Shown piece after piece: positions 1 through 64,000 of a stretch of DNA of 64,000 nt. The stretch is from assembly GCF_019753765.1 (NCBI RefSeq), contig NZ_JAIJZW010000003.1:1-64000 (forward strand). The letters run 5' to 3'. The DNA comes from Microbacterium marinilacus (GTDB taxonomy: Bacteria > Actinomycetota > Actinomycetes > Actinomycetales > Microbacteriaceae). Every line of letters starts with the position of its first letter. Position 1 is the first letter of the stretch. Both the position numbers and the translations under genes were made by a program. The notes under the pieces were generated by a model. It did no database searches. It was given only the letters and a program-made list of their open reading frames with translations, and had not been told where the DNA came from.

Positions 1-85
1 TACTCTTGTGCTCCGGCAGCGCCTCAGCGAGCATCCGCAACGCCCGCTCACGCATCTCCGGTTCGAACTTCTTCGGCATCGTCAT
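1..85 (-). CDS. IS3-family transposase OrfA, N-terminal fragment cut by the window edge
   Basis: The minus strand from 85 down encodes a start MTMPKKFEPEMRERALRM and continues to the edge without a stop. A basic N-terminus reading (M)PKKFxPExRERALRMLAE is typical of OrfA, the helix-turn-helix DNA-binding protein of IS3-family elements, which is made together with an OrfAB transposase by frameshifting. Only about 28 codons are visible, so the element's completeness and the second ORF cannot be judged. Either ATG at 85 or ATG at 79 could be the start; AGGATGGG lies just upstream of the first. The family call rests on this short but characteristic motif. Confidence 0.75.
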   Translation of the reverse strand, partial: MTMPKKFEPEMRERALRMLAEALPEHKS

Positions 86-132
86 CCCATCCTGGATTAG
101 AGGACGGAACGAAAGCCAGGCCGATTCGGTCA
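1..132. mobile_element. Right-hand edge of an IS3-family insertion sequence (outer boundary inferred)
   Basis: The transposase fragment reads toward the window edge, so the end of the element should lie between its start codon and the adjacent gene. IS3-family ends carry 5'-TG...CA-3'. The CA at 131-132 would make a TGACCG... terminus on the minus strand, but the other end is outside the window. The boundary is therefore an inference and the inverted repeat is unverified. Confidence 0.35.
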
Positions 133-147
133 GGTCTTCCCAGCCCG

Positions 148-1158
148 TTGAACCGTTCGCGAGCCTGGGCAGCGGCGGGCATCTTGGCGTCGGTCGGGTC
201 GTTCGTGTTTCTGCTGGTCTTCTGGGCGTGGGTGATCGGCGAGGACGGGTTCGCCCGGGCGCAGCTGAGCGAGTGGCTGCTCTACGGGACCGGCGCGGTC
301 GTCTACAGCGTCATCCCTGTCCTCATCATCTTTCACGCGGTCCGTGATTGGCCGGGCGCCGGTGGACGTACCCAGTTCCGTCTCGACCGATTCGCGAGGG
401 CGAACGGCATGACCTACCGTCCGGTGCGGCACAACGCGCGGCCGGGGCTGCCGGGGATGATCTTCGACGCGGCGTGGCAGCCCGGCGATGTCGATGTGCT
501 GACCCGGTATGACGCGACCGGGTTGATCGTGGGCAACGCCCGCTTCACGACCGGCACGGGCAAGGGCCGCACCGTGCACAAGTGGGGGTATGCGAGCGTG
601 CAGCTCGGCACCCGCCTGCCTCATATCGTGCTCGATGCTCGCGGCAACAACTCCCTCGCCGGTCACACGAATCTCCCACGCGACCTCGATCCACGTCAGC
701 GGCTGCGGCTCGAGGGAGATTTCGATCGGTACTTCACGCTGTACTGTCCTCGCGACTACGAACGGGACGCGCTGTACTTGTTCACCCCGGACATCATGGC
801 CCGCTTTGTGGATCATGCCGCAGAGTTCGATGTCGAGATCGTCGACGACCGGCTGTTCCTGTATGCGAAGCGCCCGTTGGCGACTCTTGATCCCGAGACG
901 TGGGAGTGGCTGCGTGCGACTCTCGCGGTCCTCACGGAGAAGGTCGAGCAGTGGCGTCGCTGGCGCGACGACCGCCTGGGGACGACACGCGTCGATCGTC
1001 GCGGGAGGATGCCGATCGTGACGCGTCCGCCCAAGGGTGTCGCCGCTCCGGGCCGCCGACTGACCGACCGCACCTCGTGGTGGGGCGTGCTCGCCATCGT
1101 GCTGGCGACGGCCGTGCTCTGGGCGATCGGCACCGACGTCTTCGGCCTGTTCGGCTGA
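148..1158 (+). CDS. Membrane protein of unknown function, possibly N-terminally truncated by the IS
   Basis: The 336-residue product has two hydrophobic segments near the N-terminus (about residues 8-30 and 45-64), a soluble middle of about 230 residues, and a C-terminal membrane segment (about 312-330). The middle carries the pattern LDRFARANGM...PGLPGMIFDAAW and no recognised catalytic motif. The TTG start at 148 is only one option. The frame stays open upstream to the window edge, through the presumed IS end, and there is no good ribosome binding site. This suggests the original start may have been removed by the insertion. No function can be assigned. Confidence 0.6.
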   Translation: MNRSRAWAAAGILASVGSFVFLLVFWAWVIGEDGFARAQLSEWLLYGTGAVVYSVIPVLIIFHAVRDWPGAGGRTQFRLDRFARANGMTYRPVRHNARPGLPGMIFDAAWQPGDVDVLTRYDATGLIVGNARFTTGTGKGRTVHKWGYASVQLGTRLPHIVLDARGNNSLAGHTNLPRDLDPRQRLRLEGDFDRYFTLYCPRDYERDALYLFTPDIMARFVDHAAEFDVEIVDDRLFLYAKRPLATLDPETWEWLRATLAVLTEKVEQWRRWRDDRLGTTRVDRRGRMPIVTRPPKGVAAPGRRLTDRTSWWGVLAIVLATAVLWAIGTDVFGLFG

Positions 1159-1269
1159 TGTCGCATCCGTCGTCGGTATGCACGGCGACGGATGCGACGG
1201 GGGTCGTATCGACGCGAGCCGGCGAGGAGGCCTGCTGCCTGTTTGGTTACGCGTCGCGGGAAGGAGCGG

Positions 1270-1764
1270 TTACGGAGTCGGCACCGGCGTTCCGGCATGA
1301 GCACGCGCATCCGATCGCCGGCTCCGCACGATCCCCGCGATGGCGACACCGAGAGCGAGCAGCCAACCCGCAGCAGCGACCGTGACGACGACCGTGGTGA
1401 CGGCCATCGAGGTGCCGGATCCGATACCGGTGAGCACCTGCAACGGTGACGGGTACGGGTGCGCGTCGCTGCTGTCCGGGGCGGTGAGCGAGAACGCGAA
1501 GAGCGCCACCCAGATGGCGACGGTAGCCCACGCGTAAGCGACCCGCACACTGCCCAGCCGCCTCGCCTCGCGGTCGAAGAGGGCGACGAGGGGCGGCACG
1601 AGGAGAAGGATCGCGCCGATCGGGCTGAAGAGGAGGCCGATGACGCCCAGCCAGCCGAGTTCGCCCGTGAACAGCACTCGCCCGAACACCGCGAAGAACG
1701 GCATGATCACGGCGAGGAACCACTGCAGCACAGCGACGACACGCCCCGATCGACTGAAATGCAT
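1270..1764 (-). CDS. Four-helix membrane protein of unknown function (copy A)
   Basis: The 164-residue protein is predicted to span the membrane four times. It starts with a short cytoplasmic MHFSRSGRVV and then reads LQWFLAVIMPFFAVFGRVL. It ends with a basic, proline-containing tail after the motif IAGIVRSR. It is clearly homologous to the protein encoded at 3892-4362: both share LQWxLAVxxPxFxxFGR, EAR(R)xxx, the PxPSxLxxxTGxG loop and the final I.GIVRSR. The two genes flank the XRE/SDR pair, so the block may have arisen by local duplication. No domain or catalytic residues are recognisable, and the function is unknown. Confidence 0.7.
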   Translation of the reverse strand: MHFSRSGRVVAVLQWFLAVIMPFFAVFGRVLFTGELGWLGVIGLLFSPIGAILLLVPPLVALFDREARRLGSVRVAYAWATVAIWVALFAFSLTAPDSSDAHPYPSPLQVLTGIGSGTSMAVTTVVVTVAAAGWLLALGVAIAGIVRSRRSDARAHAGTPVPTP

Positions 1765-1848
1765 GCGTCCACGCTAGTGCAGGCCGTTCCTGCATCCCCG
1801 GGACCGGTTGACTGCCAACGCTCGTGGCGACGCCGAGGTTGTCGCAGG

Positions 1849-2713
1849 TCAACGCTCCCGACTCGGTGCCCCTCGTCCCGACCAGCTGGACAGCAGGGTC
1901 AGCGCGTCGTGGGAGGCCGTTCTGGGCTCGGCGGTGTAGACGTACAGCACTTGGTGGTCGTCCCCGGGCAGCGCGAGCGTCTCGAACTGCACCTCGAGTG
2001 CGCCGACGACGGGGTGGCGGAGGCGCTTGGTGCCGTGGGTGCGCAGGTGGACGCGGTGGTCGGACCACCAGCGCTGGAAGTCGGCGCTGGCGAGGGAGAG
2101 CTCGCCGATGAGCCGCTGGGTGTCAGCGTCTGCCGCAGCGGCGGAGTCGAGCCGGAGCGCCTCGACGGCGTTGCGGGCCTGCTGCTCCCAATCCACGAAA
2201 AGGGTGCGCGCCTCCTCGTCCAGCAGCATCCACCGCGCGTAGTTGCGATGCCGGGCGGGCAGGGCGTCGAAGTCGGCGAACAGTGCCCTCGCCAGCGGGT
2301 TGGTCGCGAGGATGTCGGTGCGGTGGCCGAGGACGAGCGCGGGCTGCGAGGTGAGCGATTCCAGCAGCTGATGCATCGCGGGCCGCACCCGCTGCGCGGT
2401 CGTGCGCGCGCGGGGCGGGAGCACCTGTCGCGTCGATGAGGGTGCGCAGGTAGCTCTGCCCGGCCGCATCGAGATCGAGTGCTCTGATCAGCGCGTCGAC
2501 GACCTGGACGGAGGGGACGATGCGCCTGCCCTGTTCGAGCCGCGTGTAGTAGTCGGTGGACACGCCCGCCAGCAGCGCGACCTCCTCGCGGCGGAGACCC
2601 GGCACGCGGCGCGCGCGGCCATCGGGCAGCAGCCCGGTCTGCTGGGGGTCGCGGTTCGCGCGGGCGTGGCGGAGGAACTCCCCGAGCTCGCGGTGCGGAT
2701 CGCTCATGGACAT
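1849..2713 (-). pseudogene. XRE/MmyB-family transcriptional regulator, frameshifted
   Basis: The first part (2713 to about 2415) encodes an XRE helix-turn-helix with the family signature RRVPGLRREEVALLAGVS and DYYTRLEQGR. The MmyB ligand-binding domain (RxNYARWMLLDEEAR, LASADFQRWWSDH, HPVVGALEVQFETLALPG) continues to 1849 in another frame. The frames join in the GC-alternating stretch around 2404-2418, where removing one base would restore one reading frame of about 288 codons. Members of this family usually repress a neighbouring reductase, which fits the SDR gene just upstream on the same strand. Either this is a decayed regulator or one base is a sequencing error in a GCGCGCGC run. Confidence 0.75.
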
Positions 2714-2826
2714 ATTCTCCCCACGCCCCGTGCGGACACGACGCGCGAGACGGGAAGCCGTGCGGGGACGGACGGTCCGGAACGCGCCGTGCAGGTGCTC
2801 CGGACCATCCGTCGGCGGATGCGCCC

Positions 2827-3681
2827 TCAGCGCACGTAGTCGGTGCGGTGGGCGAGCTCCCGGCCGGCCAGGATCTCGGCCTTCAGCGCGTCGGCCTTCC
2901 CCTCGGCGAGACCGGACGAGTCAGAGCCGAGCTGCTGACGCAGCGGCCCGCTGCCCTGCCGGGCGATCGCCACGAGCGCCTCGGCGGCCCGGGACGGATC
3001 GCCGGGCTGGCTGCCGGGCATCGCCTTATGCGTCCGGATCATCTCGCGGATGCCGGGGTAGGCGTCCGAGACGTCGCTCGCGAGGGCGAGGGAGTGATCG
3101 GTGAGGAAGTCGGTGTCGAAGTAGCCGGGCTCGACGATCGACACGCGGATGCCGAAGTCGGCGACCTCGGCGGCCAGCGACTCCGACAGTCCCTCCACGG
3201 CGAACTTCGCCGCGCAGTACAGACCCCAGCCGGGGAAGGACAGCACGCCCAGAATCGACGAGATGTTCATCACGTGCCCGCTGCGCGCGGCCCGCAGCTG
3301 CGGCAGCACGGCGCGGATCACGTTCCACGTGCCGGCGACCTGCACGTCGAGCATCGCCCGCACGTCGGCGTCGCTCGTCTCCTCGACGGCGCCGAGGTAG
3401 CCGTAGCCGGCGTTGTTGACCACCACGTCGATGCGGCCGAACCGGTCGGTGGCGGCCGCGATGGCGCGCCTGACCTCGGTCTCTTCGGTGAGGGACACCT
3501 CCAGCGGAAGCAGGTTCGACGTGTCGGCATCGCTCAGCGCGGCGAGAAGACGTTCGACGGAGCGCGTCGTGGCCGCGACGTGGTCGCCGCGGTTCAGCAG
3601 GTGGGTGACGAGCGCGAGGCCCAGGCCTCGGGACGTGCCGGTGACGAACCACACGGCCGGGCGATCGGTGGGATAGGGCAT
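2827..3681 (-). CDS. Short-chain dehydrogenase/reductase (classical SDR)
   Basis: The product has 284 residues and is a NAD(P)-dependent oxidoreductase of unknown substrate. It shows the glycine-rich cofactor loop TGTSRGLG near residue 14, the structural NNAG motif, the catalytic Ser in NISSILG, and the active-site YCAAK. The 284-residue length and the VEPGYFDTDF stretch fit the subgroup close to ketoreductases and retinol-dehydrogenase-like SDRs. ATG at 3681 was preferred over an upstream ATG because AGAGAGGAACG lies at the right distance. It sits upstream of, and on the same strand as, the broken XRE regulator, which probably once controlled it. Confidence 0.85.
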   Translation of the reverse strand: MPYPTDRPAVWFVTGTSRGLGLALVTHLLNRGDHVAATTRSVERLLAALSDADTSNLLPLEVSLTEETEVRRAIAAATDRFGRIDVVVNNAGYGYLGAVEETSDADVRAMLDVQVAGTWNVIRAVLPQLRAARSGHVMNISSILGVLSFPGWGLYCAAKFAVEGLSESLAAEVADFGIRVSIVEPGYFDTDFLTDHSLALASDVSDAYPGIREMIRTHKAMPGSQPGDPSRAAEALVAIARQGSGPLRQQLGSDSSGLAEGKADALKAEILAGRELAHRTDYVR

Positions 3682-3891
3682 GGAAGCGTTCCTCTCTGCA
3701 TTGAACAACTCCAACCTCTCGCCCCATCCGTCCGTGAGGACACGGATAGCAGGCCCGCTCGTGACGAGGAATCACAGACCCCCCTTCGCGCCATCGCGGC
3801 TTCGCACGACGGCGGGCGGGGGATACGGCCGCTGAGCGCTCGGCCCCGCCGACCGGGACGGCCGGGGAACGCCTTCGGCTATCGTGTCCGC

Positions 3892-4362
3892 GTGGGGGCT
3901 ACGAGGTTGGGTGCGATCGTCTGGACCCTTCAGTGGCCGCTGGCCGTCCTGCTTCCCGTCTTCGTGTTCTTCGGGAGGGCTCTCCTCGGCGCCGAGATCG
4001 GGTGGATGGGGGCCGTCGGCCTCCTGATAGGCCCGATCCTCCTGATCCTTCTGCTGATCCCACCCATCCTGAGCGTCTTCGATCTCGAGGCACGCCGCGC
4101 CGCCGCCGCTCCGCGGAACTATGCGGTGGCCTCGGTCGTGCTCTGGATGGCGATGATCGTCGCTGGTCTGGCGCTGTCGGACGGCGGCGACGTCCGCCCG
4201 TTTCCGTCGTCGCTCGAGAGCTGGACGGGCATGGGCCCGGATGCCGCGGCGGCGATCGTGGGCGCCGCGGTGGTGATCGGGACCGCCGCGTGGATCGGCA
4301 TGCTGATCACCGCCATCAGGGGCATCGTCCGCTCTCGCCCCGGGCTTCTCAGCGGTCCGTGA
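3892..4362 (+). CDS. Four-helix membrane protein of unknown function (copy B)
   Basis: This 156-residue protein begins at GTG 3892 (GATRLGAIVWTLQWPLAVLLP) and is a paralogue of the protein at 1270-1764. It shares the same four-helix layout, the conserved LQWPLAV, FFGRAL, FDLEARR and WTGMGPD positions, and the same C-terminal IRGIVRSR. Its 3' end overlaps the convergent oxidoreductase gene by 14 bases. No known domain, metal site or enzyme motif is visible. The compact four-helix shape with no large loops suggests a small integral membrane protein, but its role is unknown. Confidence 0.7.
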   Translation: MGATRLGAIVWTLQWPLAVLLPVFVFFGRALLGAEIGWMGAVGLLIGPILLILLLIPPILSVFDLEARRAAAAPRNYAVASVVLWMAMIVAGLALSDGGDVRPFPSSLESWTGMGPDAAAAIVGAAVVIGTAAWIGMLITAIRGIVRSRPGLLSGP

Positions 4363-5332
4363 GGACGATCTTTCCCGCGACGCCGCCCCTTTCGAACCGG
4401 GTGTGCGCCTCGGCGATGCGTTCCAGCGGATACACCTCGTCGACGACCGGTCGGAGCGATCCCTCCTCCGCAAGCGTCGTCAGCTCTTTCAGGAGCTCGG
4501 TGCGGGGCGTGCCGAAGAACAGCCGGACCCTCGTCGAGCCGTGGAGCGTCGACAGGGCGATGTAGCCGAGGCTCGCAAAGGGCCGGTCGATGTCGAAGGC
4601 GATGGTCACCAGACGACCGCCGCGACCCAGGAGGCGCCGAAGGCGGGCATGCTCGGTGCCGCGGGTGTCGAACACCACGTCGTACTTCCCGAGACTGCTC
4701 AGGGGCGTGCGGTAGTCGATGACCTCGTCGGCGCCGAGCCCGGTCACGAAGTCGGATGTCCGCGGGCTCGCGAGCCCCGTGACGTGCGCGCCCAGCATCT
4801 TGCCGATCTGCACGGCGACGCTGCCGACGCCGCCGGCTGCCCCACGCACCAGGAGCCGTTCTCCGGGTCGCAGATCAGCGATGTCCCGGAGACCGCGGAG
4901 GCCCGTCGTCCCCCCGGCCAGCAGCGACACCGCGTCGGCCGGGGCCAGGTTCCGTGGGGCGACCACGATCCGGTCGGCTGTGGTCGTGACGTACCCGGAG
5001 TGGCTTCCGGTCGCGCCGCGTTCGTCCAGCACGCCCCATACGTCGGCGTCGAGCAACGTGTCGTCGACGCCCGGGCCTGCGGCGGCGACCGTTCCTGCGA
5101 AGTCGATGCCGGTCCGCTTCGGGAACTTCCTCCCCGTCAGCAGGCGCAGCGCGCCGCGGCGTGCCGCGACCTCGCCGCCGTTCACGCTCGATGCGGCGAC
5201 CCGGACCAGAACCTCATCCGGCTGGGGCGTGGGAACCGGGAGGTCTCGGAGGCGCAGCACCTCGGCTGGGCCATACCTGTCGAAGAGTGCGGCCTGCATC
5301 GTGGCCGGCTGGTCTGCCCTGGTAGCGGTCAT
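4349..5332 (-). CDS. Zinc-independent quinone-oxidoreductase-like MDR enzyme
   Basis: The 327-residue protein belongs to the medium-chain dehydrogenase/reductase superfamily. It has an N-terminal GroES-like domain (QPDEVLVRVAASSVNGGE, RTGIDFAGTV) and a Rossmann domain with the NADPH motif VRGAAGGVGSVAVQ around residue 165. It lacks the Cys/His zinc ligands of alcohol dehydrogenases, as in quinone oxidoreductases (QOR family). It probably reduces quinones or reactive enones in the cytoplasm. ATG 5332 gives MTATRADQ; MQAALFDRYG at 5299 is an alternative. A TACGGT box sits 7 nt before ATG 5332, suggesting a leaderless transcript. The gene is divergent from a TetR regulator, its likely repressor. 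Confidence 0.85.
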   Translation of the reverse strand: MTATRADQPATMQAALFDRYGPAEVLRLRDLPVPTPQPDEVLVRVAASSVNGGEVAARRGALRLLTGRKFPKRTGIDFAGTVAAAGPGVDDTLLDADVWGVLDERGATGSHSGYVTTTADRIVVAPRNLAPADAVSLLAGGTTGLRGLRDIADLRPGERLLVRGAAGGVGSVAVQIGKMLGAHVTGLASPRTSDFVTGLGADEVIDYRTPLSSLGKYDVVFDTRGTEHARLRRLLGRGGRLVTIAFDIDRPFASLGYIALSTLHGSTRVRLFFGTPRTELLKELTTLAEEGSLRPVVDEVYPLERIAEAHTRFERGGVAGKIVLTDR

Positions 5333-5354
5333 GAGATGAACCGTAGGATCGAAA

Positions 5355-5392
5355 TGAGAGCAGGTGTACGTTTCCGGCGGAAGTGAGAGCAG
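5355..5392. promoter_or_regulatory. Candidate TetR operator between the MDR gene and its divergent regulator
   Basis: The 63-bp divergent intergenic region holds an inverted repeat TTCCGGCGGAA (5372-5382), extended imperfectly outward as ACGTTTCC/GGAAGTGA. It is flanked by two direct copies of TGAGAGCAG (5355-5363 and 5384-5392, 29 bp apart). Position and symmetry fit binding by the TetR protein encoded from 5396. Which element is the true operator is inference. Confidence 0.5.
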
Positions 5393-5395
5393 CCA

Positions 5396-5962
5396 GTGTC
5401 GAGATCGTCTCGCGTCGGCCGAGCCGACGCCGCGCGCAACCGTGATCTGCTTCTCACGGCAGCGCGTGTGTCCGTCGCAGAGGCGGGGGCGGACGTGCCG
5501 CTGCGCGTCATCGCCCAACGGGCCGGACTGTCCTCGGCCAGCCTGTATCGGCACTTTCCCTCCCGAGCCCACCTGCTCGCATCCGTCTACGAAGCGGAGA
5601 CCGAGCGCTGTCGGCAGCTCCTCGACGACGCGCTGGCGGCAGAGGACGCGTTCGCCGGGCTCCTGCAGGCGCTGCGCGTGTTCGCCGCCCTCGAGCAGGA
5701 CAGCCCGGGCTTCACCGTCACGCTCGTCGAACCCGCGCCCGGAACGACCCGCACGAGCGCTGACGCCTCCGCCGCCATGGCCGATCTGCGCGATCTCGTC
5801 GACAGGGCCCGTCGACGACCCGAAGTCCGGAACGATCTCACCCTGGACGATGTCGGCCTGGTCATCGCATCCATCCGCACCGTGGCGGCCCTGGATCCGG
5901 TCAGAGCGCCCGCGCGGTGCGCACGCGTCATCGAGCTCTTCCGCCGCGCGATGACGACGTGA
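5396..5962 (+). CDS. TetR/AcrR-family transcriptional regulator
   Basis: The 188-residue protein has the TetR N-terminal helix-turn-helix: RNRDLLLTAARVSVAEAGADVPLRVIAQRAGLSSASLYRHFPSRAHLL, with the recognition helix around residues 44-58. The C-terminal ligand domain is divergent, as usual, so the inducer cannot be read. GTG 5396 is the start that keeps the full DNA-binding domain and lies at the edge of the divergent operator region. It probably represses the quinone-oxidoreductase-like gene on the other strand and itself, responding to an enzyme substrate or toxic hydrophobic compound. That regulatory link is inferred from gene arrangement. Confidence 0.85.
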   Translation: MSRSSRVGRADAARNRDLLLTAARVSVAEAGADVPLRVIAQRAGLSSASLYRHFPSRAHLLASVYEAETERCRQLLDDALAAEDAFAGLLQALRVFAALEQDSPGFTVTLVEPAPGTTRTSADASAAMADLRDLVDRARRRPEVRNDLTLDDVGLVIASIRTVAALDPVRAPARCARVIELFRRAMTT

Positions 5963-5980
5963 CCGGGCCGGCGAGCCCGG
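5963..5980. terminator. Short GC hairpin between convergent genes
   Basis: CCGGGC and GCCCGG form a six-pair stem with a six-base loop right after the TetR stop. The flanking GTGACC/GGTCAC adds an outer stem. It lies between two converging genes and could stop both. There is no U-tract. Confidence 0.45.
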
Positions 5981-5992
5981 CTCGTCGGACGG

Positions 5993-6271
5993 TCACCTCC
6001 GCCGATGCCCCCGAGCGGCATGGCGCACGGTCGCGAGAATCGACGCCAGCGCGTTCTGAGGTGTGAGAAGCCGCGCACCGTCGCGGACGACGGCGAACCA
6101 CGTGGCCTCGATGACGCCCGCCGCCGACTCCGGTGAGAGACCCTGGTCGCGCGCGACGCACCACATCGGCGGGGTGGCGAGCCGGATCAGGTCATCCATG
6201 GCGACGGCATCGCCCTCCGCCCATCGGCGGAACGCCGCCGCGAACTCGTCCGCGAGTCTCCTCTGTTCCAC
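5993..6271 (-). CDS. Short sigma-70 region-2-like protein (ECF sigma remnant or anti-activator-like)
   Basis: The 92-residue product resembles only the region 2 part of ECF sigma factors. It reads FRRWAEGDAVAMDDLIRLATPPMWCVARDQGLSPESAAGVIEATW, then RLLTPQNALASILATVRHAARGH. In full-length ECF proteins this is the core RNA polymerase-binding and -10-recognition domain, and it is followed by a region 4 that is absent here. GTG 6271 was chosen because GGGGGA lies about 8 nt upstream. It may be a remnant, or a stand-alone domain that binds core polymerase. No anti-sigma gene is adjacent. Confidence 0.55.
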   Translation of the reverse strand: MEQRRLADEFAAAFRRWAEGDAVAMDDLIRLATPPMWCVARDQGLSPESAAGVIEATWFAVVRDGARLLTPQNALASILATVRHAARGHRRR

Positions 6272-6426
6272 GTGCCGTCCCCCACCGACGTTCTGCCGCC
6301 TTCCCCTTCGGGGATAGGACGGCCCAGTGGGTGGGAGTGTCACAAACGCGGGCGATCCCAGGCCGCCCGCCACGTGTCTGCGGGGCGCTCGGATCGACGA
6401 GAGTGACTTCGGGAGCTGACCGCTGG

Positions 6427-7023
6427 TCAGCCCCCTGCGCCGCGGATCGCGGAGGTGACGAGCCGCTCGACGTCCAGGTCCCCGAGCGGAACCTTGAGGA
6501 CCAGCAGTCGGTGGTAGCAGGCGCCCCAGAGCTGGTCGATGACGATGTCGAGGTCGGCGTCCGGAGGAAGCTCGTCGTGGCGCTGGGCGGCGCGGAGCCG
6601 CGCGCGTGCGAGCTCTCTCCGGGGGAGGGCGTAGGTGCGCGACCAGGCGTCGGCAAGGTCGGGGTCCGTCTGGGCGGCGCCGATGAGCTCGGCGATCGGC
6701 CTTCCGGCGCCGCCACGCGTGAGCAGCCCGATGAAGGAGGTGATCTGCGCCACGAGGTCGGCGTGGAGGTCTCCGGTGTCGGGGAACTCCAGCTCGGGCT
6801 CGCTCTCCAAGAAGTACGCCTCGGCGGCCAGGGCTCCCGGGGATGCCCACCACTTGTAGAGCGTCGTCTTGCTCGCGCCCGCCTCTTTGGCGATCCGTTC
6901 GAAGGTGACGGCCTGAATGCCCTCCTCGATGAGGAGGCGCCCGGCGGCGGCCAGGACCCCGGACCGGACCTCGGTGGCGGGGCGTCGGCCGCGTCCTCTT
7001 CTGGGCACCTGCGTCTCACTCAT
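6427..7023 (-). CDS. TetR/AcrR-family regulator of the adjacent tandem SDR genes
   Basis: The 198-residue repressor has a basic N-terminal arm (RRGRGRRP) and a TetR helix-turn-helix ending FERIAKEAGASKTTLYKWWASPGALAAEAYF, the KWW variant typical of the TetR_C_11/16-like group. The C-terminal half includes LWGACYHRLLVLKVPL, a pattern common to that ligand-binding domain. It is divergent from two overlapping SDR genes. The intergenic region contains two matching palindromes, one close to each promoter, so it very probably represses both directions. The effector is unknown. Confidence 0.88.
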   Translation of the reverse strand: MSETQVPRRGRGRRPATEVRSGVLAAAGRLLIEEGIQAVTFERIAKEAGASKTTLYKWWASPGALAAEAYFLESEPELEFPDTGDLHADLVAQITSFIGLLTRGGAGRPIAELIGAAQTDPDLADAWSRTYALPRRELARARLRAAQRHDELPPDADLDIVIDQLWGACYHRLLVLKVPLGDLDVERLVTSAIRGAGG

Positions 7024-7038
7024 CGATCTCCCCTTTTG

Positions 7039-7089
7039 TGGACGACTCGTTCATTATAGTGCTACGCTTCTTTATGAACGACTCGTTCA
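7039..7089. promoter_or_regulatory. Two TetR operators in a divergent promoter
   Basis: TGAACGACTCGTTCA at 7075-7089 is a perfect palindrome around one central base. A second copy at 7039-7053 (TGGACGACTCGTTCA) differs by one base. Centres are 36 bp apart, and a TATAGT box (7055-7060) lies between them. This is the expected arrangement for a repressor that blocks both the tetR promoter and the SDR promoter. Confidence 0.85.
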
Positions 7090-7110
7090 CATCCAATCGT
7101 GGGAGAGATC

Positions 7111-7848
7111 ATGACCAGCAGCACGGACCGCGTCGCCATCGTCACGGGAGGCTCTGGCGGCATCGGCCGGGTGAGCGTCGAGCGACTCGCGAGAGACGGG
7201 CTGGCGGTCGTCGTCCACTACGCCGGCAACAAGGACCGCGCCGACGAGACCGTCGCGAGCGTCGTCGACGCGGGCGGTCGCGCCATCGCCGTCGGCGGAG
7301 ACGTCGCCGACGAGCACCGGATGGGCGCGGTGTTCGATGCCGCGGAGCAGGAGTTCGGCGGCGTCGACGTGCTCGTGCACACGGCGGGCATCATGCCGCT
7401 GTCGCCCATCGCGCAGCTCGACCTCGACACGTTCGACCGCGTGCAGCGCACGAACGTGCGCGGCACGTTCGTGGTCGACCAGCTCGCGGCGAAGCGGATG
7501 CGCGCCGGCGGCGCGATCGTCAACTTCTCTACCTCCGTCACGCGTCTGCAGATCCCCGGCTACGGTGCGTACGCCGCATCCAAGGGCGCGGTCGAGGCGC
7601 TCACCCTCATCCTCGCCCGCGAGCTGCGGGGCCGCGACATCACCGTCAACGCCGTCTCGCCCGGCCCCACGGCCACGCCGCTGTTCTTCGAGGGGAAGAC
7701 CCCCGAGCAGATCGACGGCATCGCCGGCGCCAACCCGATGGGGCGTCTCGGCACCCCGGAAGACATCGCGGAGATGGTGTCGTTCCTCGCCGGTCCGGCC
7801 CGCTGGGTCAACGGTCAGGTGCTGTACGTCAACGGCGGCGCCGCGTGA
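7111..7848 (+). CDS. Short-chain dehydrogenase/reductase, FabG-like
   Basis: This 245-residue classical SDR has the cofactor loop TGGSGGIGR, then AGIMPLSP, the catalytic Ser in NFSTSVTRL, the YAASK active-site motif, and a PGPTATPLF loop. The closing VNGQVLYVNGGAA is the C-terminal signature of FabG-type 3-oxoacyl reductases and glucose-dehydrogenase-like SDRs. It probably acts in the cytoplasm as an NAD(P)H-dependent reductase. The ATG at 7111 follows GGGAGAG at good spacing; an in-frame GTG 12 nt upstream is less likely. Its stop overlaps the start of the next SDR (GTGA), so the two are translationally coupled under the TetR operator. Confidence 0.88.
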   Translation: MTSSTDRVAIVTGGSGGIGRVSVERLARDGLAVVVHYAGNKDRADETVASVVDAGGRAIAVGGDVADEHRMGAVFDAAEQEFGGVDVLVHTAGIMPLSPIAQLDLDTFDRVQRTNVRGTFVVDQLAAKRMRAGGAIVNFSTSVTRLQIPGYGAYAASKGAVEALTLILARELRGRDITVNAVSPGPTATPLFFEGKTPEQIDGIAGANPMGRLGTPEDIAEMVSFLAGPARWVNGQVLYVNGGAA

Positions 7849-8753
7849 GCGACGCCGCCGCCTCGACGAGGACGGCGCTGATCACCGGCACCTCCACCGG
7901 CATCGGCCGCGCCACGGCGGAGACGCTTCTGTCGCAGGGTCACACCGTGTACGCGACCATGCGCGACCCCGAAGGACGCAACGCCCGGGCCGCGTCCGAG
8001 CTCGAGAGCTTCGCGCGCGCGCAACCGGGAACCGTGCGTGTGGCGGACCTCGACGTCACCTCGCAGGCGTCGGCGGATGCCGCCGTCCAGCGCGTGATCG
8101 ACGAGGCAGGCCGGCTCGACGCCGTCGTCCACAACGCCGGCCACTTGTTCGTCGGATACACAGAGGCGTTCACCGAGGACGATCTCACCCACCTCCTCGA
8201 CGTGAACGCCGTCGGGGCGCATCGCGTGAACCGTGCAGCGCTCCCGCACCTCCGCGCGCAGCGCTTCGGGACGCTGCTGTACGTGGGGAGCACGATCCTC
8301 GTCACGACCCCGCCGTTCCTCGGACCCTATGTGGCGTCGAAAGCCGCCTTCGACGCCCTGGCTGTCGTCACCTCGTACGAGGTATCCCAGTTCGGGATCG
8401 AGACGTCGATCGTCATGCCCGGGGCGATCACCCAAGGCACCAACCATTTCCCAGGAGCAAGCCACGCCAGCGACACGGCGGTGACGACCCAGTACGCCGA
8501 CCTCGACGCGCTCGTGGCACGCACCGACGAGGCCCACGACGGGCTTTTCGACCCCGAGCATCCGGCGGACCCGCAGAGCGTTGCCGACGAAGTCGCACGG
8601 ATCCTCGCGCTCCCGGCGGGACGCAAGCCCTTCCGTTCCGTGGTGGACGCCGCTCAGGCGGGGGTGGACCACGTCATGGCTTTCAGCGACCTCACCCGAG
8701 AGGCGTTCGTCCGCCGACTCGGCTTCGGGGAGACGCTGGAGCTCAAGCGATGA
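7845..8753 (+). CDS. Short-chain dehydrogenase/reductase, second gene of the TetR-controlled pair
   Basis: The 302-residue SDR starts at GTG 7845 inside the preceding stop codon. It contains TGTSTGIGRATAETLL for NAD(P) binding, the altered NNAG motif HNAG, the serine in LYVGSTILVTTPP, and active-site YVASK. The extended C-terminus (DPEHPADPQSVADEVARIL...FRSVVDAAQAGVDHV) resembles larger SDRs of the oxidoreductase group near 17-beta-HSD-like proteins. Together with the upstream FabG-like enzyme it may carry out sequential redox steps on one compound. The substrate is unknown, and the TetR regulator probably senses it. Confidence 0.85.
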   Translation: MSDAAASTRTALITGTSTGIGRATAETLLSQGHTVYATMRDPEGRNARAASELESFARAQPGTVRVADLDVTSQASADAAVQRVIDEAGRLDAVVHNAGHLFVGYTEAFTEDDLTHLLDVNAVGAHRVNRAALPHLRAQRFGTLLYVGSTILVTTPPFLGPYVASKAAFDALAVVTSYEVSQFGIETSIVMPGAITQGTNHFPGASHASDTAVTTQYADLDALVARTDEAHDGLFDPEHPADPQSVADEVARILALPAGRKPFRSVVDAAQAGVDHVMAFSDLTREAFVRRLGFGETLELKR

Positions 8754-8880
8754 TCCGTTCCGTCGCGGGTCCCACAGACGGGAGGCGGTGCGGTGCGACG
8801 GGCGGGAGCCGCCGGATCCGTCAGCCGATCCTTCGCGATCGTCCGAGCGGTGGCCGCTCGTGCGGTGTCAGGATGGTGCG

Positions 8881-9558
8881 GTGACCGAACCTGCATCCGG
8901 GCTGCAGGACCATCCAGGGGCTCGTCCTGACATGTCGTCCGTGCGGCTCTTCGACGGACGACTGCACATCGATCCCGTCCGCGCCATCCGGGGCGCCCTT
9001 CAGATCGAGGACGGCGTGATCTCTTACGTCGGGCCGGAACGGGCCGGCGGCGAGACGTCGGCTCCGCCTCGTGTCGACCTCCGCGGGGCGTCGGTCGTGC
9101 CCCTTCAGGTCCGCGGTGCTGTGGGGGCCAGACGTGACTCAGATCCCGAGGCGTACGACCTCGTGCCGGGGAACCCCGCGACCTTCGCGATCGTGTCGCG
9201 ACGCGTCAGCGCCGCCGAGGTCCGAGGAACGCTGATGATCCGTCCCGCCGACCTCGTCGCCATCGTCGTGGCAGGTGAGCTCGTCGCGTGGGAGGGCGAG
9301 CCCGTCGCCGGCGTCACCGTCGATGTCGCCGCGGATTGGGAGGGGGCGTGGGAGGACCCCTCCCACGCCCTCGAGCAACACCTTCTGCCCGGAGGGCGGT
9401 ACAGCGAGACCCGCAGCGGTCGGACCGACGCGTACACCGGTCGGTACTGGACGCGCGGCGACTGCATCGTGTACCTCGATGACAGCGGCTTCTGGGCGTT
9501 CGGCGTCCAGCATCGCGGCACGCTTTTCCACGCGGACTTCGTCATGCGACGGGCTTAG
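8881..9558 (+). CDS. Atu4866-domain protein fused to an amidohydrolase-like composite domain
   Basis: The 225-residue product has two parts. Residues about 19-150 look like the N- and C-terminal beta strands of amidohydrolases: LFDGRLHIDPVRAIRGALQI, a VDLRGASVVP stretch, then directly LVPGNPATFAIVS and IVVAGELVAWEG. The metal-binding TIM barrel that normally lies between them is missing. Residues about 165-225 match the Atu4866 family (LLPGGRYSETRSGRTDAYTGRYW, YLDDSGFWAFG, LFHADFVMRRA), a small beta-barrel of unknown function suspected to bind ligands. The start is GTG 8881. With no barrel and no metal ligands it cannot be a normal hydrolase; binding or sensing is more likely. Confidence 0.7.
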   Translation: MTEPASGLQDHPGARPDMSSVRLFDGRLHIDPVRAIRGALQIEDGVISYVGPERAGGETSAPPRVDLRGASVVPLQVRGAVGARRDSDPEAYDLVPGNPATFAIVSRRVSAAEVRGTLMIRPADLVAIVVAGELVAWEGEPVAGVTVDVAADWEGAWEDPSHALEQHLLPGGRYSETRSGRTDAYTGRYWTRGDCIVYLDDSGFWAFGVQHRGTLFHADFVMRRA

Positions 9559-9572
9559 CCCGCGCGCGGTCT

Positions 9573-9592
9573 GAGCCCGTCGCGGGCTCTCC
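9573..9592. terminator. Hairpin terminator between convergent genes
   Basis: GAGCCCG-TCG-CGGGCTC forms a perfect seven-pair stem with a tight loop, 14 bases after the Atu4866-protein stop and just before the convergent small gene's stop. It is followed by TCTCC rather than a U-tract. It could serve both directions. Confidence 0.6.
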
Positions 9593-9606
9593 GTGCCACC
9601 GGTGGG

Positions 9607-9768
9607 TCACGTGCTTCCTCGAACGATGCCGGCGTCATCGTCTGCATCGACGACGACGACGTCGCCGGCGGCGAGGAGCCGTGTCATCGGCCACTCGGGG
9701 CGGAGGACGTCGAGGTCAGCGAGGAAGTCGACGTGAGCGACCGCCGCGCCCCCGGGCGTGCCGGCCAT
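9607..9768 (-). CDS. Small conserved-position hypothetical protein (53 aa), third gene of an orphan cassette
   Basis: This short ORF starts at ATG 9768, one base after the stop of the upstream gene (TGACATGG). It encodes an acidic 53-residue product beginning MAGTPGGAAVAHVDFLADLD and ending DADDDAGIVRGST, with a run of Val and Asp in the middle. The same TGA-C-ATG junction is used between the two upstream genes, which argues that it is a real member of the transcription unit. No membrane segment, signal or motif is visible. The function is unknown, and it could be a regulatory or accessory subunit. Confidence 0.5.
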   Translation of the reverse strand: MAGTPGGAAVAHVDFLADLDVLRPEWPMTRLLAAGDVVVVDADDDAGIVRGST

Positions 9769-9769
9769 G

Positions 9770-10261
9770 TCAGATGTCCCGTTCGAGGACGACGTCGCGG
9801 ACCGTACGGTGACGGATCTCGTCCCAGCTCAGCAGCACGTCTCCCGTGAGGACGAGGCCGATGTTCCCGTCGGCGCACTCGTGAAGCCTGCTGCGCAGCG
9901 CGCCGGCGTCCTCGCAGCCGGTGGCATCGAGGAACACCACGTCGGTCGAGTAGCCGCGCCGCCGTTCGAGGTCGTGGTTCGCGACCTTCGCCAGCCGAGC
10001 GGCAGCTCGCGCGAGGCGCGTGGAGCGTCCGCTTCGCGCTCGCACGTAGACGACGACGATGCGGCGCAGGTCGAGCATGGTCGACGCCAGTCGCGTCACC
10101 GCGTGAGTCGCGCGCGCGAGCTGCTTGGCCGCTGCCGTCTCGGTGACCTCGCGGAGGTCCGTCGCCCACACGATCGCCGTGTCCGCGCCGTCGGCTCGGC
10201 GATCCAAGCTCGTGAGATCGAACGGGAAACGCTCGTCTCCTAGGACGATGGTGCGTCCCAT
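9770..10261 (-). CDS. Hypothetical protein, second gene of an orphan three-gene cassette
   Basis: The 163-residue product starts MGRTIVLGDERFPFDLTSLDRR. It alternates hydrophobic strands with basic helices: TAIVWATDLREV, LRRIVVVYVRARSGRSTRLARAAARLAKVANHDLERRRGYSTDVVFLD, NIGLVLTGDVLLSWDE. The pattern looks like an alpha/beta soluble protein, but no nucleotide-binding loop or catalytic signature is recognisable. The start is one base after the upstream stop (TGACATGG), so translation is probably coupled. No homologue with a known function comes to mind. Confidence 0.6.
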   Translation of the reverse strand: MGRTIVLGDERFPFDLTSLDRRADGADTAIVWATDLREVTETAAAKQLARATHAVTRLASTMLDLRRIVVVYVRARSGRSTRLARAAARLAKVANHDLERRRGYSTDVVFLDATGCEDAGALRSRLHECADGNIGLVLTGDVLLSWDEIRHRTVRDVVLERDI

Positions 10262-10262
10262 G

Positions 10263-10766
10263 TCAGCGATCACGTCCCGTTGCTGCGCCTCGGCGGATGT
10301 CGCGCCGGGTGAACAGGCCCGCACACGGGACGGCGACCACGTCTCCGGCGGTGACGTCGGCCGGCACAAGGGAGGTGGCTCGCAGCCCATCGACGACGAT
10401 GGCGTTCGTCACGCTCGCCGTCGAAGCGCGTCCGATGAGACGGAGGTCGGTCCAGGACGGATCCGCGTGCGTGAGGTCGGCGTCGAGTCGGAGCGCCAGG
10501 CCGTCGGCGAGTCGCTCGACATGCACCACGCGGGTGAGGACCACCGTGATGTCGTCTCGGACGGTGCGTCCATCACGGGCGTGACCGACCGTGTGCTCGC
10601 CGGTGTGGACGCAAGGGGTGTCGCAGAGCCGGGCGAGGCCGTCGAGAGATATCGCGTCGATGATGACATCGACGGTCGTGGCTTCGGTGTGGTCCGGCCA
10701 ACGGGTCGCCCGCAAGGGGTCGGGCAGGCTTCGCCGAAGCGTCGGAAGAAGCGTGGTCAAGGTCAT
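10263..10766 (-). CDS. Hypothetical protein, first gene of an orphan three-gene cassette
   Basis: This 167-residue protein is predicted to be soluble and rich in beta strands. Visible landmarks are TTLLPTLRRSLPDPLRATRWPD at the N-terminus, LCDTPCVHTGE with two cysteines near residues 47-51, and a C-terminal half RLIGRASTASVTNAIVVDG...LVPADVTAGDVVAVPCAGLFTRRDIRRG. The cysteines could bind metal or form a disulfide, but that is speculation. It leads a compact unit with the 163- and 53-residue genes, both joined by the same one-base spacer. It is not recognised as any characterised family. Confidence 0.6.
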   Translation of the reverse strand: MTLTTLLPTLRRSLPDPLRATRWPDHTEATTVDVIIDAISLDGLARLCDTPCVHTGEHTVGHARDGRTVRDDITVVLTRVVHVERLADGLALRLDADLTHADPSWTDLRLIGRASTASVTNAIVVDGLRATSLVPADVTAGDVVAVPCAGLFTRRDIRRGAATGRDR

Positions 10767-10906
10767 GACACCGGTCTACGGCACTGCGGCGGGCGTAGCG
10801 CACATCCGTACGAGACCCATACGCGACCCGCGTGCCGGTGCCGTGTCGGCGGGGCCGTGCGCATGGATTCCATGAGGGGCACTTCCCCGCTTTCGCTGCG
10901 CTGCAG

Positions 10907-11467
10907 ATGGTTATGGGCATGATCCACGATCCGCGTAGGGCTCCGACCTTCACTTCTCGCGACTCCGACGGGGTCCTCCCGCGTTCGCTGCGATTGCATG
11001 TGTCGGCCCGGTGGGGCCGATTCACCCGGTCGGTGTCCCGCGGCGGGATCCTCGTGGAGGAGCTCACAGTGCTCCCCCCGGGCGCGACCTCCCATGATCG
11101 GGCGTTGCTGCGCCTGTTCGCGTTCGCTCCGATGCTCGGTGTCGGGGCGGGCGTCCTGCTCGGTCTGCTCTGGCTGGGTCAGACGCCGTGGGTGGTGACG
11201 GTCGCGCTCGCAGGCGGAGCGCTGATGCTGACCGTCACCGCGCGCGCGACACGACGGTTGCGTTCGCAGAGCCGCCGCCTCGTTCACGTCGTCGACCTTC
11301 TGTCTTCAGAGCCGCCGGCGGACGGCGAGAGCCGGCGAGTCATCGCGTCGTGCGTGAGCAGGTTGCGTGATCTCGACACTCGCGCGGGGGAGCTGTCGCC
11401 GGTCGAGTACGAACTCGGATGGGCCAGGATCTACGCCGCCCTTCCCAGCTCGTGTGCTCGACGGTGA
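10907..11467 (+). CDS. DUF6611-like membrane protein (copy A)
   Basis: The product (186 residues from ATG 10907; ATG 10913 or 10919 are alternatives) has an extracytoplasmic-like start with ARWGRFTRSVSRGGILVEELTVLPPG. Two adjacent membrane helices follow (about residues 68-115), then a basic, soluble C-terminal helix ending SPVEYELGWARIYAAL. The WGxFxxSVxRxG...LxVxPPG opening and the paired helices match a small actinobacterial family I remember as DUF6611, and the protein at 14192-14728 is a second copy. The role is unknown. No clear ribosome binding site fixes the start. Confidence 0.6.
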   Translation: MVMGMIHDPRRAPTFTSRDSDGVLPRSLRLHVSARWGRFTRSVSRGGILVEELTVLPPGATSHDRALLRLFAFAPMLGVGAGVLLGLLWLGQTPWVVTVALAGGALMLTVTARATRRLRSQSRRLVHVVDLLSSEPPADGESRRVIASCVSRLRDLDTRAGELSPVEYELGWARIYAALPSSCARR

Positions 11468-11527
11468 CGGAGGTACGGTTCATCGCTGCTCCGATCGACG
11501 TGCTCGCGTGCAGGAGTGGGCTGCCGC

Positions 11528-12718
11528 CTAGAGCGACTCGATGATGGCGGCCGCCGCTTCGACGCCCCGCTCCGCCGACATGACGGCCGCGGCGTCGGCG
11601 ACGGCTCCGCGCCGACCCGCGGCGTCGTCGAGGGCGTTGCCGACGTTCTTCGTCGTCAGCCCGTTTCTCGGAAGCGGTCTCCCCGCGAGGCCGGCGCGAT
11701 GGAGACGGTCTGCCCAGAAGGGCTGGTCGGCGAGGAACGGCACGACGACGGACGGCGCGCCCGCACGGGTCGCGGCATGGACCGTTCCCGCGCCTCCGTG
11801 GTGGACGGCGACCTGCGCACCCGGCAGGACCGCATCGTGCGGCACCGCTCTGCGGACGAGGACGTCGTCGCCGCCCGCTCGAGCGGGCACGGCGAGACCG
11901 CCCCACCCCGTCGACACGAGAACGCGCAACCCGCGTCGGCGGGCGCTCTCGACGATCGCCGCGCCGCGCACGGCCGCGTCGCCGCCCGTCATCGAGCCGA
12001 ACCCCGCGTAGACGAACGGGGCGTCGTCTGCCAGGAACGTCTCGAGCTCGTCGTCCACTCGGATCGGGGTGCCCGCTGCGCCCCAGTCGCCGGTGAGCGA
12101 CGTGTGCGGCGGCCAGTCGTCGGGACGGGGAAGCAGCGCCGGGCTGATCGGCACCAGGGTTCGCGCCGGTGCCGGGAGGGCGGGTGCTCTCCCAAGACCA
12201 AGCCGCCGAGCAGCCATCGCGACATCGTCGCGGAACATGCGCGCCGACAGGGCGACCAGCCGGTACGTCATGCGGTTCAACGTCGGTCCGAGATCGCGGG
12301 TCGTCGTGCCGGCAGCGGGGAACGCGCCCGTGGCGGTCACCACCGGCGTCAGCTCGACCAGGACGTGTGGGATCTCAAGACGAGAGGCGACCGCCGGCAC
12401 GGTGAGGAGCTTCGGGTGAGAGACGATCACATCGGGCTGCCACCGCATGGCCTCCGCCACGACCGAGGCGAGCGCCCGGCTCATCGCGGGCTTGATGCGC
12501 TCCCGGAACACGCGCATCGCTTGTCGAACGTCCTGCGCGACAGCCAGGTCTTCCACGCGCAGCCCCAGGCCGACGACATCGAGACCCTCTGCCTCCGCAT
12601 CGACGTCGTCCGGGGCGATCACTCGAACCTCGTGTGCTCGCCGCTGCAGGGCGTGCGCGAGCCGCAGGAACGGCTCGACGTCTCCGCGGCTCCCGAGGGT
12701 CGTCAGCAGTATGCGCAT
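11528..12718 (-). CDS. GT1-family glycosyltransferase (UDP-sugar:lipid/sterol or macrolide type)
   Basis: The 396-residue GT-B enzyme has the N-terminal acceptor domain signature LTTLGSRGDVEPFLRLAHALQRRAHEVRVIAP. The C-terminal nucleotide-sugar site HHGGAGTVHAATRAGAPSVVVPFLADQPFWADRLHRAGL is typical of the GT1/Glyco_transf_28 group, which includes sterol glucosyltransferases, rhamnosyltransferases and antibiotic-resistance MGTs. It probably transfers a sugar to a small hydrophobic acceptor, possibly a drug or membrane lipid. ATG 12718 lies 11 bases after the nhaA stop and follows GATGAGGCG, so it is co-transcribed with nhaA. Confidence 0.85.
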   Translation of the reverse strand: MRILLTTLGSRGDVEPFLRLAHALQRRAHEVRVIAPDDVDAEAEGLDVVGLGLRVEDLAVAQDVRQAMRVFRERIKPAMSRALASVVAEAMRWQPDVIVSHPKLLTVPAVASRLEIPHVLVELTPVVTATGAFPAAGTTTRDLGPTLNRMTYRLVALSARMFRDDVAMAARRLGLGRAPALPAPARTLVPISPALLPRPDDWPPHTSLTGDWGAAGTPIRVDDELETFLADDAPFVYAGFGSMTGGDAAVRGAAIVESARRRGLRVLVSTGWGGLAVPARAGGDDVLVRRAVPHDAVLPGAQVAVHHGGAGTVHAATRAGAPSVVVPFLADQPFWADRLHRAGLAGRPLPRNGLTTKNVGNALDDAAGRRGAVADAAAVMSAERGVEAAAAIIESL

Positions 12719-12729
12719 CGCCTCATCCC

Positions 12730-13989
12730 TCAGTCGTCGCCGATGCGCGCGGTGTCGGTGTCGACGGCGCCGTCCTCGTTCATGTCCGCCGCACGGGCCT
12801 TGCGAGCGTCCCAGCGCAGCAGCGCTGCGGCCAGGCTGGCCGCGAGCATCGTGCCGATGAGGACGGCGATCTTCGCGCCGTCCGTGTGCTCGGTGTCGGG
12901 GAAGGAGAGCTCGGAGATCAGTAGCGACACGGTGAAGCCGATTCCCGTCAGCAGTCCGACGGGCAGCAGGTCGCGCAGGCCGATCGCGTCGGGCAGCCGC
13001 AGCGGCGTGAACCGCGTCACCAGCGCGGTGAAGCCGAGCACGCCGATGACCTTTCCCAGCACCAGGCCCGCGACGATCGCGAGCACCACCGGCTGCAGCA
13101 GCACGCCACCCGGTCCCTCGCCGTCGATCAGCGTGACGCCGGCGGAGAAGAAGGCGAACACGGGAAGCGCGATGCCCGACGAGAACGGGCGCACGGCCTC
13201 GTCGAAGCGGTGGGTGCGTGGCTCGCGGTCGAAGCGGATAGGACGTGCGGGGACGGTGAACCCCAGCAGTACGCCCGCGATGGTCGCATGCACGCCCGAG
13301 GCATGCATGAACCCCCACGCGATCGCGGCGACCGGCAGCAGCAGCCACCAGCGCGGGGTGCGCGTGCGGACCAGCACCGCGAACACGGCGACGCCCGCCA
13401 GCGCGATACCCAGCGCGACCATGTCGATCCCGCTGCTGTAGAACACCGCGATGACGATGATCGCGAGGAGGTCGTCGACGACGGCCAGCGTGAGGAGGAA
13501 GGTCCGCAGGGCGCGCGGCAGTCCGCGCCCGAAGATCGCCAGCACGGCGAGGGCGAAGGCGATGTCCGTCGCCGTCGGGATGGCCCACCCGTGGGCAGCG
13601 GTCCGATCGCCGCTGAGTCCCACGACGAGGACGAAGATGATCGCCGGGACGGCCATGCCGCCGACGGCGGCGAGCACCGGCACGGCCGCCTGTCGCGGAT
13701 TGCGGAGGCTGCCCGCGACGATCTCGTGCTTCAGCTCCACCCCGACGACGAAGAAGAACACCGCGAGCAGACCGTCGGCCGCCCACGTCGCCAGGCTCAG
13801 ATCGAGGTGCAGGGCCTCCGGCCCGATGGTGAACGCCGACAGCGAGGAGTACGCCTCTCGCCAGGGCGAGTTCGCCCAGATCAGTGCCGCCGCCGCCGCG
13901 GCGATCAGGATCAGGCCGCTGGTGGTCTCCGCCGTCACCCACCTGCGGACGCGAGCTCGGGTGTGTGCAATCCGGGAAGGTGCGCTCAA
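12730..13989 (-). CDS. nhaA: Na+/H+ antiporter NhaA
   Basis: The 419-residue integral membrane protein exchanges external protons for cytoplasmic sodium or lithium. Key family features are present: TAETTSGLILIAAAAAALIWANSPW at the start, FFFVVGVELKHEI, the aspartate in IPTATDIAFALAVLA (equivalent to E. coli D133), the pair AVVDDLLAI (D163/D164), the HASGVHATIAGVLLG helix, and GLLTGIGFTVSLLI (K300-region helix). The C-terminal 30 residues are hydrophilic. It is upstream of, and probably co-transcribed with, a glycosyltransferase, an uncommon pairing. It should help with salt and alkaline stress. Confidence 0.95.
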   Translation of the reverse strand: MSAPSRIAHTRARVRRWVTAETTSGLILIAAAAAALIWANSPWREAYSSLSAFTIGPEALHLDLSLATWAADGLLAVFFFVVGVELKHEIVAGSLRNPRQAAVPVLAAVGGMAVPAIIFVLVVGLSGDRTAAHGWAIPTATDIAFALAVLAIFGRGLPRALRTFLLTLAVVDDLLAIIVIAVFYSSGIDMVALGIALAGVAVFAVLVRTRTPRWWLLLPVAAIAWGFMHASGVHATIAGVLLGFTVPARPIRFDREPRTHRFDEAVRPFSSGIALPVFAFFSAGVTLIDGEGPGGVLLQPVVLAIVAGLVLGKVIGVLGFTALVTRFTPLRLPDAIGLRDLLPVGLLTGIGFTVSLLISELSFPDTEHTDGAKIAVLIGTMLAASLAAALLRWDARKARAADMNEDGAVDTDTARIGDD

Positions 13990-14191
13990 GAGTGTCCTCT
14001 CTGATCGGTCGCTGCCGACCGGGATCGGTCGACGTCGACGTCGACCAGACTTCCCGACACTCCACCGACGATCTTACCGGAGCGGCTCGTCGCATGGAGA
14101 ACGTGAGGAGATCCGCGTTTCTGCGGCCCGAGCCGTATGGGTGTCGTGAGGGGGGCTCCCCCGAGCGAGCCGCAAGCGCGACGATGCGGGG

Positions 14192-14728
14192 ATGAAGAGC
14201 AGTCTGATGGATCAGCCGCGCGCGGCGAGATCGACGTCTCGCACACCGTCGGCGCGGTGGGGATACGTGTCGCGTTCAGTCGGTCGGTACGGCGCGGTCT
14301 CGGTGCGGCTCGTCGTGTATCCGCCCGACTCGGATCCGCGCGACCTGCTGTCCGCCGACCTCTTCCGTTTCTTCGTCCCCTGCGCCGTGGTGCTCGGCCT
14401 CACCGGAGCGCTGGCACTCTGCGCCGCCGGCGTTCCCGTCGGTTCTGCGGCCGCCATCGTTCTGGCTGTTCTGGTGCCCGTCGGCGTCTTCATGGGCTTC
14501 CGAGCGGCGCCGGTGAACCGTCGTGCGGTCTCGTTGTGGTCTTGCAGGTCCGCCTTCCACGTCGATCGCGCAGCCCTCGCCGCTGAGCAGCGGGCCGAGT
14601 CGCTCGCGCATGTGCTCCAGAGCGCCGCCGAGGATTACCGGCAGGGTCGAAGCCCGCACGCCGTTCTCCAGAGTGAGTGGCAGGCGGCGTTCGACGACAT
14701 CACGAGCGGTCAGGCCCGCCGGGGCTGA
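14192..14728 (+). CDS. DUF6611-like membrane protein (copy B)
   Basis: The 178-residue paralogue of the protein at 10907-11467 has ARWGYVSRSVGRYGAVSVRLVVYPPDSDPRD. Two membrane helices follow (FFVPCAVVLGLTGALALCAAG and AAAIVLAVLVPVGVFMGF), then a soluble tail with one potential helix rich in Ala, Glu and Arg. Its stop lies three bases from the convergent kdpE stop, so the two transcripts must overlap. The two copies bracket the nhaA-glycosyltransferase operon. No function is known. Confidence 0.6.
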   Translation: MKSSLMDQPRAARSTSRTPSARWGYVSRSVGRYGAVSVRLVVYPPDSDPRDLLSADLFRFFVPCAVVLGLTGALALCAAGVPVGSAAAIVLAVLVPVGVFMGFRAAPVNRRAVSLWSCRSAFHVDRAALAAEQRAESLAHVLQSAAEDYRQGRSPHAVLQSEWQAAFDDITSGQARRG

Positions 14729-14731
14729 CCG

Positions 14732-15427
14732 CTACTCAGCGGCGAGGCCCTCGATGCGGTATCCCATTCCCGGCGCTGTCAGGATGTGGACCGGGTTGGA
14801 AGGATCGGACTCGAGCTTCTTCCTCAGCTGTGAGACGTAGAGGCGGAGATACCCGGTGTCCTCCGCGTGTTCCGTGCCCCAGATCGTGGTGAGAAGCGTC
14901 TGACGGGTCACCAGCCTCCCCGCATTGCGGATCAGGATGTCGATGACCTGCCACTCGGTGGGTGTCAGCCTGATCTGCCGCACGCCGTCGGCGGTGCTGC
15001 GGGTGACGCTGCGCGCCGCGAGGTCGATGATCACGTCGCCGAGCCTCACGACGGCGGCCGTCTCCTCCTGCGGCACGCGCCGGGTCAGCGCCCGGATGCG
15101 CGCGAGGAGCTCCTCCACGGCGAACGGCTTGGTGATGTAGTCGTCTGCCCCCGCATCGAGAGCCTCGACCTTGTCGGAGGCCCCTGAGCGCCCCGACACG
15201 ACGAGGATCGGGGCCGTGGACCAGCCACGGATGCCGTGGATGACCTCGATGCCGTTGAGCTCAGGCATCCCGAGGTCGAGGAGGAAGATGTCGGGGTGGT
15301 GGTCGATCGCCGCGGCGATCGCCTGCGCGCCGTCGGCAGCGGTGACGATGCTGTACCCCTTCGCGGTGAGGGTGATGCGAAGCGCGCGCAGGATCTGAGG
15401 GTCGTCGTCCGCGATGAGGATCTTCAT
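14732..15427 (-). CDS. kdpE: KdpE response regulator
   Basis: The 231-residue OmpR/PhoB-type regulator activates the kdp operon when phosphorylated by KdpD. The receiver domain begins KILIADDDPQILRALRITL with acidic pocket residues at 8-9, the phospho-acceptor Asp in IFLLDLGMPELNG (near residue 52), and the conserved Lys in DYITKPFAVEELLARIRAL. The winged-helix DNA-binding domain follows with IRLTPTEWQVIDILIRNAGRLVTRQTLL and the YLRLYVSQLRKKLE recognition segment. Its ATG overlaps the kdpD stop (ATGA), giving coupled translation at the end of the operon. Confidence 0.96.
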   Translation of the reverse strand: MKILIADDDPQILRALRITLTAKGYSIVTAADGAQAIAAAIDHHPDIFLLDLGMPELNGIEVIHGIRGWSTAPILVVSGRSGASDKVEALDAGADDYITKPFAVEELLARIRALTRRVPQEETAAVVRLGDVIIDLAARSVTRSTADGVRQIRLTPTEWQVIDILIRNAGRLVTRQTLLTTIWGTEHAEDTGYLRLYVSQLRKKLESDPSNPVHILTAPGMGYRIEGLAAE

Positions 15428-17931
15428 CTGCGTTCCTCCGTGTTGTCATGGCCGGCCGAGAAGATGGGCAGGGAGATCACCATCGTGAGTCCGCCTCCGG
15501 GGGTGTCCTCGGGCGTGAGCACTCCTCGCATGGCCTCGACGAAACCACGAGAGAGCGCGAGCCCCAGTCCCAGCCCGGACGAGTTGTCCGTGTCGCCCAG
15601 CCGCTGGAACGGCAGGAAGATGTCGTCCCGCTTGTCGGCGGGGACGCCCGGGCCGTGGTCGATGATGCGGATCTCGAGCTGGTCCCCGAAGGTGCTCGTG
15701 GAGACGTGCACCGGGACACCCGTCGGAGAGTGCCGATGGGCGTTGGTCAGCAGGTTGACCAGGACACGCTGGAGGAGAACCGGGTCCGCATGCGCGATCG
15801 CGTCGTCATGATTGAGGGCCAGCGTGACGTCGGTCGGGCCGAGATGAAGCTCGTCGAGAGCCGGCGCGATGGCCTCGGCGGGGTCGGTGGGGAGCGCGGC
15901 GATGGTCAGCACGCCCGTCTGCAGGCGACTGACGTCGAGGAGGTCGGTCACGAGCGTCGCGAGAGCGGTGAGGCTCTCGTCGGCTGTGTCGAGAAGCTCC
16001 TGCTTGTCCTTGCGCCCCAGATTCGGCCCGGCAGCGCGGAGCCCTCCTACGGCGGCGGCAGCGGCGGCCAGCGGGCGGCGAAGGTCGTGGCTCAGGGCGG
16101 AGAGCAGCGCCCCTCGCACGCGGTCGGAGGCGGCGATCGGCTCGATCTCCTTCGCCGTCTTCTCGAGGCGCTGATGCTCGAGGGCGGCCGCGAGCTGCGA
16201 CGTCACGACGGTGAGCAGGCGACGTTCTGAGGCTGCGAGATCCGCACCGTGCAGCTCGAGCACGGCCTCGTCCGTGATCCTGACGGTGGTGTGGCGGCTG
16301 TCGGGCAGCGGCTCTCCCGAGCGCGCGACGACGGTCTCGCCAGCCATCAGGCGCACCCCCGGGAGCTGGAACGCCTCGCGGGTGCGGTCGATGAGCGCTT
16401 GTATCGCGTTGTCTCCGCGCAGGACGCTGCCGGCGATGGTCTGGATCATCTCCGACTCTGCCGCGGAGCGACGTGCGGCCCTCGTGTATCGCGCGGCCCG
16501 GTCGACGATGAAGCTGACCATGCTCGCGATGATGACGTACAGGATGATCGCGAGCAGGTGGTGAGGCTCGTGGATGTGCACCGTGTAGAGGGGCTCGATG
16601 AACAGGAAGTCCAGCGTGATCCCGGACAGCACCGCGGCGAACAGAGCGGGCCAGATTCCGCCGACCAGGGCCACCGCGACGACCAGCAGCTGATAGCTCA
16701 GAACATCGGTGGTGATCGAGTCGGGGCTGCGGAAGAGGGTGAGCAGGGCCGTGAGCGCGGGGCCGCCGACGAGGGCGAGGACGAGACCGAGTACCCGTCG
16801 CTTCCGAGTGAGCGCTCCGGTCAGAGGCGGAAGCGCGAATCGCCGGCCCGCAGCCGCATGGTTGACCATGTGGACGTCGATGTCCCCCGACTCGCGGACG
16901 ACGGTTGCGCCGATGCCTGGTCCGGTGAACGCACCCGCGAAACGGCCTCGCCGGCTTGCGCCGAGAACGAGCTGCGTGGCGTTGACGGACCGGGCGAACT
17001 CGACGAGCGCGGTCGGGATGTCTTCGCCGATGACCTGATGGTAGGTGCCGTTCAGCTTCTCGACGAGTGCGCGCTGGTCTGTGAGGACCGCGGGATTGGC
17101 GGCCCGCAGTCCGTCCTGGCTGGTGACATGGACCGCGATGAGCTCGCCGCCCGCGGACCGCGCGGCGATTCGTGACCCGCGACGCAGCAGCGTCTCGCCC
17201 TCCGGGCCGCCGGTGAGGGCGACGACGACGCGTTCTCGTGCCTCCCAGGTGCTGTCTATCCCGTGCTCGGCCCGGTAGCCCTTGAGCGCCTGGTCCACCT
17301 CGTCGGCGAGCCAGATGAGAGCGAGCTCGCGCAGCGCCGTGAGGTTGCCGAGCCGGAAGTAGTTCGACAGAGCGGCGTCGATCCGTTCGGCGGGATAGAC
17401 GAAGCCTCCGGCGAGCCGGTCGCGCAGCGCCTGCGGTGCGAGGTCGACGACCTCGATCTGATCTGCGCTCCGCAGCACGTTGTCAGGTACCGTCTCGCGC
17501 TGAGGAACGCCGGTGATCTGCTCCACGACGTCGTTGAGGGACTCGATGTGCTGGATGTTGAGCGTCGAGATCACATCGATCCCCGCGGCGAGCAGCTCCT
17601 GCACGTCCTGCCAGCGCTTGTCATTGCGTGAACCCGGTGCATTCGTGTGCGCGAGCTCGTCGACCAGCGCGACGGAGGGTGCTCTGGTCAGCAGCGCGCC
17701 GAGGTCCATCTCGTCGAGCTCCACGCCGCGGTGGGCCACGCGTGTCCGTTCGACGACGGGGATCCCATCGGTCATCGCCGCGGTCGCGCTGCGTCCGTGC
17801 GTTTCGACGATGCCGATGACCACGTCCTTGCCCTCGGCGAGCAGGCGCCGCCCTTCCTCGAGCATCGCGAACGTCTTGCCGACGCCGGGGGCGGCGCCGA
17901 GCAACACCCGCAGCCGCCCCCGTGTCGTCAT
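15424..17931 (-). CDS. kdpD: KdpD sensor histidine kinase
   Basis: The 835-residue membrane kinase controls KdpE in response to potassium limitation. Visible domains in order: the N-terminal KdpD domain with Walker A GAAPGVGKT and DELAHTNAPGSRNDKRWQDV; a universal-stress-protein domain (about residues 220-350, with VLGASRRGRF), which in other bacteria can bind cyclic di-AMP; a four-helix DUF4118 membrane block (about 380-480); a GAF-like linker; the HisKA phospho-acceptor in LLSALSHDLRRPLA; and the ATPase N/G boxes LLTNAHRHSPTG, HGPGVP and SSGLGLGLAL. ATG 17931 follows GGAGGG two bases after the kdpC stop. Confidence 0.96.
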   Translation of the reverse strand: MTTRGRLRVLLGAAPGVGKTFAMLEEGRRLLAEGKDVVIGIVETHGRSATAAMTDGIPVVERTRVAHRGVELDEMDLGALLTRAPSVALVDELAHTNAPGSRNDKRWQDVQELLAAGIDVISTLNIQHIESLNDVVEQITGVPQRETVPDNVLRSADQIEVVDLAPQALRDRLAGGFVYPAERIDAALSNYFRLGNLTALRELALIWLADEVDQALKGYRAEHGIDSTWEARERVVVALTGGPEGETLLRRGSRIAARSAGGELIAVHVTSQDGLRAANPAVLTDQRALVEKLNGTYHQVIGEDIPTALVEFARSVNATQLVLGASRRGRFAGAFTGPGIGATVVRESGDIDVHMVNHAAAGRRFALPPLTGALTRKRRVLGLVLALVGGPALTALLTLFRSPDSITTDVLSYQLLVVAVALVGGIWPALFAAVLSGITLDFLFIEPLYTVHIHEPHHLLAIILYVIIASMVSFIVDRAARYTRAARRSAAESEMIQTIAGSVLRGDNAIQALIDRTREAFQLPGVRLMAGETVVARSGEPLPDSRHTTVRITDEAVLELHGADLAASERRLLTVVTSQLAAALEHQRLEKTAKEIEPIAASDRVRGALLSALSHDLRRPLAAAAAAVGGLRAAGPNLGRKDKQELLDTADESLTALATLVTDLLDVSRLQTGVLTIAALPTDPAEAIAPALDELHLGPTDVTLALNHDDAIAHADPVLLQRVLVNLLTNAHRHSPTGVPVHVSTSTFGDQLEIRIIDHGPGVPADKRDDIFLPFQRLGDTDNSSGLGLGLALSRGFVEAMRGVLTPEDTPGGGLTMVISLPIFSAGHDNTEERR

Positions 17932-17933
17932 GA

Positions 17934-18548
17934 TCAGCCCTCCAGCTCGTCCAGGGCCAGGTTCAACTGCACGACGTTCACAACCCGCTCGCCGACATAG
18001 CCCAGGTCCGGTCCCTTGGTCCATTCAGCCACGAGGTCCTCGATCTCGTCCTGCGGCAGGCCGCGCTCCTCAGCTACGCGCTGTACCTGGATCTGCGCGT
18101 AGGCCGTGCTGATGTGGGGGTCCAGGCCGGAGCTGGAGGCGGTGACCGCATCGGCGGGCACGTCCGCTTCGCTCACACCGTTGAACTCCGCGATCTGCGT
18201 CTTGCGTTCGGCGATCGCCGCGATGAGGTCCTCGTTCTCCGGACCCTGGTTGGTGCCGGAGGAGGACGTTCCGTCGTATCCGTCACCGGCGGCGGAGGGC
18301 CGGCTCTGGAAGTACTCCGGCAGAGGATCGCCCTCCTCGTCGGTGAATGACTGCCCGATCAGTGAGGAGCCGACGACGTCTCCGTTCTCGTCGGCCAGGG
18401 CCGCGCCGTTCGCCTGCGAGGGGAAGACGAGCTGTCCGATGCCGGTGATCAACAGGGTGTAGCCGATTCCGAGGACGACGGTGAACATGAGCAGGGTGCG
18501 AGTGGCGACCCAAAAGGTCCGTCCGCCGCTGCGGGTGGCAGCGTTCAT
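17934..18548 (-). CDS. kdpC: KdpC subunit of the potassium-transporting ATPase
   Basis: The 204-residue protein has one N-terminal membrane helix (TRTLLMFTVVLGIGYTLLITGIGQLVFP) and an extracytoplasmic domain with the family signatures ANGAALADENGDVVGSSLIGQSF, YFQSRPSAAG and ASSSGLDPHISTAYAQIQVQRVAEERGL. KdpC joins KdpA and KdpB in the complex and raises the affinity of the pump for ATP. An acidic Gly/Ser-rich insert (DGTSSSGTNQGPENEDL) replaces the shorter loop of proteobacterial forms, as is common in actinobacteria. It starts 22 bases after the kdpB stop. Confidence 0.95.
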   Translation of the reverse strand: MNAATRSGGRTFWVATRTLLMFTVVLGIGYTLLITGIGQLVFPSQANGAALADENGDVVGSSLIGQSFTDEEGDPLPEYFQSRPSAAGDGYDGTSSSGTNQGPENEDLIAAIAERKTQIAEFNGVSEADVPADAVTASSSGLDPHISTAYAQIQVQRVAEERGLPQDEIEDLVAEWTKGPDLGYVGERVVNVVQLNLALDELEG

Positions 18549-18570
18549 GATGTGTGTTCCTTTTCGAGGG

Positions 18571-20727
18571 TCAGAAGCCGGGGATCAGGCGCACGAGCAG
18601 GTCGATGAGCCAGATGCCGATGAAGGGGGTGATGATGCCGCCCAGGCCGTAGACGGCGAGGTTGCGGCCGAGGATCTTCGATGCGTTCAGCGGGCGGTAC
18701 TTCACGCCGCGAAGGGCGAGAGGCACCAGGAAGACGATCACGATGGCGTTGAAGATCACCGCTGACAGCACGGCGGATGCCGGGGAGTGCAGGCCCATGA
18801 TGTTCAGCACCGCGAGCTGCGGGAAGACTCCCATGAAGATCGCGGGGATGATCGCGAAGTACTTCGCGATGTCGTTGGCGATCGAGAACGTGGTGAGCGC
18901 TCCTCGCGTGATCAGCAGCTGCTTGCCGATGGCGACGATGTCGATCAGCTTGGTCGGGTCGGAGTCGAGGTCGACCATGTTGCCCGCCTCCTTGGCCGCC
19001 GACGTTCCCGTGTTCATCGCCACACCGACGTCCGCCTGCGCCAGGGCGGGGGCGTCGTTGGTGCCGTCGCCGGTCATCGCGACGAGGTTGCCTCCGTCCT
19101 GCTCCTTCCGGATGTAGGCGAGCTTCTGCTCGGGAGTCGCCTCGGCGAGGAAGTCGTCGACGCCGGCCTCCTTGGCGATCGCGGCGGCGGTGAGGGGGTT
19201 GTCGCCGGTGACCATCACGGTGCGGATGCCCATCGAGCGCAGTTCCGCAAAGCGCTCCGTCAGGCCCTCCTTCACGATGTCCTTGAGGTGGACCACGCCC
19301 AGGACCCGTCGGCTGCCGTCCGCGGACTTCACCGCGACGACCAGCGGGGTCCCACCGGACTGGGAGATGCGCTCGACATGCTCGTCGAGTTCTGCCAGCT
19401 CGCTGCTGGGCAGCCGCGCGCCGTCCTCCTCGAGCCAACCGGTGATCGCGCTGCCGGCGCCCTTGCGGATCTGCGCCCCGTCGGCGAGGTCAAGGCCGGA
19501 CATGCGCGTCTGCGCCGTGAACGGGACGATCTCGCCGCGAGGGTCGGCTTCCACATCAACGCCCTCGGAGTGCGCGAGGTCGACGATGGACTTGCCTTCC
19601 GGGGTCGGGTCGGCGAGCGAGGAAAGCGCTGCCGCCTTGACGAGCTCTTGCATCTCGACGGTGCCGAGGGGCACGAAGGCGCTTGCTCGACGGTTTCCGT
19701 AGGTGATCGTGCCCGTCTTGTCGAGCAGCAGCGTGGTCACGTCACCGGCGGCCTCGACCGCGCGCCCCGACATCGCGAGGACGTTGCGCTGCACCAACCG
19801 GTCCATGCCGGCGATCCCGATCGCGGAGAGCAGCGCGCCGATCGTCGTCGGGATGAGGCAGACGAGCAGCGCCACGAGGACGGTGATGCTCGCCGGGCTC
19901 GCCGGGTACGACGCGATCGGGTTCAGGGTGAGCGCGACGACGACGAACACGATCGACAAGGAGGCGAGGAGGATGTTCAACGCGATCTCGTTCGGGGTGC
20001 GCTGACGGGCTGCGCCCTCGACGAGCGCGATCATCCGGTCGACGAACGTCTCGCCCGGCTTGGACGTGATCCGGACCACGATCCGGTCGGAGAGCACGCG
20101 CGTGCCTCCAGTGACCGCGGAGCGGTCGCCCCCCGACTCGCGCACCACCGGCGCAGACTCGCCGGTGATGGCCGACTCGTCCACGCTCGCGATGCCCCAG
20201 ACGATGTCGCCGTCGCCCGGGATGAGCTCTCCAGCGGATACGACCACCATGTCGCCGAGGCGCAGGTCTGCCGAGGAGACGTCCGTGATGAGCGCCTCAT
20301 CTGCGGCCGCATCCGTCTCCGGGTGATAGCTGACGACGCGATGAGCGGTCGTGCTGGTCCGCGTCTTGCGCAACGTGTCGGCCTGCGCCTTGCCTCGGCC
20401 CTCGGCGATCGACTCGGCGAGGTTGGCGAAGACCACGGTCAGCCACAGCCAGACGGCGATGATCCAGGTGAAGGACCACGGAACGCTGGTGCCGCCGGAC
20501 TCCGCCGGGCCACCGAGGAACGGCTCGGCGACAGCGAGCATCGTGGTGAGTGCGGCGCCGACCCACACGATGAACATGACCGGGTTGCGCCACTGGGCGC
20601 GGGGATCGAGCTTCCGGAACGCGCCCGGGAGAGCGGTTCGGATCTGCGCCCAGGTGAGCGTCTGCCGGGGGGCCCGCGAGGTCGCCCTCGGAGCGTCGGA
20701 TGTGGGGCTCTCGGTGATGATGGACAT
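18571..20727 (-). CDS. kdpB: KdpB, P-type ATPase subunit of the potassium pump
   Basis: The 718-residue P-type ATPase hydrolyses ATP to drive potassium uptake through KdpA. It shows the actuator motif ITGESAPV, the phosphorylation site [12 protein letters not shown], the nucleotide-binding KGAGSAI region, the hinge [29 protein letters not shown], and [22 protein letters not shown]. There are the expected hydrophobic pairs before the actuator domain and after the hinge. The stop of kdpA is three bases before its ATG, and kdpC follows. All catalytic residues are intact. Confidence 0.97.
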
Positions 20728-20730
20728 GGT

Positions 20731-22401
20731 TTACAGCAGCCCTTCCGCCAGGGGACCCAGCGTGAGAACGGGGAAGAAGACGAGTGCGGTCACCAGGACC
20801 GCGGTGCCGACGGTGAGGCCGACGAACAGCGGACGATGCGTCGGCAGGGTGCCGGCCGTCGCGGGGATCTTGTCCTGCGAGGCGAGCGACCCAGCCAGCG
20901 CGAGCACCAGCGCGATCGGGATGAACCGGCCGAGCAGCATCGCGACGCCGAGGGCGGCGGTCAGCCATGGCGTGCTGGCGGTCAGGCCGGCGAACGCGGA
21001 GCCGTTGTTGTTGGCGGCCGACGCGAAGGCGTAGATCACCTCTGACAGGCCGTGCGATCCGGAGTTCGCCAGGGACTCGTCGATGATGCTGCCTCGCAAC
21101 GCCGGGATGGCGAAGCTGAGCGCGATGCCGCCGAGCACGAGGATCGGCATGACGAGGATGTACATGCTCGCGAGCTTCATCTCGCGCGGACCGATCTTCT
21201 TGCCCAGATACTCCGGCGTACGGCCCACGAGAAGCCCCGCGACGAAGACGGCGATGACCGCGATGATCAGCATTCCGTAGAGGCCCGCACCCACACCGCC
21301 GGGAGCGATCTCGCCCAACAGCATGTTGACCATGGGCATCATGCCGCCGAGCGCGGTGTACGAGTCGTGCATCGAGTTCACGGAGCCCGTCGACGTCAAG
21401 GTGGTGGTCGAGGCGTAGAGGACGGACTGCACGAGCCCGAAGCGCGCTTCCTTGCCCTCCATCGCCGCGCCCGCGAGCTCGGGGGCGGTTCCGCGGCCGG
21501 CGAACTCGAACGCGGCGAGCGCGAAGGTCGACGCGAGGAAGAGCGTGCCCATGACGGCGAGGATCGCGTATCCCTGGCGGTTGTCGCCCACCATCTTGCC
21601 GAAGGTGCGGGGCAGCGAGAACGGGATGAGAAGGATCAGGAACACCTGGAAGAGGCTGGTCCACCCCGTCGGGTTCTCGAACGGGTGCGAGGCGTTGGCG
21701 TTGTAGAAGCCACCACCGTTGGTGCCGATCTCCTTGATGGCCTCCTGGGAGGCGACCGGGCCGCCCGGAATCGTCTGCGTGCCGCCGGTGATGGTGGTGA
21801 CGTCGACGTATCCGTTGAAGTTCTGCACGACGCCGCCGGCGATCAGGACCACCGCGGCCACGATCGACAGCGGCAGAAGGATCCGGAACGTGCCGCGGAT
21901 GAGGTCCACCCAGAAGTTCCCGATCGTCCCGCTGCGGCGGTACGCGAAGCCGCGGACCAGGGCGATCGCCACAGCGATGCCGGTTGCCGCCGATACGAAG
22001 TTCTGCACGGCGAGCCCGGCGAACTGGACCGTGTAGGAGAGCGCCTCACCCGAGTACGCCTGCCAGTTGGTGTTGGTCACGAACGAGATCGCGGTGTTGA
22101 AGGCGACGCCCGGCTCGACGTTCTCGTTGCCCAGGGAGTAGGGCAGCCACTGCTGCGTGCGCTGCAGCAGGTAGAGCAGCAGGACGCCGACGATCGAGAA
22201 GTACAGGACCGAACGCAGGTACGCCTGCCAGGACTGCTCCTGCTTGGGGTTGACGCCGATGACCTTGTAGACGCCGCGTTCGACCTTCCAGTCCTTCCGG
22301 CTTGTGAAGGTCCATGCCATGTAGTCGCCGACCGGGCGATAGGTCAGGCCGAGCGCGAGGACGATCGTCGCGACGCTCGCGATGAGCAGCAGCCACTCCA
22401 T
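20731..22401 (-). CDS. kdpA: KdpA, potassium channel-like subunit
   Basis: The 556-residue membrane protein carries the selectivity filter of the Kdp pump. All four filter-like repeats are readable: [52 protein letters not shown] and [14 protein letters not shown]. Several long hydrophobic helices separate these, and the length matches the family. Its ATG shares a base with the kdpF stop (TGATG). It belongs to the superfamily of potassium transporters related to KcsA-like channels and works with KdpB and KdpC in the cytoplasmic membrane. Confidence 0.97.
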
Positions 22402-22490
22402 CAGAAACGCTCCGGCTTGACGAGGGCGAACACCAGATAGAAGACCGCCGCGACGCCGAGCACGGTGGCAAGAAGCTCGAAGACGATCAC
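22401..22490 (-). CDS. kdpF: KdpF small membrane subunit
   Basis: This 29-codon gene reads from GTG 22490 to the TGA at 22403-22401 and encodes one membrane helix ending [11 protein letters not shown]. The tail KPERF is the hallmark of KdpF, a peptide that stabilises the KdpABC complex. It overlaps the preceding small ORF (GTGA) and the following kdpA start (TGATG), so all three are translationally coupled. Its position at the head of the structural genes matches the standard kdpFABC order. Confidence 0.9.
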
Positions 22491-22582
22491 AGCTTCTCCA
22501 CCGCCTTCCCGATCAGTCCGACAGCCACGAACAGGACGATCACGCCCAGCACGTAGACGACGTCAAGCACAACAAGCTCCAT
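22487..22582 (-). CDS. Very small membrane protein leading the kdp operon (31 aa)
   Basis: The first ORF of the operon starts at ATG 22582, immediately after a strong ribosome binding site (GAGGTGA), and its stop overlaps the kdpF start. The 31-residue product begins [14 protein letters not shown], has a single hydrophobic helix, and ends with the charged tail IGKAVEKL. It resembles KdpF in shape but lacks the KPERF end. A comparable small ORF precedes kdpF in some actinobacteria, as far as I recall. It may be an extra helix of the KdpFABC complex or a regulatory peptide; its role is unproven. Confidence 0.7.
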
Positions 22583-22857
22583 TCACCTCGCAGCGACCGC
22601 AGGACAGTGGGTCGCGCGTCCGAAGCGGACGCAACTCCCGATCAAACACCGCCCTCGTCGCGCTGATGGGGGCCCTAACAGAACGCATACGACGAATCGT
22701 CGAACTCTCACGAGATGCTCACGAGGCAGCGCTCGGAGCGGGTGCGCACAGGGTTCACAGGCCCGCCGCTCATCGGCCGCGGCGGGTGCGGTGAGCATCC
22801 GTCAGCAGGCGGGTCGCCGCCGCCGTCGTGCGCATCGCGGGCGAGCGTCGGCAGCGC
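22583..22857. other. Divergent intergenic region upstream of the kdp operon
   Basis: These 275 bases separate the kdp operon from a hypothetical gene on the other strand and should hold the KdpE-controlled promoter. The stretch around 22670-22740 is less GC-rich than its surroundings (CTAACAGAACGCATACGACGAATCG), as expected for a promoter. I could not identify a convincing KdpE box or riboswitch. Confidence 0.4.
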
Positions 22858-23676
22858 ATGGTCCACGATGGGGAGGTGAACGGTGAACTCGCGTCTCTCG
22901 TCTCTCTCTGCCTGCACGGCAGCGCGTGGCTGGCCTCGACGGGCGACGTGCCCCCGCCGACGGAGGCCTTGGCCCCCGCTTTCCGGTACGTCGGGTCGCT
23001 GCGCATCCAGTGGACCGAGAAGACCCTCCTGCGCACCCGCGTGCGCCGGAGCGACGGCGTCGCCGAGTGGTTGGGCGCTCTGCGCGCGGGCGGGTGCACG
23101 CGTCTTCTCCTGCTCACGGCGCGCGGCATCACGGGCGATCTGCCCGCCCACATCGCCGCCTCGTTCTCGAACGGCGGCTCGTGGGCGATCGTGACCGACG
23201 GCCGCCGGCCGCGGGTCTGGCTCAGTCGCTGGAGCGTCGCGCACCCGCAGGCGGCAGACAGCCGGATCTGGGCGGTGGACATGCTCGGACGGCCCTTCGA
23301 CGCGGCGTCGCCAGTGTCCGTCGAACCGGCATCCGCCGCGGCACGCCTCCGCGAGACCCTCGCCGAGATCTCGTGGTTCGCCGCGACACACGAGCTCGAG
23401 CACTGGCGGACGGTCTTCGACACGTCGTCGTCCGCGCTCGACGATCCGACGCCGACGATCGCGTACGGACTCGACCTGGCCCCCGAGACGCTGTCGCTGC
23501 CCCGGCGGCAGCTGCTGGCCGCGGCGACGCTCGCGTGGGTCTTCGGCGGCATGGGGTCGTGGAACGACCTCGGATTCCGCGACGATGCACAGATGGAGGA
23601 GTACAACGCGCTGACGAGTCGTCTGTACGACGCGGTTCTCGGGGCGGTCGTGGCAGCCGTCAACGCTCCCGACTGA
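22858..23676 (+). CDS. Hypothetical protein of unknown function
   Basis: From ATG 22858 the product has 272 residues; GTG 22828 and GTG 22876 are alternatives, and none has a clear ribosome binding site. It appears soluble, with the landmarks LCLHGSAWLASTGDVPPPTEALAPAFRYVG, GCTRLLLLTARG, GGSWAIVTDGRRPRVWLSRW and a C-terminal helical part WVFGGMGSWNDLGF. I recognise no domain. The layout, alternating strands with aromatic-rich loops, could suit a ligand-binding protein. It is divergent from kdp and convergent with the reductase gene downstream. Confidence 0.6.
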   Translation: MVHDGEVNGELASLVSLCLHGSAWLASTGDVPPPTEALAPAFRYVGSLRIQWTEKTLLRTRVRRSDGVAEWLGALRAGGCTRLLLLTARGITGDLPAHIAASFSNGGSWAIVTDGRRPRVWLSRWSVAHPQAADSRIWAVDMLGRPFDAASPVSVEPASAAARLRETLAEISWFAATHELEHWRTVFDTSSSALDDPTPTIAYGLDLAPETLSLPRRQLLAAATLAWVFGGMGSWNDLGFRDDAQMEEYNALTSRLYDAVLGAVVAAVNAPD

Positions 23677-23714
23677 CGCGGGGAGCGGATCTCGCCGCCG
23701 GGCGGGGAACGGAG

Positions 23715-24743
23715 TCAGCCTGCCAGTCCGCGGGCGACCATGCTGCGGCCGGCGGCGACGATCGCCTCGCGGGCAGGCCGTGGCGTCACCCCGAGGACGG
23801 CACGGGTCTTGGTCTCGGAGACGCGCTTGACGTAGCCCAGGTCGGCGGCGACCGACCTGAAATCGTCCCGGAACAGCGCGGCGAGGCGGACGACGAGGTC
23901 CGGGATCGACCGGGTCGGGACCCTGCCGGCCCTCTCGCCGAGCTCAGCCCTGAGGACGGCGCCGATCTCCTTCATCGCGACCGCCGGCTCGCCCGTGCCG
24001 ACGAGGAATCGCTCGCCGGCCGCGCCGGGGGCCGTCATCGCGGCGATATGCGCGGCGGCGACGTCCCGCACATCCACGATGGGCACGAACATGTTCGGAA
24101 CGCCGGGCATCTCACCCTTCAGCATGTTCTGCACGATGTGGTTCGCGCCGGAGACGTCCTCGCCCATCACCGGGCCCATCACCGCGACGGGCAGGATCGT
24201 GGTCAGCTCGAGCTGCATGCCCGGCTGCTCGACGAAGTCCCAGGCCGCCTTCTCCGCGAGGATCTTGCTGCGCCCGTACACGTCGACGCCGGGACCGTCC
24301 ACCGGCGACCAGTCGTCCTCAGTGAAGACGTGATCGATGCGGCCGTGGCCGAATCCGACGGCGTGGAACGCAGAGGTGAGCACCACACGTCTGACGCCGG
24401 CGTCGCGGGCGGCGCGCAGGACCCGCAGGGCGCCGTCGCGTGCAGGGGCGATGACCTCCTCCTCGTCCTTCACCCTGCCGGTGTGGATCGGAGAGGCGAG
24501 GTGGAGGACGTAGTCCGCCCCGCGGACGGCGTCCGCCCACCCCGCGTCCTTCATCAGATCCGCTTCCACGAAGGTCAGCTCCGCGTCGCGGGCGACCCCC
24601 GCGTCGCGGAGCACCGCGCGGACGGCGTCCTCCTTGCGGAGCGAGCGAATGGTGGACCGGACGACGTGCCCCTGATCCAGCAGTTGAGCGATGACATGAC
24701 CGGCGATGAAGCCGGACCCGCCCGTGACGAGAACCTCGGACAT
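23715..24743 (-). CDS. NAD(P)-dependent epimerase/dihydroflavonol-reductase-like enzyme
   Basis: The 342-residue extended SDR starts MSEVLVTGGSGFIAGHVIAQLLDQGHVVRST, with the TGxxGFI cofactor loop at the N-terminus. It carries the catalytic VYGRSK (YxxxK) around residue 160 and a middle region YVLHLASPIHTGRVKDEEEVI typical of the dihydroflavonol 4-reductase/cinnamoyl-CoA reductase-like group. It probably reduces an aldehyde or ketone with NADPH. The ATG at 24743 gives the usual N-terminus. It is divergent from an MmyB-type XRE regulator, the standard arrangement for such reductases. Confidence 0.85.
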   Translation of the reverse strand: MSEVLVTGGSGFIAGHVIAQLLDQGHVVRSTIRSLRKEDAVRAVLRDAGVARDAELTFVEADLMKDAGWADAVRGADYVLHLASPIHTGRVKDEEEVIAPARDGALRVLRAARDAGVRRVVLTSAFHAVGFGHGRIDHVFTEDDWSPVDGPGVDVYGRSKILAEKAAWDFVEQPGMQLELTTILPVAVMGPVMGEDVSGANHIVQNMLKGEMPGVPNMFVPIVDVRDVAAAHIAAMTAPGAAGERFLVGTGEPAVAMKEIGAVLRAELGERAGRVPTRSIPDLVVRLAALFRDDFRSVAADLGYVKRVSETKTRAVLGVTPRPAREAIVAAGRSMVARGLAG

Positions 24744-24821
24744 GGGAGAGACCTTTCGTGATGCGTTCCTCAAGCGACATCACGATCCTGATCGCGCCCG
24801 GCACGGTCGCCCAGGCCCCTG

Positions 24822-24850
24822 GTGACACTGGTAGTGACAGGGCATACGCT
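24822..24850 (+). promoter_or_regulatory. Promoter and overlapping palindromic operator of the XRE regulator gene
   Basis: GTGACA (24822-24827), a 17-base spacer and TACGCT (24845-24850) form a good sigma-A-type promoter for the XRE gene. TGACACT-GGT-AGTGACA (24823-24839) is an inverted repeat lying over its -35 box and spacer, where a bound regulator would block RNA polymerase. It could also control the divergent reductase. Confidence 0.65.
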
Positions 24851-24881
24851 CCACCGGGCGGCGCTCGTTACCGTAGGCGAC

Positions 24882-25748
24882 ATGACGGACGCGCCGAACA
24901 CCCTGGGCGAGTATCTGAGAGCCCGGCGCGAGCTCGTCACCCCCGAGCAGGTCGGCATCCCCGTCCTCGGCGTCCGCCGGGTGCCCGGCCTCCGTCGTGA
25001 GGAGGTCGCGATGCTCTCCGGCATCAGCGCCGAGTACTACCTCCGCCTCGAGCAGGGACGCGATCGGCACCCGTCCGCGCAGGTCCTCGAGGCGATCGCC
25101 CGCGTGCTGCGACTCGACGACGACGCGTACCTGCTCAGCCTCGTGGACGGCCGCCAGCGCCGTGGCCGGCCCAAGCCCCGTCGGGAGACGCTCCCCGCCA
25201 GCACCGCCCGGCTCATCGACCAGCTCCCGTTCCCCGCGTTCGCGGAGGGCCGCCACCTCGACGTCCTGGCCGCAAACGCGCTCGCCGCGGCCGTCTCGCC
25301 CCGGCTCGTCGCCGGGCGCAACCGACTCCGGGACGTGTTCCTCGACGAGGCCGAACAGGATCTCTTCGAGGACTGGGAACGGGCAGCCGCCGCGCTCCTC
25401 GCCGGATTCCGCAGGACCGTCGGGCGCAGCGTCGACGACCCGCGCGTCGTCGAGCTCGTCGGGGAGCTGTCACTCGCCAGCCCGGAGTTCCGTCGCTTGT
25501 GGGCGCGGCACGACATCGCCGAGCGCACCGGCGCCAGCGTCCTGCTCGACCATCCCGCCGTCGGGCGGCTCCGCCTCGAACGGGAGAAGCTCGCTGTCGC
25601 CGGCACCGACGGGATCATGCTCGTCGTCTATCACGCGCAGCCCGGCAGCGGATCGGCCGAGCGGCTCGCGCTCCTGGGGTCCATGGCCGCGCGGACCACG
25701 CCAGGAGATCGCGCGGCGCCGACCCGACCCTCGCGCCCGCGCTCCTGA
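24882..25748 (+). CDS. XRE/MmyB-family transcriptional regulator
   Basis: The 288-residue regulator from ATG 24882 has an XRE helix-turn-helix with the characteristic RRVPGLRREEVAMLSGISAEYYLRLEQGRDRHPS (residues about 27-65). The C-terminal MmyB-like ligand-binding domain (VFLDEAEQDLFEDWERAAAALLAGF, LASPEFRRLWARHDI, HPAVGRLRLEREKLAVAGTDG) is PAS-like and in homologues binds fatty acids. It belongs to the same family as the broken gene at 1849-2713 but is intact. It probably represses the divergent reductase and itself at the TGACACT operator. Confidence 0.9.
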   Translation: MTDAPNTLGEYLRARRELVTPEQVGIPVLGVRRVPGLRREEVAMLSGISAEYYLRLEQGRDRHPSAQVLEAIARVLRLDDDAYLLSLVDGRQRRGRPKPRRETLPASTARLIDQLPFPAFAEGRHLDVLAANALAAAVSPRLVAGRNRLRDVFLDEAEQDLFEDWERAAAALLAGFRRTVGRSVDDPRVVELVGELSLASPEFRRLWARHDIAERTGASVLLDHPAVGRLRLEREKLAVAGTDGIMLVVYHAQPGSGSAERLALLGSMAARTTPGDRAAPTRPSRPRS

Positions 25749-25766
25749 GCGTGAGGGACTCGTCCC

Positions 25767-26480
25767 TCACGCGGTGAGGAGGTCGTCCAGCAGCGCGGCG
25801 AGCTGAGTGGGCATCTGGATGTGCATGTCGTGGGGCGCCCCGGGGAGCGTCCGCACGTCCCACCCGAGATCGCCGAACTCCCGCGCCCGTTCCGGCGAGA
25901 CGACGACGCTGTCCTCGGCCAGCACGATGGTCGACGGGACGGCCGGCGGCCGTGGCGTGTACTCCGTGCGACGCCCGGTGGTGGCGAGGTAGGGGACCAT
26001 GCGCGAGTCCCAGGCATCCCAGTTCGCCATCTGCCGGTCGATCGACCCGGCACCCGTGCGCTTGATGCCCGCCCTTCGGATCGCGGCACGGGACATCAAC
26101 GGACGCACCCGGTTCATGAGCCGCATCGCCATCCCGAAGCGCCACGACACGGCGAAGCCCGGGTCGATGCCGATGAACCGCCTCGGTGCGAGGGCCGGCG
26201 CGGCCTCTGCAGCGACCCGTCCGCCGAGTGACTGCCCGATGAGCAGGTCGAGGCCGACGGGCAGGGTGTCGATCAGGTCCTGCGTGAACGTCTCGAGGGT
26301 GTAGCTGTCGGAGCGCGGGCTCTCGCCGTGTCCGCGCTGGTCCACGAGGATGAGGGACAGGTCGTGCTTCTCCACGAGAATGCTCGCGAAGTCGTGCCAC
26401 GCCGTAGAGCTCTCGGAGGCGCCATGGACGAGGGCAGCGGTGCGCGGACCGCTGCCGAGCTCGCGGGTGAACAGTCTCAT
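25767..26480 (-). CDS. Alpha/beta-hydrolase
   Basis: The 237-residue protein shows the oxyanion-region VHGASESSTAW, the turn VDQRGHGES, the nucleophile elbow GQSLGG (Ser near residue 94) and a C-terminal His in GAPHDMHI. A Lys/Arg-rich cap lies in the middle. It likely hydrolyses small esters or related bonds; the substrate is unknown. ATG 26480 follows AGGAGAG and overlaps the stop of the esterase gene upstream (ATGA), so both are coupled in one operon opposite a LacI regulator. Confidence 0.85.
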   Translation of the reverse strand: MRLFTRELGSGPRTAALVHGASESSTAWHDFASILVEKHDLSLILVDQRGHGESPRSDSYTLETFTQDLIDTLPVGLDLLIGQSLGGRVAAEAAPALAPRRFIGIDPGFAVSWRFGMAMRLMNRVRPLMSRAAIRRAGIKRTGAGSIDRQMANWDAWDSRMVPYLATTGRRTEYTPRPPAVPSTIVLAEDSVVVSPERAREFGDLGWDVRTLPGAPHDMHIQMPTQLAALLDDLLTA

Positions 26481-27475
26481 CGGTCTCTCCTCAGAGGCTC
26501 GGGTGCCGTGCGGTAGGCGGCGGCGAGCCGAGCGGCGTGACGACGGTTCCACTCCCGCGCCCCGGCGAACTGCGCCGTCAGGCCCAGCGACGCGTGCAGA
26601 TGTCCCTCGCCGACGACGACGGTCACGGGCACGCCGGCGTCCGCCAGCCGGTCGGCGAAGCGCAGGCCGGCATCGCGCAGCGGGTCGAGCTCCGCGAGCA
26701 TGAGCAGCGTCGGCGGCAGCCCGACGAGACTCGGTGCGTCGAGCACCGCGCCATAGGCGTCTGCGGGGCCGTCCGGTCCGAAGTAGACCTCCGCCAGAGA
26801 GGACAGGCCATCCAGCCCGAAGCCCTCCGCGAACTCCTCCGCCGAATCGCCGACCGGCGGAAGCGCCGCGGGGATCACCTCGGCATCGAGATGGATCAGC
26901 TCGACCACGGCGGAGTCGCGGAGGTGCAGCGCGGTGCTGGCGGCGATGGCCGCCCCCGCGGAGTTGCCGCCGATCCCGAGGCGACGCGGGTCGACGCCGA
27001 GGAGGCCGGGGGTCGAGACGAGGGCGTCCAGGGCGGAGATGGCGTCGTGGACGGCCGCGGGATAGCGGTGCTCCGGTGCGAGGCGGTAGTCGAGCGAGAC
27101 GAGCTGGACGCCGCTCGCCCGCGCCAACGCCGCGCAGACTCTGTCATTGAGGATCTCGTGGACGTCGCCGGCGAAGAAGCCTCCGCCGTGCATCCAGAGC
27201 TGGGTCGGGGCGAGATCGGGGACCGAGTCGGGGCGGTAGCGACGAACGCGAAGAGGACCGTGCGGCCCATCCAGGAGGAAGTCGTCGATCGAGACGCCAG
27301 GGGGAACGGGCGCGGTGAACTCCGCCGCGACGAGGTCGGAGATCCGTCGCGCCGCGGCGCGGCTGACCGCCGGGTCGGGATCTCCGAGGCCCGGCACCGT
27401 CGACGAGAGCTCGCCGTACCGTGCGATCCACCGCAGGATCGCGGGGTCGACGTGCGCATCGGTGAGTCTCGCCAT
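26477..27475 (-). CDS. HSL-family carboxylesterase (alpha/beta-hydrolase_3)
   Basis: The 332-residue esterase has the hormone-sensitive-lipase family signatures: the oxyanion motif MHGGGFFAGD, SLDYRLAPEHRYPAAVHD, the nucleophile GNSAGA (Ser near residue 170), LAELDPLRDAGLRFADRLADAGV carrying the catalytic Asp, and a C-terminal EGHLHAS with the probable His. It hydrolyses short-chain acyl esters in the cytoplasm. It is translated from ATG 27475 after AGAGGATCG. It leads a two-gene operon with the next hydrolase, divergent from a LacI-type repressor, so both may serve uptake of one acylated sugar or ester. Confidence 0.88.
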   Translation of the reverse strand: MARLTDAHVDPAILRWIARYGELSSTVPGLGDPDPAVSRAAARRISDLVAAEFTAPVPPGVSIDDFLLDGPHGPLRVRRYRPDSVPDLAPTQLWMHGGGFFAGDVHEILNDRVCAALARASGVQLVSLDYRLAPEHRYPAAVHDAISALDALVSTPGLLGVDPRRLGIGGNSAGAAIAASTALHLRDSAVVELIHLDAEVIPAALPPVGDSAEEFAEGFGLDGLSSLAEVYFGPDGPADAYGAVLDAPSLVGLPPTLLMLAELDPLRDAGLRFADRLADAGVPVTVVVGEGHLHASLGLTAQFAGAREWNRRHAARLAAAYRTAPEPLRRDR

Positions 27476-27527
27476 CGATCCTCTGCCTCCCTGCGCGCTC
27501 GAGTGCGCCTCGGGACATTGTGTGAGG

Positions 27528-27543
27528 ATCGAAGAACTTCGAT
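27528..27543. promoter_or_regulatory. Candidate LacI-type operator in the esterase/lacI divergent region
   Basis: ATCGAAG-AA-CTTCGAT is a perfect inverted repeat with a two-base centre, the symmetry and size expected for LacI-family operators. It lies between the divergent esterase and regulator genes, where it could control both. Confidence 0.6.
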
Positions 27544-27570
27544 GACAGCGATCCGGTGAGGCGGTGGCGC

Positions 27571-28563
27571 ATGCGGCAACCCGGTCGCCGGGTCACGATC
27601 TACGACGTCGCGGAGCGCGCCGGCGTCAGCATCTCCACGGTGTCGCTCGCGGTCAACTCGCCCCATCGCGTCCGCGAGTCGACCCGGGCGCAGGTGCTCG
27701 CCGCCGCGGGCGCTCTGGGCTACCGCACCGAACAGGCGCCGCCGCAGCGACGAGCCGGCACCCGGATCGCCGTCGCGGCGCCGTTCAGCAGCTACCCGAC
27801 GTATCTCCGTCGCCTCACGGGCATGCTCACGCGCACACGGAACACCGCCATCGAGATCGTCGCCCATGATCTCGAGTCGGCGGCCCGGTCCGTCGCGCCA
27901 CTGCTCGACGCCCTTCCCGCGCGTCGTGGCATGGACGGACTGATCGTGATGGGCGTGCCGCTCTCGGGCGCCGCGCTGCGCGCCAGCCGGGAGTCGAGGC
28001 TGCCGGTCGTCCTGATCGACGTCCGAGGCGCCGATCGCCCCTCGTCGGCGCCTTCCGCCGTGCTCGTCGACGACCTGGCCGGCGGTCGAGCGATCGGGCG
28101 TCACCTGTGCGAACGGGGCCATCGGCGGGCGATCTTCCTTCACGAGCCGCAGATGTCCGGCGACTACCTGTCCGCGGCGATGGTGCGGGTCGCGGGCATC
28201 CAGGAGTTCGTCGACGTCGTCGACACGGTCTGCCCGCCGTCGGCCGCGCCCGGCGACGTCGCCTCCGCCGCGCTTCGCGCCCATCCGTCCGCAACCGCCG
28301 TGGTCGCTCACCACGACGGGCTCGCCGCACGGGTCTGGCAGCACTTTCGTGCGTCCGGCCGGAGCCGAGAAGAAGGGGTGGCGCTGGTGGGATATGACGA
28401 CGGCACCGTGGCGGAGACGATCGGGCTGACGACGGTGCGGCAGCCGTTCGAGGAGTCCGGCGCCGCCGCCCTGAGGCTGATGATCGATGAGATCGCGGTC
28501 GGCGGAGGGACGCCTCAGACGGTGACCCTGGAGCCCGAGCTCATCATCCGGGCGAGCACGTAG
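27571..28563 (+). CDS. LacI-family transcriptional regulator
   Basis: From ATG 27571 (GTG 27556 is an alternative five codons upstream) the product has 330 residues. The N-terminal LacI helix-turn-helix reads VTIYDVAERAGVSISTVSLAVNSPHRVRESTRAQVLAAAGALGYR, including the minor-groove hinge. The rest is a periplasmic-binding-protein-like sensor domain (IDVRGADRPSSAPSAVLVDDLAGGRAIGRHL, ALVGYDDGTVAETIGLTTVRQPFEESG). It presumably responds to a sugar-like ligand and controls the divergent esterase/hydrolase operon. A strong hairpin follows its stop. Confidence 0.9.
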   Translation: MRQPGRRVTIYDVAERAGVSISTVSLAVNSPHRVRESTRAQVLAAAGALGYRTEQAPPQRRAGTRIAVAAPFSSYPTYLRRLTGMLTRTRNTAIEIVAHDLESAARSVAPLLDALPARRGMDGLIVMGVPLSGAALRASRESRLPVVLIDVRGADRPSSAPSAVLVDDLAGGRAIGRHLCERGHRRAIFLHEPQMSGDYLSAAMVRVAGIQEFVDVVDTVCPPSAAPGDVASAALRAHPSATAVVAHHDGLAARVWQHFRASGRSREEGVALVGYDDGTVAETIGLTTVRQPFEESGAAALRLMIDEIAVGGGTPQTVTLEPELIIRAST

Positions 28564-28601
28564 ACGCGATCGGTCGGCCGAGGATCTGCGCCGCCTGCGG
28601 A

Positions 28602-28643
28602 ACGCCCTCTCGGACGCGTCGCGAGGCGGGTCCGAGAGGGCGT
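28602..28643 (+). terminator. Strong hairpin after the lacI gene
   Basis: ACGCCCTCTCGGAC and its exact complement (14 pairs) surround a 14-base loop, about 40 bases after the LacI stop. There is no U-tract, which is common for actinobacterial terminators. Confidence 0.75.
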
Positions 28644-28910
28644 CGCCCCAGTGCGCGGCCGGTGGCGGCTGAGGAGTCCTTCCCCCGAAGGCAGCCAGGT
28701 CGCGAGCGACACGACCACCGACGCCAGACCCAGCGTGCTCTCGTCCGGTCGCGGCCGCCAAGGAGAAGGCCGTGCTGTATATCGGCGACTCACGGAGCGT
28801 GCCTTCCCGCATAGGGACTCTTGTAGGTTCCGTGACGCCGGCGCCGTCCCGCGCCGCGCCTCCTTGTGCGAGAGGAGGACACGTTCCCCGGCGCCCCGCC
28901 GCACGGCCGA
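28644..28910. other. Gene-free stretch between the lacI terminator and the gntR promoter
   Basis: About 270 bases with no supported reading frame on either strand: the open frames here lack start sites and family-like composition. The more AT-rich segment around 28775-28830 (GTATATCGGCGAC, CGCATAGGGACTC) may hold a promoter. No RNA gene or repeat was recognised. Confidence 0.4.
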
Positions 28911-28949
28911 TATATTCCCCACGCCGGTCACGCGACCGGCGTGGGGAGG
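28911..28949 (+). promoter_or_regulatory. gntR promoter box and palindrome overlapping the ribosome binding site
   Basis: TATATT (28911-28916) is a good -10 box. CCCACGCCGGTC (28918-28929) and GACCGGCGTGGG (28934-28945) form a perfect 12-pair palindrome with a four-base loop. Its right arm includes the GGGG of the Shine-Dalgarno GGGGAGG. It can act as an operator at the transcription start, or as an RNA hairpin hiding the ribosome binding site. Confidence 0.65.
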
Positions 28950-28955
28950 CAACAG

Positions 28956-29654
28956 ATGAAGGTGTGGGTCGACGGGACGCCACCGCCGCGGAAGAAGTCG
29001 CTGGGCGAGGACGCGTTCCACCGGATCGCGCGGGCGATCGCCCGCGGCCAGCTGCGTCCCGGAGAGCGCTTGCAGGACGTGGAGCTCGCCGAGCGGCTGC
29101 ACATGTCGCGCACGCCGGTGCGGGAGGCGCTGCAGCGCCTGGAGCGGGTCGGGCTGGTGGAGATCCTTCCCAGTCGCCTCACGCGCGTGACCGAGGTGAC
29201 CCCGGCGTCGCAGCGGATGTCGCGGCTGCACGCCGGCTATCAGGCGGGGGTCGCCGCGCACATGGCGATCCCGAGGCTCACCCTGCAGGAGCGCCAGGAG
29301 GCGGCGCATCTGGTCGAGGAGATGGAGGCGGCGATCGGCGCGCCGCACGCGTCGGAGGCCCGCCGCAGCCTGTACAGCTACCTGTCCTCACGGTCGGGGA
29401 ACGTCCTGCATCACGACCACATGAGCGACATGGAGGCGACGCTGGAGCGCAACCTCACCGGGATGCGGTTCCCGCCGGAGCTGCTCGAGCAGATGCGCGT
29501 GCTGCACGCCGACCTCCGGGACGCCATCCTCGCCGGCGACGCCGCGGGCGCCGAGCGGCTGATCCGTGCCCAGCACGGGATCTTCGACACGCAGGAAGCG
29601 GCGCTCGCGCAGGACCCGTCGATCGAGCCCGCCGAGGGCGGCTCGGCGGCGTGA
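28956..29654 (+). CDS. GntR-family transcriptional regulator (FadR/FCD-like)
   Basis: The 232-residue regulator begins at ATG 28956 after GGGGAGG. The GntR winged helix reads HRIARAIARGQLRPGERLQDVELAERLHMSRTPVREALQRLERVGLVEILPSRLTRVTEV. An all-helical C-terminal domain of about 140 residues follows, shorter and more divergent than standard FCD domains. Metal-binding residues of FCD proteins are not obvious, although DHDHMS-like residues (LHHDHMSD) are present. It is convergent with mesD. Whether it controls itself or distant genes is unclear; the palindrome over its own start suggests autoregulation. Confidence 0.85.
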   Translation: MKVWVDGTPPPRKKSLGEDAFHRIARAIARGQLRPGERLQDVELAERLHMSRTPVREALQRLERVGLVEILPSRLTRVTEVTPASQRMSRLHAGYQAGVAAHMAIPRLTLQERQEAAHLVEEMEAAIGAPHASEARRSLYSYLSSRSGNVLHHDHMSDMEATLERNLTGMRFPPELLEQMRVLHADLRDAILAGDAAGAERLIRAQHGIFDTQEAALAQDPSIEPAEGGSAA

Positions 29655-29695
29655 GCACCGGTCGGGGCTGCCGCCCGAGCGGTCTCTCGCACCCG

Positions 29696-30721
29696 TCAGG
29701 CGAGCTCGGCCCGGACGATGTCCGCGCCCGCCGCGAGCGCGGACATCTTGTCTCGCGCGACCTGCCGGGCCAAGGGCGCCATGCCGCAGTTCGTGCTCGG
29801 GCAGAGCCGGTCCGCATCGACGAAGCGGAGTGCGTCGCGCAGCGTGGCCGCCACCTCATCGGGGGTCTCGATCTGATCGCTCGCCACGTCGATGGCCCCG
29901 AGCATCACGTTCTTCCCCCGCAGCAGCTCGATCAGGTCGACCGGCACGCGGGAGTTGTGGGACTCCAGGGAGACGGTGTCGATCGTCGATCGCTGGAGCA
30001 GCGGGAACGTCTGCTCGTACTGGCGCCACTCCGGGCCGAGAGTCGCCTTCCAGTCGGTGTTCGCCTTGATGCCGTAGCCGTAGCAGATGTGCACGACGGT
30101 CTCGCTGCGCAGGCCCTCGGCCGCCCGCTCCAGCGCGGCCACGCCCCAGTCGCCCACCTCGTCGAAGAACACGTTGAAGGCCGGCTCGTCGAACTGGATG
30201 ATGTCGACGCCCGCCGCCTCCAGCTCCTTGGCCTCCTGGTTGAGGATCTTCGCGAACTCCCAGGCGAGCTTCTCGCGGCTCCGATAGTGCCTGTCCGACA
30301 GCGTGTCGATCATCGTCATCGGACCGGGCAGCGCCCACTTGATGCGCCGGTCGGTCTGCGCACGGAGAGCCCTCGCGTCGTCGGCGAAGACCGGCCTCTC
30401 ACGCCCCACCGCGCCGATGACCGTCGGGACGCTCGCGTCGTAGCGGTCGCGGATACGCACCGTCTCGCGTCGTTCGAAGTCCACCCCGCTGAGGTGCTCG
30501 ATGAACGTGGTGACGAAGTGCTGGCGGGTCTGCTCGCCGTCGCTGACGACGTCCAGCCCCGCCAGGCGCTGCTCGTCGACCGCCAACGACAGCGCGTCCC
30601 TCTTGCCTTCGAGCAGCTCGTCGCCCTCCAGCTTCCAGGGCGACCAGAGGGTCTCCGGCTGGGCGAGCCAGGAGGGCTTCGGCAGGCTCCCCACGATCGA
30701 GGTCGGCAGCAGTGCGTTCAT
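29696..30721 (-). CDS. mesD: MesD-type folate-independent methionine synthase (core-MetE)
   Basis: The 341-residue protein corresponds to the C-terminal catalytic half of cobalamin-independent methionine synthase (MetE). It reads IVGSLPKPSWL at the start, then DGEQTRQHF, KWALPGPMTMIDTL, IIQFDEPAFNVFF, the zinc-ligand-containing VHICYGYG, VSLESHNSR and LCPSTNCGMAPL. The folate-binding N-terminal half of MetE is absent. Its gene partner encodes DUF1852 (MesX). MesD and MesX together make methionine from homocysteine without methyltetrahydrofolate and need oxygen. ATG 30721 lies 26 bases after the mesX stop, so they form one operon. Confidence 0.88.
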   Translation of the reverse strand: MNALLPTSIVGSLPKPSWLAQPETLWSPWKLEGDELLEGKRDALSLAVDEQRLAGLDVVSDGEQTRQHFVTTFIEHLSGVDFERRETVRIRDRYDASVPTVIGAVGRERPVFADDARALRAQTDRRIKWALPGPMTMIDTLSDRHYRSREKLAWEFAKILNQEAKELEAAGVDIIQFDEPAFNVFFDEVGDWGVAALERAAEGLRSETVVHICYGYGIKANTDWKATLGPEWRQYEQTFPLLQRSTIDTVSLESHNSRVPVDLIELLRGKNVMLGAIDVASDQIETPDEVAATLRDALRFVDADRLCPSTNCGMAPLARQVARDKMSALAAGADIVRAELA

Positions 30722-30747
30722 GGGTGGACTCCTCGTGTCTCGTCCGG

Positions 30748-31731
30748 TCAGACGGCGTGGCTGAAGGCCCAGCGCTCCAGCGCGGCCCCGTGCGGCTTCA
30801 CGAAGTTCTCCTCGGTGAACCGCCCTTGCGTGAGGGCCAGGCGGCTGCGCTCCTCGCGATCGTAGGAGACCTGCGTCACCGAGTAGTCGCGATTCTCCAG
30901 GCTCGGCCGGTACAGCTCTGCGGCGGCTGCGTTCGCGTTGTAGATCTCCGGGCGGTAGATCTTCTGGAACGTCTCCATCGTGCTGATGAGGCCGATCAGC
31001 GCCAGATCGGAGTAGTCGCCCAGGAGGTCCCCCCGGAAGTAGAACGCCAGGGGTGCGACGGCGCCGCGCGGCATGAAGTAGCGGACTCGGAGTCCCATCC
31101 GGTCGAAGTACCGGTCGGTCAGGGAGGGCTCGTCCTGGCGGTACTCGACCCCGAGGATCGGGTGCCGGTTCCCGATCCGCCGGTACGTCTTCGAGCTCGA
31201 GACGCTGATGCAGATCACCGGAGGCAGCGAGAACCGCTCCCTGTAGGCGTCGGACTCGAGGAAGTGCCGGAAGAGCCTTCCGTGCAGCTCGCCGAAGTCG
31301 TCCGGCACGTCGAGTCCCGTCTGCCTCGCCTTGTGCTCCGGCAGCAGCACGCTGAAGTCGTAGTCGCGGACGTACGAAGAGAAGTTGTTCCCCACGATCC
31401 CGTCGATCCGCCTGCCGGTGAGCGTGTCGACGATGTGCGTGTCGAGCATCTCGATCAACGGGAAGACGGTCTCGCCGTCGTCGGCGGGGAAGCGCAGGTC
31501 CACGGAGACGATGTCCGTGTCGACGGTGTAACGGTCCCCGGTCGGGTTGTCCCAGTGCGCCAGGTCGTTGAAGCGGTTGTCGATCATCGTCAGGGCGTTG
31601 CGGAGGTTCTGCCGCCGGTCCTCGCCCCGGGCCAGATTCGCGAAGTTGGTCGTGCCGCGAGAGCTGGACGACGGGGAGTAGTCCTCGTCGAAGCGCGTCG
31701 TGCTGATGCGGAACGTGAAGTCGTTCGTCAT
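30748..31731 (-). CDS. mesX: MesX (DUF1852), oxygen-dependent partner of MesD
   Basis: The 327-residue protein starts MTNDFTFRISTTRFDEDYSPSSSSRGTTNFAN, the family opening of DUF1852, and continues with LRNALTMIDNRFNDLAHWDNPTGDRY and ICISVSSSKTYRRIGNRHPILGVEY. It has no recognised cofactor motif. Genetic work on other bacteria showed that DUF1852 (MesX) is needed with oxygen for the MesD methionine synthase, but its exact reaction is unsettled; it may supply the methyl group. ATG 31731 gives the family start; a further upstream in-frame start is unlikely. It is followed by mesD and preceded by a LysR gene. Confidence 0.88.
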   Translation of the reverse strand: MTNDFTFRISTTRFDEDYSPSSSSRGTTNFANLARGEDRRQNLRNALTMIDNRFNDLAHWDNPTGDRYTVDTDIVSVDLRFPADDGETVFPLIEMLDTHIVDTLTGRRIDGIVGNNFSSYVRDYDFSVLLPEHKARQTGLDVPDDFGELHGRLFRHFLESDAYRERFSLPPVICISVSSSKTYRRIGNRHPILGVEYRQDEPSLTDRYFDRMGLRVRYFMPRGAVAPLAFYFRGDLLGDYSDLALIGLISTMETFQKIYRPEIYNANAAAAELYRPSLENRDYSVTQVSYDREERSRLALTQGRFTEENFVKPHGAALERWAFSHAV

Positions 31732-31795
31732 GGTGATCGGATGCCTCGATACCTCGCGGTGGGGCACGGGCGCCGCGCCCGCGTCAGGGCATTCA

Positions 31796-31863
31796 GGCTA
31801 TGCAGCACCGGTCTCCATAGCCCCATCAGCATGCTTAGTACGTGGCTATAGGTGCTGGCTATG
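31796..31863 (-). promoter_or_regulatory. Repeated GGCTAT sites upstream of mesX (candidate LysR sites)
   Basis: Four copies of a GGCTAT(G/A) box occur: GGCTATG 31796-31802, its complement CATAGCC 31816-31822 (an inverted pair with a 13-base spacer), GGCTATA 31844-31850 and GGCTATG 31857-31863. An inverted pair plus extra half-sites is typical of LysR-type recognition and activation sites. The same box recurs at the lysR start. Confidence 0.7.
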
Positions 31864-32812
31864 TGAGGAGCTCGACCCCGAAGCCCGAGACGACCTGGCG
31901 CATCTCGTCGACGAAGCGCCGCGCCTGGTCGGTGAGCGAGATCGAGGCGTGCCCGATCCAGCCGATCTCGATGCGCTCGTCGACGTCGAGCGGGACGGCG
32001 ACGATCGACGGGTCGAGGTCGTCCGAGATGATGCCGGTCGAGATGGTGTAGCCGCCGAGCCCGATCATGAGGTTGAAGATGGTGGCCCGGTCGCTCACCC
32101 GGATGTCCTGCTTCGACGACCGCGTGGACAGGATCTCCTCGGCGAGGTAGAACGAGTTGTTCGCGCCCTGGTCGAACGTGAGCCGCGGCAGGCCCTCGAG
32201 GTCGTCGAGGGTGACGCGCCCGCGCTCGGCCAGAGGGTTCGTTCGGGCGACGAAGATGTGCGGGTCGGCGAGGAACAGCGGGGTGAAGGTCAGGCCGGAG
32301 TCGCGAAGCAGCTTGTCGATGACGTTCCGGTTGAACTCGTTCCGATAGAGCACCCCGATCTCGCTGCGCAGCGTGCGGACGTCCTCGATGATGTCCCACG
32401 TGCGCGTCTCGCGCAGCGCGAACGCGTACTCCGACGCGTCCGCCGCCTTCACCAGGCGGACGAAGGCGTCGACGACGAACGAGTAGTGCTGCGTGGACAC
32501 GGCGAGGAGGCGGCGCGACGGCGGGCGCCCGAGGTAGCGCTGCTCGAGCAGCTCCGCCTGCTCGACCACCTGGCGCGCGTACCCGAGGAACTCGGCACCT
32601 GCCTCCGTCAGGGTCACCCCTCGGACGGACCGCGTGAGCAGCGTGCTGCCGACGCGGTGCTCCAGGTCCTTCATCGCGGCGGACATCGTCGGCTGCGAGA
32701 CGTAGAGCAGGTCTGCCGCGGCGCTGATGGACCCCTCTGCGGCGACCTCGACGAAGTACTTCAGCTGCTGCAGGGTGATGCCGCTCGCCGTGCCCAGACC
32801 GTCTCGCACCAT
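31859..32812 (-). CDS. LysR-family transcriptional regulator, likely controls mesX-mesD
   Basis: The product (317 residues from ATG 32812; GTG 32818 is an alternative) has the LysR winged helix ITLQQLKYFVEVAAEGSISAAADLLYVSQPTMSAAMKDLEHRVGSTLLTRSVRGVTLTEAG and a two-lobed effector domain. The gene lies directly upstream of mesX on the same strand. GGCTAT boxes are found both at its own start and in front of mesX, suggesting it regulates both, probably by sensing homocysteine, methionine or SAM status as other LysR-type sulfur regulators (MetR, CysB) do. The ligand is not visible in sequence. Confidence 0.88.
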   Translation of the reverse strand: MVRDGLGTASGITLQQLKYFVEVAAEGSISAAADLLYVSQPTMSAAMKDLEHRVGSTLLTRSVRGVTLTEAGAEFLGYARQVVEQAELLEQRYLGRPPSRRLLAVSTQHYSFVVDAFVRLVKAADASEYAFALRETRTWDIIEDVRTLRSEIGVLYRNEFNRNVIDKLLRDSGLTFTPLFLADPHIFVARTNPLAERGRVTLDDLEGLPRLTFDQGANNSFYLAEEILSTRSSKQDIRVSDRATIFNLMIGLGGYTISTGIISDDLDPSIVAVPLDVDERIEIGWIGHASISLTDQARRFVDEMRQVVSGFGVELLT

Positions 32813-32825
32813 AGGCACAGGCTAT
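32811..32825 (-). promoter_or_regulatory. GGCTAT palindrome at the lysR start
   Basis: ATAGGCACAGGCTAT is an inverted repeat (ATAG-N7-CTAT) that contains the GGCTAT box also present before mesX. It overlaps the possible lysR start codons, which fits autorepression by the LysR protein. Confidence 0.6.
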
Positions 32826-32894
32826 CCGGATGGCGCGTGACCGCTCCGGACCCGATAGGCGGCGAGACCGGGTCCGGAGCGTCGGGGGCGGCCG

Positions 32895-33230
32895 CTACCG
32901 CTCGGGCGGGATGGTGAAGCTGCGGATGAGCGCGGCGTCCAGGACGAAGACGCCGGTCGACTCGCCGTTGAACACGCGGCTCCGCCAGTCGAAGCGGATG
33001 GTCGTGGTGTCGCCGTCGGTCGACGCCGACAGCACCTTCATGCGCGCCCCGGCGCCGATCGCGTCGGAGCCTGCCCACTGTCGTATCCGCTCATGCCCGC
33101 GATACTCGGTGCCCCAGTCGTCCACGAGCCCGTCCTGCGCGAAGAGCGCGACGAACGCGTCGGTGTCGGCGGCGTTGATCGCCTCGACGAACGCCGTGAC
33201 GGGCGTGGGGGTGCTCTGCGTGTCGGTCAT
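32895..33230 (-). CDS. SnoaL/NTF2-like small protein
   Basis: The 111-residue protein has the NTF2-like fold pattern: PVTAFVEAINAADTDAFVALFAQDGLVDDWGTEYRGHERIRQW at the start and a beta-rich second half (TIRFDWRSRVFNGESTGVFVLDAALIRSFTIPPE). This fold is used by cyclases, isomerases and small binding proteins. ATG 33230 follows AGAGGA. It lies 29 bases after the SDR stop and is probably co-transcribed with it, so it may act on the same or a related compound. Catalytic residues cannot be assigned. Confidence 0.75.
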   Translation of the reverse strand: MTDTQSTPTPVTAFVEAINAADTDAFVALFAQDGLVDDWGTEYRGHERIRQWAGSDAIGAGARMKVLSASTDGDTTTIRFDWRSRVFNGESTGVFVLDAALIRSFTIPPER

Positions 33231-33259
33231 GTCGTGATCCTCTCTCGATGGCCGCTCGA

Positions 33260-34015
33260 TCAGCGGGTGGTGTAGCCGCCGTTGGCGAAGATCGTCTGGC
33301 CGGTGATCCACCAGCCCTCCGTGGCCAGGAAGGTCACGATGGGGGCGATGTCCTCGATCTTCGTCAGCTGGCCGCCCATGGCCTGCGACTTGTGGAACTC
33401 GACGCGCTCCGGGGTCTCCTGCCCATAGAAGAACGGCGTGTCCATGGGCCCGGGCGCCACGGCTGTCACCGAGACCCCGCGCGGCGCGAACTCCTTCGCC
33501 GCCGCGCGGGTGAAGTGCTCGACCGGGCTCTTGCCGCCGGCGTACGTGGAGTAGCCGTCGGTGAACGCCGCGAGCAGGCTCGTGACGATCGTGATGACCT
33601 TGCCGCCGTCGGCGACATGCCTGCCGGCCTCTTTCAGGAAGAAGTACGCGGCCTTGCTGTTGATGTCGAACATCGAGTCGTACTCGTCTTCGGAGGTCTC
33701 GAGGATCGGCTTGCGCAGCACCTTCCCGACGGTGTTCACCGCCACGTCGATGCGCCCGATCGTCGCCTCCGCCTCGGCGAACAGCGTCGCGACGTTGTCG
33801 GGCCGCGTCAGATCGCCGGTGAGGATCACGCCTCTGCCCCCGGCGGCCTCCACGGCGGCCAGGGTCTGCTCGGCCTCCGGGCGGGCCGAGGTCGAGTTGT
33901 AGTGGATCGCGACGTTGGCCCCGTGGTCGGCGGCGCGCCGGCTGATCAGGCCGCCGAGGTTCTTGGCTCCCGCGGCGACGAGGACGTTCTTTCCCTGGAG
34001 TGTGTGCTCGGTCAT
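33260..34015 (-). CDS. Short-chain dehydrogenase/reductase, FabG-like
   Basis: The 251-residue SDR has an unusual glycine loop, LVAAGAKNLGGLISRRAADHGANVAIHYN, in place of TGxxxGIG. A VNTVGKVL motif, the Ser in TIVTSLLAAF, YSTYAGGKS with the catalytic Tyr and Lys, PGPMDTPFF and the C-terminal WWITGQTIFANGGY follow. It probably reduces a carbonyl with NAD(P)H. The gene is divergent from a TetR regulator over a 70-base region with paired GTATCG boxes, and it precedes a SnoaL-like gene. The non-classical glycine loop resembles the SDR subset found with nogalonic-acid-type enzymes, but the substrate is unknown. Confidence 0.82.
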   Translation of the reverse strand: MTEHTLQGKNVLVAAGAKNLGGLISRRAADHGANVAIHYNSTSARPEAEQTLAAVEAAGGRGVILTGDLTRPDNVATLFAEAEATIGRIDVAVNTVGKVLRKPILETSEDEYDSMFDINSKAAYFFLKEAGRHVADGGKVITIVTSLLAAFTDGYSTYAGGKSPVEHFTRAAAKEFAPRGVSVTAVAPGPMDTPFFYGQETPERVEFHKSQAMGGQLTKIEDIAPIVTFLATEGWWITGQTIFANGGYTTR

Positions 34016-34031
34016 GTCAATGCCTCCTGTC

Positions 34032-34079
34032 TGTATCGACGATATTGAAAGCTATCACACCGATACATGGCGCTACTAT
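34032..34079. promoter_or_regulatory. Divergent promoter region with inverted repeats
   Basis: TGTATCG (34032-34038) and CGATACA (34061-34067) form an inverted pair, with GATA-N8-TATC (34041-34056) between them. TACTAT (34074-34079) is a -10 box six bases before the tetR GTG at 34086, so tetR is probably leaderless. The repeats are candidate TetR sites. Confidence 0.55.
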
Positions 34080-34085
34080 AGCGAT

Positions 34086-34784
34086 GTGACAGAAGCAGCA
34101 CATCCCGATACGCGGACACGGCTGCTGAACGCCGCCGCCGAGCGGATCGCGGCCGCGCCGGGAGGAGAGATCTCGCTCCGGGCGGTCTGCGACGCCGCCG
34201 GCGTGAAGATGCCGACGCTGTACCACTTCTTCGGCAGCAAGCAGGGGCTGCTCGACGCGGTGATCGAGCGCGGCTTCGACCTCTACCTCGCGGAGAAGGC
34301 GGCCCACGAGTCGTCCGGCGACCCCGTCCAGGACATCCGCGACGGCTGGGACGCGCACGTCGCGTTCGGGATCGAGAACCCCGGCTTCTACACGCTGATG
34401 TACGGCATGGTGCGCCCCGGCCACTCGCCTGCGGCGCAGGACCGACCGAGCCGGCTGCTGTCGGCGCTCACCCATGCCGCTGCCCGCGAGGGCCGCCTGA
34501 TCGTCGACCCGGAGCAGGCGGCCGCGCACATCCTCGTCGCCAACATCGGCGTGACCCTGCGGCAGATCGTGCTCGCCGCGCCGGACCCGCAGCTCTCCGC
34601 CGCGGTGCGCGAGGGCGCCATCGCCGCGATCACGGGGACCGGGAAGGCGACGTCGCCCGCCTCCGACCGGCGTGCCGAGATCCATCGCGTGCTCGAGCAC
34701 GCCGCCGCGCACGCCGAGGTGCTCGGAGCCGCCGAGACGCAGCTCCTCATCCAGTGGCTGCGCAAGCTGGGGTCGGACGGATGA
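34086..34784 (+). CDS. TetR/AcrR-family transcriptional regulator
   Basis: The 232-residue regulator starts at GTG 34086, close to a TACTAT box. Its helix-turn-helix is AERIAAAPGGEISLRAVCDAAGVKMPTLYHFFGSKQGLLDAVIERGF. The C-terminal domain includes FGIENPGFYTLMYGMVRPG and RLLSALTHAAAREGRL, as in the TetR_C_WHG-like group. It probably represses the divergent SDR-SnoaL operon. The C-terminus continues with a long amphipathic helical part rich in Ala and Glu. The effector is unknown. Confidence 0.88.
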   Translation: MTEAAHPDTRTRLLNAAAERIAAAPGGEISLRAVCDAAGVKMPTLYHFFGSKQGLLDAVIERGFDLYLAEKAAHESSGDPVQDIRDGWDAHVAFGIENPGFYTLMYGMVRPGHSPAAQDRPSRLLSALTHAAAREGRLIVDPEQAAAHILVANIGVTLRQIVLAAPDPQLSAAVREGAIAAITGTGKATSPASDRRAEIHRVLEHAAAHAEVLGAAETQLLIQWLRKLGSDG

Positions 34785-34811
34785 CGAGACGCCCCGGCCC
34801 GCCGCGTGCCG

Positions 34812-35747
34812 CTAGCGCAGCAGGCCCGCCTGCTCGAGATGACGCCGCACGACCGCGACCTCCGCGTCGTCCAGCGGGATGTACGGGTCGGCGGTGCGCG
34901 CGTCGTCGATCACGCCGAGCAGGTGCAGTGCCGCCTTGAACGCGCCGAGGGCCGACGAGCCCCGGCCCATGCGCTCGGCGGGGGCGGCGTCGACGAGCCC
35001 GAACAGCGCGAACAGCCGATCCTGCTCGGAGCGCGCGGCGGCCCAGTCGCCGGCTCGCGCGGCCGTGTAGAGACGCACGTATGCGTGGGGGTCGACGTTT
35101 CCCAGCCCGGGGACGCAGCCGGCGGCTCCGAACGCGAGCGCCGAGTCGACCGTGAGCTCCGAGCCGGTGAGCACCGCGAAGCGGTCGAGCCCTCGCTCGC
35201 GAGCGCCCAGGATCACCCGCCTCAGGCCGGCGTCGTCCCCGCTCGAGTCCTTGAGCGCGACGATCGTCCCGTCGGCGGCGAGGTCGAGCACCGTGGACGT
35301 GTCGAGCTTCGTCCCGACGGCGACGGGGATGTCGTACGCGACCTGCGGGACGGGCGAGCTCTCCGCCACGAGCCGGAAGTGCCGGGCGATCTCCGCCGGA
35401 TGGGTCCGCGTGTAGAAGGGCGCGGTGACGACCGCCGCGTCCGCCCCTGCCGCGGCCGCCGCGGCGACCTGACGTCGCACGCGCGGCGTGGTCATGTCGA
35501 TCGCGCCGGCCAGGACGGGCACGCGGCCGTCGGCGACCGAGACGACGGTCTCGGTCACGCGCACCCGCTGCTCATCGGTGAGGAAGGCGACCTCGCCGGT
35601 CGACCCGAGCACGAACAGCCCGGCCGCGCCGGCGTCGACGATCCGCGCCGCCAGACGCTCGAGCGAGCGCACGTCGACCTCGCCGTCGGGCGTGAGCGGC
35701 GTCGCCAGTGGCGGGATGATGCCGTGCAGTGACAGTTCTGCGGTCAT
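34812..35747 (-). CDS. DapA-family aldolase (sugar-acid type), not the lysine enzyme by context
   Basis: The 311-residue TIM-barrel protein of the dihydrodipicolinate synthase/N-acetylneuraminate lyase superfamily has GSTGEVAFLTDEQR, the active-site tyrosine in VAYDIPVAVG and the Schiff-base lysine in IVALKDSSGD. The family uses pyruvate-linked aldol cleavage or condensation. Its neighbours (NanT-like importer, 2-hydroxyacid dehydrogenase, HpcH/HpaI aldolase, LacI) point to sugar-acid breakdown rather than lysine synthesis. Sialic acid lyase is possible because of the NanT homology, but no other sialic-acid genes are visible. A terminator-like hairpin separates it from the transporter gene. 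Confidence 0.8.
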   Translation of the reverse strand: MTAELSLHGIIPPLATPLTPDGEVDVRSLERLAARIVDAGAAGLFVLGSTGEVAFLTDEQRVRVTETVVSVADGRVPVLAGAIDMTTPRVRRQVAAAAAAGADAAVVTAPFYTRTHPAEIARHFRLVAESSPVPQVAYDIPVAVGTKLDTSTVLDLAADGTIVALKDSSGDDAGLRRVILGARERGLDRFAVLTGSELTVDSALAFGAAGCVPGLGNVDPHAYVRLYTAARAGDWAAARSEQDRLFALFGLVDAAPAERMGRGSSALGAFKAALHLLGVIDDARTADPYIPLDDAEVAVVRRHLEQAGLLR

Positions 35748-35785
35748 CTGAGAGATCCTCCTCGATCGGGATGGACAAGCGGGCG

Positions 35786-35820
35786 CAGGGGGCGGCGTCC
35801 GATCTCACCGCCGCCCCCTG
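35786..35820 (-). terminator. Hairpin between the transporter and aldolase genes
   Basis: CAGGGGGCGGCG and CGCCGCCCCCTG form a perfect 12-pair stem with an 11-base loop, just after the transporter stop. There is no U-tract. It may reduce read-through into the aldolase gene or protect the upstream mRNA. Confidence 0.6.
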
Positions 35821-35823
35821 CTC

Positions 35824-37338
35824 TCAGCGTCGCCTCGCGCTGTCGCCGACGCCCTCGGCGTCCGGGGCCGATGCGTCCTCGTCGATGCCGAGCAGACCGT
35901 CGCGGGCGAAGTCCGACGGGAGCGACGCGTCCGGGTGGACGAGGCGCTGGACGTGCGCGGGCACGTTGAAGCCGATCAGCAGGATCACCACGGTGGTCAG
36001 CGAGAACGACAGCAGCGGCAGGGCGAAGCCGAGCGAGAAGTTGCTGGCGATCGACGCGCCGAGCACCGGCGCGATCGCGCCGCCGAGGGCGCCCACGTTG
36101 TAGGTGAACCCCAGGCTGGCAGCGCGCTGCTCGGTCGGGAAGAAGCCGCTGATCCACTTGGGGTGCAGCCCCGAGATGCCCTGCCCGAAGAGCTGTTGGA
36201 GGAACAGCAGCGCGCCCAGCACGATGAGCTGCGTCCCGCCGATGAGGAACACGGGGAAGATCAGCAGCTGTGACAGCAGCAGGCTCCCCACGTACGCCCA
36301 GCGCGTGCCGAACCTGTCGCCGATGAAGCCCGCGACCACGCATCCGATCGCGTTGCCGAAGCCCGCGAAGAAGACCACCGTGGCGACGTCCGTGGGGTCG
36401 TAGTTCAGCTCGGTGGACGCGTACGTGGGCAGCAGCGCCTGGATCGGCCAGGAGTAGAGGAAGGCGCACAGCACGGTGAAGGTGACCATCACGATGAGCG
36501 GCCAGCGCCTTCCGCCGAACTGCACCATGTAGGAGATGAACACGGCGGCCGTGACCACGCCCGCCGCGGCCGTGCCGAGACCGTTCAGCTGGCCGGTGAA
36601 GATCAGCAGCAGCAGCGCCATGGCGATCACGGCGGTGATGGTGTTGACGACGCGCAGCCGACCCTTGAACAGCATCGCGAAGACGTTCGGCGCCGCCTTC
36701 GCGCCCGGGGCCTCGTCGCGGCGGCGCGACTTCTCCCAGTCCTCCGGCTCCGGCAGGCTGCGGCGCAGCCACAGGGTGAGGACGATCGGCACCAGGCCGA
36801 TGGCGAACAGGGCCCGCCAGCCGAACTCGGGCACGACGAAGCGGTACACCTGGCCGGCGAGGACGGTGCCGACGGCGGCGCCGGAGATGAGGAAGCCGCT
36901 GGCCTTGTTCTTCAGCCGGGGCGGCCATGCCTCGATCACGTACGTCGAGCTCGCGCCGTACTCGCCGGCCATGCCGAGGCCGATCACGATGCGGGCGATG
37001 AACAGCACGGCGTAGGAGGGGGCGACGGCGCAGGCGAGCGAGCCGAGCGAGAACAGCAGGATGCTTGTGATCATCGCGACCCGACGCCCGAAGCGGTCGC
37101 CGACCGCGCCGATCGCGAGGCCGCCGAACCAGCGGCTGACGAAGGCCGCGGAGACCAGGCTCGCCGCCTGCACCCCCGAGAGGCCGAACTCGTCGCTGAT
37201 GTGGGTCAGCACCAGGGTGATGAGCACGAAGTCGAAGCCGTCGAGCAGGTAGCCGAGCCACGAGGCGGCGAACATCTTCCATTGACGCCTGGACACCTGC
37301 CGGTACCAGGGAGCGGTGGTCGGGGATGTGTGGATCAC
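35824..37338 (-). CDS. NanT-like MFS sugar-acid transporter
   Basis: The 504-residue transporter is strikingly similar to sialic acid transporter NanT. It starts [38 protein letters not shown] and continues with [70 protein letters not shown] and [23 protein letters not shown]. It belongs to the proton-coupled symporter group of the major facilitator superfamily and has the extra helices typical of NanT (14 in all). GTG 37338 follows GAGAGAACC. The surrounding aldolase and dehydrogenase genes suggest import of a sugar acid; sialic acid itself is only one candidate. Confidence 0.85.
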
Positions 37339-37414
37339 GGTTCTCTCACTTCATCGTGTGAACGGGTCGGGGTGATGCAGGGTCGGCGGTGCGGCGGGGA
37401 GCGCCGCCCGGGGG

Positions 37415-38353
37415 TCAGCGGTTGACGGCGGTCGGGAGCGCGGTGCCGCGCGCGAAGGCGAGGACGTTGCCGACGGCCAGGTCGGCCATCGCCTCGCGTG
37501 TCTCTCGCGTGGCCGAGCCGAGGTGCGGGGCGAGGACGACGTTGTCGAGCGAGGCGAGACCCGCGGCGAGGCGGGGCTCGTTCTCGTAGACGTCCAGGCC
37601 CGCCGCGGCGATCGTGCCGTCGCGCAGCGCGGCGACCAGCGCGGCCTCGTCCACCACCGCTCCGCGAGCGGTGTTGACCAGCACGGCGGTCGGCTTCATC
37701 GAGCGCAATCTGTCGGCGTCGACGAGATGGCGGGTCTCGTCGGTCAGAGGGCAGTGCAGCGACACCGCGTCCGAGGTGGCGAACAGCTCGTCGAGCGGCA
37801 TCCATTCGACGTCGTCCTCGGGACGGGGACGACGCGAGGACGACGCGACCGTCATGCCGAACGCGCGGGCGCGGTGCGCGACCGCCTCGCCGACGCGTCC
37901 GTAGCCGACGATGCCCAGCCGCTTGCCGGCGAGCGATCGGCCCCACATGAAGTCGAAGCCCCACGACCACGCGGCGCCGGAGCGCACGAGGCGGTCTCCC
38001 TCGCTCACGCGCCGTGTCGCATCCAGCAGCAGGGACATGGTGATGTCGGCCGTGGCCTCCGTGAGCACGTCGGGGGTGTTCGTCACGGCGATGCCCGCCG
38101 TCGTGGCGGCGGCGACGTCGATGTTGTCGTAGCCGGCGCCCACGTTGGCGATCAGCCGCGCGCCGTGGGCGGCGAGCTCGGCGATGGCCGTCGCGTCGAG
38201 CGCGTCGGTGATCGTCACGACGACGGCGTCGAGACGCTCGACGCCGAGGAGGGCCTCGACGTGCTCGGCGTGGAGCAGCTCGCCCCCGACCTCGGCGAGT
38301 GCCTGCGACGACGGCGCCGGCAGGGGGACGGTCGTGGCGACGCGGATGCTCAC
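37415..38353 (-). CDS. D-2-hydroxyacid dehydrogenase (glyoxylate/hydroxypyruvate reductase-like)
   Basis: The 312-residue NAD(P)-dependent enzyme has the Rossmann motif GIVGYGRVGEAVAHRARAFGM, the substrate-binding VGAGYDNID, the active-site Arg in VNTARGAVVDE, Glu in VYENEP and His in LAPHLGSAT. It probably interconverts a 2-oxo acid such as hydroxypyruvate or glyoxylate with the D-hydroxy acid. Its GTG start overlaps the upstream aldolase stop (GTGA), so the aldolase product or by-product may be its substrate. It then leads, after 76 bases, into the transporter gene. Confidence 0.9.
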   Translation of the reverse strand: MSIRVATTVPLPAPSSQALAEVGGELLHAEHVEALLGVERLDAVVVTITDALDATAIAELAAHGARLIANVGAGYDNIDVAAATTAGIAVTNTPDVLTEATADITMSLLLDATRRVSEGDRLVRSGAAWSWGFDFMWGRSLAGKRLGIVGYGRVGEAVAHRARAFGMTVASSSRRPRPEDDVEWMPLDELFATSDAVSLHCPLTDETRHLVDADRLRSMKPTAVLVNTARGAVVDEAALVAALRDGTIAAAGLDVYENEPRLAAGLASLDNVVLAPHLGSATRETREAMADLAVGNVLAFARGTALPTAVNR

Positions 38354-39150
38354 GGCAGCACCGCGGCGGTGGGCTCCGCCTCGACGAGCAGCTCACGGGC
38401 CTCGGTCCCGAGCTGCTTCCAGCCGAAGTAGAGCATCTCGAGGTCGATGCCGAGCGAGAAGTGACGGAAGCCCTGCGCGGTCAGGTCGCTGAACTCGTCC
38501 AGGCTGCCCAGCTCGATGCGCGCCGGCACGCCGTGCCGGCGGCATGCGTCGAAGACGCGCTGCCGCACCGCGTCGATCTCGGCGGTCGAGCCTCCCGAGC
38601 TCATCCGGAAGTCGGTGGGCCCCCACTGCACGAAGTCGATGCCGGGAACGGAGAGCAGCGCGTCCAGGTCGTCGAAGCTCTCGCGCTTCTCGACCATCAC
38701 GCCGACGACGGTCTCGGCGACCCTGGCGATGTACTGTTCGCCGCCGCCGTAGGTCGGCCGCGCGTTGCGGCGGGCGGCGGCGCCGTACGTGCCCCCGTGC
38801 TCGGGGGTGTCGGGACGCACCGAGGCGACGGCGCGCTCGACGTCGTCGCGCGTGCGCATGTCGGCGAAGAGCACCCCGTGGAAGCCCGACCCGACGGCCC
38901 GTTGCGCGAGGTAGTGGTTCTGCTCGTAGTCGAGCTTGATCATCGTGCCGAGCCCGTAGAGCTCGCCGGCGCGGCCGATGGCGTCGAGGTCGTGCAGCGT
39001 GAAGGCGTTGTACTCGGCGAGGAACTCGACGTAGTCGAACACCCCGGTCTGGCCGACGGCCTCGATGACGGCGGGGTCGGGAAGCAGCACACGGGTCGCG
39101 ATCGTCGGCTGCCCTGCCGAGAGCTTCTCGCGAATGGGGTTCGGGCGCAC
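38350..39150 (-). CDS. HpcH/HpaI-family aldolase with altered catalytic residues
   Basis: The 266-residue protein has the HpcH/HpaI/citrate-lyase fold pattern. It reads FDYVEFLAEYNAFTLHDL at the first strand, MIKLDYEQNHYLAQRAVGSGFHGVLFADMRT, the metal-ligand Glu in VGVMVEKRESFDDLDAL and the WGPTDFRMSSGG loop with the metal-binding Asp. In standard members the first strand ends in EH (catalytic His) and the next holds an Arg; here these read EY and K. A divergent subgroup with this pattern exists in my memory. It starts at GTG 39150 and is coupled to the dehydrogenase. Confidence 0.75.
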   Translation of the reverse strand: MRPNPIREKLSAGQPTIATRVLLPDPAVIEAVGQTGVFDYVEFLAEYNAFTLHDLDAIGRAGELYGLGTMIKLDYEQNHYLAQRAVGSGFHGVLFADMRTRDDVERAVASVRPDTPEHGGTYGAAARRNARPTYGGGEQYIARVAETVVGVMVEKRESFDDLDALLSVPGIDFVQWGPTDFRMSSGGSTAEIDAVRQRVFDACRRHGVPARIELGSLDEFSDLTAQGFRHFSLGIDLEMLYFGWKQLGTEARELLVEAEPTAAVLP

Positions 39151-39319
39151 GGGTCGAGTCCTTTCATCGGTGACGGCGCAGCGCGGAGGGCGCGGCGACC
39201 GGCGACGCGGCCCGGCCGGGTGCGCGGGCGCGTCGAGGGCGAGGCGTCCGCCTCGCGTTCGGGGGCCGCCCGCTGCTCCCCTGCTGCGATGCGGGGGACG
39301 TGCTGCGGCTCTCAGAAGG

Positions 39320-39380
39320 AGACTAGGAATCGCTGACGGAGGCCGAAACGGCTGCGCCGACTTTCGCGCTCACTTTCGCA
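39320..39380 (-). promoter_or_regulatory. Promoter of the sugar-acid operon with overlapping CGAAA-type sites
   Basis: On the minus strand TTTCGG (complement of 39343-39348), a 17-base spacer and TAGTCT (39320-39325) form a promoter. The -35 element lies inside CCGAAACGG (39343-39351). Two further copies, ACTTTCGCG (39360-39368) and ACTTTCGCA (39372-39380), lie upstream. The CGAAA core matches repeats before the lacI gene, suggesting a shared LacI site. Confidence 0.55.
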
Positions 39381-39430
39381 ACTCCGCGGCCGAGCCCGGG
39401 CGGAGGCCCTTCTCCACGGCAGCGGGGAGG

Positions 39431-40432
39431 TCAGTGCGTCTGCATGGTCGAGCCGCGCACGACGAGCTGCGACTCGACGGTGTGCCGCCCGGGCGCGGGG
39501 GCACCGTCGATGGCACGCAGCAGCAGGTCGGCCGAGACGCGGCCGATCTCCTCCAGGTGCATGTCGATCGACGTCAGGCCCGGACGGGTCGCCTCGGCCA
39601 TCGAGATCCAGTTGTCGTGACCGATGACCCGGGCGCGGGAGGGGACGTCCCATCCCTCCTCGCGAAGCACCTCGAGCACGCCGCGGGCGATCTGGTCGTT
39701 GCCGCAGAGGAACCCGTCGACGTCGGGGTCGCGCGCGATCATCGCGCGGGCGGCGGCCCGGCCCCACTGCTCCGAGTACTCACCCGCGTAGACCGTCGAG
39801 CCGACGAGCGGGACGTCGGCCGCCATCAGGACGTCGCGCGCACCCGCCGAGCGCTCGACGGATGCGCGCACCCGTGGATTCCCCGCGATGACGCCGACGC
39901 GGGTCGCTCCCGCCTGCACGAGATGCTCCGCCGCGATGCGACCCGATCGCTCGTGCGACGAGTCGACCGAGGTGTCGCCGGGCGCGGAGGAGGGCGCGTA
40001 GGCGTAGACGAGCGGCACGTCGAACATGCTGCTGAGGCTCGCCCGCTCGTTCGACACGCTGCCGAGCACGATGATGCCGTCGACCTTGCGCTCGACGAGC
40101 GCGCGCAGGTGGTGACGCTCGCGGATCGTGTCGCCGCGCGCGTCGCACATCAGCAGCGACACGGCCCCGAGCCCGAACGCGTCCTCCGCGCCCATCATGA
40201 TCGGCAGGGCGAAGCGGCCCGACAGGTCGCTCGCGATGATGCCGACCGTTCCGCCCAGCTTGAACCGGCTCGCCCCCTGCCGCGGCACGTAGCCGAGGCG
40301 TTCGGCGGCTGCCACGACCCGCCTGCGGGTCGCCGCGCTCACGCGCGGACGGTCGTTGAGCGCCTTCGACGCGGTGCTCAGGGACACCCCGGCCGCAGCG
40401 GCGACCGCGGTCAGCGAGGCGTCCTGACCCAT
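39431..40432 (-). CDS. LacI-family transcriptional regulator of the sugar-acid operon
   Basis: The 333-residue regulator has an N-terminal LacI helix-turn-helix (LTAVAAAAGVSLSTASKALNDRPRVSAATRRRVVAAAERLGYVPRQGASRFKLGGT). Its sensor domain (GIIASDLSGRFALPIMMGAEDAFG, VIAGNPRVRASVERSAGARDVLMAAD, DPDVDGFLCGNDQIARGVLEVL, TSIDMHLEEIGRVSADLLLRAI) is of the kind that binds sugars. It lies just upstream of, and on the same strand as, the aldolase gene. Repeated CGCGAAAC sites before both suggest autoregulation and control of the operon. Confidence 0.9.
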   Translation of the reverse strand: MGQDASLTAVAAAAGVSLSTASKALNDRPRVSAATRRRVVAAAERLGYVPRQGASRFKLGGTVGIIASDLSGRFALPIMMGAEDAFGLGAVSLLMCDARGDTIRERHHLRALVERKVDGIIVLGSVSNERASLSSMFDVPLVYAYAPSSAPGDTSVDSSHERSGRIAAEHLVQAGATRVGVIAGNPRVRASVERSAGARDVLMAADVPLVGSTVYAGEYSEQWGRAAARAMIARDPDVDGFLCGNDQIARGVLEVLREEGWDVPSRARVIGHDNWISMAEATRPGLTSIDMHLEEIGRVSADLLLRAIDGAPAPGRHTVESQLVVRGSTMQTH

Positions 40433-40452
40433 CCGCGACCTCCTGCCCGTCG

Positions 40453-40480
40453 CGCGAAACGGCGCGAAACCCGTTCCATT
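40453..40480 (-). promoter_or_regulatory. CGCGAAAC direct repeats upstream of lacI
   Basis: CGCGAAAC occurs at 40453-40460 and 40463-40470, exactly one helical turn apart. The second extends into GAAACCCGTTCC, an imperfect palindrome with a CC centre as in LacI operators. The motif also occurs at the operon promoter, so it is a candidate site for the regulator itself. Confidence 0.5.
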
Positions 40481-40525
40481 GTGCCGCTCGACGGTGCGTC
40501 GTGGCGTCGGCCGCTGCGACCGCGG

Positions 40526-41173
40526 TCACTCCCGGCGCTCGGGTGAGCGTTCGGCGGGAGTCTTCGAACCGCGAAGCAGCAGGGCGCCGACGACGAGCTG
40601 CCAGAGCATGAAGGTGTAGACGGCGCCGCGCTCCCAGACACCGTCGGGCAGCGCGACGTGGGCGACGAGCAGCGCGGCCGACGCGAAGCCGATCGCTCCC
40701 AGCACCGGCCCGATGCGCCGGGCCGCGCCGAGGAAGCGCAACGGTCCGACCGAGACGATGCTGAGCGCGTTGCCGGCGGCGATCGCCGCGACCGCGCCCG
40801 CCGCGTGGAAGACGATCAGGCCGTTGTCGACGTTGCTCGGCGAGCCCGGGACGAGCCCGACGAAGGTGATGCCGGCGGTGTAGAGGGCGCCGAGCACGAG
40901 CATCGGGACGCGCAGCCTGCTGGCGCTGAGCTGCGGCACGAGCAGCGCCAGCCCGACGAAGAACAGCAGCCCGGCGCCGATGAACCCGGCGTTCATGACC
41001 TGGGGGATCTGCGACTCCAGCACGCGGCCCTGCAGTTCGGCGTGCTCCGCGACTCCGAGGTCGCTGATGTAGAACGTCGCGTAGTCGTAGCCGGGGAAGA
41101 CCGAGGCCGTGATCGCCTCGCACAGCAGATACCAGACCGTCGCCGCGATCCAGAGGAGGCCGGTGGCGTTCAC
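40526..41173 (-). CDS. DUF998-family membrane protein
   Basis: The 215-residue protein is predicted to have six membrane helices. It begins MNATGLLWIAATVWYLLCEAITASVFPGYDYATFYISDLGVAEH. The conserved P.Y....YISDLG motif just after the first helix is the DUF998 signature. A VPGSPSN loop and the HAAGAVAAIAAGNALSI helix also match this family. A polar C-terminal tail (KTPAERSPERRE) is cytoplasmic. The molecular function of DUF998 proteins is not established. The gene stands alone, followed by a LacI gene after about 90 bases. Confidence 0.85.
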   Translation of the reverse strand: MNATGLLWIAATVWYLLCEAITASVFPGYDYATFYISDLGVAEHAELQGRVLESQIPQVMNAGFIGAGLLFFVGLALLVPQLSASRLRVPMLVLGALYTAGITFVGLVPGSPSNVDNGLIVFHAAGAVAAIAAGNALSIVSVGPLRFLGAARRIGPVLGAIGFASAALLVAHVALPDGVWERGAVYTFMLWQLVVGALLLRGSKTPAERSPERRE

Positions 41174-41282
41174 GCGTCCCCCGCTCCTCGTCTGGTGGCT
41201 GATGCCACCCTACGTCTCGCGGTCGGGTGCGCGGCCCGGCCGGCTGGGCGTGCCGGCCGGCCGGGCGAGCGCGCTCGCCGCG

Positions 41283-42068
41283 TCAGACCAGCTCGGGACG
41301 GCGGATGGCCTCAGCGCCGCCGTCGATGAAGACGACCTGCCCGGTCACGTATGCGTTGTCGGCGCTCGTGAGCCAGTCGAGCAGCGCGGCGGGAGCCGTC
41401 GGCGGCGCGGCGGGGCCGTTGAAGGGGGCGGGGGCGCCTTCGTCGAGCGCCTTCCTGCCCTCCTCCGTCTCGAGCGCCGCCTTCGTCATCGGGGTCTCGA
41501 TCACGCCGGGGGCGATGGCGTTGAGCGCGATGCCGTCGCCCGCCCACGGCGCGGTCGGCGCGGCGCGCCTGACCCACCTCGCGACGGCCAGCTTCGACGT
41601 CGTGTACAGCACCGACGATCCCGCGGCGTTGGCCGTCGCCCCGAGAGCGTCCGCATGCGCGAGCGCCGCGGCCTCGTCGCCGGCCTCGAGCAGCTGCAGG
41701 AGGCGGTCGTCGACGTCCTCGAGTGCGGCCAGCGACGCCACGACGGCGGCGCGGGGCGCGGTGGAGGCCGCGAGCAGCGGGCGGAGCCCCTCGAGCGTGG
41801 CGACCGCGCCGAAGTAGTTCACCGCGACCGTGACGGGCTTCGGTGCGACCAGTCCCGCCACCGCGATGACGCCGTCCAGCACGCCGTCGCTGAGAGCGGT
41901 GGCCTGCGCGACGAGCTCCGCGCGCCCCTCGGCGGTGCTCAGATCGGCATTGATCTCGGCGCCGGCGATGTCGACGCCGATCACGGTGTGACCCTCTTCG
42001 CGGAGACGGCTGGCCGTCGCCAGCCCGATTCCGGAGGCGCTGCCGGTCACCAGGTACTTACGTGTCAT
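41283..42068 (-). CDS. Short-chain dehydrogenase/reductase
   Basis: The 261-residue SDR (start MTRKYLVTG at ATG 42068) has the cofactor loop TGSASGIGLATASRLREEGHTVIGVD. Its catalytic part contains SLAALEDVD and LYTTSKLAVARWVRR, with the active-site Tyr and Lys in YTTSK. The terminal ADNAYVTGQVVFIDGGAEA completes the fold. The shortened middle region, where NNAG becomes VAGLVAP, resembles the 3-alpha-hydroxysteroid dehydrogenase-like SDRs. The substrate is unknown. The gene overlaps the upstream TetR gene by 11 bases, so the two are co-translated and share the operator upstream of tetR. Confidence 0.83.
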   Translation of the reverse strand: MTRKYLVTGSASGIGLATASRLREEGHTVIGVDIAGAEINADLSTAEGRAELVAQATALSDGVLDGVIAVAGLVAPKPVTVAVNYFGAVATLEGLRPLLAASTAPRAAVVASLAALEDVDDRLLQLLEAGDEAAALAHADALGATANAAGSSVLYTTSKLAVARWVRRAAPTAPWAGDGIALNAIAPGVIETPMTKAALETEEGRKALDEGAPAPFNGPAAPPTAPAALLDWLTSADNAYVTGQVVFIDGGAEAIRRPELV

Positions 42069-42669
42069 TCGTGTCGTCCTTCTCATCGTGGAGCATCCAC
42101 ATGGGCAGGAGTGACACGAGCTGTGCCCTCAGCCGGTCGGGGTGCAGGGGGGAGTCGTCGAGCGCCCAGTCGGCGAGGACGGTCAGGGTCCCGGCCGCCA
42201 CGTAGCGGGCAGCGGCCGTCGGGTCGACCTCCGTGGGCGCGGCGATGCGCATCGTCTCCTCGGCCTGCTGCGCGAACGTGCGGCGCAGGGCGGCCAGGAC
42301 CTCTGGGCCGGCGTCGGACGCGAACACGGCCCGGCACAGGGGGCGGTTCGCCTCGAACGCGGACACGAGCGCGGACGTCGTCGCCTCGGCGGTGTCGCGC
42401 AGGCTCTGCCGATCGCGCAGCGCGAGGTCGAGACTGCCGATGTCGCCGAAGATCGCCGTCATCGTCTCGGTGAGCACGGCACCGAGCCCGTCGTGGGCGG
42501 CGTAGAAGGTCGATCGGCTGACCCCCGCCTCGGCGACGACGGCGGCGACGGTGAGCGGCTCCGCCCGGCGGCTGAGCGCGTCCACCGCCGCCGCTATCGA
42601 GGCCTTCGTGCGCTGCCTGCGCGGGTCGGCCCCGTCGCGCTCCAGGCGACCCTGCTCGGTGGACGGCAT
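42058..42669 (-). CDS. TetR/AcrR-family transcriptional regulator
   Basis: The 203-residue regulator has the helix-turn-helix QRTKASIAAAVDALSRRAEPLTVAAVVAEAGVSRSTFYAAHDGLGAVLTETM, with an uncommon AAHDG in place of RHF/YHYF after the recognition helix. The ligand-binding half (LVSAFEANRPLCRAVFASDAGPEVLAALRRTFAQQAEE) is typical but uninformative. ATG 42669 follows a TAGTCT box by six bases, suggesting a leaderless transcript. A perfect 26-bp palindrome lies over the promoter, so autorepression is very likely. It is co-transcribed with the downstream SDR. Confidence 0.88.
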   Translation of the reverse strand: MPSTEQGRLERDGADPRRQRTKASIAAAVDALSRRAEPLTVAAVVAEAGVSRSTFYAAHDGLGAVLTETMTAIFGDIGSLDLALRDRQSLRDTAEATTSALVSAFEANRPLCRAVFASDAGPEVLAALRRTFAQQAEETMRIAAPTEVDPTAAARYVAAGTLTVLADWALDDSPLHPDRLRAQLVSLLPMWMLHDEKDDTNDT

Positions 42670-42683
42670 GCGGTCAGACTACT

Positions 42684-42709
42684 ACTTCTCGGACTCCTGT
42701 CCGAGAAGT
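42684..42709. promoter_or_regulatory. 26-bp perfect palindrome, operator of tetR/SDR
   Basis: ACTTCTCGGAC (42684-42694) is exactly repeated in inverted orientation at 42699-42709 with four bases between. It covers the -35/spacer region of the tetR promoter, whose -10 TAGTCT is the complement of AGACTA at 42676-42681. As a hairpin it could also end the merR transcript. Confidence 0.8.
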
Positions 42710-42731
42710 CTCCGTGCGAGCGCGGTCCGGA

Positions 42732-43082
42732 TCAGGTCCGCTCCGCGCGGGCGTCGAGGAAGGCGCTCACCTGGCGATGCGTGTCGGTGAGCCTCTCGAT
42801 GCGCTCCGCCATCTCGGACCGGACCCGCTCGAGCTGTCCGGCGAGCACGTCGTGCGAGGTGTCGGCGCTGTCGCCCGTGCATGCGAGGACCGAGCGCACG
42901 ACATCGCGCGGGAAGTCCATGCCGAAGAGCATGTGGATGGTCTCCGCCCGCTCGACCGTCGCGTCGTCGTACTCGCGGTAGCCGTTCGCCTCCCGGCTCG
43001 CGGAGAGCAGGCCGTGCTGCTCGTAGTAGCGCAGCGATCTCGGGCTCACGCCGCTACGGCGGCTCAGCTCACCGATCCTCAT
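42732..43082 (-). CDS. MerR-family transcriptional regulator
   Basis: The 116-residue protein is a compact MerR regulator: the winged-helix part MRIGELSRRSGVSPRSLRYYEQHGLLSASREANGYREYDDATVERAETIHML, then a dimerisation helix ending DTHRQVSAFLDARAERT. No large effector domain or cysteine metal site is present, so it fits the short MerR_1 group that senses through the dimer helix or an unknown signal. The divergent hydrolase gene is its likely target. An almost ideal promoter with a palindrome in its spacer lies between them. Confidence 0.9.
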   Translation of the reverse strand: MRIGELSRRSGVSPRSLRYYEQHGLLSASREANGYREYDDATVERAETIHMLFGMDFPRDVVRSVLACTGDSADTSHDVLAGQLERVRSEMAERIERLTDTHRQVSAFLDARAERT

Positions 43083-43089
43083 CGCCGAA

Positions 43090-43118
43090 TTGACCTTGAC
43101 ATGATGTCAAAGTATAGC
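43090..43118 (+). promoter_or_regulatory. MerR-type promoter with palindrome in the spacer
   Basis: TTGACC (43090-43095) and TATAGC (43113-43118) are -35 and -10 boxes with a 17-base spacer. The spacer contains TTGACA-TGA-TGTCAA (43096-43110), a perfect palindrome. Binding between the boxes is characteristic of MerR regulators, although the classical spacer is 19-20 bases. On the minus strand TATACT (43111-43116) gives a box for merR itself. Confidence 0.8.
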
Positions 43119-43167
43119 GTCGCGCGAAGGCCGGGCGAGACGCGCCCGAGCCGTCGGAGGAGATCTG

Positions 43168-44051
43168 ATGGGTGCAACTGTCTCTGTCGCGGGCCGGACC
43201 CGCTCGTTCACGGTGGTCGGCGATGCGGGGGCCCCGAGAATCGGGCGCTCGTGCTGGTGTTCCACGGCTCGAAGCAGGACGGACGGTCGTACCGTCGCTT
43301 CACGGGAGGCGCCCTGGACGCGCTCGCCGAAGACGGGCGCGCGGTCGTCGCGTACCTCGACGGCCACCGAGGCAACTGGAACGACGCGCGCGCGGAGAGC
43401 GCCTTCCCCGCGCGGACGGAGCAGGTCGACGACGTCGCCTTCGCTCGGGCGGTCGTCGACGCGGTCGAGCGCACCCACGGCATCGACAGGGAGGCGGTGA
43501 CCGCCGTGGGCTACTCCAACGGCGGTCAGATGGTGTTCCGCCTCCTCCACGAGGCGCCCGAGCTGCTGTCCGGCGCGGTGATCGTCGCCGCTGCCATGCC
43601 CGACCGCGCCGGCTTCCTGGCGGGCTTCTCGGAGGAGTCGGACCGCTCCGTCCCGATCGCGCTCGTCAACGGCACCGCCGACCGGATCGTGCCGTTCGCG
43701 GGCGGTCGGATGTCCTGGTGGGCGCGAGCGATGTTCAAGGTCGGCGGCGTGACGCTCTCCGCCGCCGAGACCGCGCGTTACTTCGCCCGCCGCAACGGCG
43801 TCACGGCTGAGCCGACCACGGCGCTCCTGCCCGAGCGCTCCCCGGGCCGCCGCAACGCCCGCATCCGCGAGACGGCCTACCGGCAGGCCGGCAGCGCCCC
43901 CGTGACGTCGTATGCCGTGCTGGGCGGCGGCCACACCGTGCCCGGCGCCCGGCCGGCGCCGAGGGTGCTCGGCCGCACCGGTCGCGATCGGGGCATCGAG
44001 GAGATCGTCGCCGAGGTGATCGCGGCGGCCGATCGCACGAGTCGGCGCTGA
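43168..44051 (+). pseudogene. LpqC/PHB-depolymerase-like esterase gene with a frameshift
   Basis: ATG 43168 follows a strong GGAGGAGA and encodes VSVAGRTRSFTVVGDAGAP. The main body continues in another frame with ENRALVLVFHGSKQDGRSYRRFTGG, VVAYLDGHRGNWNDAR, the nucleophile GYSNGGQMVF, IALVNGTADRIVPFAGG and GGGHTVPG. These are hallmarks of the alpha/beta-hydrolase family that includes polyhydroxybutyrate depolymerase-like LpqC. The frames meet at GGGGGCCCC (43227-43235), where one missing base explains the break. Either a sequencing error in a homopolymer or a recent inactivating mutation is possible. Its promoter is MerR-like. Confidence 0.75.
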
Positions 44052-44075
44052 GTGCCCCGCCCGAGCGCGAGATCC

Positions 44076-44121
44076 GGTGCCGAACCGCCCTTACGGCGTC
44101 CCATAAGGGCGGTTCGGCACC
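44076..44121. terminator. Long bidirectional terminator with 18-pair stem
   Basis: GGTGCCGAACCGCCCTTA (44076-44093) pairs perfectly with 44104-44121 around a ten-base loop. It lies between two converging genes and overlaps the last codons of the enterochelin-esterase-like gene, whose TAA falls inside the stem. Confidence 0.85.
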
Positions 44122-45422
44122 TGCTCGTGCGGCGGGAGGCCCGCGAGAGCGGAGAGCAGGTCGGCGCGCCAGGACGCCCAGTCGTGCCCCGCCGTGAGGG
44201 CGGCGAGGTGCACCGACCGCGAGGCGAGGCGCGGGTCGGCGCGCAAGCGCGCCTCGAGAGCGCGCGCGTCGTCCAGCATGTGGCCCTCGCGGCTGCCGGC
44301 CGAGAGGGAGAGCGATCGCCAGGCGGGCTCGGCCAGCAGTGCCTCGGCCACGTCGAAGCGCCACAGCGACGGCGACTGCGCGATCGCGTGCTGCACCTCT
44401 CCCTGCGCCAGCGCGATCGTCCAGGCCGCCGCGATGCCGCCGAGGCTCTGGCCGGCCACGATCGTCGCCTCGCCACGGGGATCGACGTCGTACCGCGCGC
44501 GTGCCGCCGGCAGGATCCGGTCGAGCACCACGTCGACCTGGCCGCCGGGCACCCCGAGCCGGTCCCACCTCGTGTCGGTGTCGTGCGAGTCGAGCAGCAC
44601 CACGTGCAGAGGCTCGACATGACGCCGGGCGACGGCCTCGTCGAGCAGCGCAGGCAGCCCGACGCCGTCCAGCCAGACCTGGCCGTCGAAGAGCACGAGC
44701 AGGCGAGTGGGCCCCGCGTGATGCTCCGGCACGATGGTCCACGCCCGTTCGCCGGCGCCGAGCTCGAGCGGCTCGACACGTGAGGCCGCCGGGCGGTGCC
44801 GTGGCCCCTCCCGCCACGGCTCGGCCGGTGCAGCGGGGCCCGCGGCCACCGAGGACGTCTCTCCTCGGGAGCCGCCCACGACGTCGGCGCCACGAGGGTC
44901 GAGCCCGGCGGCGCCCATGGCGGCGAGGATGACCGGGCGGCGCCCGGTCGCGCGGCGCCATGGCGGGTCGTCGGCGTCCCGCCAGGCGGCGATCCGGTAC
45001 GACGTGCGCAGTTCGGCGGGCAGCCGCAGCGAGATCGTCCACAGGTCGGATCCGGCCAGCCGGGTGAGCTCGGCGGCCGCGACGTCATCGTGGGGGAAGT
45101 CGGCGTTCAGCCACAGCAGCACCGCCCTCGCGTCCGGCTCCGGCACCACCCAGGTCCACACGGCGCCGTCGGCATCGGTGGCCACGAGCGGGTTCGGGCG
45201 GGACAGCGCCTCCTCGGCGAGCTTCGCACGGTCGGCGGGCACGGACCAGGCCGTCTCGAGGGGGCCGGCGACGCGCTCCCAGACCGGCTCTCCGCCTCGC
45301 CGGGTCGGGCGGCTCTCGGCGTGCTCTCGACCGAGCCTGTCGCGCCACGTGTCGACCGGGCGATCGTCTCCGGGCAGCTCCGGCTGCCGCGCGGTGTCCG
45401 TCGTCGTCGCGTCATCCGTCAT
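44091..45422 (-). CDS. Enterochelin-esterase-like hydrolase (Fes family)
   Basis: The 443-residue protein has an N-terminal beta domain as in Fes proteins (GGEPVWERVAGPLETAWSV, VWTWVVPEPDARAVLLWLN, ISLRLPAELRTSYRIA) and a C-terminal alpha/beta-hydrolase (esterase D) domain. The latter shows RLLVLFDGQVWLDG, LLDSHDTDTRWDRLG, the nucleophile GQSLGGIAAAW near residue 350, and HDWASWRADL with the probable His. Fes enzymes cleave ferric siderophore esters to release iron in the cytoplasm. The upstream lipoprotein gene overlaps it by 11 bases. No siderophore uptake genes lie beside it, so the substrate is open. Confidence 0.8.
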   Translation of the reverse strand: MTDDATTTDTARQPELPGDDRPVDTWRDRLGREHAESRPTRRGGEPVWERVAGPLETAWSVPADRAKLAEEALSRPNPLVATDADGAVWTWVVPEPDARAVLLWLNADFPHDDVAAAELTRLAGSDLWTISLRLPAELRTSYRIAAWRDADDPPWRRATGRRPVILAAMGAAGLDPRGADVVGGSRGETSSVAAGPAAPAEPWREGPRHRPAASRVEPLELGAGERAWTIVPEHHAGPTRLLVLFDGQVWLDGVGLPALLDEAVARRHVEPLHVVLLDSHDTDTRWDRLGVPGGQVDVVLDRILPAARARYDVDPRGEATIVAGQSLGGIAAAWTIALAQGEVQHAIAQSPSLWRFDVAEALLAEPAWRSLSLSAGSREGHMLDDARALEARLRADPRLASRSVHLAALTAGHDWASWRADLLSALAGLPPHEQVPNRPYGTP

Positions 45423-46104
45423 GGTCGTCTCCTCCGGGTCGCGTCTCGGCCCCGCGCCCCTCGTCGCGCGGGTCCGCGGCCTCCTGCGCGGCGAGGAGGG
45501 CGTCGGAGGTCTCGGTGAAGAACTCCGCGAGCGCGCCGCCCGCCGCGAGCTGCTCGTCCACGAAGCGCGCTCGGGTGGTCGTGTCGTCGGCCGACGACTC
45601 GGTGTCGCGCCACGCCTCGTACAGCGGTCCGGCCGCGTCGAGGTGCGGCTGCAGGGAGAGGGCGTGCCGCACGCCGGACGGATCAGGGCCGGTCATGCCG
45701 AGCGCGACGAGCAGCGCTCCCGCGTCCGTCACGGTGGCGGGGTCGGCACTCTCGCGTTCGACGAGGAAGCCCCACACCGCGTCCGCCACCGCCGCCTGGG
45801 CTTCGGCGGGCGCGTCGGGGGCGACCTCCGGGAAGGCCCAGCCGAGCACGTCCCGCCGCTGCTCGGCGGGCAGGTCGCTCAGCACGCACTCCAGAGCCCG
45901 GGTGTCCGAGAGGGCGTCGCGCTCCTCGTCCCGGCTCCACGTGCCCATCCGGGACAGGTCCACCCCGGCGTCGCGCAGGCACGCGGTGAACGGTGTGCCG
46001 GCGTGCGCCGACAACCCGCCGCCGCAGCCGGCGAGGGCGAGCGTGGCGGACACGGCTGCCGCCGCGAGCGCGAGCCGCGCGATACGGCGGGCGGCGATCC
46101 TCAT
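45412..46104 (-). CDS. Lipoprotein of unknown function
   Basis: The 230-residue product has a clear lipoprotein signal: basic MRIAARRIARL, a hydrophobic stretch and lipobox LALAGC with the acylated cysteine near residue 27. The mature part is acidic and helical, with TPFTACLRDAGVDLSRMGTW, LECVLSDLPAEQRRDVLGWAF and a charged tail DPRDEGRGAETRPGGDDHDG. ATG 46104 gives the only start that preserves the signal. It overlaps the downstream Fes-like gene and may act with it, but no binding motif is seen. Confidence 0.8.
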   Translation of the reverse strand: MRIAARRIARLALAAAAVSATLALAGCGGGLSAHAGTPFTACLRDAGVDLSRMGTWSRDEERDALSDTRALECVLSDLPAEQRRDVLGWAFPEVAPDAPAEAQAAVADAVWGFLVERESADPATVTDAGALLVALGMTGPDPSGVRHALSLQPHLDAAGPLYEAWRDTESSADDTTTRARFVDEQLAAGGALAEFFTETSDALLAAQEAADPRDEGRGAETRPGGDDHDG

Positions 46105-46406
46105 GGGACCATCGTCCGCATCGTCAGGCGGGACGGCAAACCGAGGCGCCCGGCTCCCCGATTTGTCCACCGAATGGGGGACAAAAGGTCGTGATGTCCG
46201 ATACTCTGTCGGTGACGTCCCCCCTAACGGTCGTCCGGCCCTCACTGAATCCCCCCTTCGGTGAGGGCCGCTTCCGTTCGTCGTCGACGATGTACAACGG
46301 TTACGTCACGAGATGCTGCACCCTATCCCTTTGCAGGGGACTCCGTTACCGTGGGGAGCGTCGGCGCATTGTTCGCGTCGGCTCCATACAGATAGAACGG
46401 CAGTAA
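46105..46406. other. Divergent intergenic region before the cold-shock gene
   Basis: About 300 bases hold the promoters of the lipoprotein operon and of the cold-shock gene. Candidate elements for the latter are TTACCGT (46346-46352) and TACAGATAG nearer the start. A long untranslated leader is normal for cold-shock genes and can control their translation by folding. No reading frame is supported here. Confidence 0.45.
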
Positions 46407-46613
46407 ATGGCTACGCAGGGCACCGTCAAGTGGTTCAACTCGGAGAAGGGCTTCGGCTTCATCTCTCCCGACGAGGGCGGCTCTGACGTCTTCGCGCACT
46501 ACACCGCAATCGAGGCTTCGGGCTACCGCTCGCTGGAGGAGAACCAGCGCGTCGAGTTCGAGATCGCCCAGGGCCCCAAGGGCCTTCAGGCTGAGAACAT
46601 CCGCCCCATCTGA
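46407..46613 (+). CDS. cspA: Cold-shock protein (CspA family)
   Basis: The 68-residue cold-shock domain protein reads [35 protein letters not shown]. The RNA-binding motifs RNP1 (KGFGFI) and RNP2 (VFAHY) are both present, and the length is standard. Such proteins bind single-stranded nucleic acids and unwind mRNA structures, often constitutively in actinobacteria. No strong Shine-Dalgarno is visible before ATG 46407. A strong terminator follows its stop, so it is a single-gene transcript. Confidence 0.97.
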
Positions 46614-46630
46614 GCGGATCTCTCCCTCTT

Positions 46631-46665
46631 AGGGCCCGGTGACATTCGTCGCCGGGCCCTTCTCG
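46631..46665 (+). terminator. Strong intrinsic terminator of the cold-shock gene
   Basis: AGGGCCCGGTGAC (46631-46643) pairs with GTCGCCGGGCCCT (46648-46660), with one G-U pair, around the loop ATTC. It is followed by TTCTC. The stem is very stable and lies 17 bases after the stop. Confidence 0.9.
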
Positions 46666-46696
46666 TCCCCGCGGGCCCGCCTGACGGGGCGAGTGG

Positions 46697-47971
46697 TCAG
46701 GGCGCCTCGTCGTGCCCGCTCTCGAGGCGGCGGTAGTCGGCGAGCGCCTTCGCGTCCTCCGCGTGGCGGATGGCTCGCCGTGCGGCGTCCAGCGCCTCGA
46801 CCGGATCCTGCGTCTGCCGCGCCGACGCGAGCTCGTGCCGTGCCGCGTCGAGGCGCACGCGCGCGTTGAGCCCAGCGGCGCGCGGCGGCACCGCCGCCTC
46901 CGCCCGGCTCACCGCGCTGCGCGCCGCGGCGATCGTGCCGGGCAGCGCGCTGCGCGCCCCGCGAAGCCTCTGCTGCGCCGTGCGCGCGTCGGCCAGCGCC
47001 ATGTCCAGCCGATCGCGCAGCCGGGCGATCGCCTCGTTCGTCGACACCGGTCGGCGCGCGGCGTCCGCCTCGATGCGGACGAGCTCGCCGTCGGCCCGGC
47101 GGATCTCCTCGCCCAGACGATCGGCCTCGTCTGCCGGCAGCGCCGCACGGATCGCGGTCGCCGAGCGGATCGCGGTGCGGGCGGCGGCGAGCTCGTCGGG
47201 CACCGCGAGACCGGCCTGCGTCACCAGCCGATGCGTCTCCTCGAGCGTCCGCGACGCGGCATCCGCTCGATGCAGGGCGCGCTCCGCGTGGGCGAGCTGG
47301 TCGAGCGCCGACCGAGAGGGGTCGCCGGCCGACTCCCGCGCCTCGCCGATCCAGCGCTGGGCCTCGTCGAGCGCGGTCCGCACGTCGTCCGCCGCCCTCG
47401 CCGCCTCGGACCACTCGTCGCGGTCGGCGCGCTCCGCGAGTTCCCGCAGCAGCGCGGACGGGTCACCCGTCCGCGCGCGGACGTCGGCCAGGCGTCGCTC
47501 GGCCGAGGCGACCTGGTCCGTCGCGCCGACGTGGGACTCGATCCACTCCCGGTGGTCTCGCCGGGCGGCCTCGATCGTAGCGAGCGTGCGATCGATGCGC
47601 CGCGCCAGGTCGTGCGCGGCGCGTTCGGCCACCGCGGGGATGACATCGGCGCCCGAGGCGTCGCGGTAGTCGGCGAAGGCCGAGTCGCGGTCGTGCTGCG
47701 CGGTCATCCGAGCCCGGCGCAGGGAAGCGGGGGCGCCGCCTCCGTACAGCGCTCCCGAGAGCCCGACCTCGAGATCGAGCTCGGCCGCGGCGTCGTCGAG
47801 GCGCACCAGCGCGGTGCCGGCGCGGTCGAGGGCGGTCGTCGCCCGGCGGCGCGCCCGCGGCCCGCGGCGGGCGTGCCGCACGGCGAAAGCGACCGCCACG
47901 ACCAGCACCGCGGCCGAGCTGAACACGACCAACGCCGGAAGCGCCCAGGTCATCGGGTCGAACTCGGTCAC
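46697..47971 (-). CDS. Membrane-anchored coiled-coil protein of unknown function
   Basis: The 424-residue product has one membrane helix at the N-terminus (MTWALPALVVFSSAAVLVVAVAFAVRHARRG). About 380 residues of Ala-, Arg- and Asp/Glu-rich helices follow, with heptad-like spacing, as in long coiled coils (DDVRTALDEAQRWIGEAR, AHAERALHRADAASRTLEETHRLV). It has no enzymatic motif. Such proteins usually act as scaffolds at the membrane. The gene is convergent with the cold-shock gene and 11 bases after the HAD phosphatase gene upstream, so it probably shares that transcript. Confidence 0.75.
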   Translation of the reverse strand: MTEFDPMTWALPALVVFSSAAVLVVAVAFAVRHARRGPRARRRATTALDRAGTALVRLDDAAAELDLEVGLSGALYGGGAPASLRRARMTAQHDRDSAFADYRDASGADVIPAVAERAAHDLARRIDRTLATIEAARRDHREWIESHVGATDQVASAERRLADVRARTGDPSALLRELAERADRDEWSEAARAADDVRTALDEAQRWIGEARESAGDPSRSALDQLAHAERALHRADAASRTLEETHRLVTQAGLAVPDELAAARTAIRSATAIRAALPADEADRLGEEIRRADGELVRIEADAARRPVSTNEAIARLRDRLDMALADARTAQQRLRGARSALPGTIAAARSAVSRAEAAVPPRAAGLNARVRLDAARHELASARQTQDPVEALDAARRAIRHAEDAKALADYRRLESGHDEAP

Positions 47972-47982
47972 GTCCTGGCCCC

Positions 47983-48657
47983 TCAGTCGTCGTCGGCGAG
48001 CAGCAGCTCGCGCAGCTGTGCGGCATCGTCGACCACCGCGACGGCGCCCTCCTCCTCGCCCGGCGTGCCGAAGCCCCAGCGGACGAAGACCACGGGCACG
48101 CCGAGGCCGGCGGCGCCGTCGACGTCGTGGTGCCGGTCGCCGATCAGGACGGGCCGGCTCGTGTCGACGCCGGCGGCGGTCAGTCCCTCGAGCGCGCGCC
48201 CCAGCACGTCCGCCTTCGTGTCGAGCACGTCGGCCTCGGAGCGCGCGCCCACGATCGCCGTGAACGCGTCGTCGAGCCCGTAGTGCTCGAGGATCGCCCG
48301 CACCTGGTTCTGCGGCTTGGTGCTGGCGGTCGCCTGCGGCACGCCCGCCGCCTGCACGTCGCGGATCAGCTCGGCCACGCCGGGGTAGAGCGCGACCGAC
48401 GCCGCGTAGCCGTCGCGCGACGCGAGCGCGCGGTAGGCCTCCACCGCGCCGACGGCCTCGGCGGGCGTCAGCAGCGCCCGCCGCTCGAAGGACTCGAGCA
48501 TCGGCGGTCCGATCCAGTGCCGCAGCTCGTCCGGTGCCGGGGGAGTGCGGCCCATCGCCGTGAGCACCTCGGTGATGCGCGGGAGGATGCCGGCCGACGC
48601 GTCCGCCACGGTCCCGTCCACGTCCCAGAGGATGCAGGACCAGGGCGAGGACGTCAT
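47983..48657 (-). CDS. HAD-superfamily phosphatase (phosphoglycolate phosphatase-like)
   Basis: The 224-residue protein has HAD motif I at the N-terminus (LWDVDGTVADA, with the nucleophile and acid/base aspartates), motif II TASTKPQNQ, Lys in DTKADVLGRAL and motif III LIGDRHHDVDGAAGLGV. A helical cap domain (about residues 20-90) places it in subfamily IA, near Gph. It probably dephosphorylates phosphoglycolate or another small metabolite. It lies upstream of the coiled-coil protein gene with 11 bases between them. Confidence 0.88.
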   Translation of the reverse strand: MTSSPWSCILWDVDGTVADASAGILPRITEVLTAMGRTPPAPDELRHWIGPPMLESFERRALLTPAEAVGAVEAYRALASRDGYAASVALYPGVAELIRDVQAAGVPQATASTKPQNQVRAILEHYGLDDAFTAIVGARSEADVLDTKADVLGRALEGLTAAGVDTSRPVLIGDRHHDVDGAAGLGVPVVFVRWGFGTPGEEEGAVAVVDDAAQLRELLLADDD

Positions 48658-48761
48658 ACCGCTCAGCCTACCGAGGCCGCGGGCTCCTCCTGCGCGGCGT
48701 CAGGGCGACGCGATGGGTTTCGTCTCGGTCGCTTCGCTCTCTCGCTCAACCTCGCCGTCTG

Positions 48762-49457
48762 TCAGAACAGGCGCGGCGCCCCCGAGTCGATGCCCTTCAT
48801 CTCGTCGTAGTCGAGGGTGAGGCAGCGGATGCCGCGGTCGCGGGCGAGCACGCGCGCCTGCGGCTTGATCTCCTGAGCGGCGAACACCCCCTGGATGCCG
48901 CTGAGCAGGGGGTCACGACCCAGCAGGTCGAGGTAGCGGGTCAGCTGCTCGACGCCGTCGATGTCGCCGCGGCGCTTGACCTCCACCGCGATGGGCATGC
49001 CGCCCGCGTCGCGCACCAGCAGGTCCACCGGGCCGATCGCCGTCGGATACTCGCGGCGGACGAGCTTCGCGCCCTCCGCGATCAGGTCCACCTGCTCGGA
49101 CAGCAGGCGCTGCAGGTCGGCCTCCACACCGTCCTTGATGAGGCCCGGGTCGATGCCGAGGTCGTGCTTCGAGTCGTGCAGCACCTCGTAGATGTGCACC
49201 GTCAGCGCGTCGCCGGTCTTCTGGTGGGTGACCTTCCACATCTCGGTCACGCCGGTCTCCGCGAGCTCCTCGCTCGGCGCCACCACGTCGAGGCGGCAGG
49301 GCGGGCTCATCCAGTTGAGCGGCTTGTACGACCCGCCGTCGGAGTGCACGAGCAGGCTGCCGTCGCCCTTGTGCATCAGCACCCGGGTCGCGAGCGGCAG
49401 ATGCGCGTTGAGGCGGCCGGTGTAATCGACGGAGCAGCGGGCGATGACGAGGCGCAC
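48762..49457 (-). CDS. nucS: NucS/EndoMS mismatch-specific endonuclease
   Basis: The 231-residue protein starts [40 protein letters not shown] and has the RecB-like nuclease core [35 protein letters not shown] (with D, E-V-K catalytic residues). The C-terminus ends [12 protein letters not shown], where the terminal hydrophobic motif is the type that binds the beta clamp. NucS replaces MutS/MutL mismatch repair in many actinobacteria by cutting mismatched DNA. All key residues are present. It has its own start after a short spacer from the MFS gene. Confidence 0.95.
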
Positions 49458-49525
49458 CGACCGAGTTTATCCATCCGCGTGCCCTGGCCAGGCGACCCGC
49501 CCGGCTCGGCCCGGGTTCGGTGAGG

Positions 49526-50767
49526 TCAGGACGGGTCGGCGGGGCGGAGCGGCCGTGCGGCGCCCGATGCGAGGCCGGAGGCGACGGTGAGGCCGACGAT
49601 GATCCACAGCGTGTTCAGCAGGCCGATCGTCTCGCTGATCGCGCCCAGCACGGGAGGGCCCGCCAGGAACGCGACGTAGCCGATCGTCGCGGCGGCGCTG
49701 ACGCGAGCGGCCGCGCGGGCCGGGTCGTCGGCCGCCGCCGACATGCCGAGGGGGAAGCCCAGCGAGGCGCCGACACCCCACAGGGCCGCGCCCAGCAGCA
49801 CCAGCGGCAGGGTCGGCGCGAGGATGAACAGGGTCAGCCCGCCGGCGGCCGACACGGCCAGCAGACGCAGCATCGCGACGCGCCCGAAGCGGTCGACCAG
49901 CGGGCCGCCGAGCACCCGCATCGTCGTCATCGCGACGGAGAACACCGTGAGACCCACGGCGCCGAGGGTCTCCTCGCCGCCGTGGCCCTCGACCACCCCG
50001 AGCGCGAGCCAGTCGTTGGCGGCGCCCTCGGCGAACGACATGCCGAGCATGACGACGCCGATCAGATAGGTGCGCGGCTCCGCCCATGCCGACAGCGACA
50101 CGCGCAGCCGGTCACGCCAGGCCGTGCCGGGCTCGGCCGTGCCGGGCTCGACGGCCTGACGGCGCGGCACGTTCGCGATCGCCAGGACCGCGATCACGGC
50201 GATCGCGACAGCGACCGCCACCGCGTGGCCGAGGACGCCGACGCCCCACGACACCGCGAGGATGCCGGCGCCCGCGCCGAGCACCGTGCCGAGGCTGAAG
50301 AACGCGTGGAACAGCGGCATGAGCGTCTTGCCCGCCAGCTGCTCGATCTCGGTCGCCTCGACGTTCATGATCACGTCGGTGCAGCCGCTGCCGAGCCCGA
50401 ACAGCACGAGACCCGCGATCACGAGCGGATACGACGCCAGCACCTCCGTCCCGACGCCGATCACGGCGACGCCGGCGGCATACGCCAGCATCAGGGTCAG
50501 CATCGAGCGACGCGCGCCGAATCGGGCGAGCACGGGCGTCGCCAGCGAGAGGCCGACGATCGACGCGATGCCCGCCGCCGCCAGCATGGCGCCGACGTGG
50601 CTGTTGTCGATCCCGAGCGCCGCCTTGATCGCCGGCATGCGCGAGGCCCAGGTCGCCAGCGCGAGCCCGGTGACGGCGAACACCGCGAAGATCGCGATGC
50701 GCCACCGCATCGCCTGCGACGGCGTGAGGGAGAGCGACGGCGCGACGGGCGTCGCGCCGTGACTCAC
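49526..50767 (-). CDS. MFS transporter
   Basis: The 413-residue protein has 12 predicted membrane helices. Landmarks are WASRMPAIKAALGIDNSHVGAMLAAAGIASIVG, VLARFGARRSMLTLMLAYA (motif A-like loop) and VDRFGRVAMLRLLAVSA in the second half. The NVEATEIEQLAGKTLMPLFHAFFSLGTVLGA stretch is typical of a FucP/GGP-like sugar-related or YbjJ-like MFS group. The substrate is unknown. Its GTG start lies in the stop of the HAD-IIA gene upstream (GTGA), so the two are coupled. This pairing hints at transport of a phosphorylated or dephosphorylated metabolite. Confidence 0.85.
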   Translation of the reverse strand: MSHGATPVAPSLSLTPSQAMRWRIAIFAVFAVTGLALATWASRMPAIKAALGIDNSHVGAMLAAAGIASIVGLSLATPVLARFGARRSMLTLMLAYAAGVAVIGVGTEVLASYPLVIAGLVLFGLGSGCTDVIMNVEATEIEQLAGKTLMPLFHAFFSLGTVLGAGAGILAVSWGVGVLGHAVAVAVAIAVIAVLAIANVPRRQAVEPGTAEPGTAWRDRLRVSLSAWAEPRTYLIGVVMLGMSFAEGAANDWLALGVVEGHGGEETLGAVGLTVFSVAMTTMRVLGGPLVDRFGRVAMLRLLAVSAAGGLTLFILAPTLPLVLLGAALWGVGASLGFPLGMSAAADDPARAAARVSAAATIGYVAFLAGPPVLGAISETIGLLNTLWIIVGLTVASGLASGAARPLRPADPS

Positions 50768-51594
50768 GGTGCGTCCTCGGCAGCCGGCTGGCCCGGGGCG
50801 AGGCGATCGGCGGGATCCGCGGGGCGCAGCAGGTCGGCGACCGAGTCGAGCACCTCGTTCGGGCGGAACGGATAGCGCTCGATCTCGCGCTGGTCGCTGA
50901 TGCCCGTCATCACGAGCACGGTGTGGAGGCCGGCCTCGATGCCCGCGACGATGTCGGTGTCCATCCGGTCGCCGATCATGCCGGTGTTCTCGGAGTGCGC
51001 GCCGATGCGGTTGAGCGCCGAGCGGAACATCATCGGGTTCGGCTTGCCGACGACGTAGGGGTCGCGGCCGGTGGCCTTCGTGATGAGCGCGGCGATGGCG
51101 CCGGTGGCGGGCAGAGGGCCCTCGGCGCTCGGCCCGGTGGCGTCGGGGTTGGTGGCGATGAAGCGCGCGCCCCGGCCGATCAGGCGGATCGCCTTGGTGA
51201 TGGCCTCGAACGAGTAGTTGCGGGTCTCGCCGACCACGACGTAGTCAGGGTCGGTCTCGGTCATGATGAACCCGGCCTCGTGCATCGCGGTCAGGATGCC
51301 CGCCTCGCCGATCACGAAAGCGGATCCGCCCGGCGCCTGCGACTTCAGGAAGTCCGCGGTCGCGAGCGCGCTCGTCCAGATCCGCTCCTCGGGCACCTCG
51401 ATGCCCGACGCGCGCAGCCGGGCGCTGAGGTCGCGGGGCGTGAAGATCGAGTTGTTGGTCAGCACCAGGAACTCGGTGCCGTCGTCACGCCACTTCGCCA
51501 GCAGCTCGCGGGCCCCGGGGATCGGCACGTTCTCGTGCACGAGCACGCCGTCCATGTCGGTGAGCCAGCACTCGATCTCGTCGCGTCGCTCCAT
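50764..51594 (-). CDS. HAD-IIA family phosphatase (NagD-like)
   Basis: The 276-residue protein has motif I in LTDMDGVLVHENVPIPGARELL, the TNNS loop in LVLTNNSIFTPRDLSARL, a cap with VIGEAGILTAMHEAGF, and motif III GDRMDTDIVAGIEAGLHTVLVMTGI. These are hallmarks of subfamily IIA, which includes NagD and 4-nitrophenylphosphatase-like enzymes acting on nucleotide or sugar phosphates. ATG 51594 gives the family start. It is coupled to the MFS gene by a GTGA overlap. Confidence 0.9.
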   Translation of the reverse strand: MERRDEIECWLTDMDGVLVHENVPIPGARELLAKWRDDGTEFLVLTNNSIFTPRDLSARLRASGIEVPEERIWTSALATADFLKSQAPGGSAFVIGEAGILTAMHEAGFIMTETDPDYVVVGETRNYSFEAITKAIRLIGRGARFIATNPDATGPSAEGPLPATGAIAALITKATGRDPYVVGKPNPMMFRSALNRIGAHSENTGMIGDRMDTDIVAGIEAGLHTVLVMTGISDQREIERYPFRPNEVLDSVADLLRPADPADRLAPGQPAAEDAP

Positions 51595-51634
51595 GCCCCC
51601 AGCGTAGGACCGGGAGCGCTTCCGCGCCGCGCCG

Positions 51635-51732
51635 CGACACAACGCAGGACGACACATCGCCCGGCGGGGGCCGTCCCGCGGGATCCCGCGGCAGGATCGA
51701 CGTGCACGGGAAACCGTTCCTGCGTTGTGTCG
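51635..51732. repeat. Nested palindromic element (98 bp)
   Basis: CGACACAACGCAGGA (51635-51649) is repeated exactly, inverted, at 51718-51732. Between them lies the perfect palindrome CCGCGGGATCCCGCGG (51676-51691). The element fills the gap between the HAD-IIA gene start and the next gene. It could be a transposon-like miniature element, a folded RNA or an interspersed palindromic repeat. Confidence 0.65.
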
Positions 51733-51769
51733 GGGTGAGCGGCGGCCCGCGGCGGGATATCGTTCCCGT

Positions 51770-52756
51770 GTGATCGACCGAGGCGAGCCCTCCTGGGATC
51801 CGGCCTCGCTGCCGGACCTGTCAGGCCGCATGTATCTCGTCACCGGGGCCAACGCGGGCCTCGGATACTTCGCGAGCGAGCAGCTCGCGGCGGCCGGCGC
51901 GCACGTGGTGATGAGCGGCCGCAGCCCCAACCGGCTCGCCGCAGCGCACGACGCGATCGAGGCCCGCGTGCCCGACGCGTCGGTCGAGACGCTGCTGCTC
52001 GACGTGAGCAACCCCGGCTCGATCCGCGCGGCCGCCGCGTCGGTGCGCGGCGGGCTGTTCTCACGCTCGCGCCTCGACGGGGTGCTGCTCAACGCCGGCA
52101 TGGTGCACACGCCGCGCACGCGCGAGCTGACGCGCGACGGCCGCGAGCTGGTGTTCGCGACCAACGCCCTCGGCCACTTCGTGCTGGCGGCCGAGCTGCT
52201 GACCACCCTCGCCAAGTCGTCCGACCGCCGCCGCAACAGCCGGCTCGTGTGGCTGGGCAGCGCCTCCACGCACCTCGGAGTCGCCGAGCCGACCGACATC
52301 CAACTCGAGAACCGCTACGAGGCCTGGCACGCATACGTGCAGTCGAAGCTGGTGGTGCACGCGCTGGGCATCGAGGCCGACGCGCGGCTGCGCGAGGCCG
52401 GCGTCCCGATCGACAGCGTCGTGGCGCACCCCGGGTACTCCATCGGCGGACGCACGCCGCGCGTGCAGGGCGTCAACGAGCCGAGCCGCTGGAAGCGTCT
52501 GCGCGACGGGCTGCAGGCGCCGGTGGCGCAGAGCAAGGAGCGCGGCGCGAACTCGCTCGTGCGCGCGCTGGTGGATCCGGACGTGCGCGGCGGGGAGTAC
52601 TGGGGCCCGCGCTTCTGGACGCGCGGTCTGCCGGTGCGGCAGACGCCGTCGCGGTGGGCCACCGACCAGGACGTGCGCACCCGCATCTGGCAGGAGTGCG
52701 AGCGGCTGACCGGCACCGAGTGGCCGCTCGCCCGAGCCGCCCGCGCGGCCCGCTGA
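51770..52756 (+). CDS. Short-chain dehydrogenase/reductase, retinol-dehydrogenase-like
   Basis: From GTG 51770 the SDR has 328 residues. It contains the cofactor loop TGANAGLGYFASEQLAAAGAHVVMSGR, the changed NNAG motif LNAGM, the Ser in LGSASTHLG, and AYVQSKLV with the active-site Tyr and Lys. The C-terminus WGPRFWTRGLPVRQTPS is long and tryptophan-rich. This arrangement resembles WW-domain oxidoreductase and retinol dehydrogenase-like SDRs in actinobacteria. TATCGT lies six bases before the GTG, giving a leaderless start. It is convergent with the response regulator. Confidence 0.85.
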   Translation: MIDRGEPSWDPASLPDLSGRMYLVTGANAGLGYFASEQLAAAGAHVVMSGRSPNRLAAAHDAIEARVPDASVETLLLDVSNPGSIRAAAASVRGGLFSRSRLDGVLLNAGMVHTPRTRELTRDGRELVFATNALGHFVLAAELLTTLAKSSDRRRNSRLVWLGSASTHLGVAEPTDIQLENRYEAWHAYVQSKLVVHALGIEADARLREAGVPIDSVVAHPGYSIGGRTPRVQGVNEPSRWKRLRDGLQAPVAQSKERGANSLVRALVDPDVRGGEYWGPRFWTRGLPVRQTPSRWATDQDVRTRIWQECERLTGTEWPLARAARAAR

Positions 52757-52793
52757 CCGGGCGCTCCCCGACTCGGACGCGGTCAGCGCCCGG
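52757..52793. terminator. Bidirectional hairpin between convergent genes
   Basis: CCGGGCGCT (52757-52765) pairs with AGCGCCCGG (52785-52793) across a 19-base loop. It begins right after the SDR stop and includes the response-regulator stop on the other strand. Confidence 0.6.
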
Positions 52794-53478
52794 CGACGCC
52801 CGCCTCGTAGGCGAGGATCACCAGCTGGACGCGGTCGCGGGCGCCGAGCTTCTGCAGCATCCGGCCGATATGGGTCTTCACGGTGGACGGCGCGAGCAAG
52901 AAGCGCTCCGCGAGCTCCTCGTTCGTGAGGCCCTCCGCGATCGCCGCGAAGATCTCGTGCTCCCGAGGCGTGAGCGTCGCGAGCCGGGGGTCGGGGCGTC
53001 GCTCCGGCGCCGCGGGGGCCGCGAACTGCTCGATCATGCGGCGCGTGACGCTGGGGGCGAGCGCCGCATCGCCGGCGTGCACGGCGCGGATCGCGCCGAG
53101 CAGGTCGGCCGGCCGGGCGTCCTTGAGCAGGAAGCCGCTCGCGCCCGCGCGCAGGGCGGCGAACGCGTACTCGTCGAGGTCGAACGTGGTCAGCACGAGG
53201 ATGCGCGGCAGGTCGCCGTCGCGCGCGATCCGCTCGGTCGCGGCGATCCCGTCGACGCCCGGCATCCTGACGTCCATCAGCATGACGTCGAGCCCGCCGC
53301 GCCCGGCGAGGTCGATCGCCTCGGCGCCGTCGGTGGCCTCGGCGACGACCTCGATGTCGGGCTGCGCGTCCAGCACCATCCGCAGGCCGAGCCGCACCAG
53401 GTGCTGGTCGTCGACGATCGCGACCCGCACCGGCGCCTCCGTCGTCGCGCCGGGGTCGCCGGTCGTGGGATCGGTCAT
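52783..53478 (-). CDS. LuxR-type response regulator
   Basis: The 231-residue NarL/FixJ regulator has a receiver domain VRVAIVDDQHLVRLGLRMVLD, the phosphorylated Asp in DVMLMDVRMPGVDG and the conserved Lys in GFLLKDARPADLL. A LuxR helix-turn-helix (LTPREHEIFAAIAEGLTNEELAERFLLAPSTVKTHIGRMLQKLGARDRVQLVI) follows. It is translated from ATG 53478, which overlaps the kinase stop (ATGA). The pair lies next to an ABC exporter and probably controls it, as in antibiotic- or envelope-stress sensing systems. Confidence 0.92.
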   Translation of the reverse strand: MTDPTTGDPGATTEAPVRVAIVDDQHLVRLGLRMVLDAQPDIEVVAEATDGAEAIDLAGRGGLDVMLMDVRMPGVDGIAATERIARDGDLPRILVLTTFDLDEYAFAALRAGASGFLLKDARPADLLGAIRAVHAGDAALAPSVTRRMIEQFAAPAAPERRPDPRLATLTPREHEIFAAIAEGLTNEELAERFLLAPSTVKTHIGRMLQKLGARDRVQLVILAYEAGVAGR

Positions 53479-54761
53479 GTCTCCTCCTTCAGCTGCGCGC
53501 GCAGGCGCCATCCGCCCCCGGGCGCCGGCCCGGCCTCGACCTCGCCGTCGTGGACGGCCACACGCTCCCGGATGCCCACGATGCCGCTGCCGCGGCCCGC
53601 GGGCGACACCGCGGGGCGCGTGCCGGGGCCGTTGGTCACCTCGACCACCACCCCGTCGGCGTCGTGAGCGACCCGCGCCGTGACGTCCGCCGCACCGGGG
53701 GCGTGGCGCAGCGCGTTCGTGAGGCCCTCCTGCATGATCCGGAAGACCGCCAGCTGCAGCGCGCGGTCGTCGACCGGCGGCCCCCTGCGCACCAGCCGCA
53801 CCGGCATGCCCGCCTCGCGGAAACGTTCGACGAGCTCGTCGAGGTCGGCGGCGCCGGGCTGCGGCGTGCGGCCCGCCTCCTCGCCGGGGGCGCGCAGCAC
53901 TCCCAGCAGGCGGCGCATCTCGGCCAGCGACGACCGGCCGGTCTCGGCGACCGTGCGCATCGCATCCGGCGCGCCCGGTCGCCCCGCCTCCGCCTGGGCG
54001 GCCGCGCCCTCCGACAGCGTGACGATCACGGTGAGGCTGTGCGAGACGATGTCGTGCATCTCGCGGGCGATGCGGGCGCGCTCGTCGGCGACGGCGAGCC
54101 GTGCGCGCTGGTCCCGCTCCCGGGCGAGGTCTGAGGCGCGGGCGATGATCGCCTCGACGTAGCGCCGCCGGTTGCCGATCGTGACGCCCATGAGCGTCGG
54201 CACCAGGTAGACGACGATGTTGGGCAGCGCCACGGACGCCTCGCCGAACAGCCCCCGGATCGGCTCGCTGTCGTTCAGCGCTGCCGCGAGCCCGATCGTG
54301 GCGGCCGCGGCGACCGTGAAGGCGGACGCGATGCCGTAGCCGAGCCAGGTGCGCCGCATGGTGCTGTAGACGCCGAGCGAGTACAGCGCGACGAACACCG
54401 CGATCCCGCCGCCGAGGTTGTAGGGGGAGGGCAGCACCGCGAGGAGGCCACACACGATCGCGGCGAGCAGGGGCCTGCGGCGGCGCAGCATCAGCACGAC
54501 GCCACCGGCCGTGACGCTCGCGGCCGTGCCGGCCACGTGCCATCCGTTGAACGGCACGTCGCTCAGCGGCGCGGTCGCGGCGATCAGCACGAGCAGCCCG
54601 GGCGCCACCTGGGCGAAGAACACGACGGCCGCGTCGACCACGACCGGATGGCGGCCGAGCCAGCGCCGGATGGCGCTCGGCGGGCGCGGCAGCGCGAGGT
54701 CGCCCTCGTCGGGCCCGGCGGGCGCCGCGGCGGCGGACGGCTCGAGCGCGCTCACGCTCAC
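53475..54761 (-). CDS. Sensor histidine kinase (HisKA_3 type)
   Basis: The 428-residue kinase has a membrane sensor block of about five helices (residues 40-200) with short loops. A dimerisation/phospho-acceptor region RLAVADERARIAREMHDIVSHSLTVIVTLSEGAAAQAEA (His in MHD) follows, then the ATPase domain with LTNALRHAPGAADV and GSGIVGIRERVAVHDGEVEAG. The lack of an external sensory domain suggests detection within the membrane or through the adjacent ABC transporter, the usual logic for this group. Its ATG follows a hairpin terminator that separates it from the ABC genes. Confidence 0.92.
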   Translation of the reverse strand: MSVSALEPSAAAAPAGPDEGDLALPRPPSAIRRWLGRHPVVVDAAVVFFAQVAPGLLVLIAATAPLSDVPFNGWHVAGTAASVTAGGVVLMLRRRRPLLAAIVCGLLAVLPSPYNLGGGIAVFVALYSLGVYSTMRRTWLGYGIASAFTVAAAATIGLAAALNDSEPIRGLFGEASVALPNIVVYLVPTLMGVTIGNRRRYVEAIIARASDLARERDQRARLAVADERARIAREMHDIVSHSLTVIVTLSEGAAAQAEAGRPGAPDAMRTVAETGRSSLAEMRRLLGVLRAPGEEAGRTPQPGAADLDELVERFREAGMPVRLVRRGPPVDDRALQLAVFRIMQEGLTNALRHAPGAADVTARVAHDADGVVVEVTNGPGTRPAVSPAGRGSGIVGIRERVAVHDGEVEAGPAPGGGWRLRAQLKEET

Positions 54762-54770
54762 GACCCTACG

Positions 54771-54806
54771 CGGCGGGGCCGCACCCGAGCGGATGCGGCC
54801 CCGCCG
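54771..54806 (-). terminator. Hairpin terminator after the ABC permease gene
   Basis: CGGCGGGGCCGCA (54771-54783) and TGCGGCCCCGCCG (54794-54806) form a perfect 13-pair stem with a ten-base loop. It lies between the permease stop and the kinase start on the same strand and separates their transcripts. Confidence 0.8.
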
Positions 54807-54839
54807 GCGCCGAGACGAGGGTCGGACGACGGGCGTCCG

Positions 54840-55691
54840 TCACGCGTCTCGCCGCGAGACGGCGACGGCTCCGGCGGCGACCGCGGCGGCCGGCCACGCG
54901 AAGGCGAGGACGATGTCGCGCACGACGGTGCCGTCGATCGCGTCGTGCGGCGTGTGGAGCGCCGCGCCGGCGGGGCCCATCAGCAGCTCGGCGATCCGCG
55001 GCGCCCACTCGAACGGCAGCGACATCAGGACGCTCGGCAGCAGCAGGAGGAACAGCAGCACGAGCGTCACGGACCAAGTCTCCGAGCGCAGCAGGGCGGC
55101 CACGCCGAGGCCGAGCACGCCGCACAGCGCGGCGAGCAGGGCACCGCCGAGCAGGGGCAGCACGAGGATCCGCAGCGCGTCGTCGAGCGAGGCGTCCAGC
55201 CCGAACCCGCTGTACACCGCCACGACGCCGGCGGTGGCGACGAGGAGCGTGAGCAGACCCCACAGGAACACCGTGATCGAGACGACCACGGCCTTCGCGC
55301 CCACGACGGCCACGCGGCGGGGCGCGACGGACAGGTGGGTGCGCAGAGCGCCGGTGGAGTGCTCCTTGGCGAAGATGCTCACGCCGAGGAGGACCGCGAC
55401 GGTCTGCAGCACGGCGATCCCGTTGAGGACCATGCCCGACATCGGCGGCACGGCGTCGGCGGGCAGGGGCTCGTCGGGTCGCGCGGTGGCGAACCCGAAC
55501 ATGAGCGAGACGCCGACGGTCAGCAGGACGGTGAAGGCCGTGCCGACGATGAGGGTGACGGCCGTGCCGCGGAGGCTCCGCAGACCGATGGCCTCGGCGC
55601 GGACGAGGTGGCCGAACGTCAGGGCGGCGGTGCTGCCGGAGGCCGCGCGTCGCGGCGTCGTGTGGTCCGGTGTGGTGGTGAGGGTGGTCAT
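54840..55691 (-). CDS. ABC transporter permease (ABC-2 type)
   Basis: The 283-residue protein is predicted to cross the membrane six times. It starts LTFGHLVRAEAIGLRSLRGTAVTLIVGTAFTVLLTVGVSL and has the pattern SIFAKEHSTGALRTHLSVAPRRVAVVGAKAVVVSITVFLWGLL (the EhxxGtlr motif of ABC-2 permeases). It pairs with the ATPase encoded 19 bases upstream and probably exports a drug, lipid or peptide. The neighbouring two-component system is a likely regulator. The substrate cannot be read. Confidence 0.88.
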   Translation of the reverse strand: MTTLTTTPDHTTPRRAASGSTAALTFGHLVRAEAIGLRSLRGTAVTLIVGTAFTVLLTVGVSLMFGFATARPDEPLPADAVPPMSGMVLNGIAVLQTVAVLLGVSIFAKEHSTGALRTHLSVAPRRVAVVGAKAVVVSITVFLWGLLTLLVATAGVVAVYSGFGLDASLDDALRILVLPLLGGALLAALCGVLGLGVAALLRSETWSVTLVLLFLLLLPSVLMSLPFEWAPRIAELLMGPAGAALHTPHDAIDGTVVRDIVLAFAWPAAAVAAGAVAVSRRDA

Positions 55692-55710
55692 CTCGATGCT
55701 CCGATCGGGC

Positions 55711-56631
<921 letters not shown>

Positions 56632-56742
56632 GCCTCGACGCTACGAACCGGCGGGTGCGCGGCGCGTCGGGCCCGGGTCGGACATCCGGCCGTCCCCGTC
56701 CCCCCGCGGTACTACGCCGCGCGCCGCGACTCGCGCGCTGGC

Positions 56743-56847
56743 CGAGACGGCGCTCCCCGGGCGAGACAGACATCGCCGGGCGAGACAGGCGCCGCCGGGC
56801 ACGGTGTCGCCCGGGGAATGCGGTCTCGCCGGCCGGGCGCGGTGTCG
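56743..56847. repeat. 19-bp-phased array: three direct and three inverted units
   Basis: Direct units CGAGACGGCGCTCCCCGGG (56743-56761), CGAGACAGACATCGCCGGG (56762-56780) and CGAGACAGGCGCCGCCGGG (56781-56799) follow in perfect 19-base phase. Reverse-complemented units occupy 56791-56809, 56810-56828 and 56829-56847, also in 19-base phase, overlapping the last direct unit by nine. The RNA or DNA could fold into a long imperfect hairpin. It lies after the DtxR-family stop on the minus strand. Confidence 0.8.
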
Positions 56848-56855
56848 CGGGCGGG

Positions 56856-57488
56856 TCAGTCGGTGAGCCAGATGACGTCGGCGGCGCCGTCGGGGAGGGC
56901 GGTGGGCTCGCCGCCGATCTCGAGGCCGGGGCGGGCGACCTCCACCTCGAGGCCGACCGCGATGCCCGCGCGCTCGATGAGCCGCAGCAGGCCCGGGTCG
57001 CGGTCGCTGACGCGCAGCACGCGGCCGACGTGCCCCGCGGGCGCCTCGGCCAGCAGCACGAACCGCTCCCGCGCGACGCGCCCGTCGGCGTCCGGGATGG
57101 GATCGCCGTGCGGGTCGGAGCGCGGGCGTCCGAGCCGCTCGTCGATCTTCTCGAGCAGACGGTCGCTGATGGTGTGCTCGAGCACCTCGGCCTCTTCGTG
57201 CACCTCGTCCCACGCGTAGCCGTACTCCTCGACCAGCCAGGTCTCGATCAGCCGATGCCGCCGGACGGTCTCGAGCGCGCGACGCTCGCCCTCGGGGGTG
57301 AGACGGACGGCGCGATACGGCTCGTGCGCCACGAGGCCCTGCGCGCCGAGCTTCTTGACCATCTCGGTCACGCTCGACGGCGCGATGCCCAGCTTGGCGG
57401 CCAGCACCGACGGCGTGATGGGCGCGTCCTGCCACTCGGTGTGGGCATAGACGGTCTTGAGGTAGTCGTCGATCGCGGGCGAGGGCAC
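56856..57488 (-). CDS. DtxR/MntR-family metal-dependent regulator
   Basis: The 210-residue regulator starts VPSPAIDDYLKTVYAHTEWQDAPITPSVLAAKLGIAPSSVTEMVKKLGAQGLVAHEPYRAVRLTPEG, the DtxR winged helix. The dimerisation domain has the metal-binding set RHRLIETWLVEEYGYAWDEVHEEAEVLEHTISDRLLEKID (E/H ligands), and a C-terminal FeoA-like SH3 domain follows (GHVGRVLRVSDRDPGLLRLIERAGI). It represses metal-uptake or storage genes when Mn2+ or Fe2+ is bound. GTG 57488 is the family start after GAGG. It is divergent from a SpoU methyltransferase. A neighbouring target gene is not visible. Confidence 0.9.
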   Translation of the reverse strand: MPSPAIDDYLKTVYAHTEWQDAPITPSVLAAKLGIAPSSVTEMVKKLGAQGLVAHEPYRAVRLTPEGERRALETVRRHRLIETWLVEEYGYAWDEVHEEAEVLEHTISDRLLEKIDERLGRPRSDPHGDPIPDADGRVARERFVLLAEAPAGHVGRVLRVSDRDPGLLRLIERAGIAVGLEVEVARPGLEIGGEPTALPDGAADVIWLTD

Positions 57489-57506
57489 GCCTCGATGGTA
57501 CGGGGA

Positions 57507-57521
57507 TAGCCTTTCGACGTG
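57507..57521 (+). promoter_or_regulatory. Leaderless promoter of the SpoU gene
   Basis: TAGCCT (57507-57512) lies six bases before the GTG start at 57519, leaving no room for a Shine-Dalgarno. It fits the start-codon-as-first-nucleotide pattern seen at several genes here. Confidence 0.55.
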
Positions 57522-58196
57522 ACGGATGAGCCCACCGATGCCCCCGCCGAGACGCACCCGATCCGCGGCCACGGCGTCGGGCCGTGGCCCGGCGACTGGC
57601 CGGACGACGCGCGAGACCCCGGCTCGGTCTGGGACGTGGAGCTGCTCGCGCAGGGCGACGCGCGCAACGTGATCGATCGCTACCGGTACTGGCGGATGGA
57701 GGCGATCGTCGCGGATCTCGACACCCGCCGCCACCCGTTCCACGTGGCGATCGAGAACTGGCAGCACGACATGAACATCGGGTCTATCGTCCGCAGCGCG
57801 AACGCGTTCCTGGCCGACACCGTGCACATCATCGGCCGTCGGCGCTGGAACCGCCGCGGGGCGATGGTGACCGACCGGTACCAGCACGTCGTGCACCATC
57901 CGGACCTCGCCTCGTTCACCGCGTGGGCGCGGGACGAGGGCATGCCGATCCTCGCGATCGACAACGTCGGCGAGGCCGTGCCGGTGGACCGCGCCGACCT
58001 GCCCGCGCGCTGCGTGCTGCTCTTCGGCCAGGAGGGCCCCGGTCTGTCGGACGAGGCGCTCGCCGCGGCCTCGGGGCACATCGAGATCACGCAGTACGGG
58101 TCGACGCGTTCGATCAACGCCTCGGCGGCGGCCGCCATCGTCATGTACGACTGGTGTCGGCGCCATGCGGCACCGGGCCCCGGAGGGGGCCCATAG
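57519..58196 (+). CDS. SpoU/TrmH-family RNA 2'-O-methyltransferase
   Basis: The 225-residue enzyme methylates ribose 2'-OH in tRNA or rRNA using SAM. It has motif 1 NIGSIVRSANAF, motif 2 LLFGQEGPGLSDEAL and motif 3 STRSINASAAAAIVMYDWCRR, the knot-forming parts of the SPOUT fold. The N-terminal extension is acidic. The gene starts at GTG 57519. A GC hairpin GGGCCCC/GGGGCCC at 58175-58192 lies over the last codons (which read PGPGGGP) and may serve as terminator. The target nucleotide cannot be inferred. Confidence 0.9.
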   Translation: MTDEPTDAPAETHPIRGHGVGPWPGDWPDDARDPGSVWDVELLAQGDARNVIDRYRYWRMEAIVADLDTRRHPFHVAIENWQHDMNIGSIVRSANAFLADTVHIIGRRRWNRRGAMVTDRYQHVVHHPDLASFTAWARDEGMPILAIDNVGEAVPVDRADLPARCVLLFGQEGPGLSDEALAAASGHIEITQYGSTRSINASAAAAIVMYDWCRRHAAPGPGGGP

Positions 58197-58236
58197 GCTC
58201 CGTGCCCCCGGTGCGGCGCCCTGCCCCGCCTTGCCC

Positions 58237-59550
58237 TCAGGCCGCCGGTGCGGAGGCGGTGCCGGTGGGCACCGGCTCAGGCGTGGTCGACGTCTTCGTG
58301 CTGGGCGACGGCGCGGGGGTGCTCGGTGCAGGCGCCGGAGTGCTCGGGGCCGGTGCCGGTGTGCTCGGGGCCGGTGCCGGCTTCGTGGGCTCCGGCTCCG
58401 TCGGCGCGGGCTCGGTCGGCGTCGGCTCGGTCGGCGTGGGCTTGGGAGTCGCCGGCGGCGTGGTCGGCGTCGGGGTGGGCGTGGCCGGCGGGGTCGTCGG
58501 CGTCGGCGTGCCCGTCGGGGCAGGTGTCGGCGTGCCGGTCGGCGTCGGCGTCGGGCTCGGCGTCTTCGTGGGCGTCGGCGTCTTGGTGGGCGTCGGCGTG
58601 GGGGAGGGGCTCGGCTTCGCCGGCTCCTGCGTCCCGGCGGGCACCGGCGCGGGCGCGACGGGCGCGACGGAGCCGGTCGGCAGGTCGGGGATCTTCACCG
58701 AGCCGTTCAGGTAGGCCAGCGGATCGCGGGCGACGCCGCCCACGCGCACCTCGAAGTGGAGGTGGTTGCCGAAGCTGCGTCCCGTGTTGCCGACGCCGCC
58801 GAGCACGTCGCCCGCCTCGACCCAGTCGCCCACCTTCACCTGGCGGGTGCCGTTGGTCATGTGCCCGTAGAGGGTCTGCACGCCGTCGAGGTGCTGCACG
58901 ATCACCGCCACCCCGTAGCCGTAGTAGCTCTCGCTCGAGAGGACGACGATGCCCGGAGCGGCCGAGCCGATCGGCGTGCCGGCGCCGGCGGCGAGGTCGA
59001 GACCCATGTGGCGGCCGCCGCGCGCGCCGAAGACGTCGGTGATGGAGATCTGCGCGAGGGGCCAGCTCAGGCCGCCGAGCGAAGCGAGGTACGCGGCGTC
59101 GGCGGGGGCGAACCGCGAGAGGTCCACGTCGATGCCCGCCGCGATGGCGGCCTCGATGAGCTCGCGGCCGTCGTCGCGACGGATCTCGGCGAGCTCGTCC
59201 ACCGTGGTCGCCGCATAGGCGCTCGGCGACAGGTTCGCCTGGCGCATCGCGAGCTCGGCCTCGAGACGTTCGGCCTCGGCGGACACGTGCGCGCCCGCCG
59301 GCGCGAGGTCGGTGGGCGCCAGCCGGCCGTCCCACTCGCCGTCCTCGGCGGCGCTCGCGAAGGCGGCCTCCACGGCGATCGAACGCGGCTGCGCCTCGTC
59401 CGACACCGACGGCACGGCCGCCGCGACCAGTCCGGTGGGAAGGGTCAGCAGCCCCAGCAGCGCGATCGCCACGCCCGGGCGCACGACGGCTACCGCGCGC
59501 GGCGAGCCGGCCGGCGCGGGGCGCTTCTGCGCGTTCGATTCAGGCTGCAT
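58237..59550 (-). CDS. M23-family endopeptidase with long Pro/Thr tail
   Basis: The 437-residue protein starts after GGGGGGAAATC at ATG 59550. A cytoplasmic basic stretch and a membrane/signal helix (PGVAIALLGLLTLPTGLVAAAVP) lead out of the cell. A linker and a peptidase M23/LytM domain follow: ITDVFGARGGRHMGLDLAAGAGTPIGSA with the zinc ligands H and D, then QTLYGHMTNGT and GNHLHFEVRV with the HxH pair. The last about 140 residues are low-complexity Pro/Thr/Ala repeats. Such enzymes cut peptidoglycan cross-bridges during growth or division. The tail probably spans the cell wall. All three metal ligands are present. Confidence 0.9.
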   Translation of the reverse strand: MQPESNAQKRPAPAGSPRAVAVVRPGVAIALLGLLTLPTGLVAAAVPSVSDEAQPRSIAVEAAFASAAEDGEWDGRLAPTDLAPAGAHVSAEAERLEAELAMRQANLSPSAYAATTVDELAEIRRDDGRELIEAAIAAGIDVDLSRFAPADAAYLASLGGLSWPLAQISITDVFGARGGRHMGLDLAAGAGTPIGSAAPGIVVLSSESYYGYGVAVIVQHLDGVQTLYGHMTNGTRQVKVGDWVEAGDVLGGVGNTGRSFGNHLHFEVRVGGVARDPLAYLNGSVKIPDLPTGSVAPVAPAPVPAGTQEPAKPSPSPTPTPTKTPTPTKTPSPTPTPTGTPTPAPTGTPTPTTPPATPTPTPTTPPATPKPTPTEPTPTEPAPTEPEPTKPAPAPSTPAPAPSTPAPAPSTPAPSPSTKTSTTPEPVPTGTASAPAA

Positions 59551-59633
59551 GATTTCCCCCCGGCCCATCATGCCCTGCCGGCGCCGGGAAGGAAAGCCCA
59601 GGTCATGGGCATCACCCGCCGCTTCATCCCGGG

Positions 59634-60647
59634 TCACTCCCGGCCGGACGACACCCAGGTGGGCTCGAAGGAGCGGTGGCCCGCGACGCGCGCGGCCAGT
59701 GCATCGAGACGCGCGACGTGATCCGCCGACAGCTCGACGTCGACGGCGGCGAGGTTCTCGGCGACCCTCGCCGGCGAGCGCGTGCCCGGGATCGGCACGA
59801 CGGGCAGGCCCAGCGCGCGCCCCTTGTCGTACAGCCAGGCGAGGGACACCTGGGCGGCGCTGACGCCCGCCTCCGCGGCTACCCGGAGGACCTCGTCGAG
59901 CACCGGCCGGTTGGCCGCGAGCGCGTCGGGAGCGAAGCGCGGAAACCGCGGTCGGCCCTCGCTCTCGGTCAGCGCGTCCGGGTCGAACAGGCCGGTCAGC
60001 CACTGCCTGCCCAGAGGCGAGTAGGGCACGAAGCCGATGCCGAGCTCCCGCGCCGCGGGCACGACGTGCGCCTCGACGTCGCGGCTGATGATGCTCCACT
60101 CGGTCTGGACGGCCGCGATCGGGTGCACCCTCGCCGCGCGCCGCAGCTCGTCGCCGGTCGCCTCGGACAACCCGATGTGCAGGATCTTGCCCTCCGCCAC
60201 CAGCTCCGACAGCGCGCCGACGGTGTCCTCGATCGGCACCTCGGGGTCCACGCGGTGCTGGTAGTAGAGGTCGAGGCGGTCGGTGCCCAGGCGTGCGAGG
60301 CTCAGCTCGATCTGCTCTCGGACGTACGCGCGGTCTCCGCGGATGCCACGCCGGCCGATGCCGCCGCCGGCCAGGATGCCGAACTTCGACGCCAGCTGCA
60401 CCTCGTCGCGGCGGGTGCGCAGCAGCCGGGAGATGATCTCCTCGCTCCGCCCCCGGCCGTAGATGTTCGCGGTGTCGACGAACGTGACGCCCGAGTCGAC
60501 GGCGTGGGTGAGGGTGCGCAGCGCCTCGTCGTCGCCGACGGGGCCGTAGACGTCGCTGAGCGACATGCCGCCGTATCCCTGGCGGGGGACGCGCAGTCCG
60601 TCGCCCAGTTCGATCAGGTGCGTCTCGAGGGGGGTGTCCGTGCTCAC
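59634..60647 (-). CDS. Aldo/keto reductase
   Basis: The 337-residue (beta/alpha)8 NADPH-dependent reductase has the start region LRVPRQGYGGMSLSDVYGPVGDDEALRTLTHAVDSGVTFVDTANIYGRGRSEEII, with the catalytic Asp and Tyr. The Lys in LASKFGIL and the His in LYYQHRVDP complete the AKR tetrad. The C-terminal PIPGTRSPARVAENLAAVDVELS is the cofactor-binding end. GTG 60647 or GTG 60656 may be the start. It is coupled to the MATE exporter gene upstream, whose stop lies about 10 bases away. It resembles the AKR13-like group reducing aldehydes. Confidence 0.88.
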   Translation of the reverse strand: MSTDTPLETHLIELGDGLRVPRQGYGGMSLSDVYGPVGDDEALRTLTHAVDSGVTFVDTANIYGRGRSEEIISRLLRTRRDEVQLASKFGILAGGGIGRRGIRGDRAYVREQIELSLARLGTDRLDLYYQHRVDPEVPIEDTVGALSELVAEGKILHIGLSEATGDELRRAARVHPIAAVQTEWSIISRDVEAHVVPAARELGIGFVPYSPLGRQWLTGLFDPDALTESEGRPRFPRFAPDALAANRPVLDEVLRVAAEAGVSAAQVSLAWLYDKGRALGLPVVPIPGTRSPARVAENLAAVDVELSADHVARLDALAARVAGHRSFEPTWVSSGRE

Positions 60648-60657
60648 CCGAGCCACC

Positions 60658-62037
60658 CTAGGGCGCCGTGGGCGCGGGGCGCTCGCCCGCCGTCATCCAC
60701 CGACTCCCGCGCACCCGCACGCCGAGCGTGAGCGCCCGTGCCGCCATGAAGACGCCGAAGAAGCCGACGGTCAGCCAGGCGAGGCCGGCGGCGCCGCTCG
60801 GGGCGGCAGCGGCGATCAGCGCCAGCGCCGGCAGGAAGGGCACGAGGTTCAGCGCGCCGGCCAGCGCCAGGTAGCGCGCGTCGCCCGCCCCCATCAGCAC
60901 CCCGTCCAGCACGTACACGACGCCCGCCAGCGGCTGCCCGACCGCCATCAGGATCAGCGCCGGCTGGATGAGCGTCGCGAGCCCCGCGTCGCCCGTGAAC
61001 GCGAGGCCGAGCACGCCCGACAGCGCCGCGACCACGGCGCCCAGCGCGACGCCGAACCAGGCGCCCCACGCCAGCGTGCGCCGCAGCACGAGGCGGACGG
61101 CAGCGCGGTCGCCGGCGCCGAGGCTCTTGCCGATCAGCGCCTGCGCCGCGATCGCGAGGGCGTCGAGCGCGTAGGCGACGGTGGACGAGACCGTGAAGAC
61201 GACCTGCCATCCCGCCAGCTCTCGCGTGCCGAGTCCGGTCGCGACGGCGACCGTGAGCAGCAGCGACAGGCGCAGGCTGACCGTCCTCAGGAACAGCCAG
61301 CCGCCCGATCGCGCCGAGCCGCGGATCCCGTCGCGCTCCGGGCGCAGCCGCGCCTCGTGCCGCCGCGCGAGCCGGCCGATCACGACCGCATAGGCGATGA
61401 CCATGCCCCACTGCGCCACGACCGTGCCCGTCGCGGATCCGGCCACGCCCCAGCCGAACCCGTAGATGAACAGGGCGTTGAGCGCCGCGTTCGCGACGAA
61501 CCCGACGCCGGCGATGCGCAGCGGGGTCATCGTGTCCTGCAGCCCGCGCAGGAGACCGGTCGCGGCGAAGACGATCAGCATCGCCGGCAGGCCGGCCATC
61601 GAGATGCCGAGGTATGCCACGGCGTGCTCGGCGACGTCGGCGGCCGGGCCGAAGGCCGCCACGAGGGCGGGTGTCGCGAACGCGCCCGCGATCGCCAGCA
61701 CCGCCCCGATGCCTAGTGCCAGCCACATGCCGTCGATGCCGACCGACACCGCGCCGCGGACGTCGCCGGCGCCGAACCGGCGCGCTACGGCGGGCGTGGT
61801 CGCGTAGGCGAGGAACACCATCAGGCCGACGATCGTCGTCAGCACCGCCGACGCGATGCCGAGGCCCGCGAGCGGTGCCACGCCCAGGTGCCCCACGAGC
61901 GCGGCGTCGACCATGAGGAAGAGCGGCTCGACGATCAGCGATCCCAGTGCCGGGACGGCGAGCCGGAGGATGTCGCGGTTCACCGCGCCGGCCGGGGGCG
62001 GCGGTGTCGGGCGGCTCACCTTCCCACGGTAGGCCAC
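60658..62037 (-). CDS. MATE-family efflux protein (DinF-like)
   Basis: The 459-residue exporter has 12 predicted helices. It starts GAVNRDILRLAVPALGSLIVEPLFLMVDAALVGHLGVAPLAGLGIAS and has RGLQDTMTPLRIAGVGFVANAALNALFIYGFGWGVAGSATGTVVAQ at the first-half end. A similar second half (LAIAAQALIGKSLGAGDRAAV) is also present. These are features of the DinF subgroup of MATE proteins, which extrude drugs or reactive compounds with protons or sodium. It starts at ATG 62037, and VSRPTPPP a few codons later is an alternative. The aldo/keto reductase gene follows directly. Confidence 0.9.
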   Translation of the reverse strand: MAYRGKVSRPTPPPPAGAVNRDILRLAVPALGSLIVEPLFLMVDAALVGHLGVAPLAGLGIASAVLTTIVGLMVFLAYATTPAVARRFGAGDVRGAVSVGIDGMWLALGIGAVLAIAGAFATPALVAAFGPAADVAEHAVAYLGISMAGLPAMLIVFAATGLLRGLQDTMTPLRIAGVGFVANAALNALFIYGFGWGVAGSATGTVVAQWGMVIAYAVVIGRLARRHEARLRPERDGIRGSARSGGWLFLRTVSLRLSLLLTVAVATGLGTRELAGWQVVFTVSSTVAYALDALAIAAQALIGKSLGAGDRAAVRLVLRRTLAWGAWFGVALGAVVAALSGVLGLAFTGDAGLATLIQPALILMAVGQPLAGVVYVLDGVLMGAGDARYLALAGALNLVPFLPALALIAAAAPSGAAGLAWLTVGFFGVFMAARALTLGVRVRGSRWMTAGERPAPTAP

Positions 62038-62071
62038 GGCTCGACCGAGCGTGCCGCGCCGACGGCGCGGC

Positions 62072-63031
62072 TCAGCGGCTGACGGGGTCGGCGTCGCCCG
62101 CGCGGAGCCGACCGATCGCCGCGCGGGTCGGCGCCGCCTCCCAGTCGCCCTCGGCGGTGCACGCGAGCGCGCCGCACGCGATCGCCGTGTCGAGACGCTG
62201 CTCGGCGGTGGCGCCCCGCGCGAGCTCCGTCAGCCACCCCGCCACGAACGCGTCGCCGGCTCCGACCGTGTCGACGACCGGCACGCGCAGGGCGTCCCGC
62301 CGCAGCCTGAGCCCGTCGGCGGAGGCGGCGAGAGCGCCGCGATGGCCCAGCTTGACGACGGCGTGCGAGGCGCCCAGGGCGAGGATCGCCTCCGCTTGGG
62401 CCTCGGGCTCGGTCGCGCCCGTCAGCAGCTCGGCCTCGTCGTCGCCGGCGAAGACGATGTCCGCGCGGCGCGCGAGCCCGCGGTAGGCGTCGGCGGCCGC
62501 AGCTGCGTCGTCCCAGAGCCGGCTGCGGTGGTTGACGTCGAACGAGACCAGGGCGCCCGCCGCGGACGCGTGGTCGATCGCCGCGTGCACGGCGGCCAGC
62601 GGCCCGCCGCCGAGCCCCGCCGAGATCCCCGTCACGTGCAGCACCCGCGCTCGGGCGACGACCTCGGCGCTGACATCGTCGGGCGTGAGCCGGCTGCCGG
62701 CCTGGTCGCGGCGGTAGTAGCTGATGCGGCTCGTCCCCGGCTGCGGGCGCTCCTTGAGCATCAGGGCGGTGGCGGCGCCCTCGTCGCGGGCGGCGTGCAC
62801 CTCGACCGACTCGGCCCGCAGCTCGCGCAGGATCAGGTCGCCGACCGCATCGGCGCCGACGCGTCCGATCCATCCCGAGGCGCCCCCGAGGCGGGCGACG
62901 CCGATCGCGACGTTGCTCTCGGCCCCGCCGAATCCCAGCCGCATGTCGCGCACGTGGCTGAGCAGGCCCGGCCGGGTCGCGGTGACGAGGCCCAGGCTCT
63001 CGCCGACGACCACGACGTCGAGCCGGCTCAC
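62072..63031 (-). CDS. kdgK: 2-keto-3-deoxygluconate kinase (PfkB family)
   Basis: The 319-residue PfkB-type sugar kinase has the N-terminal GESLGLVT...GGAESNVAIGVARLG, a substrate-binding RISYYRRDQAGSRL (typical for KdgK, where the YYR motif binds the acid), FDVNHRSRLW, and the C-terminal ATP site VDTVGAGDAFVAGWL with the catalytic Asp. It makes 2-keto-3-deoxy-6-phosphogluconate. Its start overlaps the stop of the KDPG aldolase gene, giving the second and third steps of hexuronate or gluconate breakdown. An IclR regulator lies divergently. Confidence 0.9.
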   Translation of the reverse strand: MSRLDVVVVGESLGLVTATRPGLLSHVRDMRLGFGGAESNVAIGVARLGGASGWIGRVGADAVGDLILRELRAESVEVHAARDEGAATALMLKERPQPGTSRISYYRRDQAGSRLTPDDVSAEVVARARVLHVTGISAGLGGGPLAAVHAAIDHASAAGALVSFDVNHRSRLWDDAAAAADAYRGLARRADIVFAGDDEAELLTGATEPEAQAEAILALGASHAVVKLGHRGALAASADGLRLRRDALRVPVVDTVGAGDAFVAGWLTELARGATAEQRLDTAIACGALACTAEGDWEAAPTRAAIGRLRAGDADPVSR

Positions 63032-63645
63032 GACGTCAGCTCCACCACGTGCCGTGCCGCCTCGGCGACCGCGGCGGCGCCCTGCGACGCGCCGGCGACC
63101 ACCCAGCTGCCGCTCGCCGCGAAGACGGCGGGGTGCGACAGGTGCTCGGCGAGGTTGGCGGGGCCGATGCCGCCGGACGGCATGAACAGCACGTCGCGGT
63201 AGACGTCGGCGTAGGCCCCGAGCAGCGCGAGTCCGTCGAACACGCCGGCGGGGAAGAGCTTCAGGCGGGACAGGCCGAGCCCGATCGCCGCCTGCACCTC
63301 GGTGGGGGTGAGCACGCCGGGCACGATCGGCACGCCGGCATCCGCGGCGGCGCCCACCACCTCCGCGTCGAGGCCGGGCGTGACGAGGAAGGAGGCCCCG
63401 GCTTCGATCGCCTCGTGCGCCTGGGTCACGCTGAGGACCGTCCCCGCGCCGACGAGCAGGTCGCCGCGTCCGGCGAGGCGCCGCAGAGCGGGCAGGCCGT
63501 GCTCACCGCGCAGGGCGACCTCGACGACGGGCAGCCCGCCTGCCGCCAGCCCGTCGCCGATCGCGTCGACATGGCGCGGGTCGCGCACCGACGCGAGCGG
63601 GACGACGCGGTGGCGGAACAGCGGGTGGTCCAGCGGCGTGCTCAT
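63028..63645 (-). CDS. eda: 2-dehydro-3-deoxyphosphogluconate aldolase (KDPG aldolase)
   Basis: The 205-residue enzyme is a class I aldolase splitting KDPG into pyruvate and glyceraldehyde-3-phosphate. Family signatures are VVEVALRGEHGLPALRRL with the catalytic Glu, LVGAGTVLSVTQAHEAIEAGASFLVTPG, the Schiff-base lysine in LSRLKLFPAGVFDG, and FMPSGGIGPANL. It starts at ATG 63645 inside the stop of a 16-codon leader ORF and has no clear ribosome binding site of its own, so its translation probably depends on that ORF. It is coupled to kdgK by a four-base overlap. Confidence 0.93.
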   Translation of the reverse strand: MSTPLDHPLFRHRVVPLASVRDPRHVDAIGDGLAAGGLPVVEVALRGEHGLPALRRLAGRGDLLVGAGTVLSVTQAHEAIEAGASFLVTPGLDAEVVGAAADAGVPIVPGVLTPTEVQAAIGLGLSRLKLFPAGVFDGLALLGAYADVYRDVLFMPSGGIGPANLAEHLSHPAVFAASGSWVVAGASQGAAAVAEAARHVVELTS

Positions 63646-63692
63646 CGGCGCACCGATGCGCCGGTGGTCGGGAGGGGGAGGGCGGTCGTCAT
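63642..63692 (-). CDS. Sixteen-residue leader ORF coupled to eda
   Basis: ATG 63692 follows the near-perfect ribosome binding site AAGGAGCAGCA and encodes MTTALPLPTTGASVRR before a TGA that overlaps the eda ATG (ATGA). The eda start lacks its own Shine-Dalgarno, so ribosomes probably enter here and re-initiate. It may simply feed translation into eda or act as a regulatory leader peptide. Its Thr/Pro content is not dramatic enough to claim attenuation. Confidence 0.6.
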   Translation of the reverse strand: MTTALPLPTTGASVRR

Positions 63693-63718
63693 TGCTGCTC
63701 CTTCGCCGGTCTCGTCAG

Positions 63719-63735
63719 GTTCCGTTAGGCGGAAC
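63719..63735. promoter_or_regulatory. IclR-type operator (GTTCCG-N5-CGGAAC)
   Basis: A perfect inverted repeat, GTTCCG TTAGG CGGAAC, lies between the KDG operon and the divergent iclR gene. TTCCG/CGGAA symmetry with a short centre is a typical IclR-family operator. TAGGAT (63750-63755) nearby gives a possible -10 box. Confidence 0.75.
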
Positions 63736-63798
63736 TCGGGTCCACCAGATAGGATAGACCATCGTCCTGGGTCGCCGGGAAGCGGGGAGTCGAAGAGC

Positions 63799-64000
63799 AT
63801 GGTCGAGGACCACGCGCCGGTCGCGGGCGCGAGCCACAAGACGCTGCGCGTGCTCGAGGCCGCGCTGCTCGCAGAGCGGTTCACGGACATCGTCGAGGGG
63901 TCCGGGCTGCCGAAGTCGACCGTCCACCGCATCCTCGCGACGCTGGTCGACGAGGGCTTCGTCGCGGGGGACGCCGAGGGCGGCTACCGCGCGGGACCGC
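63799..64000 (+). CDS. IclR-family regulator, N-terminal part (runs off the window)
   Basis: The visible 67 codons encode SHKTLRVLEAALLAERFTDIVEGSGLPKSTVHRILATLVDEGFVAGDAEGGYRAGP, the winged-helix DNA-binding domain of IclR regulators. ATG 63799 follows GGGGAGTCGAAG. The effector domain lies beyond the edge. Given the divergent eda-kdgK operon and the operator, it is probably a KdgR-like repressor responding to keto-deoxy sugar acids. Confidence 0.88.
   Translation, partial: MVEDHAPVAGASHKTLRVLEAALLAERFTDIVEGSGLPKSTVHRILATLVDEGFVAGDAEGGYRAGP

Follow-up and report, generated by a model that had tools for sequence, protein, structure and literature searches.

REP elements, which are abundant and have long been puzzling, are dispersed palindromes located near gene 3´ ends; the HuH-type RAYT is their known partner, and for some REP classes no partner is known (PMC3733652). 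One class without a known partner, the CGTC-tagged REPs, shows REP-like placement in the absence of an associated transposase gene and is distinguished by stems of 8-9 bp and rare clusters; five phyla are listed for it, Actinobacteria not among them (PMC3733652). AbiEi of the AbiE type IV toxin-antitoxin system, in turn, binds inverted repeats, one of them an 11-bp repeat whose halves are 27 bases apart (PMC3985639). Here we describe an array of short phased repeats in Microbacterium marinilacus which has the dispersal and placement of REPs, and relatives of which bracket a gene for a protein with an AbiEi-like half and a nuclease-like half.

The array lies in a 64,000-nucleotide stretch of M. 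marinilacus DNA (contig NZ_JAIJZW010000003.1), hereafter the window, with the following features:

56743 to 56847, no strand assigned: whole mirrored array, three direct and three inverted cores in 19-bp phase
56743 to 56786, plus strand: left arm of the array, CGAGAC cores at 56743-56748, 56762-56767 and 56781-56786
56787 to 56803, no strand assigned: central gap of the array, 17 nt (gap-17 class)
56804 to 56847, minus strand: right arm of the array, inverted cores at 56804-56809, 56823-56828 and 56842-56847
55711 to 56631, minus strand: ABC transporter ATPase gene, given for context
56856 to 57491 (upper end approximate, start codon tentative), minus strand: gene for a DtxR-type metal-dependent regulator (Fe_dep_repress, Fe_dep_repr_C, FeoA)

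As the original prediction had it, three direct units are followed by three inverted ones in 19-bp phase (core-to-core steps of 19, 19, 23, 19 and 19), and the nine-base overlap proposed for the center is that of the 19-base units at 56781-56799 (third direct) and 56791-56809 (first inverted). The inverted core at 56823 is exact (GTCTCG), and those at 56804 and 56842 (both GTGTCG) each carry one mismatch, making the window copy somewhat degenerate. Gene calls also place the array where it had been described, between the DtxR-family gene and the ABC exporter, both on the minus strand, 8 nt past the stop of the former and 111 nt ahead of the start of the ATPase gene of the latter. Nothing was found that ties the array specifically to either gene. 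By its sequence, the DtxR protein has its six nearest relatives in Microbacterium (68-82% identity), and the CGAGAC array is absent from the 330 nt downstream of dtxR in the six Microbacterium relatives inspected. Other palindromes were noted after dtxR: a mirrored array with core TCGCAG and 18-bp phase in Microbacterium sp. RM46_bin.030 (L062:5665), and a long GAGTCGAAACGC-type palindrome, distinct from the CGAGAC arrays, within 330 nt in M. stercoris (L060). In the window itself, a loose search for the unit gave 8 matches against 4.6 expected, which is not significant (at least 8 in 12 of 100 shuffles); the significance of the array derives from its exact phase and its recurrence across the genome rather than from the window alone. 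Rfam returned nothing at gathering score in the 64 kb. Elsewhere in the window, short-period GTCGGC-type tandem repeats at 58298-58602 lie where a peptidase-like protein (named by eye) on the minus strand has its Pro/Thr-rich tail.

The unit, for which a wider search had been suggested, has many related copies, and the case of an array without relatives thus does not hold. About 18 such arrays are present in the source genome, where the 19-bp tandem pattern occurs exactly 44 times and the same pattern reversed not once, and where 44 of the 95 CGAGAC pairs at gaps of 7-19 have the gap of 13 that corresponds to a 19-bp step. Across the genus, exact array patterns were detected in 71 of 119 genomes and in none of the controls; a 2+1 pattern had a central gap of 17 in 45 genomes and of 28 in 29, three of which (G004, G099 and G134) had both, and neither exact pattern was found in the other 48. 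All 108 arrays delimited in eight genomes, in regions picked by the tandem pattern, have a gap of 17 or 28 save four with 36, which equals 17 plus one lost 19-bp step. The bases between cores vary from copy to copy yet conform to a dialect, such as CGAGACCGCA in the source genome, CGAGACCCC in G014 and CGAGACCTCA in G032, and some genomes have more than one. Two genomes without the exact patterns, G013 and G005, contained one and two intergenic-looking mirrored arrays, respectively, with other cores in 18/19-phase in 400 kb sampled from each, as well as one coding-looking phase-15 match in G005; nowhere else in the 400-kb samples were the long forms of these alternative cores seen again. The broad pattern CGAGAC-N12-34-GTCTCG proved to be mostly background and was discarded as evidence.

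Several other repeats were seen along the way. Three palindromes of the form GAGTGCC-TATGGCACTC in 31-bp phase occur in the source genome (L164:621 and L181:7016), operator-like TTTGCAAAG sites in 14-bp phase occur at two loci with orthologous genes in common (L182:1573 in G014 and L251:3456 in G029), and G053, from another genus of the order, has a recurrent 26-bp palindrome, CGAGACCGGT-ACCGGTCTCG.

Recent copying within a genome is not apparent. At their variable positions arrays are about as divergent as column-shuffled arrays, with a slightly greater likeness in three of the seven genomes compared; there are no near-duplicates, which rules out recent transposition copies, and the near-identical copies that characterize a MITE within a genome were not found. 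A DNA-uptake signal was also set aside, since about 18 arrays are far fewer than the at least 1,000 copies given for uptake signals (PMC1852404). Of 32 array pairs linked across genomes by a shared candidate orthologue, 15 have candidate orthologues on both sides, several of these with different dialects or gap classes. Vertical inheritance and repeated targeting fit these matching positions equally.

Neither the genus-wide family, nor its placement at gene 3´ ends, nor a partner protein was part of the original prediction, because a single window cannot reveal them. The partner became visible from array pairs 0.5-1.5 kb apart: six of 12 inspected, from six separate genomes, enclose members of one protein family, about 320 aa long and composed of an AbiEi-like half and a nuclease-like half. 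The source-genome cassette (L175) carries the same CGAGACCGCA dialect as the solo arrays of that genome; C/G runs split its gene over two reading frames. These runs, up to 29 C or G bases at L175:3139-3259 on contig C28, may be an assembly fault or real. The source genome also has a second, uninterrupted homologue (L352:1501-2457, contig C2), the flanking arrays of which have a CGAGAA core, gap 17 and a different dialect. No homologue of the nuclease-like gene lies within the 64-kb window. In G014, G119 and G029 the cassette sits beside a gene read by eye as ilvE, and in G017 a single array occupies the site between the same two neighbors that bracket the cassette in G014.

Homologues were found in at least 110 of the 119 genomes, with 1-9 per genome; since scoring was limited to 18 first-look candidates in each genome with a threshold of E <= 1e-10, these counts are minima and an absence is provisional. 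The nine genomes with no detected homologue have at most two array matches apiece. The 30 best loci comprise six seeds and 24 others, and among the latter a first scan placed mirrored arrays no more than 200 nt from the match on both sides at nine and on one side at seven, and found none at eight. We also compared the 5´ and 3´ flanks of each gene with each other, a measure independent of the cores, against 544 control genes, which, like those used for the classifier described below, came from G013, G005 and other genera and not from array-rich genomes. Flank likeness was above the 99% control level at 21 of the 22 testable non-seed loci and above the highest control at 20. For 20 lower-ranked loci (three, L389-L391, chosen for a known adjoining array, five chosen to test genomes with both array classes, and one with too short a flank), 12 of the 19 testable exceeded the control maximum, two more the 99% level, and five fell below. 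Long palindromes were found on 47.7% of the sides of the non-seed loci among the 30 best, as against 1.2% for 300 genes of G013 and G005 and 9.0% for 200 genes from array neighborhoods. Of 30 homologues from other families of the order, 18 were above the 99% level and 16 above the highest of the 544 controls, with palindromes that have different cores and a step of 20 or 23, indicating that the arrangement extends beyond Microbacterium. Some homologues in these other families are flanked by GTGATCATG-type direct repeats (L367, L380 and L381).

Both halves of the protein resemble known folds. AbiEi profiles (PADLOC) match all six members of an alignment made from five intact array-bracketed cassettes and one G029 relative found by synteny, with a best value of 1.6e-15. 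In a predicted model (pLDDT 77.5), residues 19-196 align with AbiEi (6y8q; Z 9.4, rmsd 6.2), and residues from about 197 to 307 align with I-Bth0305I (Z 9.8, rmsd 3.0, 93 residues), which we take to be a member of the Vsr-like homing family, and with Vsr itself (Z 8.0). Foldseek gave no match to the model at E <= 0.001, the best being the AbiEi-like Rv2827c at E 0.013, and unrelated chains also appeared at Z of about 8 in the structure comparison (VIA list), so we hold the fold assignment, including a Vsr-like PD-(D/E)XK fold for the C-terminal half, with moderate confidence. Asp235, Glu246, Asp248, Gly249, Lys252 and Tyr253 (D...E-x-D-G-x-x-K-Y) are invariant in the six members, as would be expected for a PD-(D/E)XK nuclease. 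Pfam gave AbiEi_4 alone, weakly and below cut-off, NCBIfam a single weak match far below cut-off, PHROGs no match for the partner protein, and an alignment-based sequence search of solved structures nothing meaningful. The putative enzyme differs from homing endonucleases of the Vsr and I-Bth0305I types, which its C-terminal half resembles in the model, in being fused to an AbiEi-like half and encoded in intergenic, array-flanked cassettes. Likeness to AbiEi, by profile and by predicted fold, lies in the N-terminal half; here there is no second gene between the arrays (one gene each in the five intact seed cassettes, none of them for an AbiEii toxin), a nuclease-like domain is joined on, and the sites are dispersed.

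The central spacing of the arrays tracks the protein subfamily. A tree of 49 homologues splits at its midpoint into clades of 30 and 19 proteins (support 0.86 and 1.0), and the gap was 17 in all 22 classifiable members of the first and 28 in all 11 of the second, an association that depends on this one deep split. The classifier, which leaves the gap free between 10 and 35, fixes the step at 19 and uses cores selected after inspecting the flanks, fires for 33 of the 49 homologues (six seeds included) and for one of 1074 control flanks. G134 and G099, which have both array classes, also encode proteins of both clades.

We favor, with a probability of roughly 0.6, the reading that the window array is a solo, non-coding copy of a REP-like element, the cognate protein of which combines AbiEi-like and Vsr/I-Bth0305I-like halves and would drive its spread as a nuclease. 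Like REPs, the arrays are dispersed extragenic palindromes in tens of copies with family-specific sequence, lying past stop codons and between convergent genes, and the protein gene is flanked by its own palindromes, the same arrangement in form as for RAYT but with an unrelated protein. The Microbacterium units, in contrast, consist of short cores in 19-bp phase, direct then inverted, around a gap of 17 or 28. No GTAG or CGTC tag at a palindrome end was noticed by eye in the array listing. The Y1/HuH transposase (PF01797) is missing from all 35 Microbacterium genomes searched, with five of 14 control genomes positive, which rules out a REP with RAYT; the transposase being absent and the protein unrelated, we use REP-like as a working term and do not assign the element to REP/RAYT. 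Several results sit less easily with the REP-like reading: arrays within a genome show no sign of recent copying, recurrence at matching gene ends suits vertical inheritance equally, and no array was found in the first scan at eight of 24 non-seed loci, with five of 19 in the second sample below the 99% control level.

In the proposed mechanism, the AbiEi-like half would read the array cores together with the central spacing of 17 or 28; the 27-base spacing of the AbiEi repeat is close to the 28-base gap, an analogy that we treat as a lead. The nuclease half might then nick or cut DNA at or near array sites, and repair would copy the array, sometimes with the whole cassette, to new places. Such copies would persist mainly where they are harmless, directly after stop codons, and a transcribed array hairpin may end or protect transcripts.

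That last step could also be the whole function. The arrays may be a host 3´-end element, not selfish and inherited vertically, that is retained because its hairpin terminates or protects transcripts, or keeps convergent genes insulated, with the protein a host factor acting on it. Placement suits this alternative: 50 of the 108 arrays lie between convergent genes, 49 between co-directional genes, three between divergent genes and six inside predicted genes, the last probably calling errors of the codon-based gene finder. Arrays lie a median of 20 nt past the stop codon between convergent genes and 26 nt past it between co-directional ones, in the latter case with the following start codon 90 nt away, and both arms are equally intact at co-directional sites, which rules out a directional half-site. 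An ordinary hairpin is present at 15 of 27 convergent gaps without an array, as against 14 of 125 pieces adjoining arrays, four of the 14 being further arrays, and the matching gene ends between species point the same way. However, REPs show identical 3´-end placement (PMC3733652), so placement cannot separate a host element from a REP-like one. The patchy distribution, with both exact patterns missing from 48 of 119 genomes and no CGAGAC array in the 330 nt after dtxR in six relatives, also argues against a host element.

The original prediction had offered a large hairpin or a cooperative protein-binding site, and each idea fits part of the evidence: most copies form long stable hairpins, and the cores are conserved letter by letter. 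Array copies from seven genomes with several arrays fold with median z of -4.8 to -9.2, in keeping with a 3´-end function; the hairpin of the window copy is weak on the dtxR strand (z -1.0) and moderate on the other (z -3.4). Compensated pairs at the center of gap-28 arrays (z 6.7 in G014 and 6.6 in G029; 1.7 in G002) likewise favor a host hairpin. Among 1284 core cells 50 deviate: one as a compensated pair, 16 with a G-U pair retained and 33 with the pair broken. Together, the covariation at centers and the near-invariance of cores indicate that structure counts at some centers and letters count at the cores. In five of seven genomes covariation is lacking from the outer spacers; the exceptions are G017 (z 4.3), a genome that mixes two dialects, and, weakly, the source genome (z 2.4). 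This lack and that of a U-run both weigh against the host element: a T-rich stretch follows in just three of 214 array flanks in the seven genomes, in agreement with the earlier remark that no standard terminator is matched, and a canonical intrinsic (Rho-independent) terminator is ruled out. We regard a host element without a mobile component as unlikely. The arrays may nonetheless end or protect transcripts for the host and be REP-like as well.

Two further alternatives have less to recommend them. The flanking arrays could be the nuclease-like gene's own 5´ operator and 3´ terminator, with solo arrays as sites of its regulon, as inverted repeats, the 11-bp repeat with the N27 gap among them, serve AbiEi to repress its own promoter (PMC3985639); solo arrays, however, lie at gene 3´ ends rather than promoters, and at many loci the 3´ flank of the gene has an array and not a plain hairpin, and we consider this very improbable. 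Finally, U-less (I-shaped) intrinsic terminators with stem letters alike by chance and no dedicated protein, reported and disputed for mycobacteria (PMC12288462), would suit the hairpins and the position after stop codons, but they leave the cassette link and the gap-subfamily link unexplained and do not predict a phase fixed at 19 or cores fixed as sequence (one of 50 deviations compensated), and we consider them very improbable.

Returning to the REP-like reading, a wider form of it is possible, at slightly less than even odds: a class of mobile palindromic elements, represented in several families of the order, whose phased mirror arrays would be spread to gene ends by an AbiEi-Vsr-like nuclease with the central spacing as its ruler. 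We hold as tentatively that this class would have arisen in convergence with REP/RAYT, from an enzyme of unrelated kind. No literature linking AbiEi or DUF559 proteins to palindromic repeats appeared among the matches listed, in a search with most subscription journals outside its coverage, and we found no earlier description of a partnership between such a repeat and a nuclease-like protein, which is weak evidence of novelty. The matched pairs of protein and array, with spacings of 17 and 28 and several core dialects, allow direct tests of recognition, mobility and transcript ends. If correct, the element class would account for many orphan 'AbiEi-domain' genes in Actinobacteria, and a common orphan protein family would gain a role. 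If the protein is indeed a second partner, chemically unrelated to RAYT, the combination of a dispersed palindrome with a dedicated DNA enzyme would have arisen more than once.
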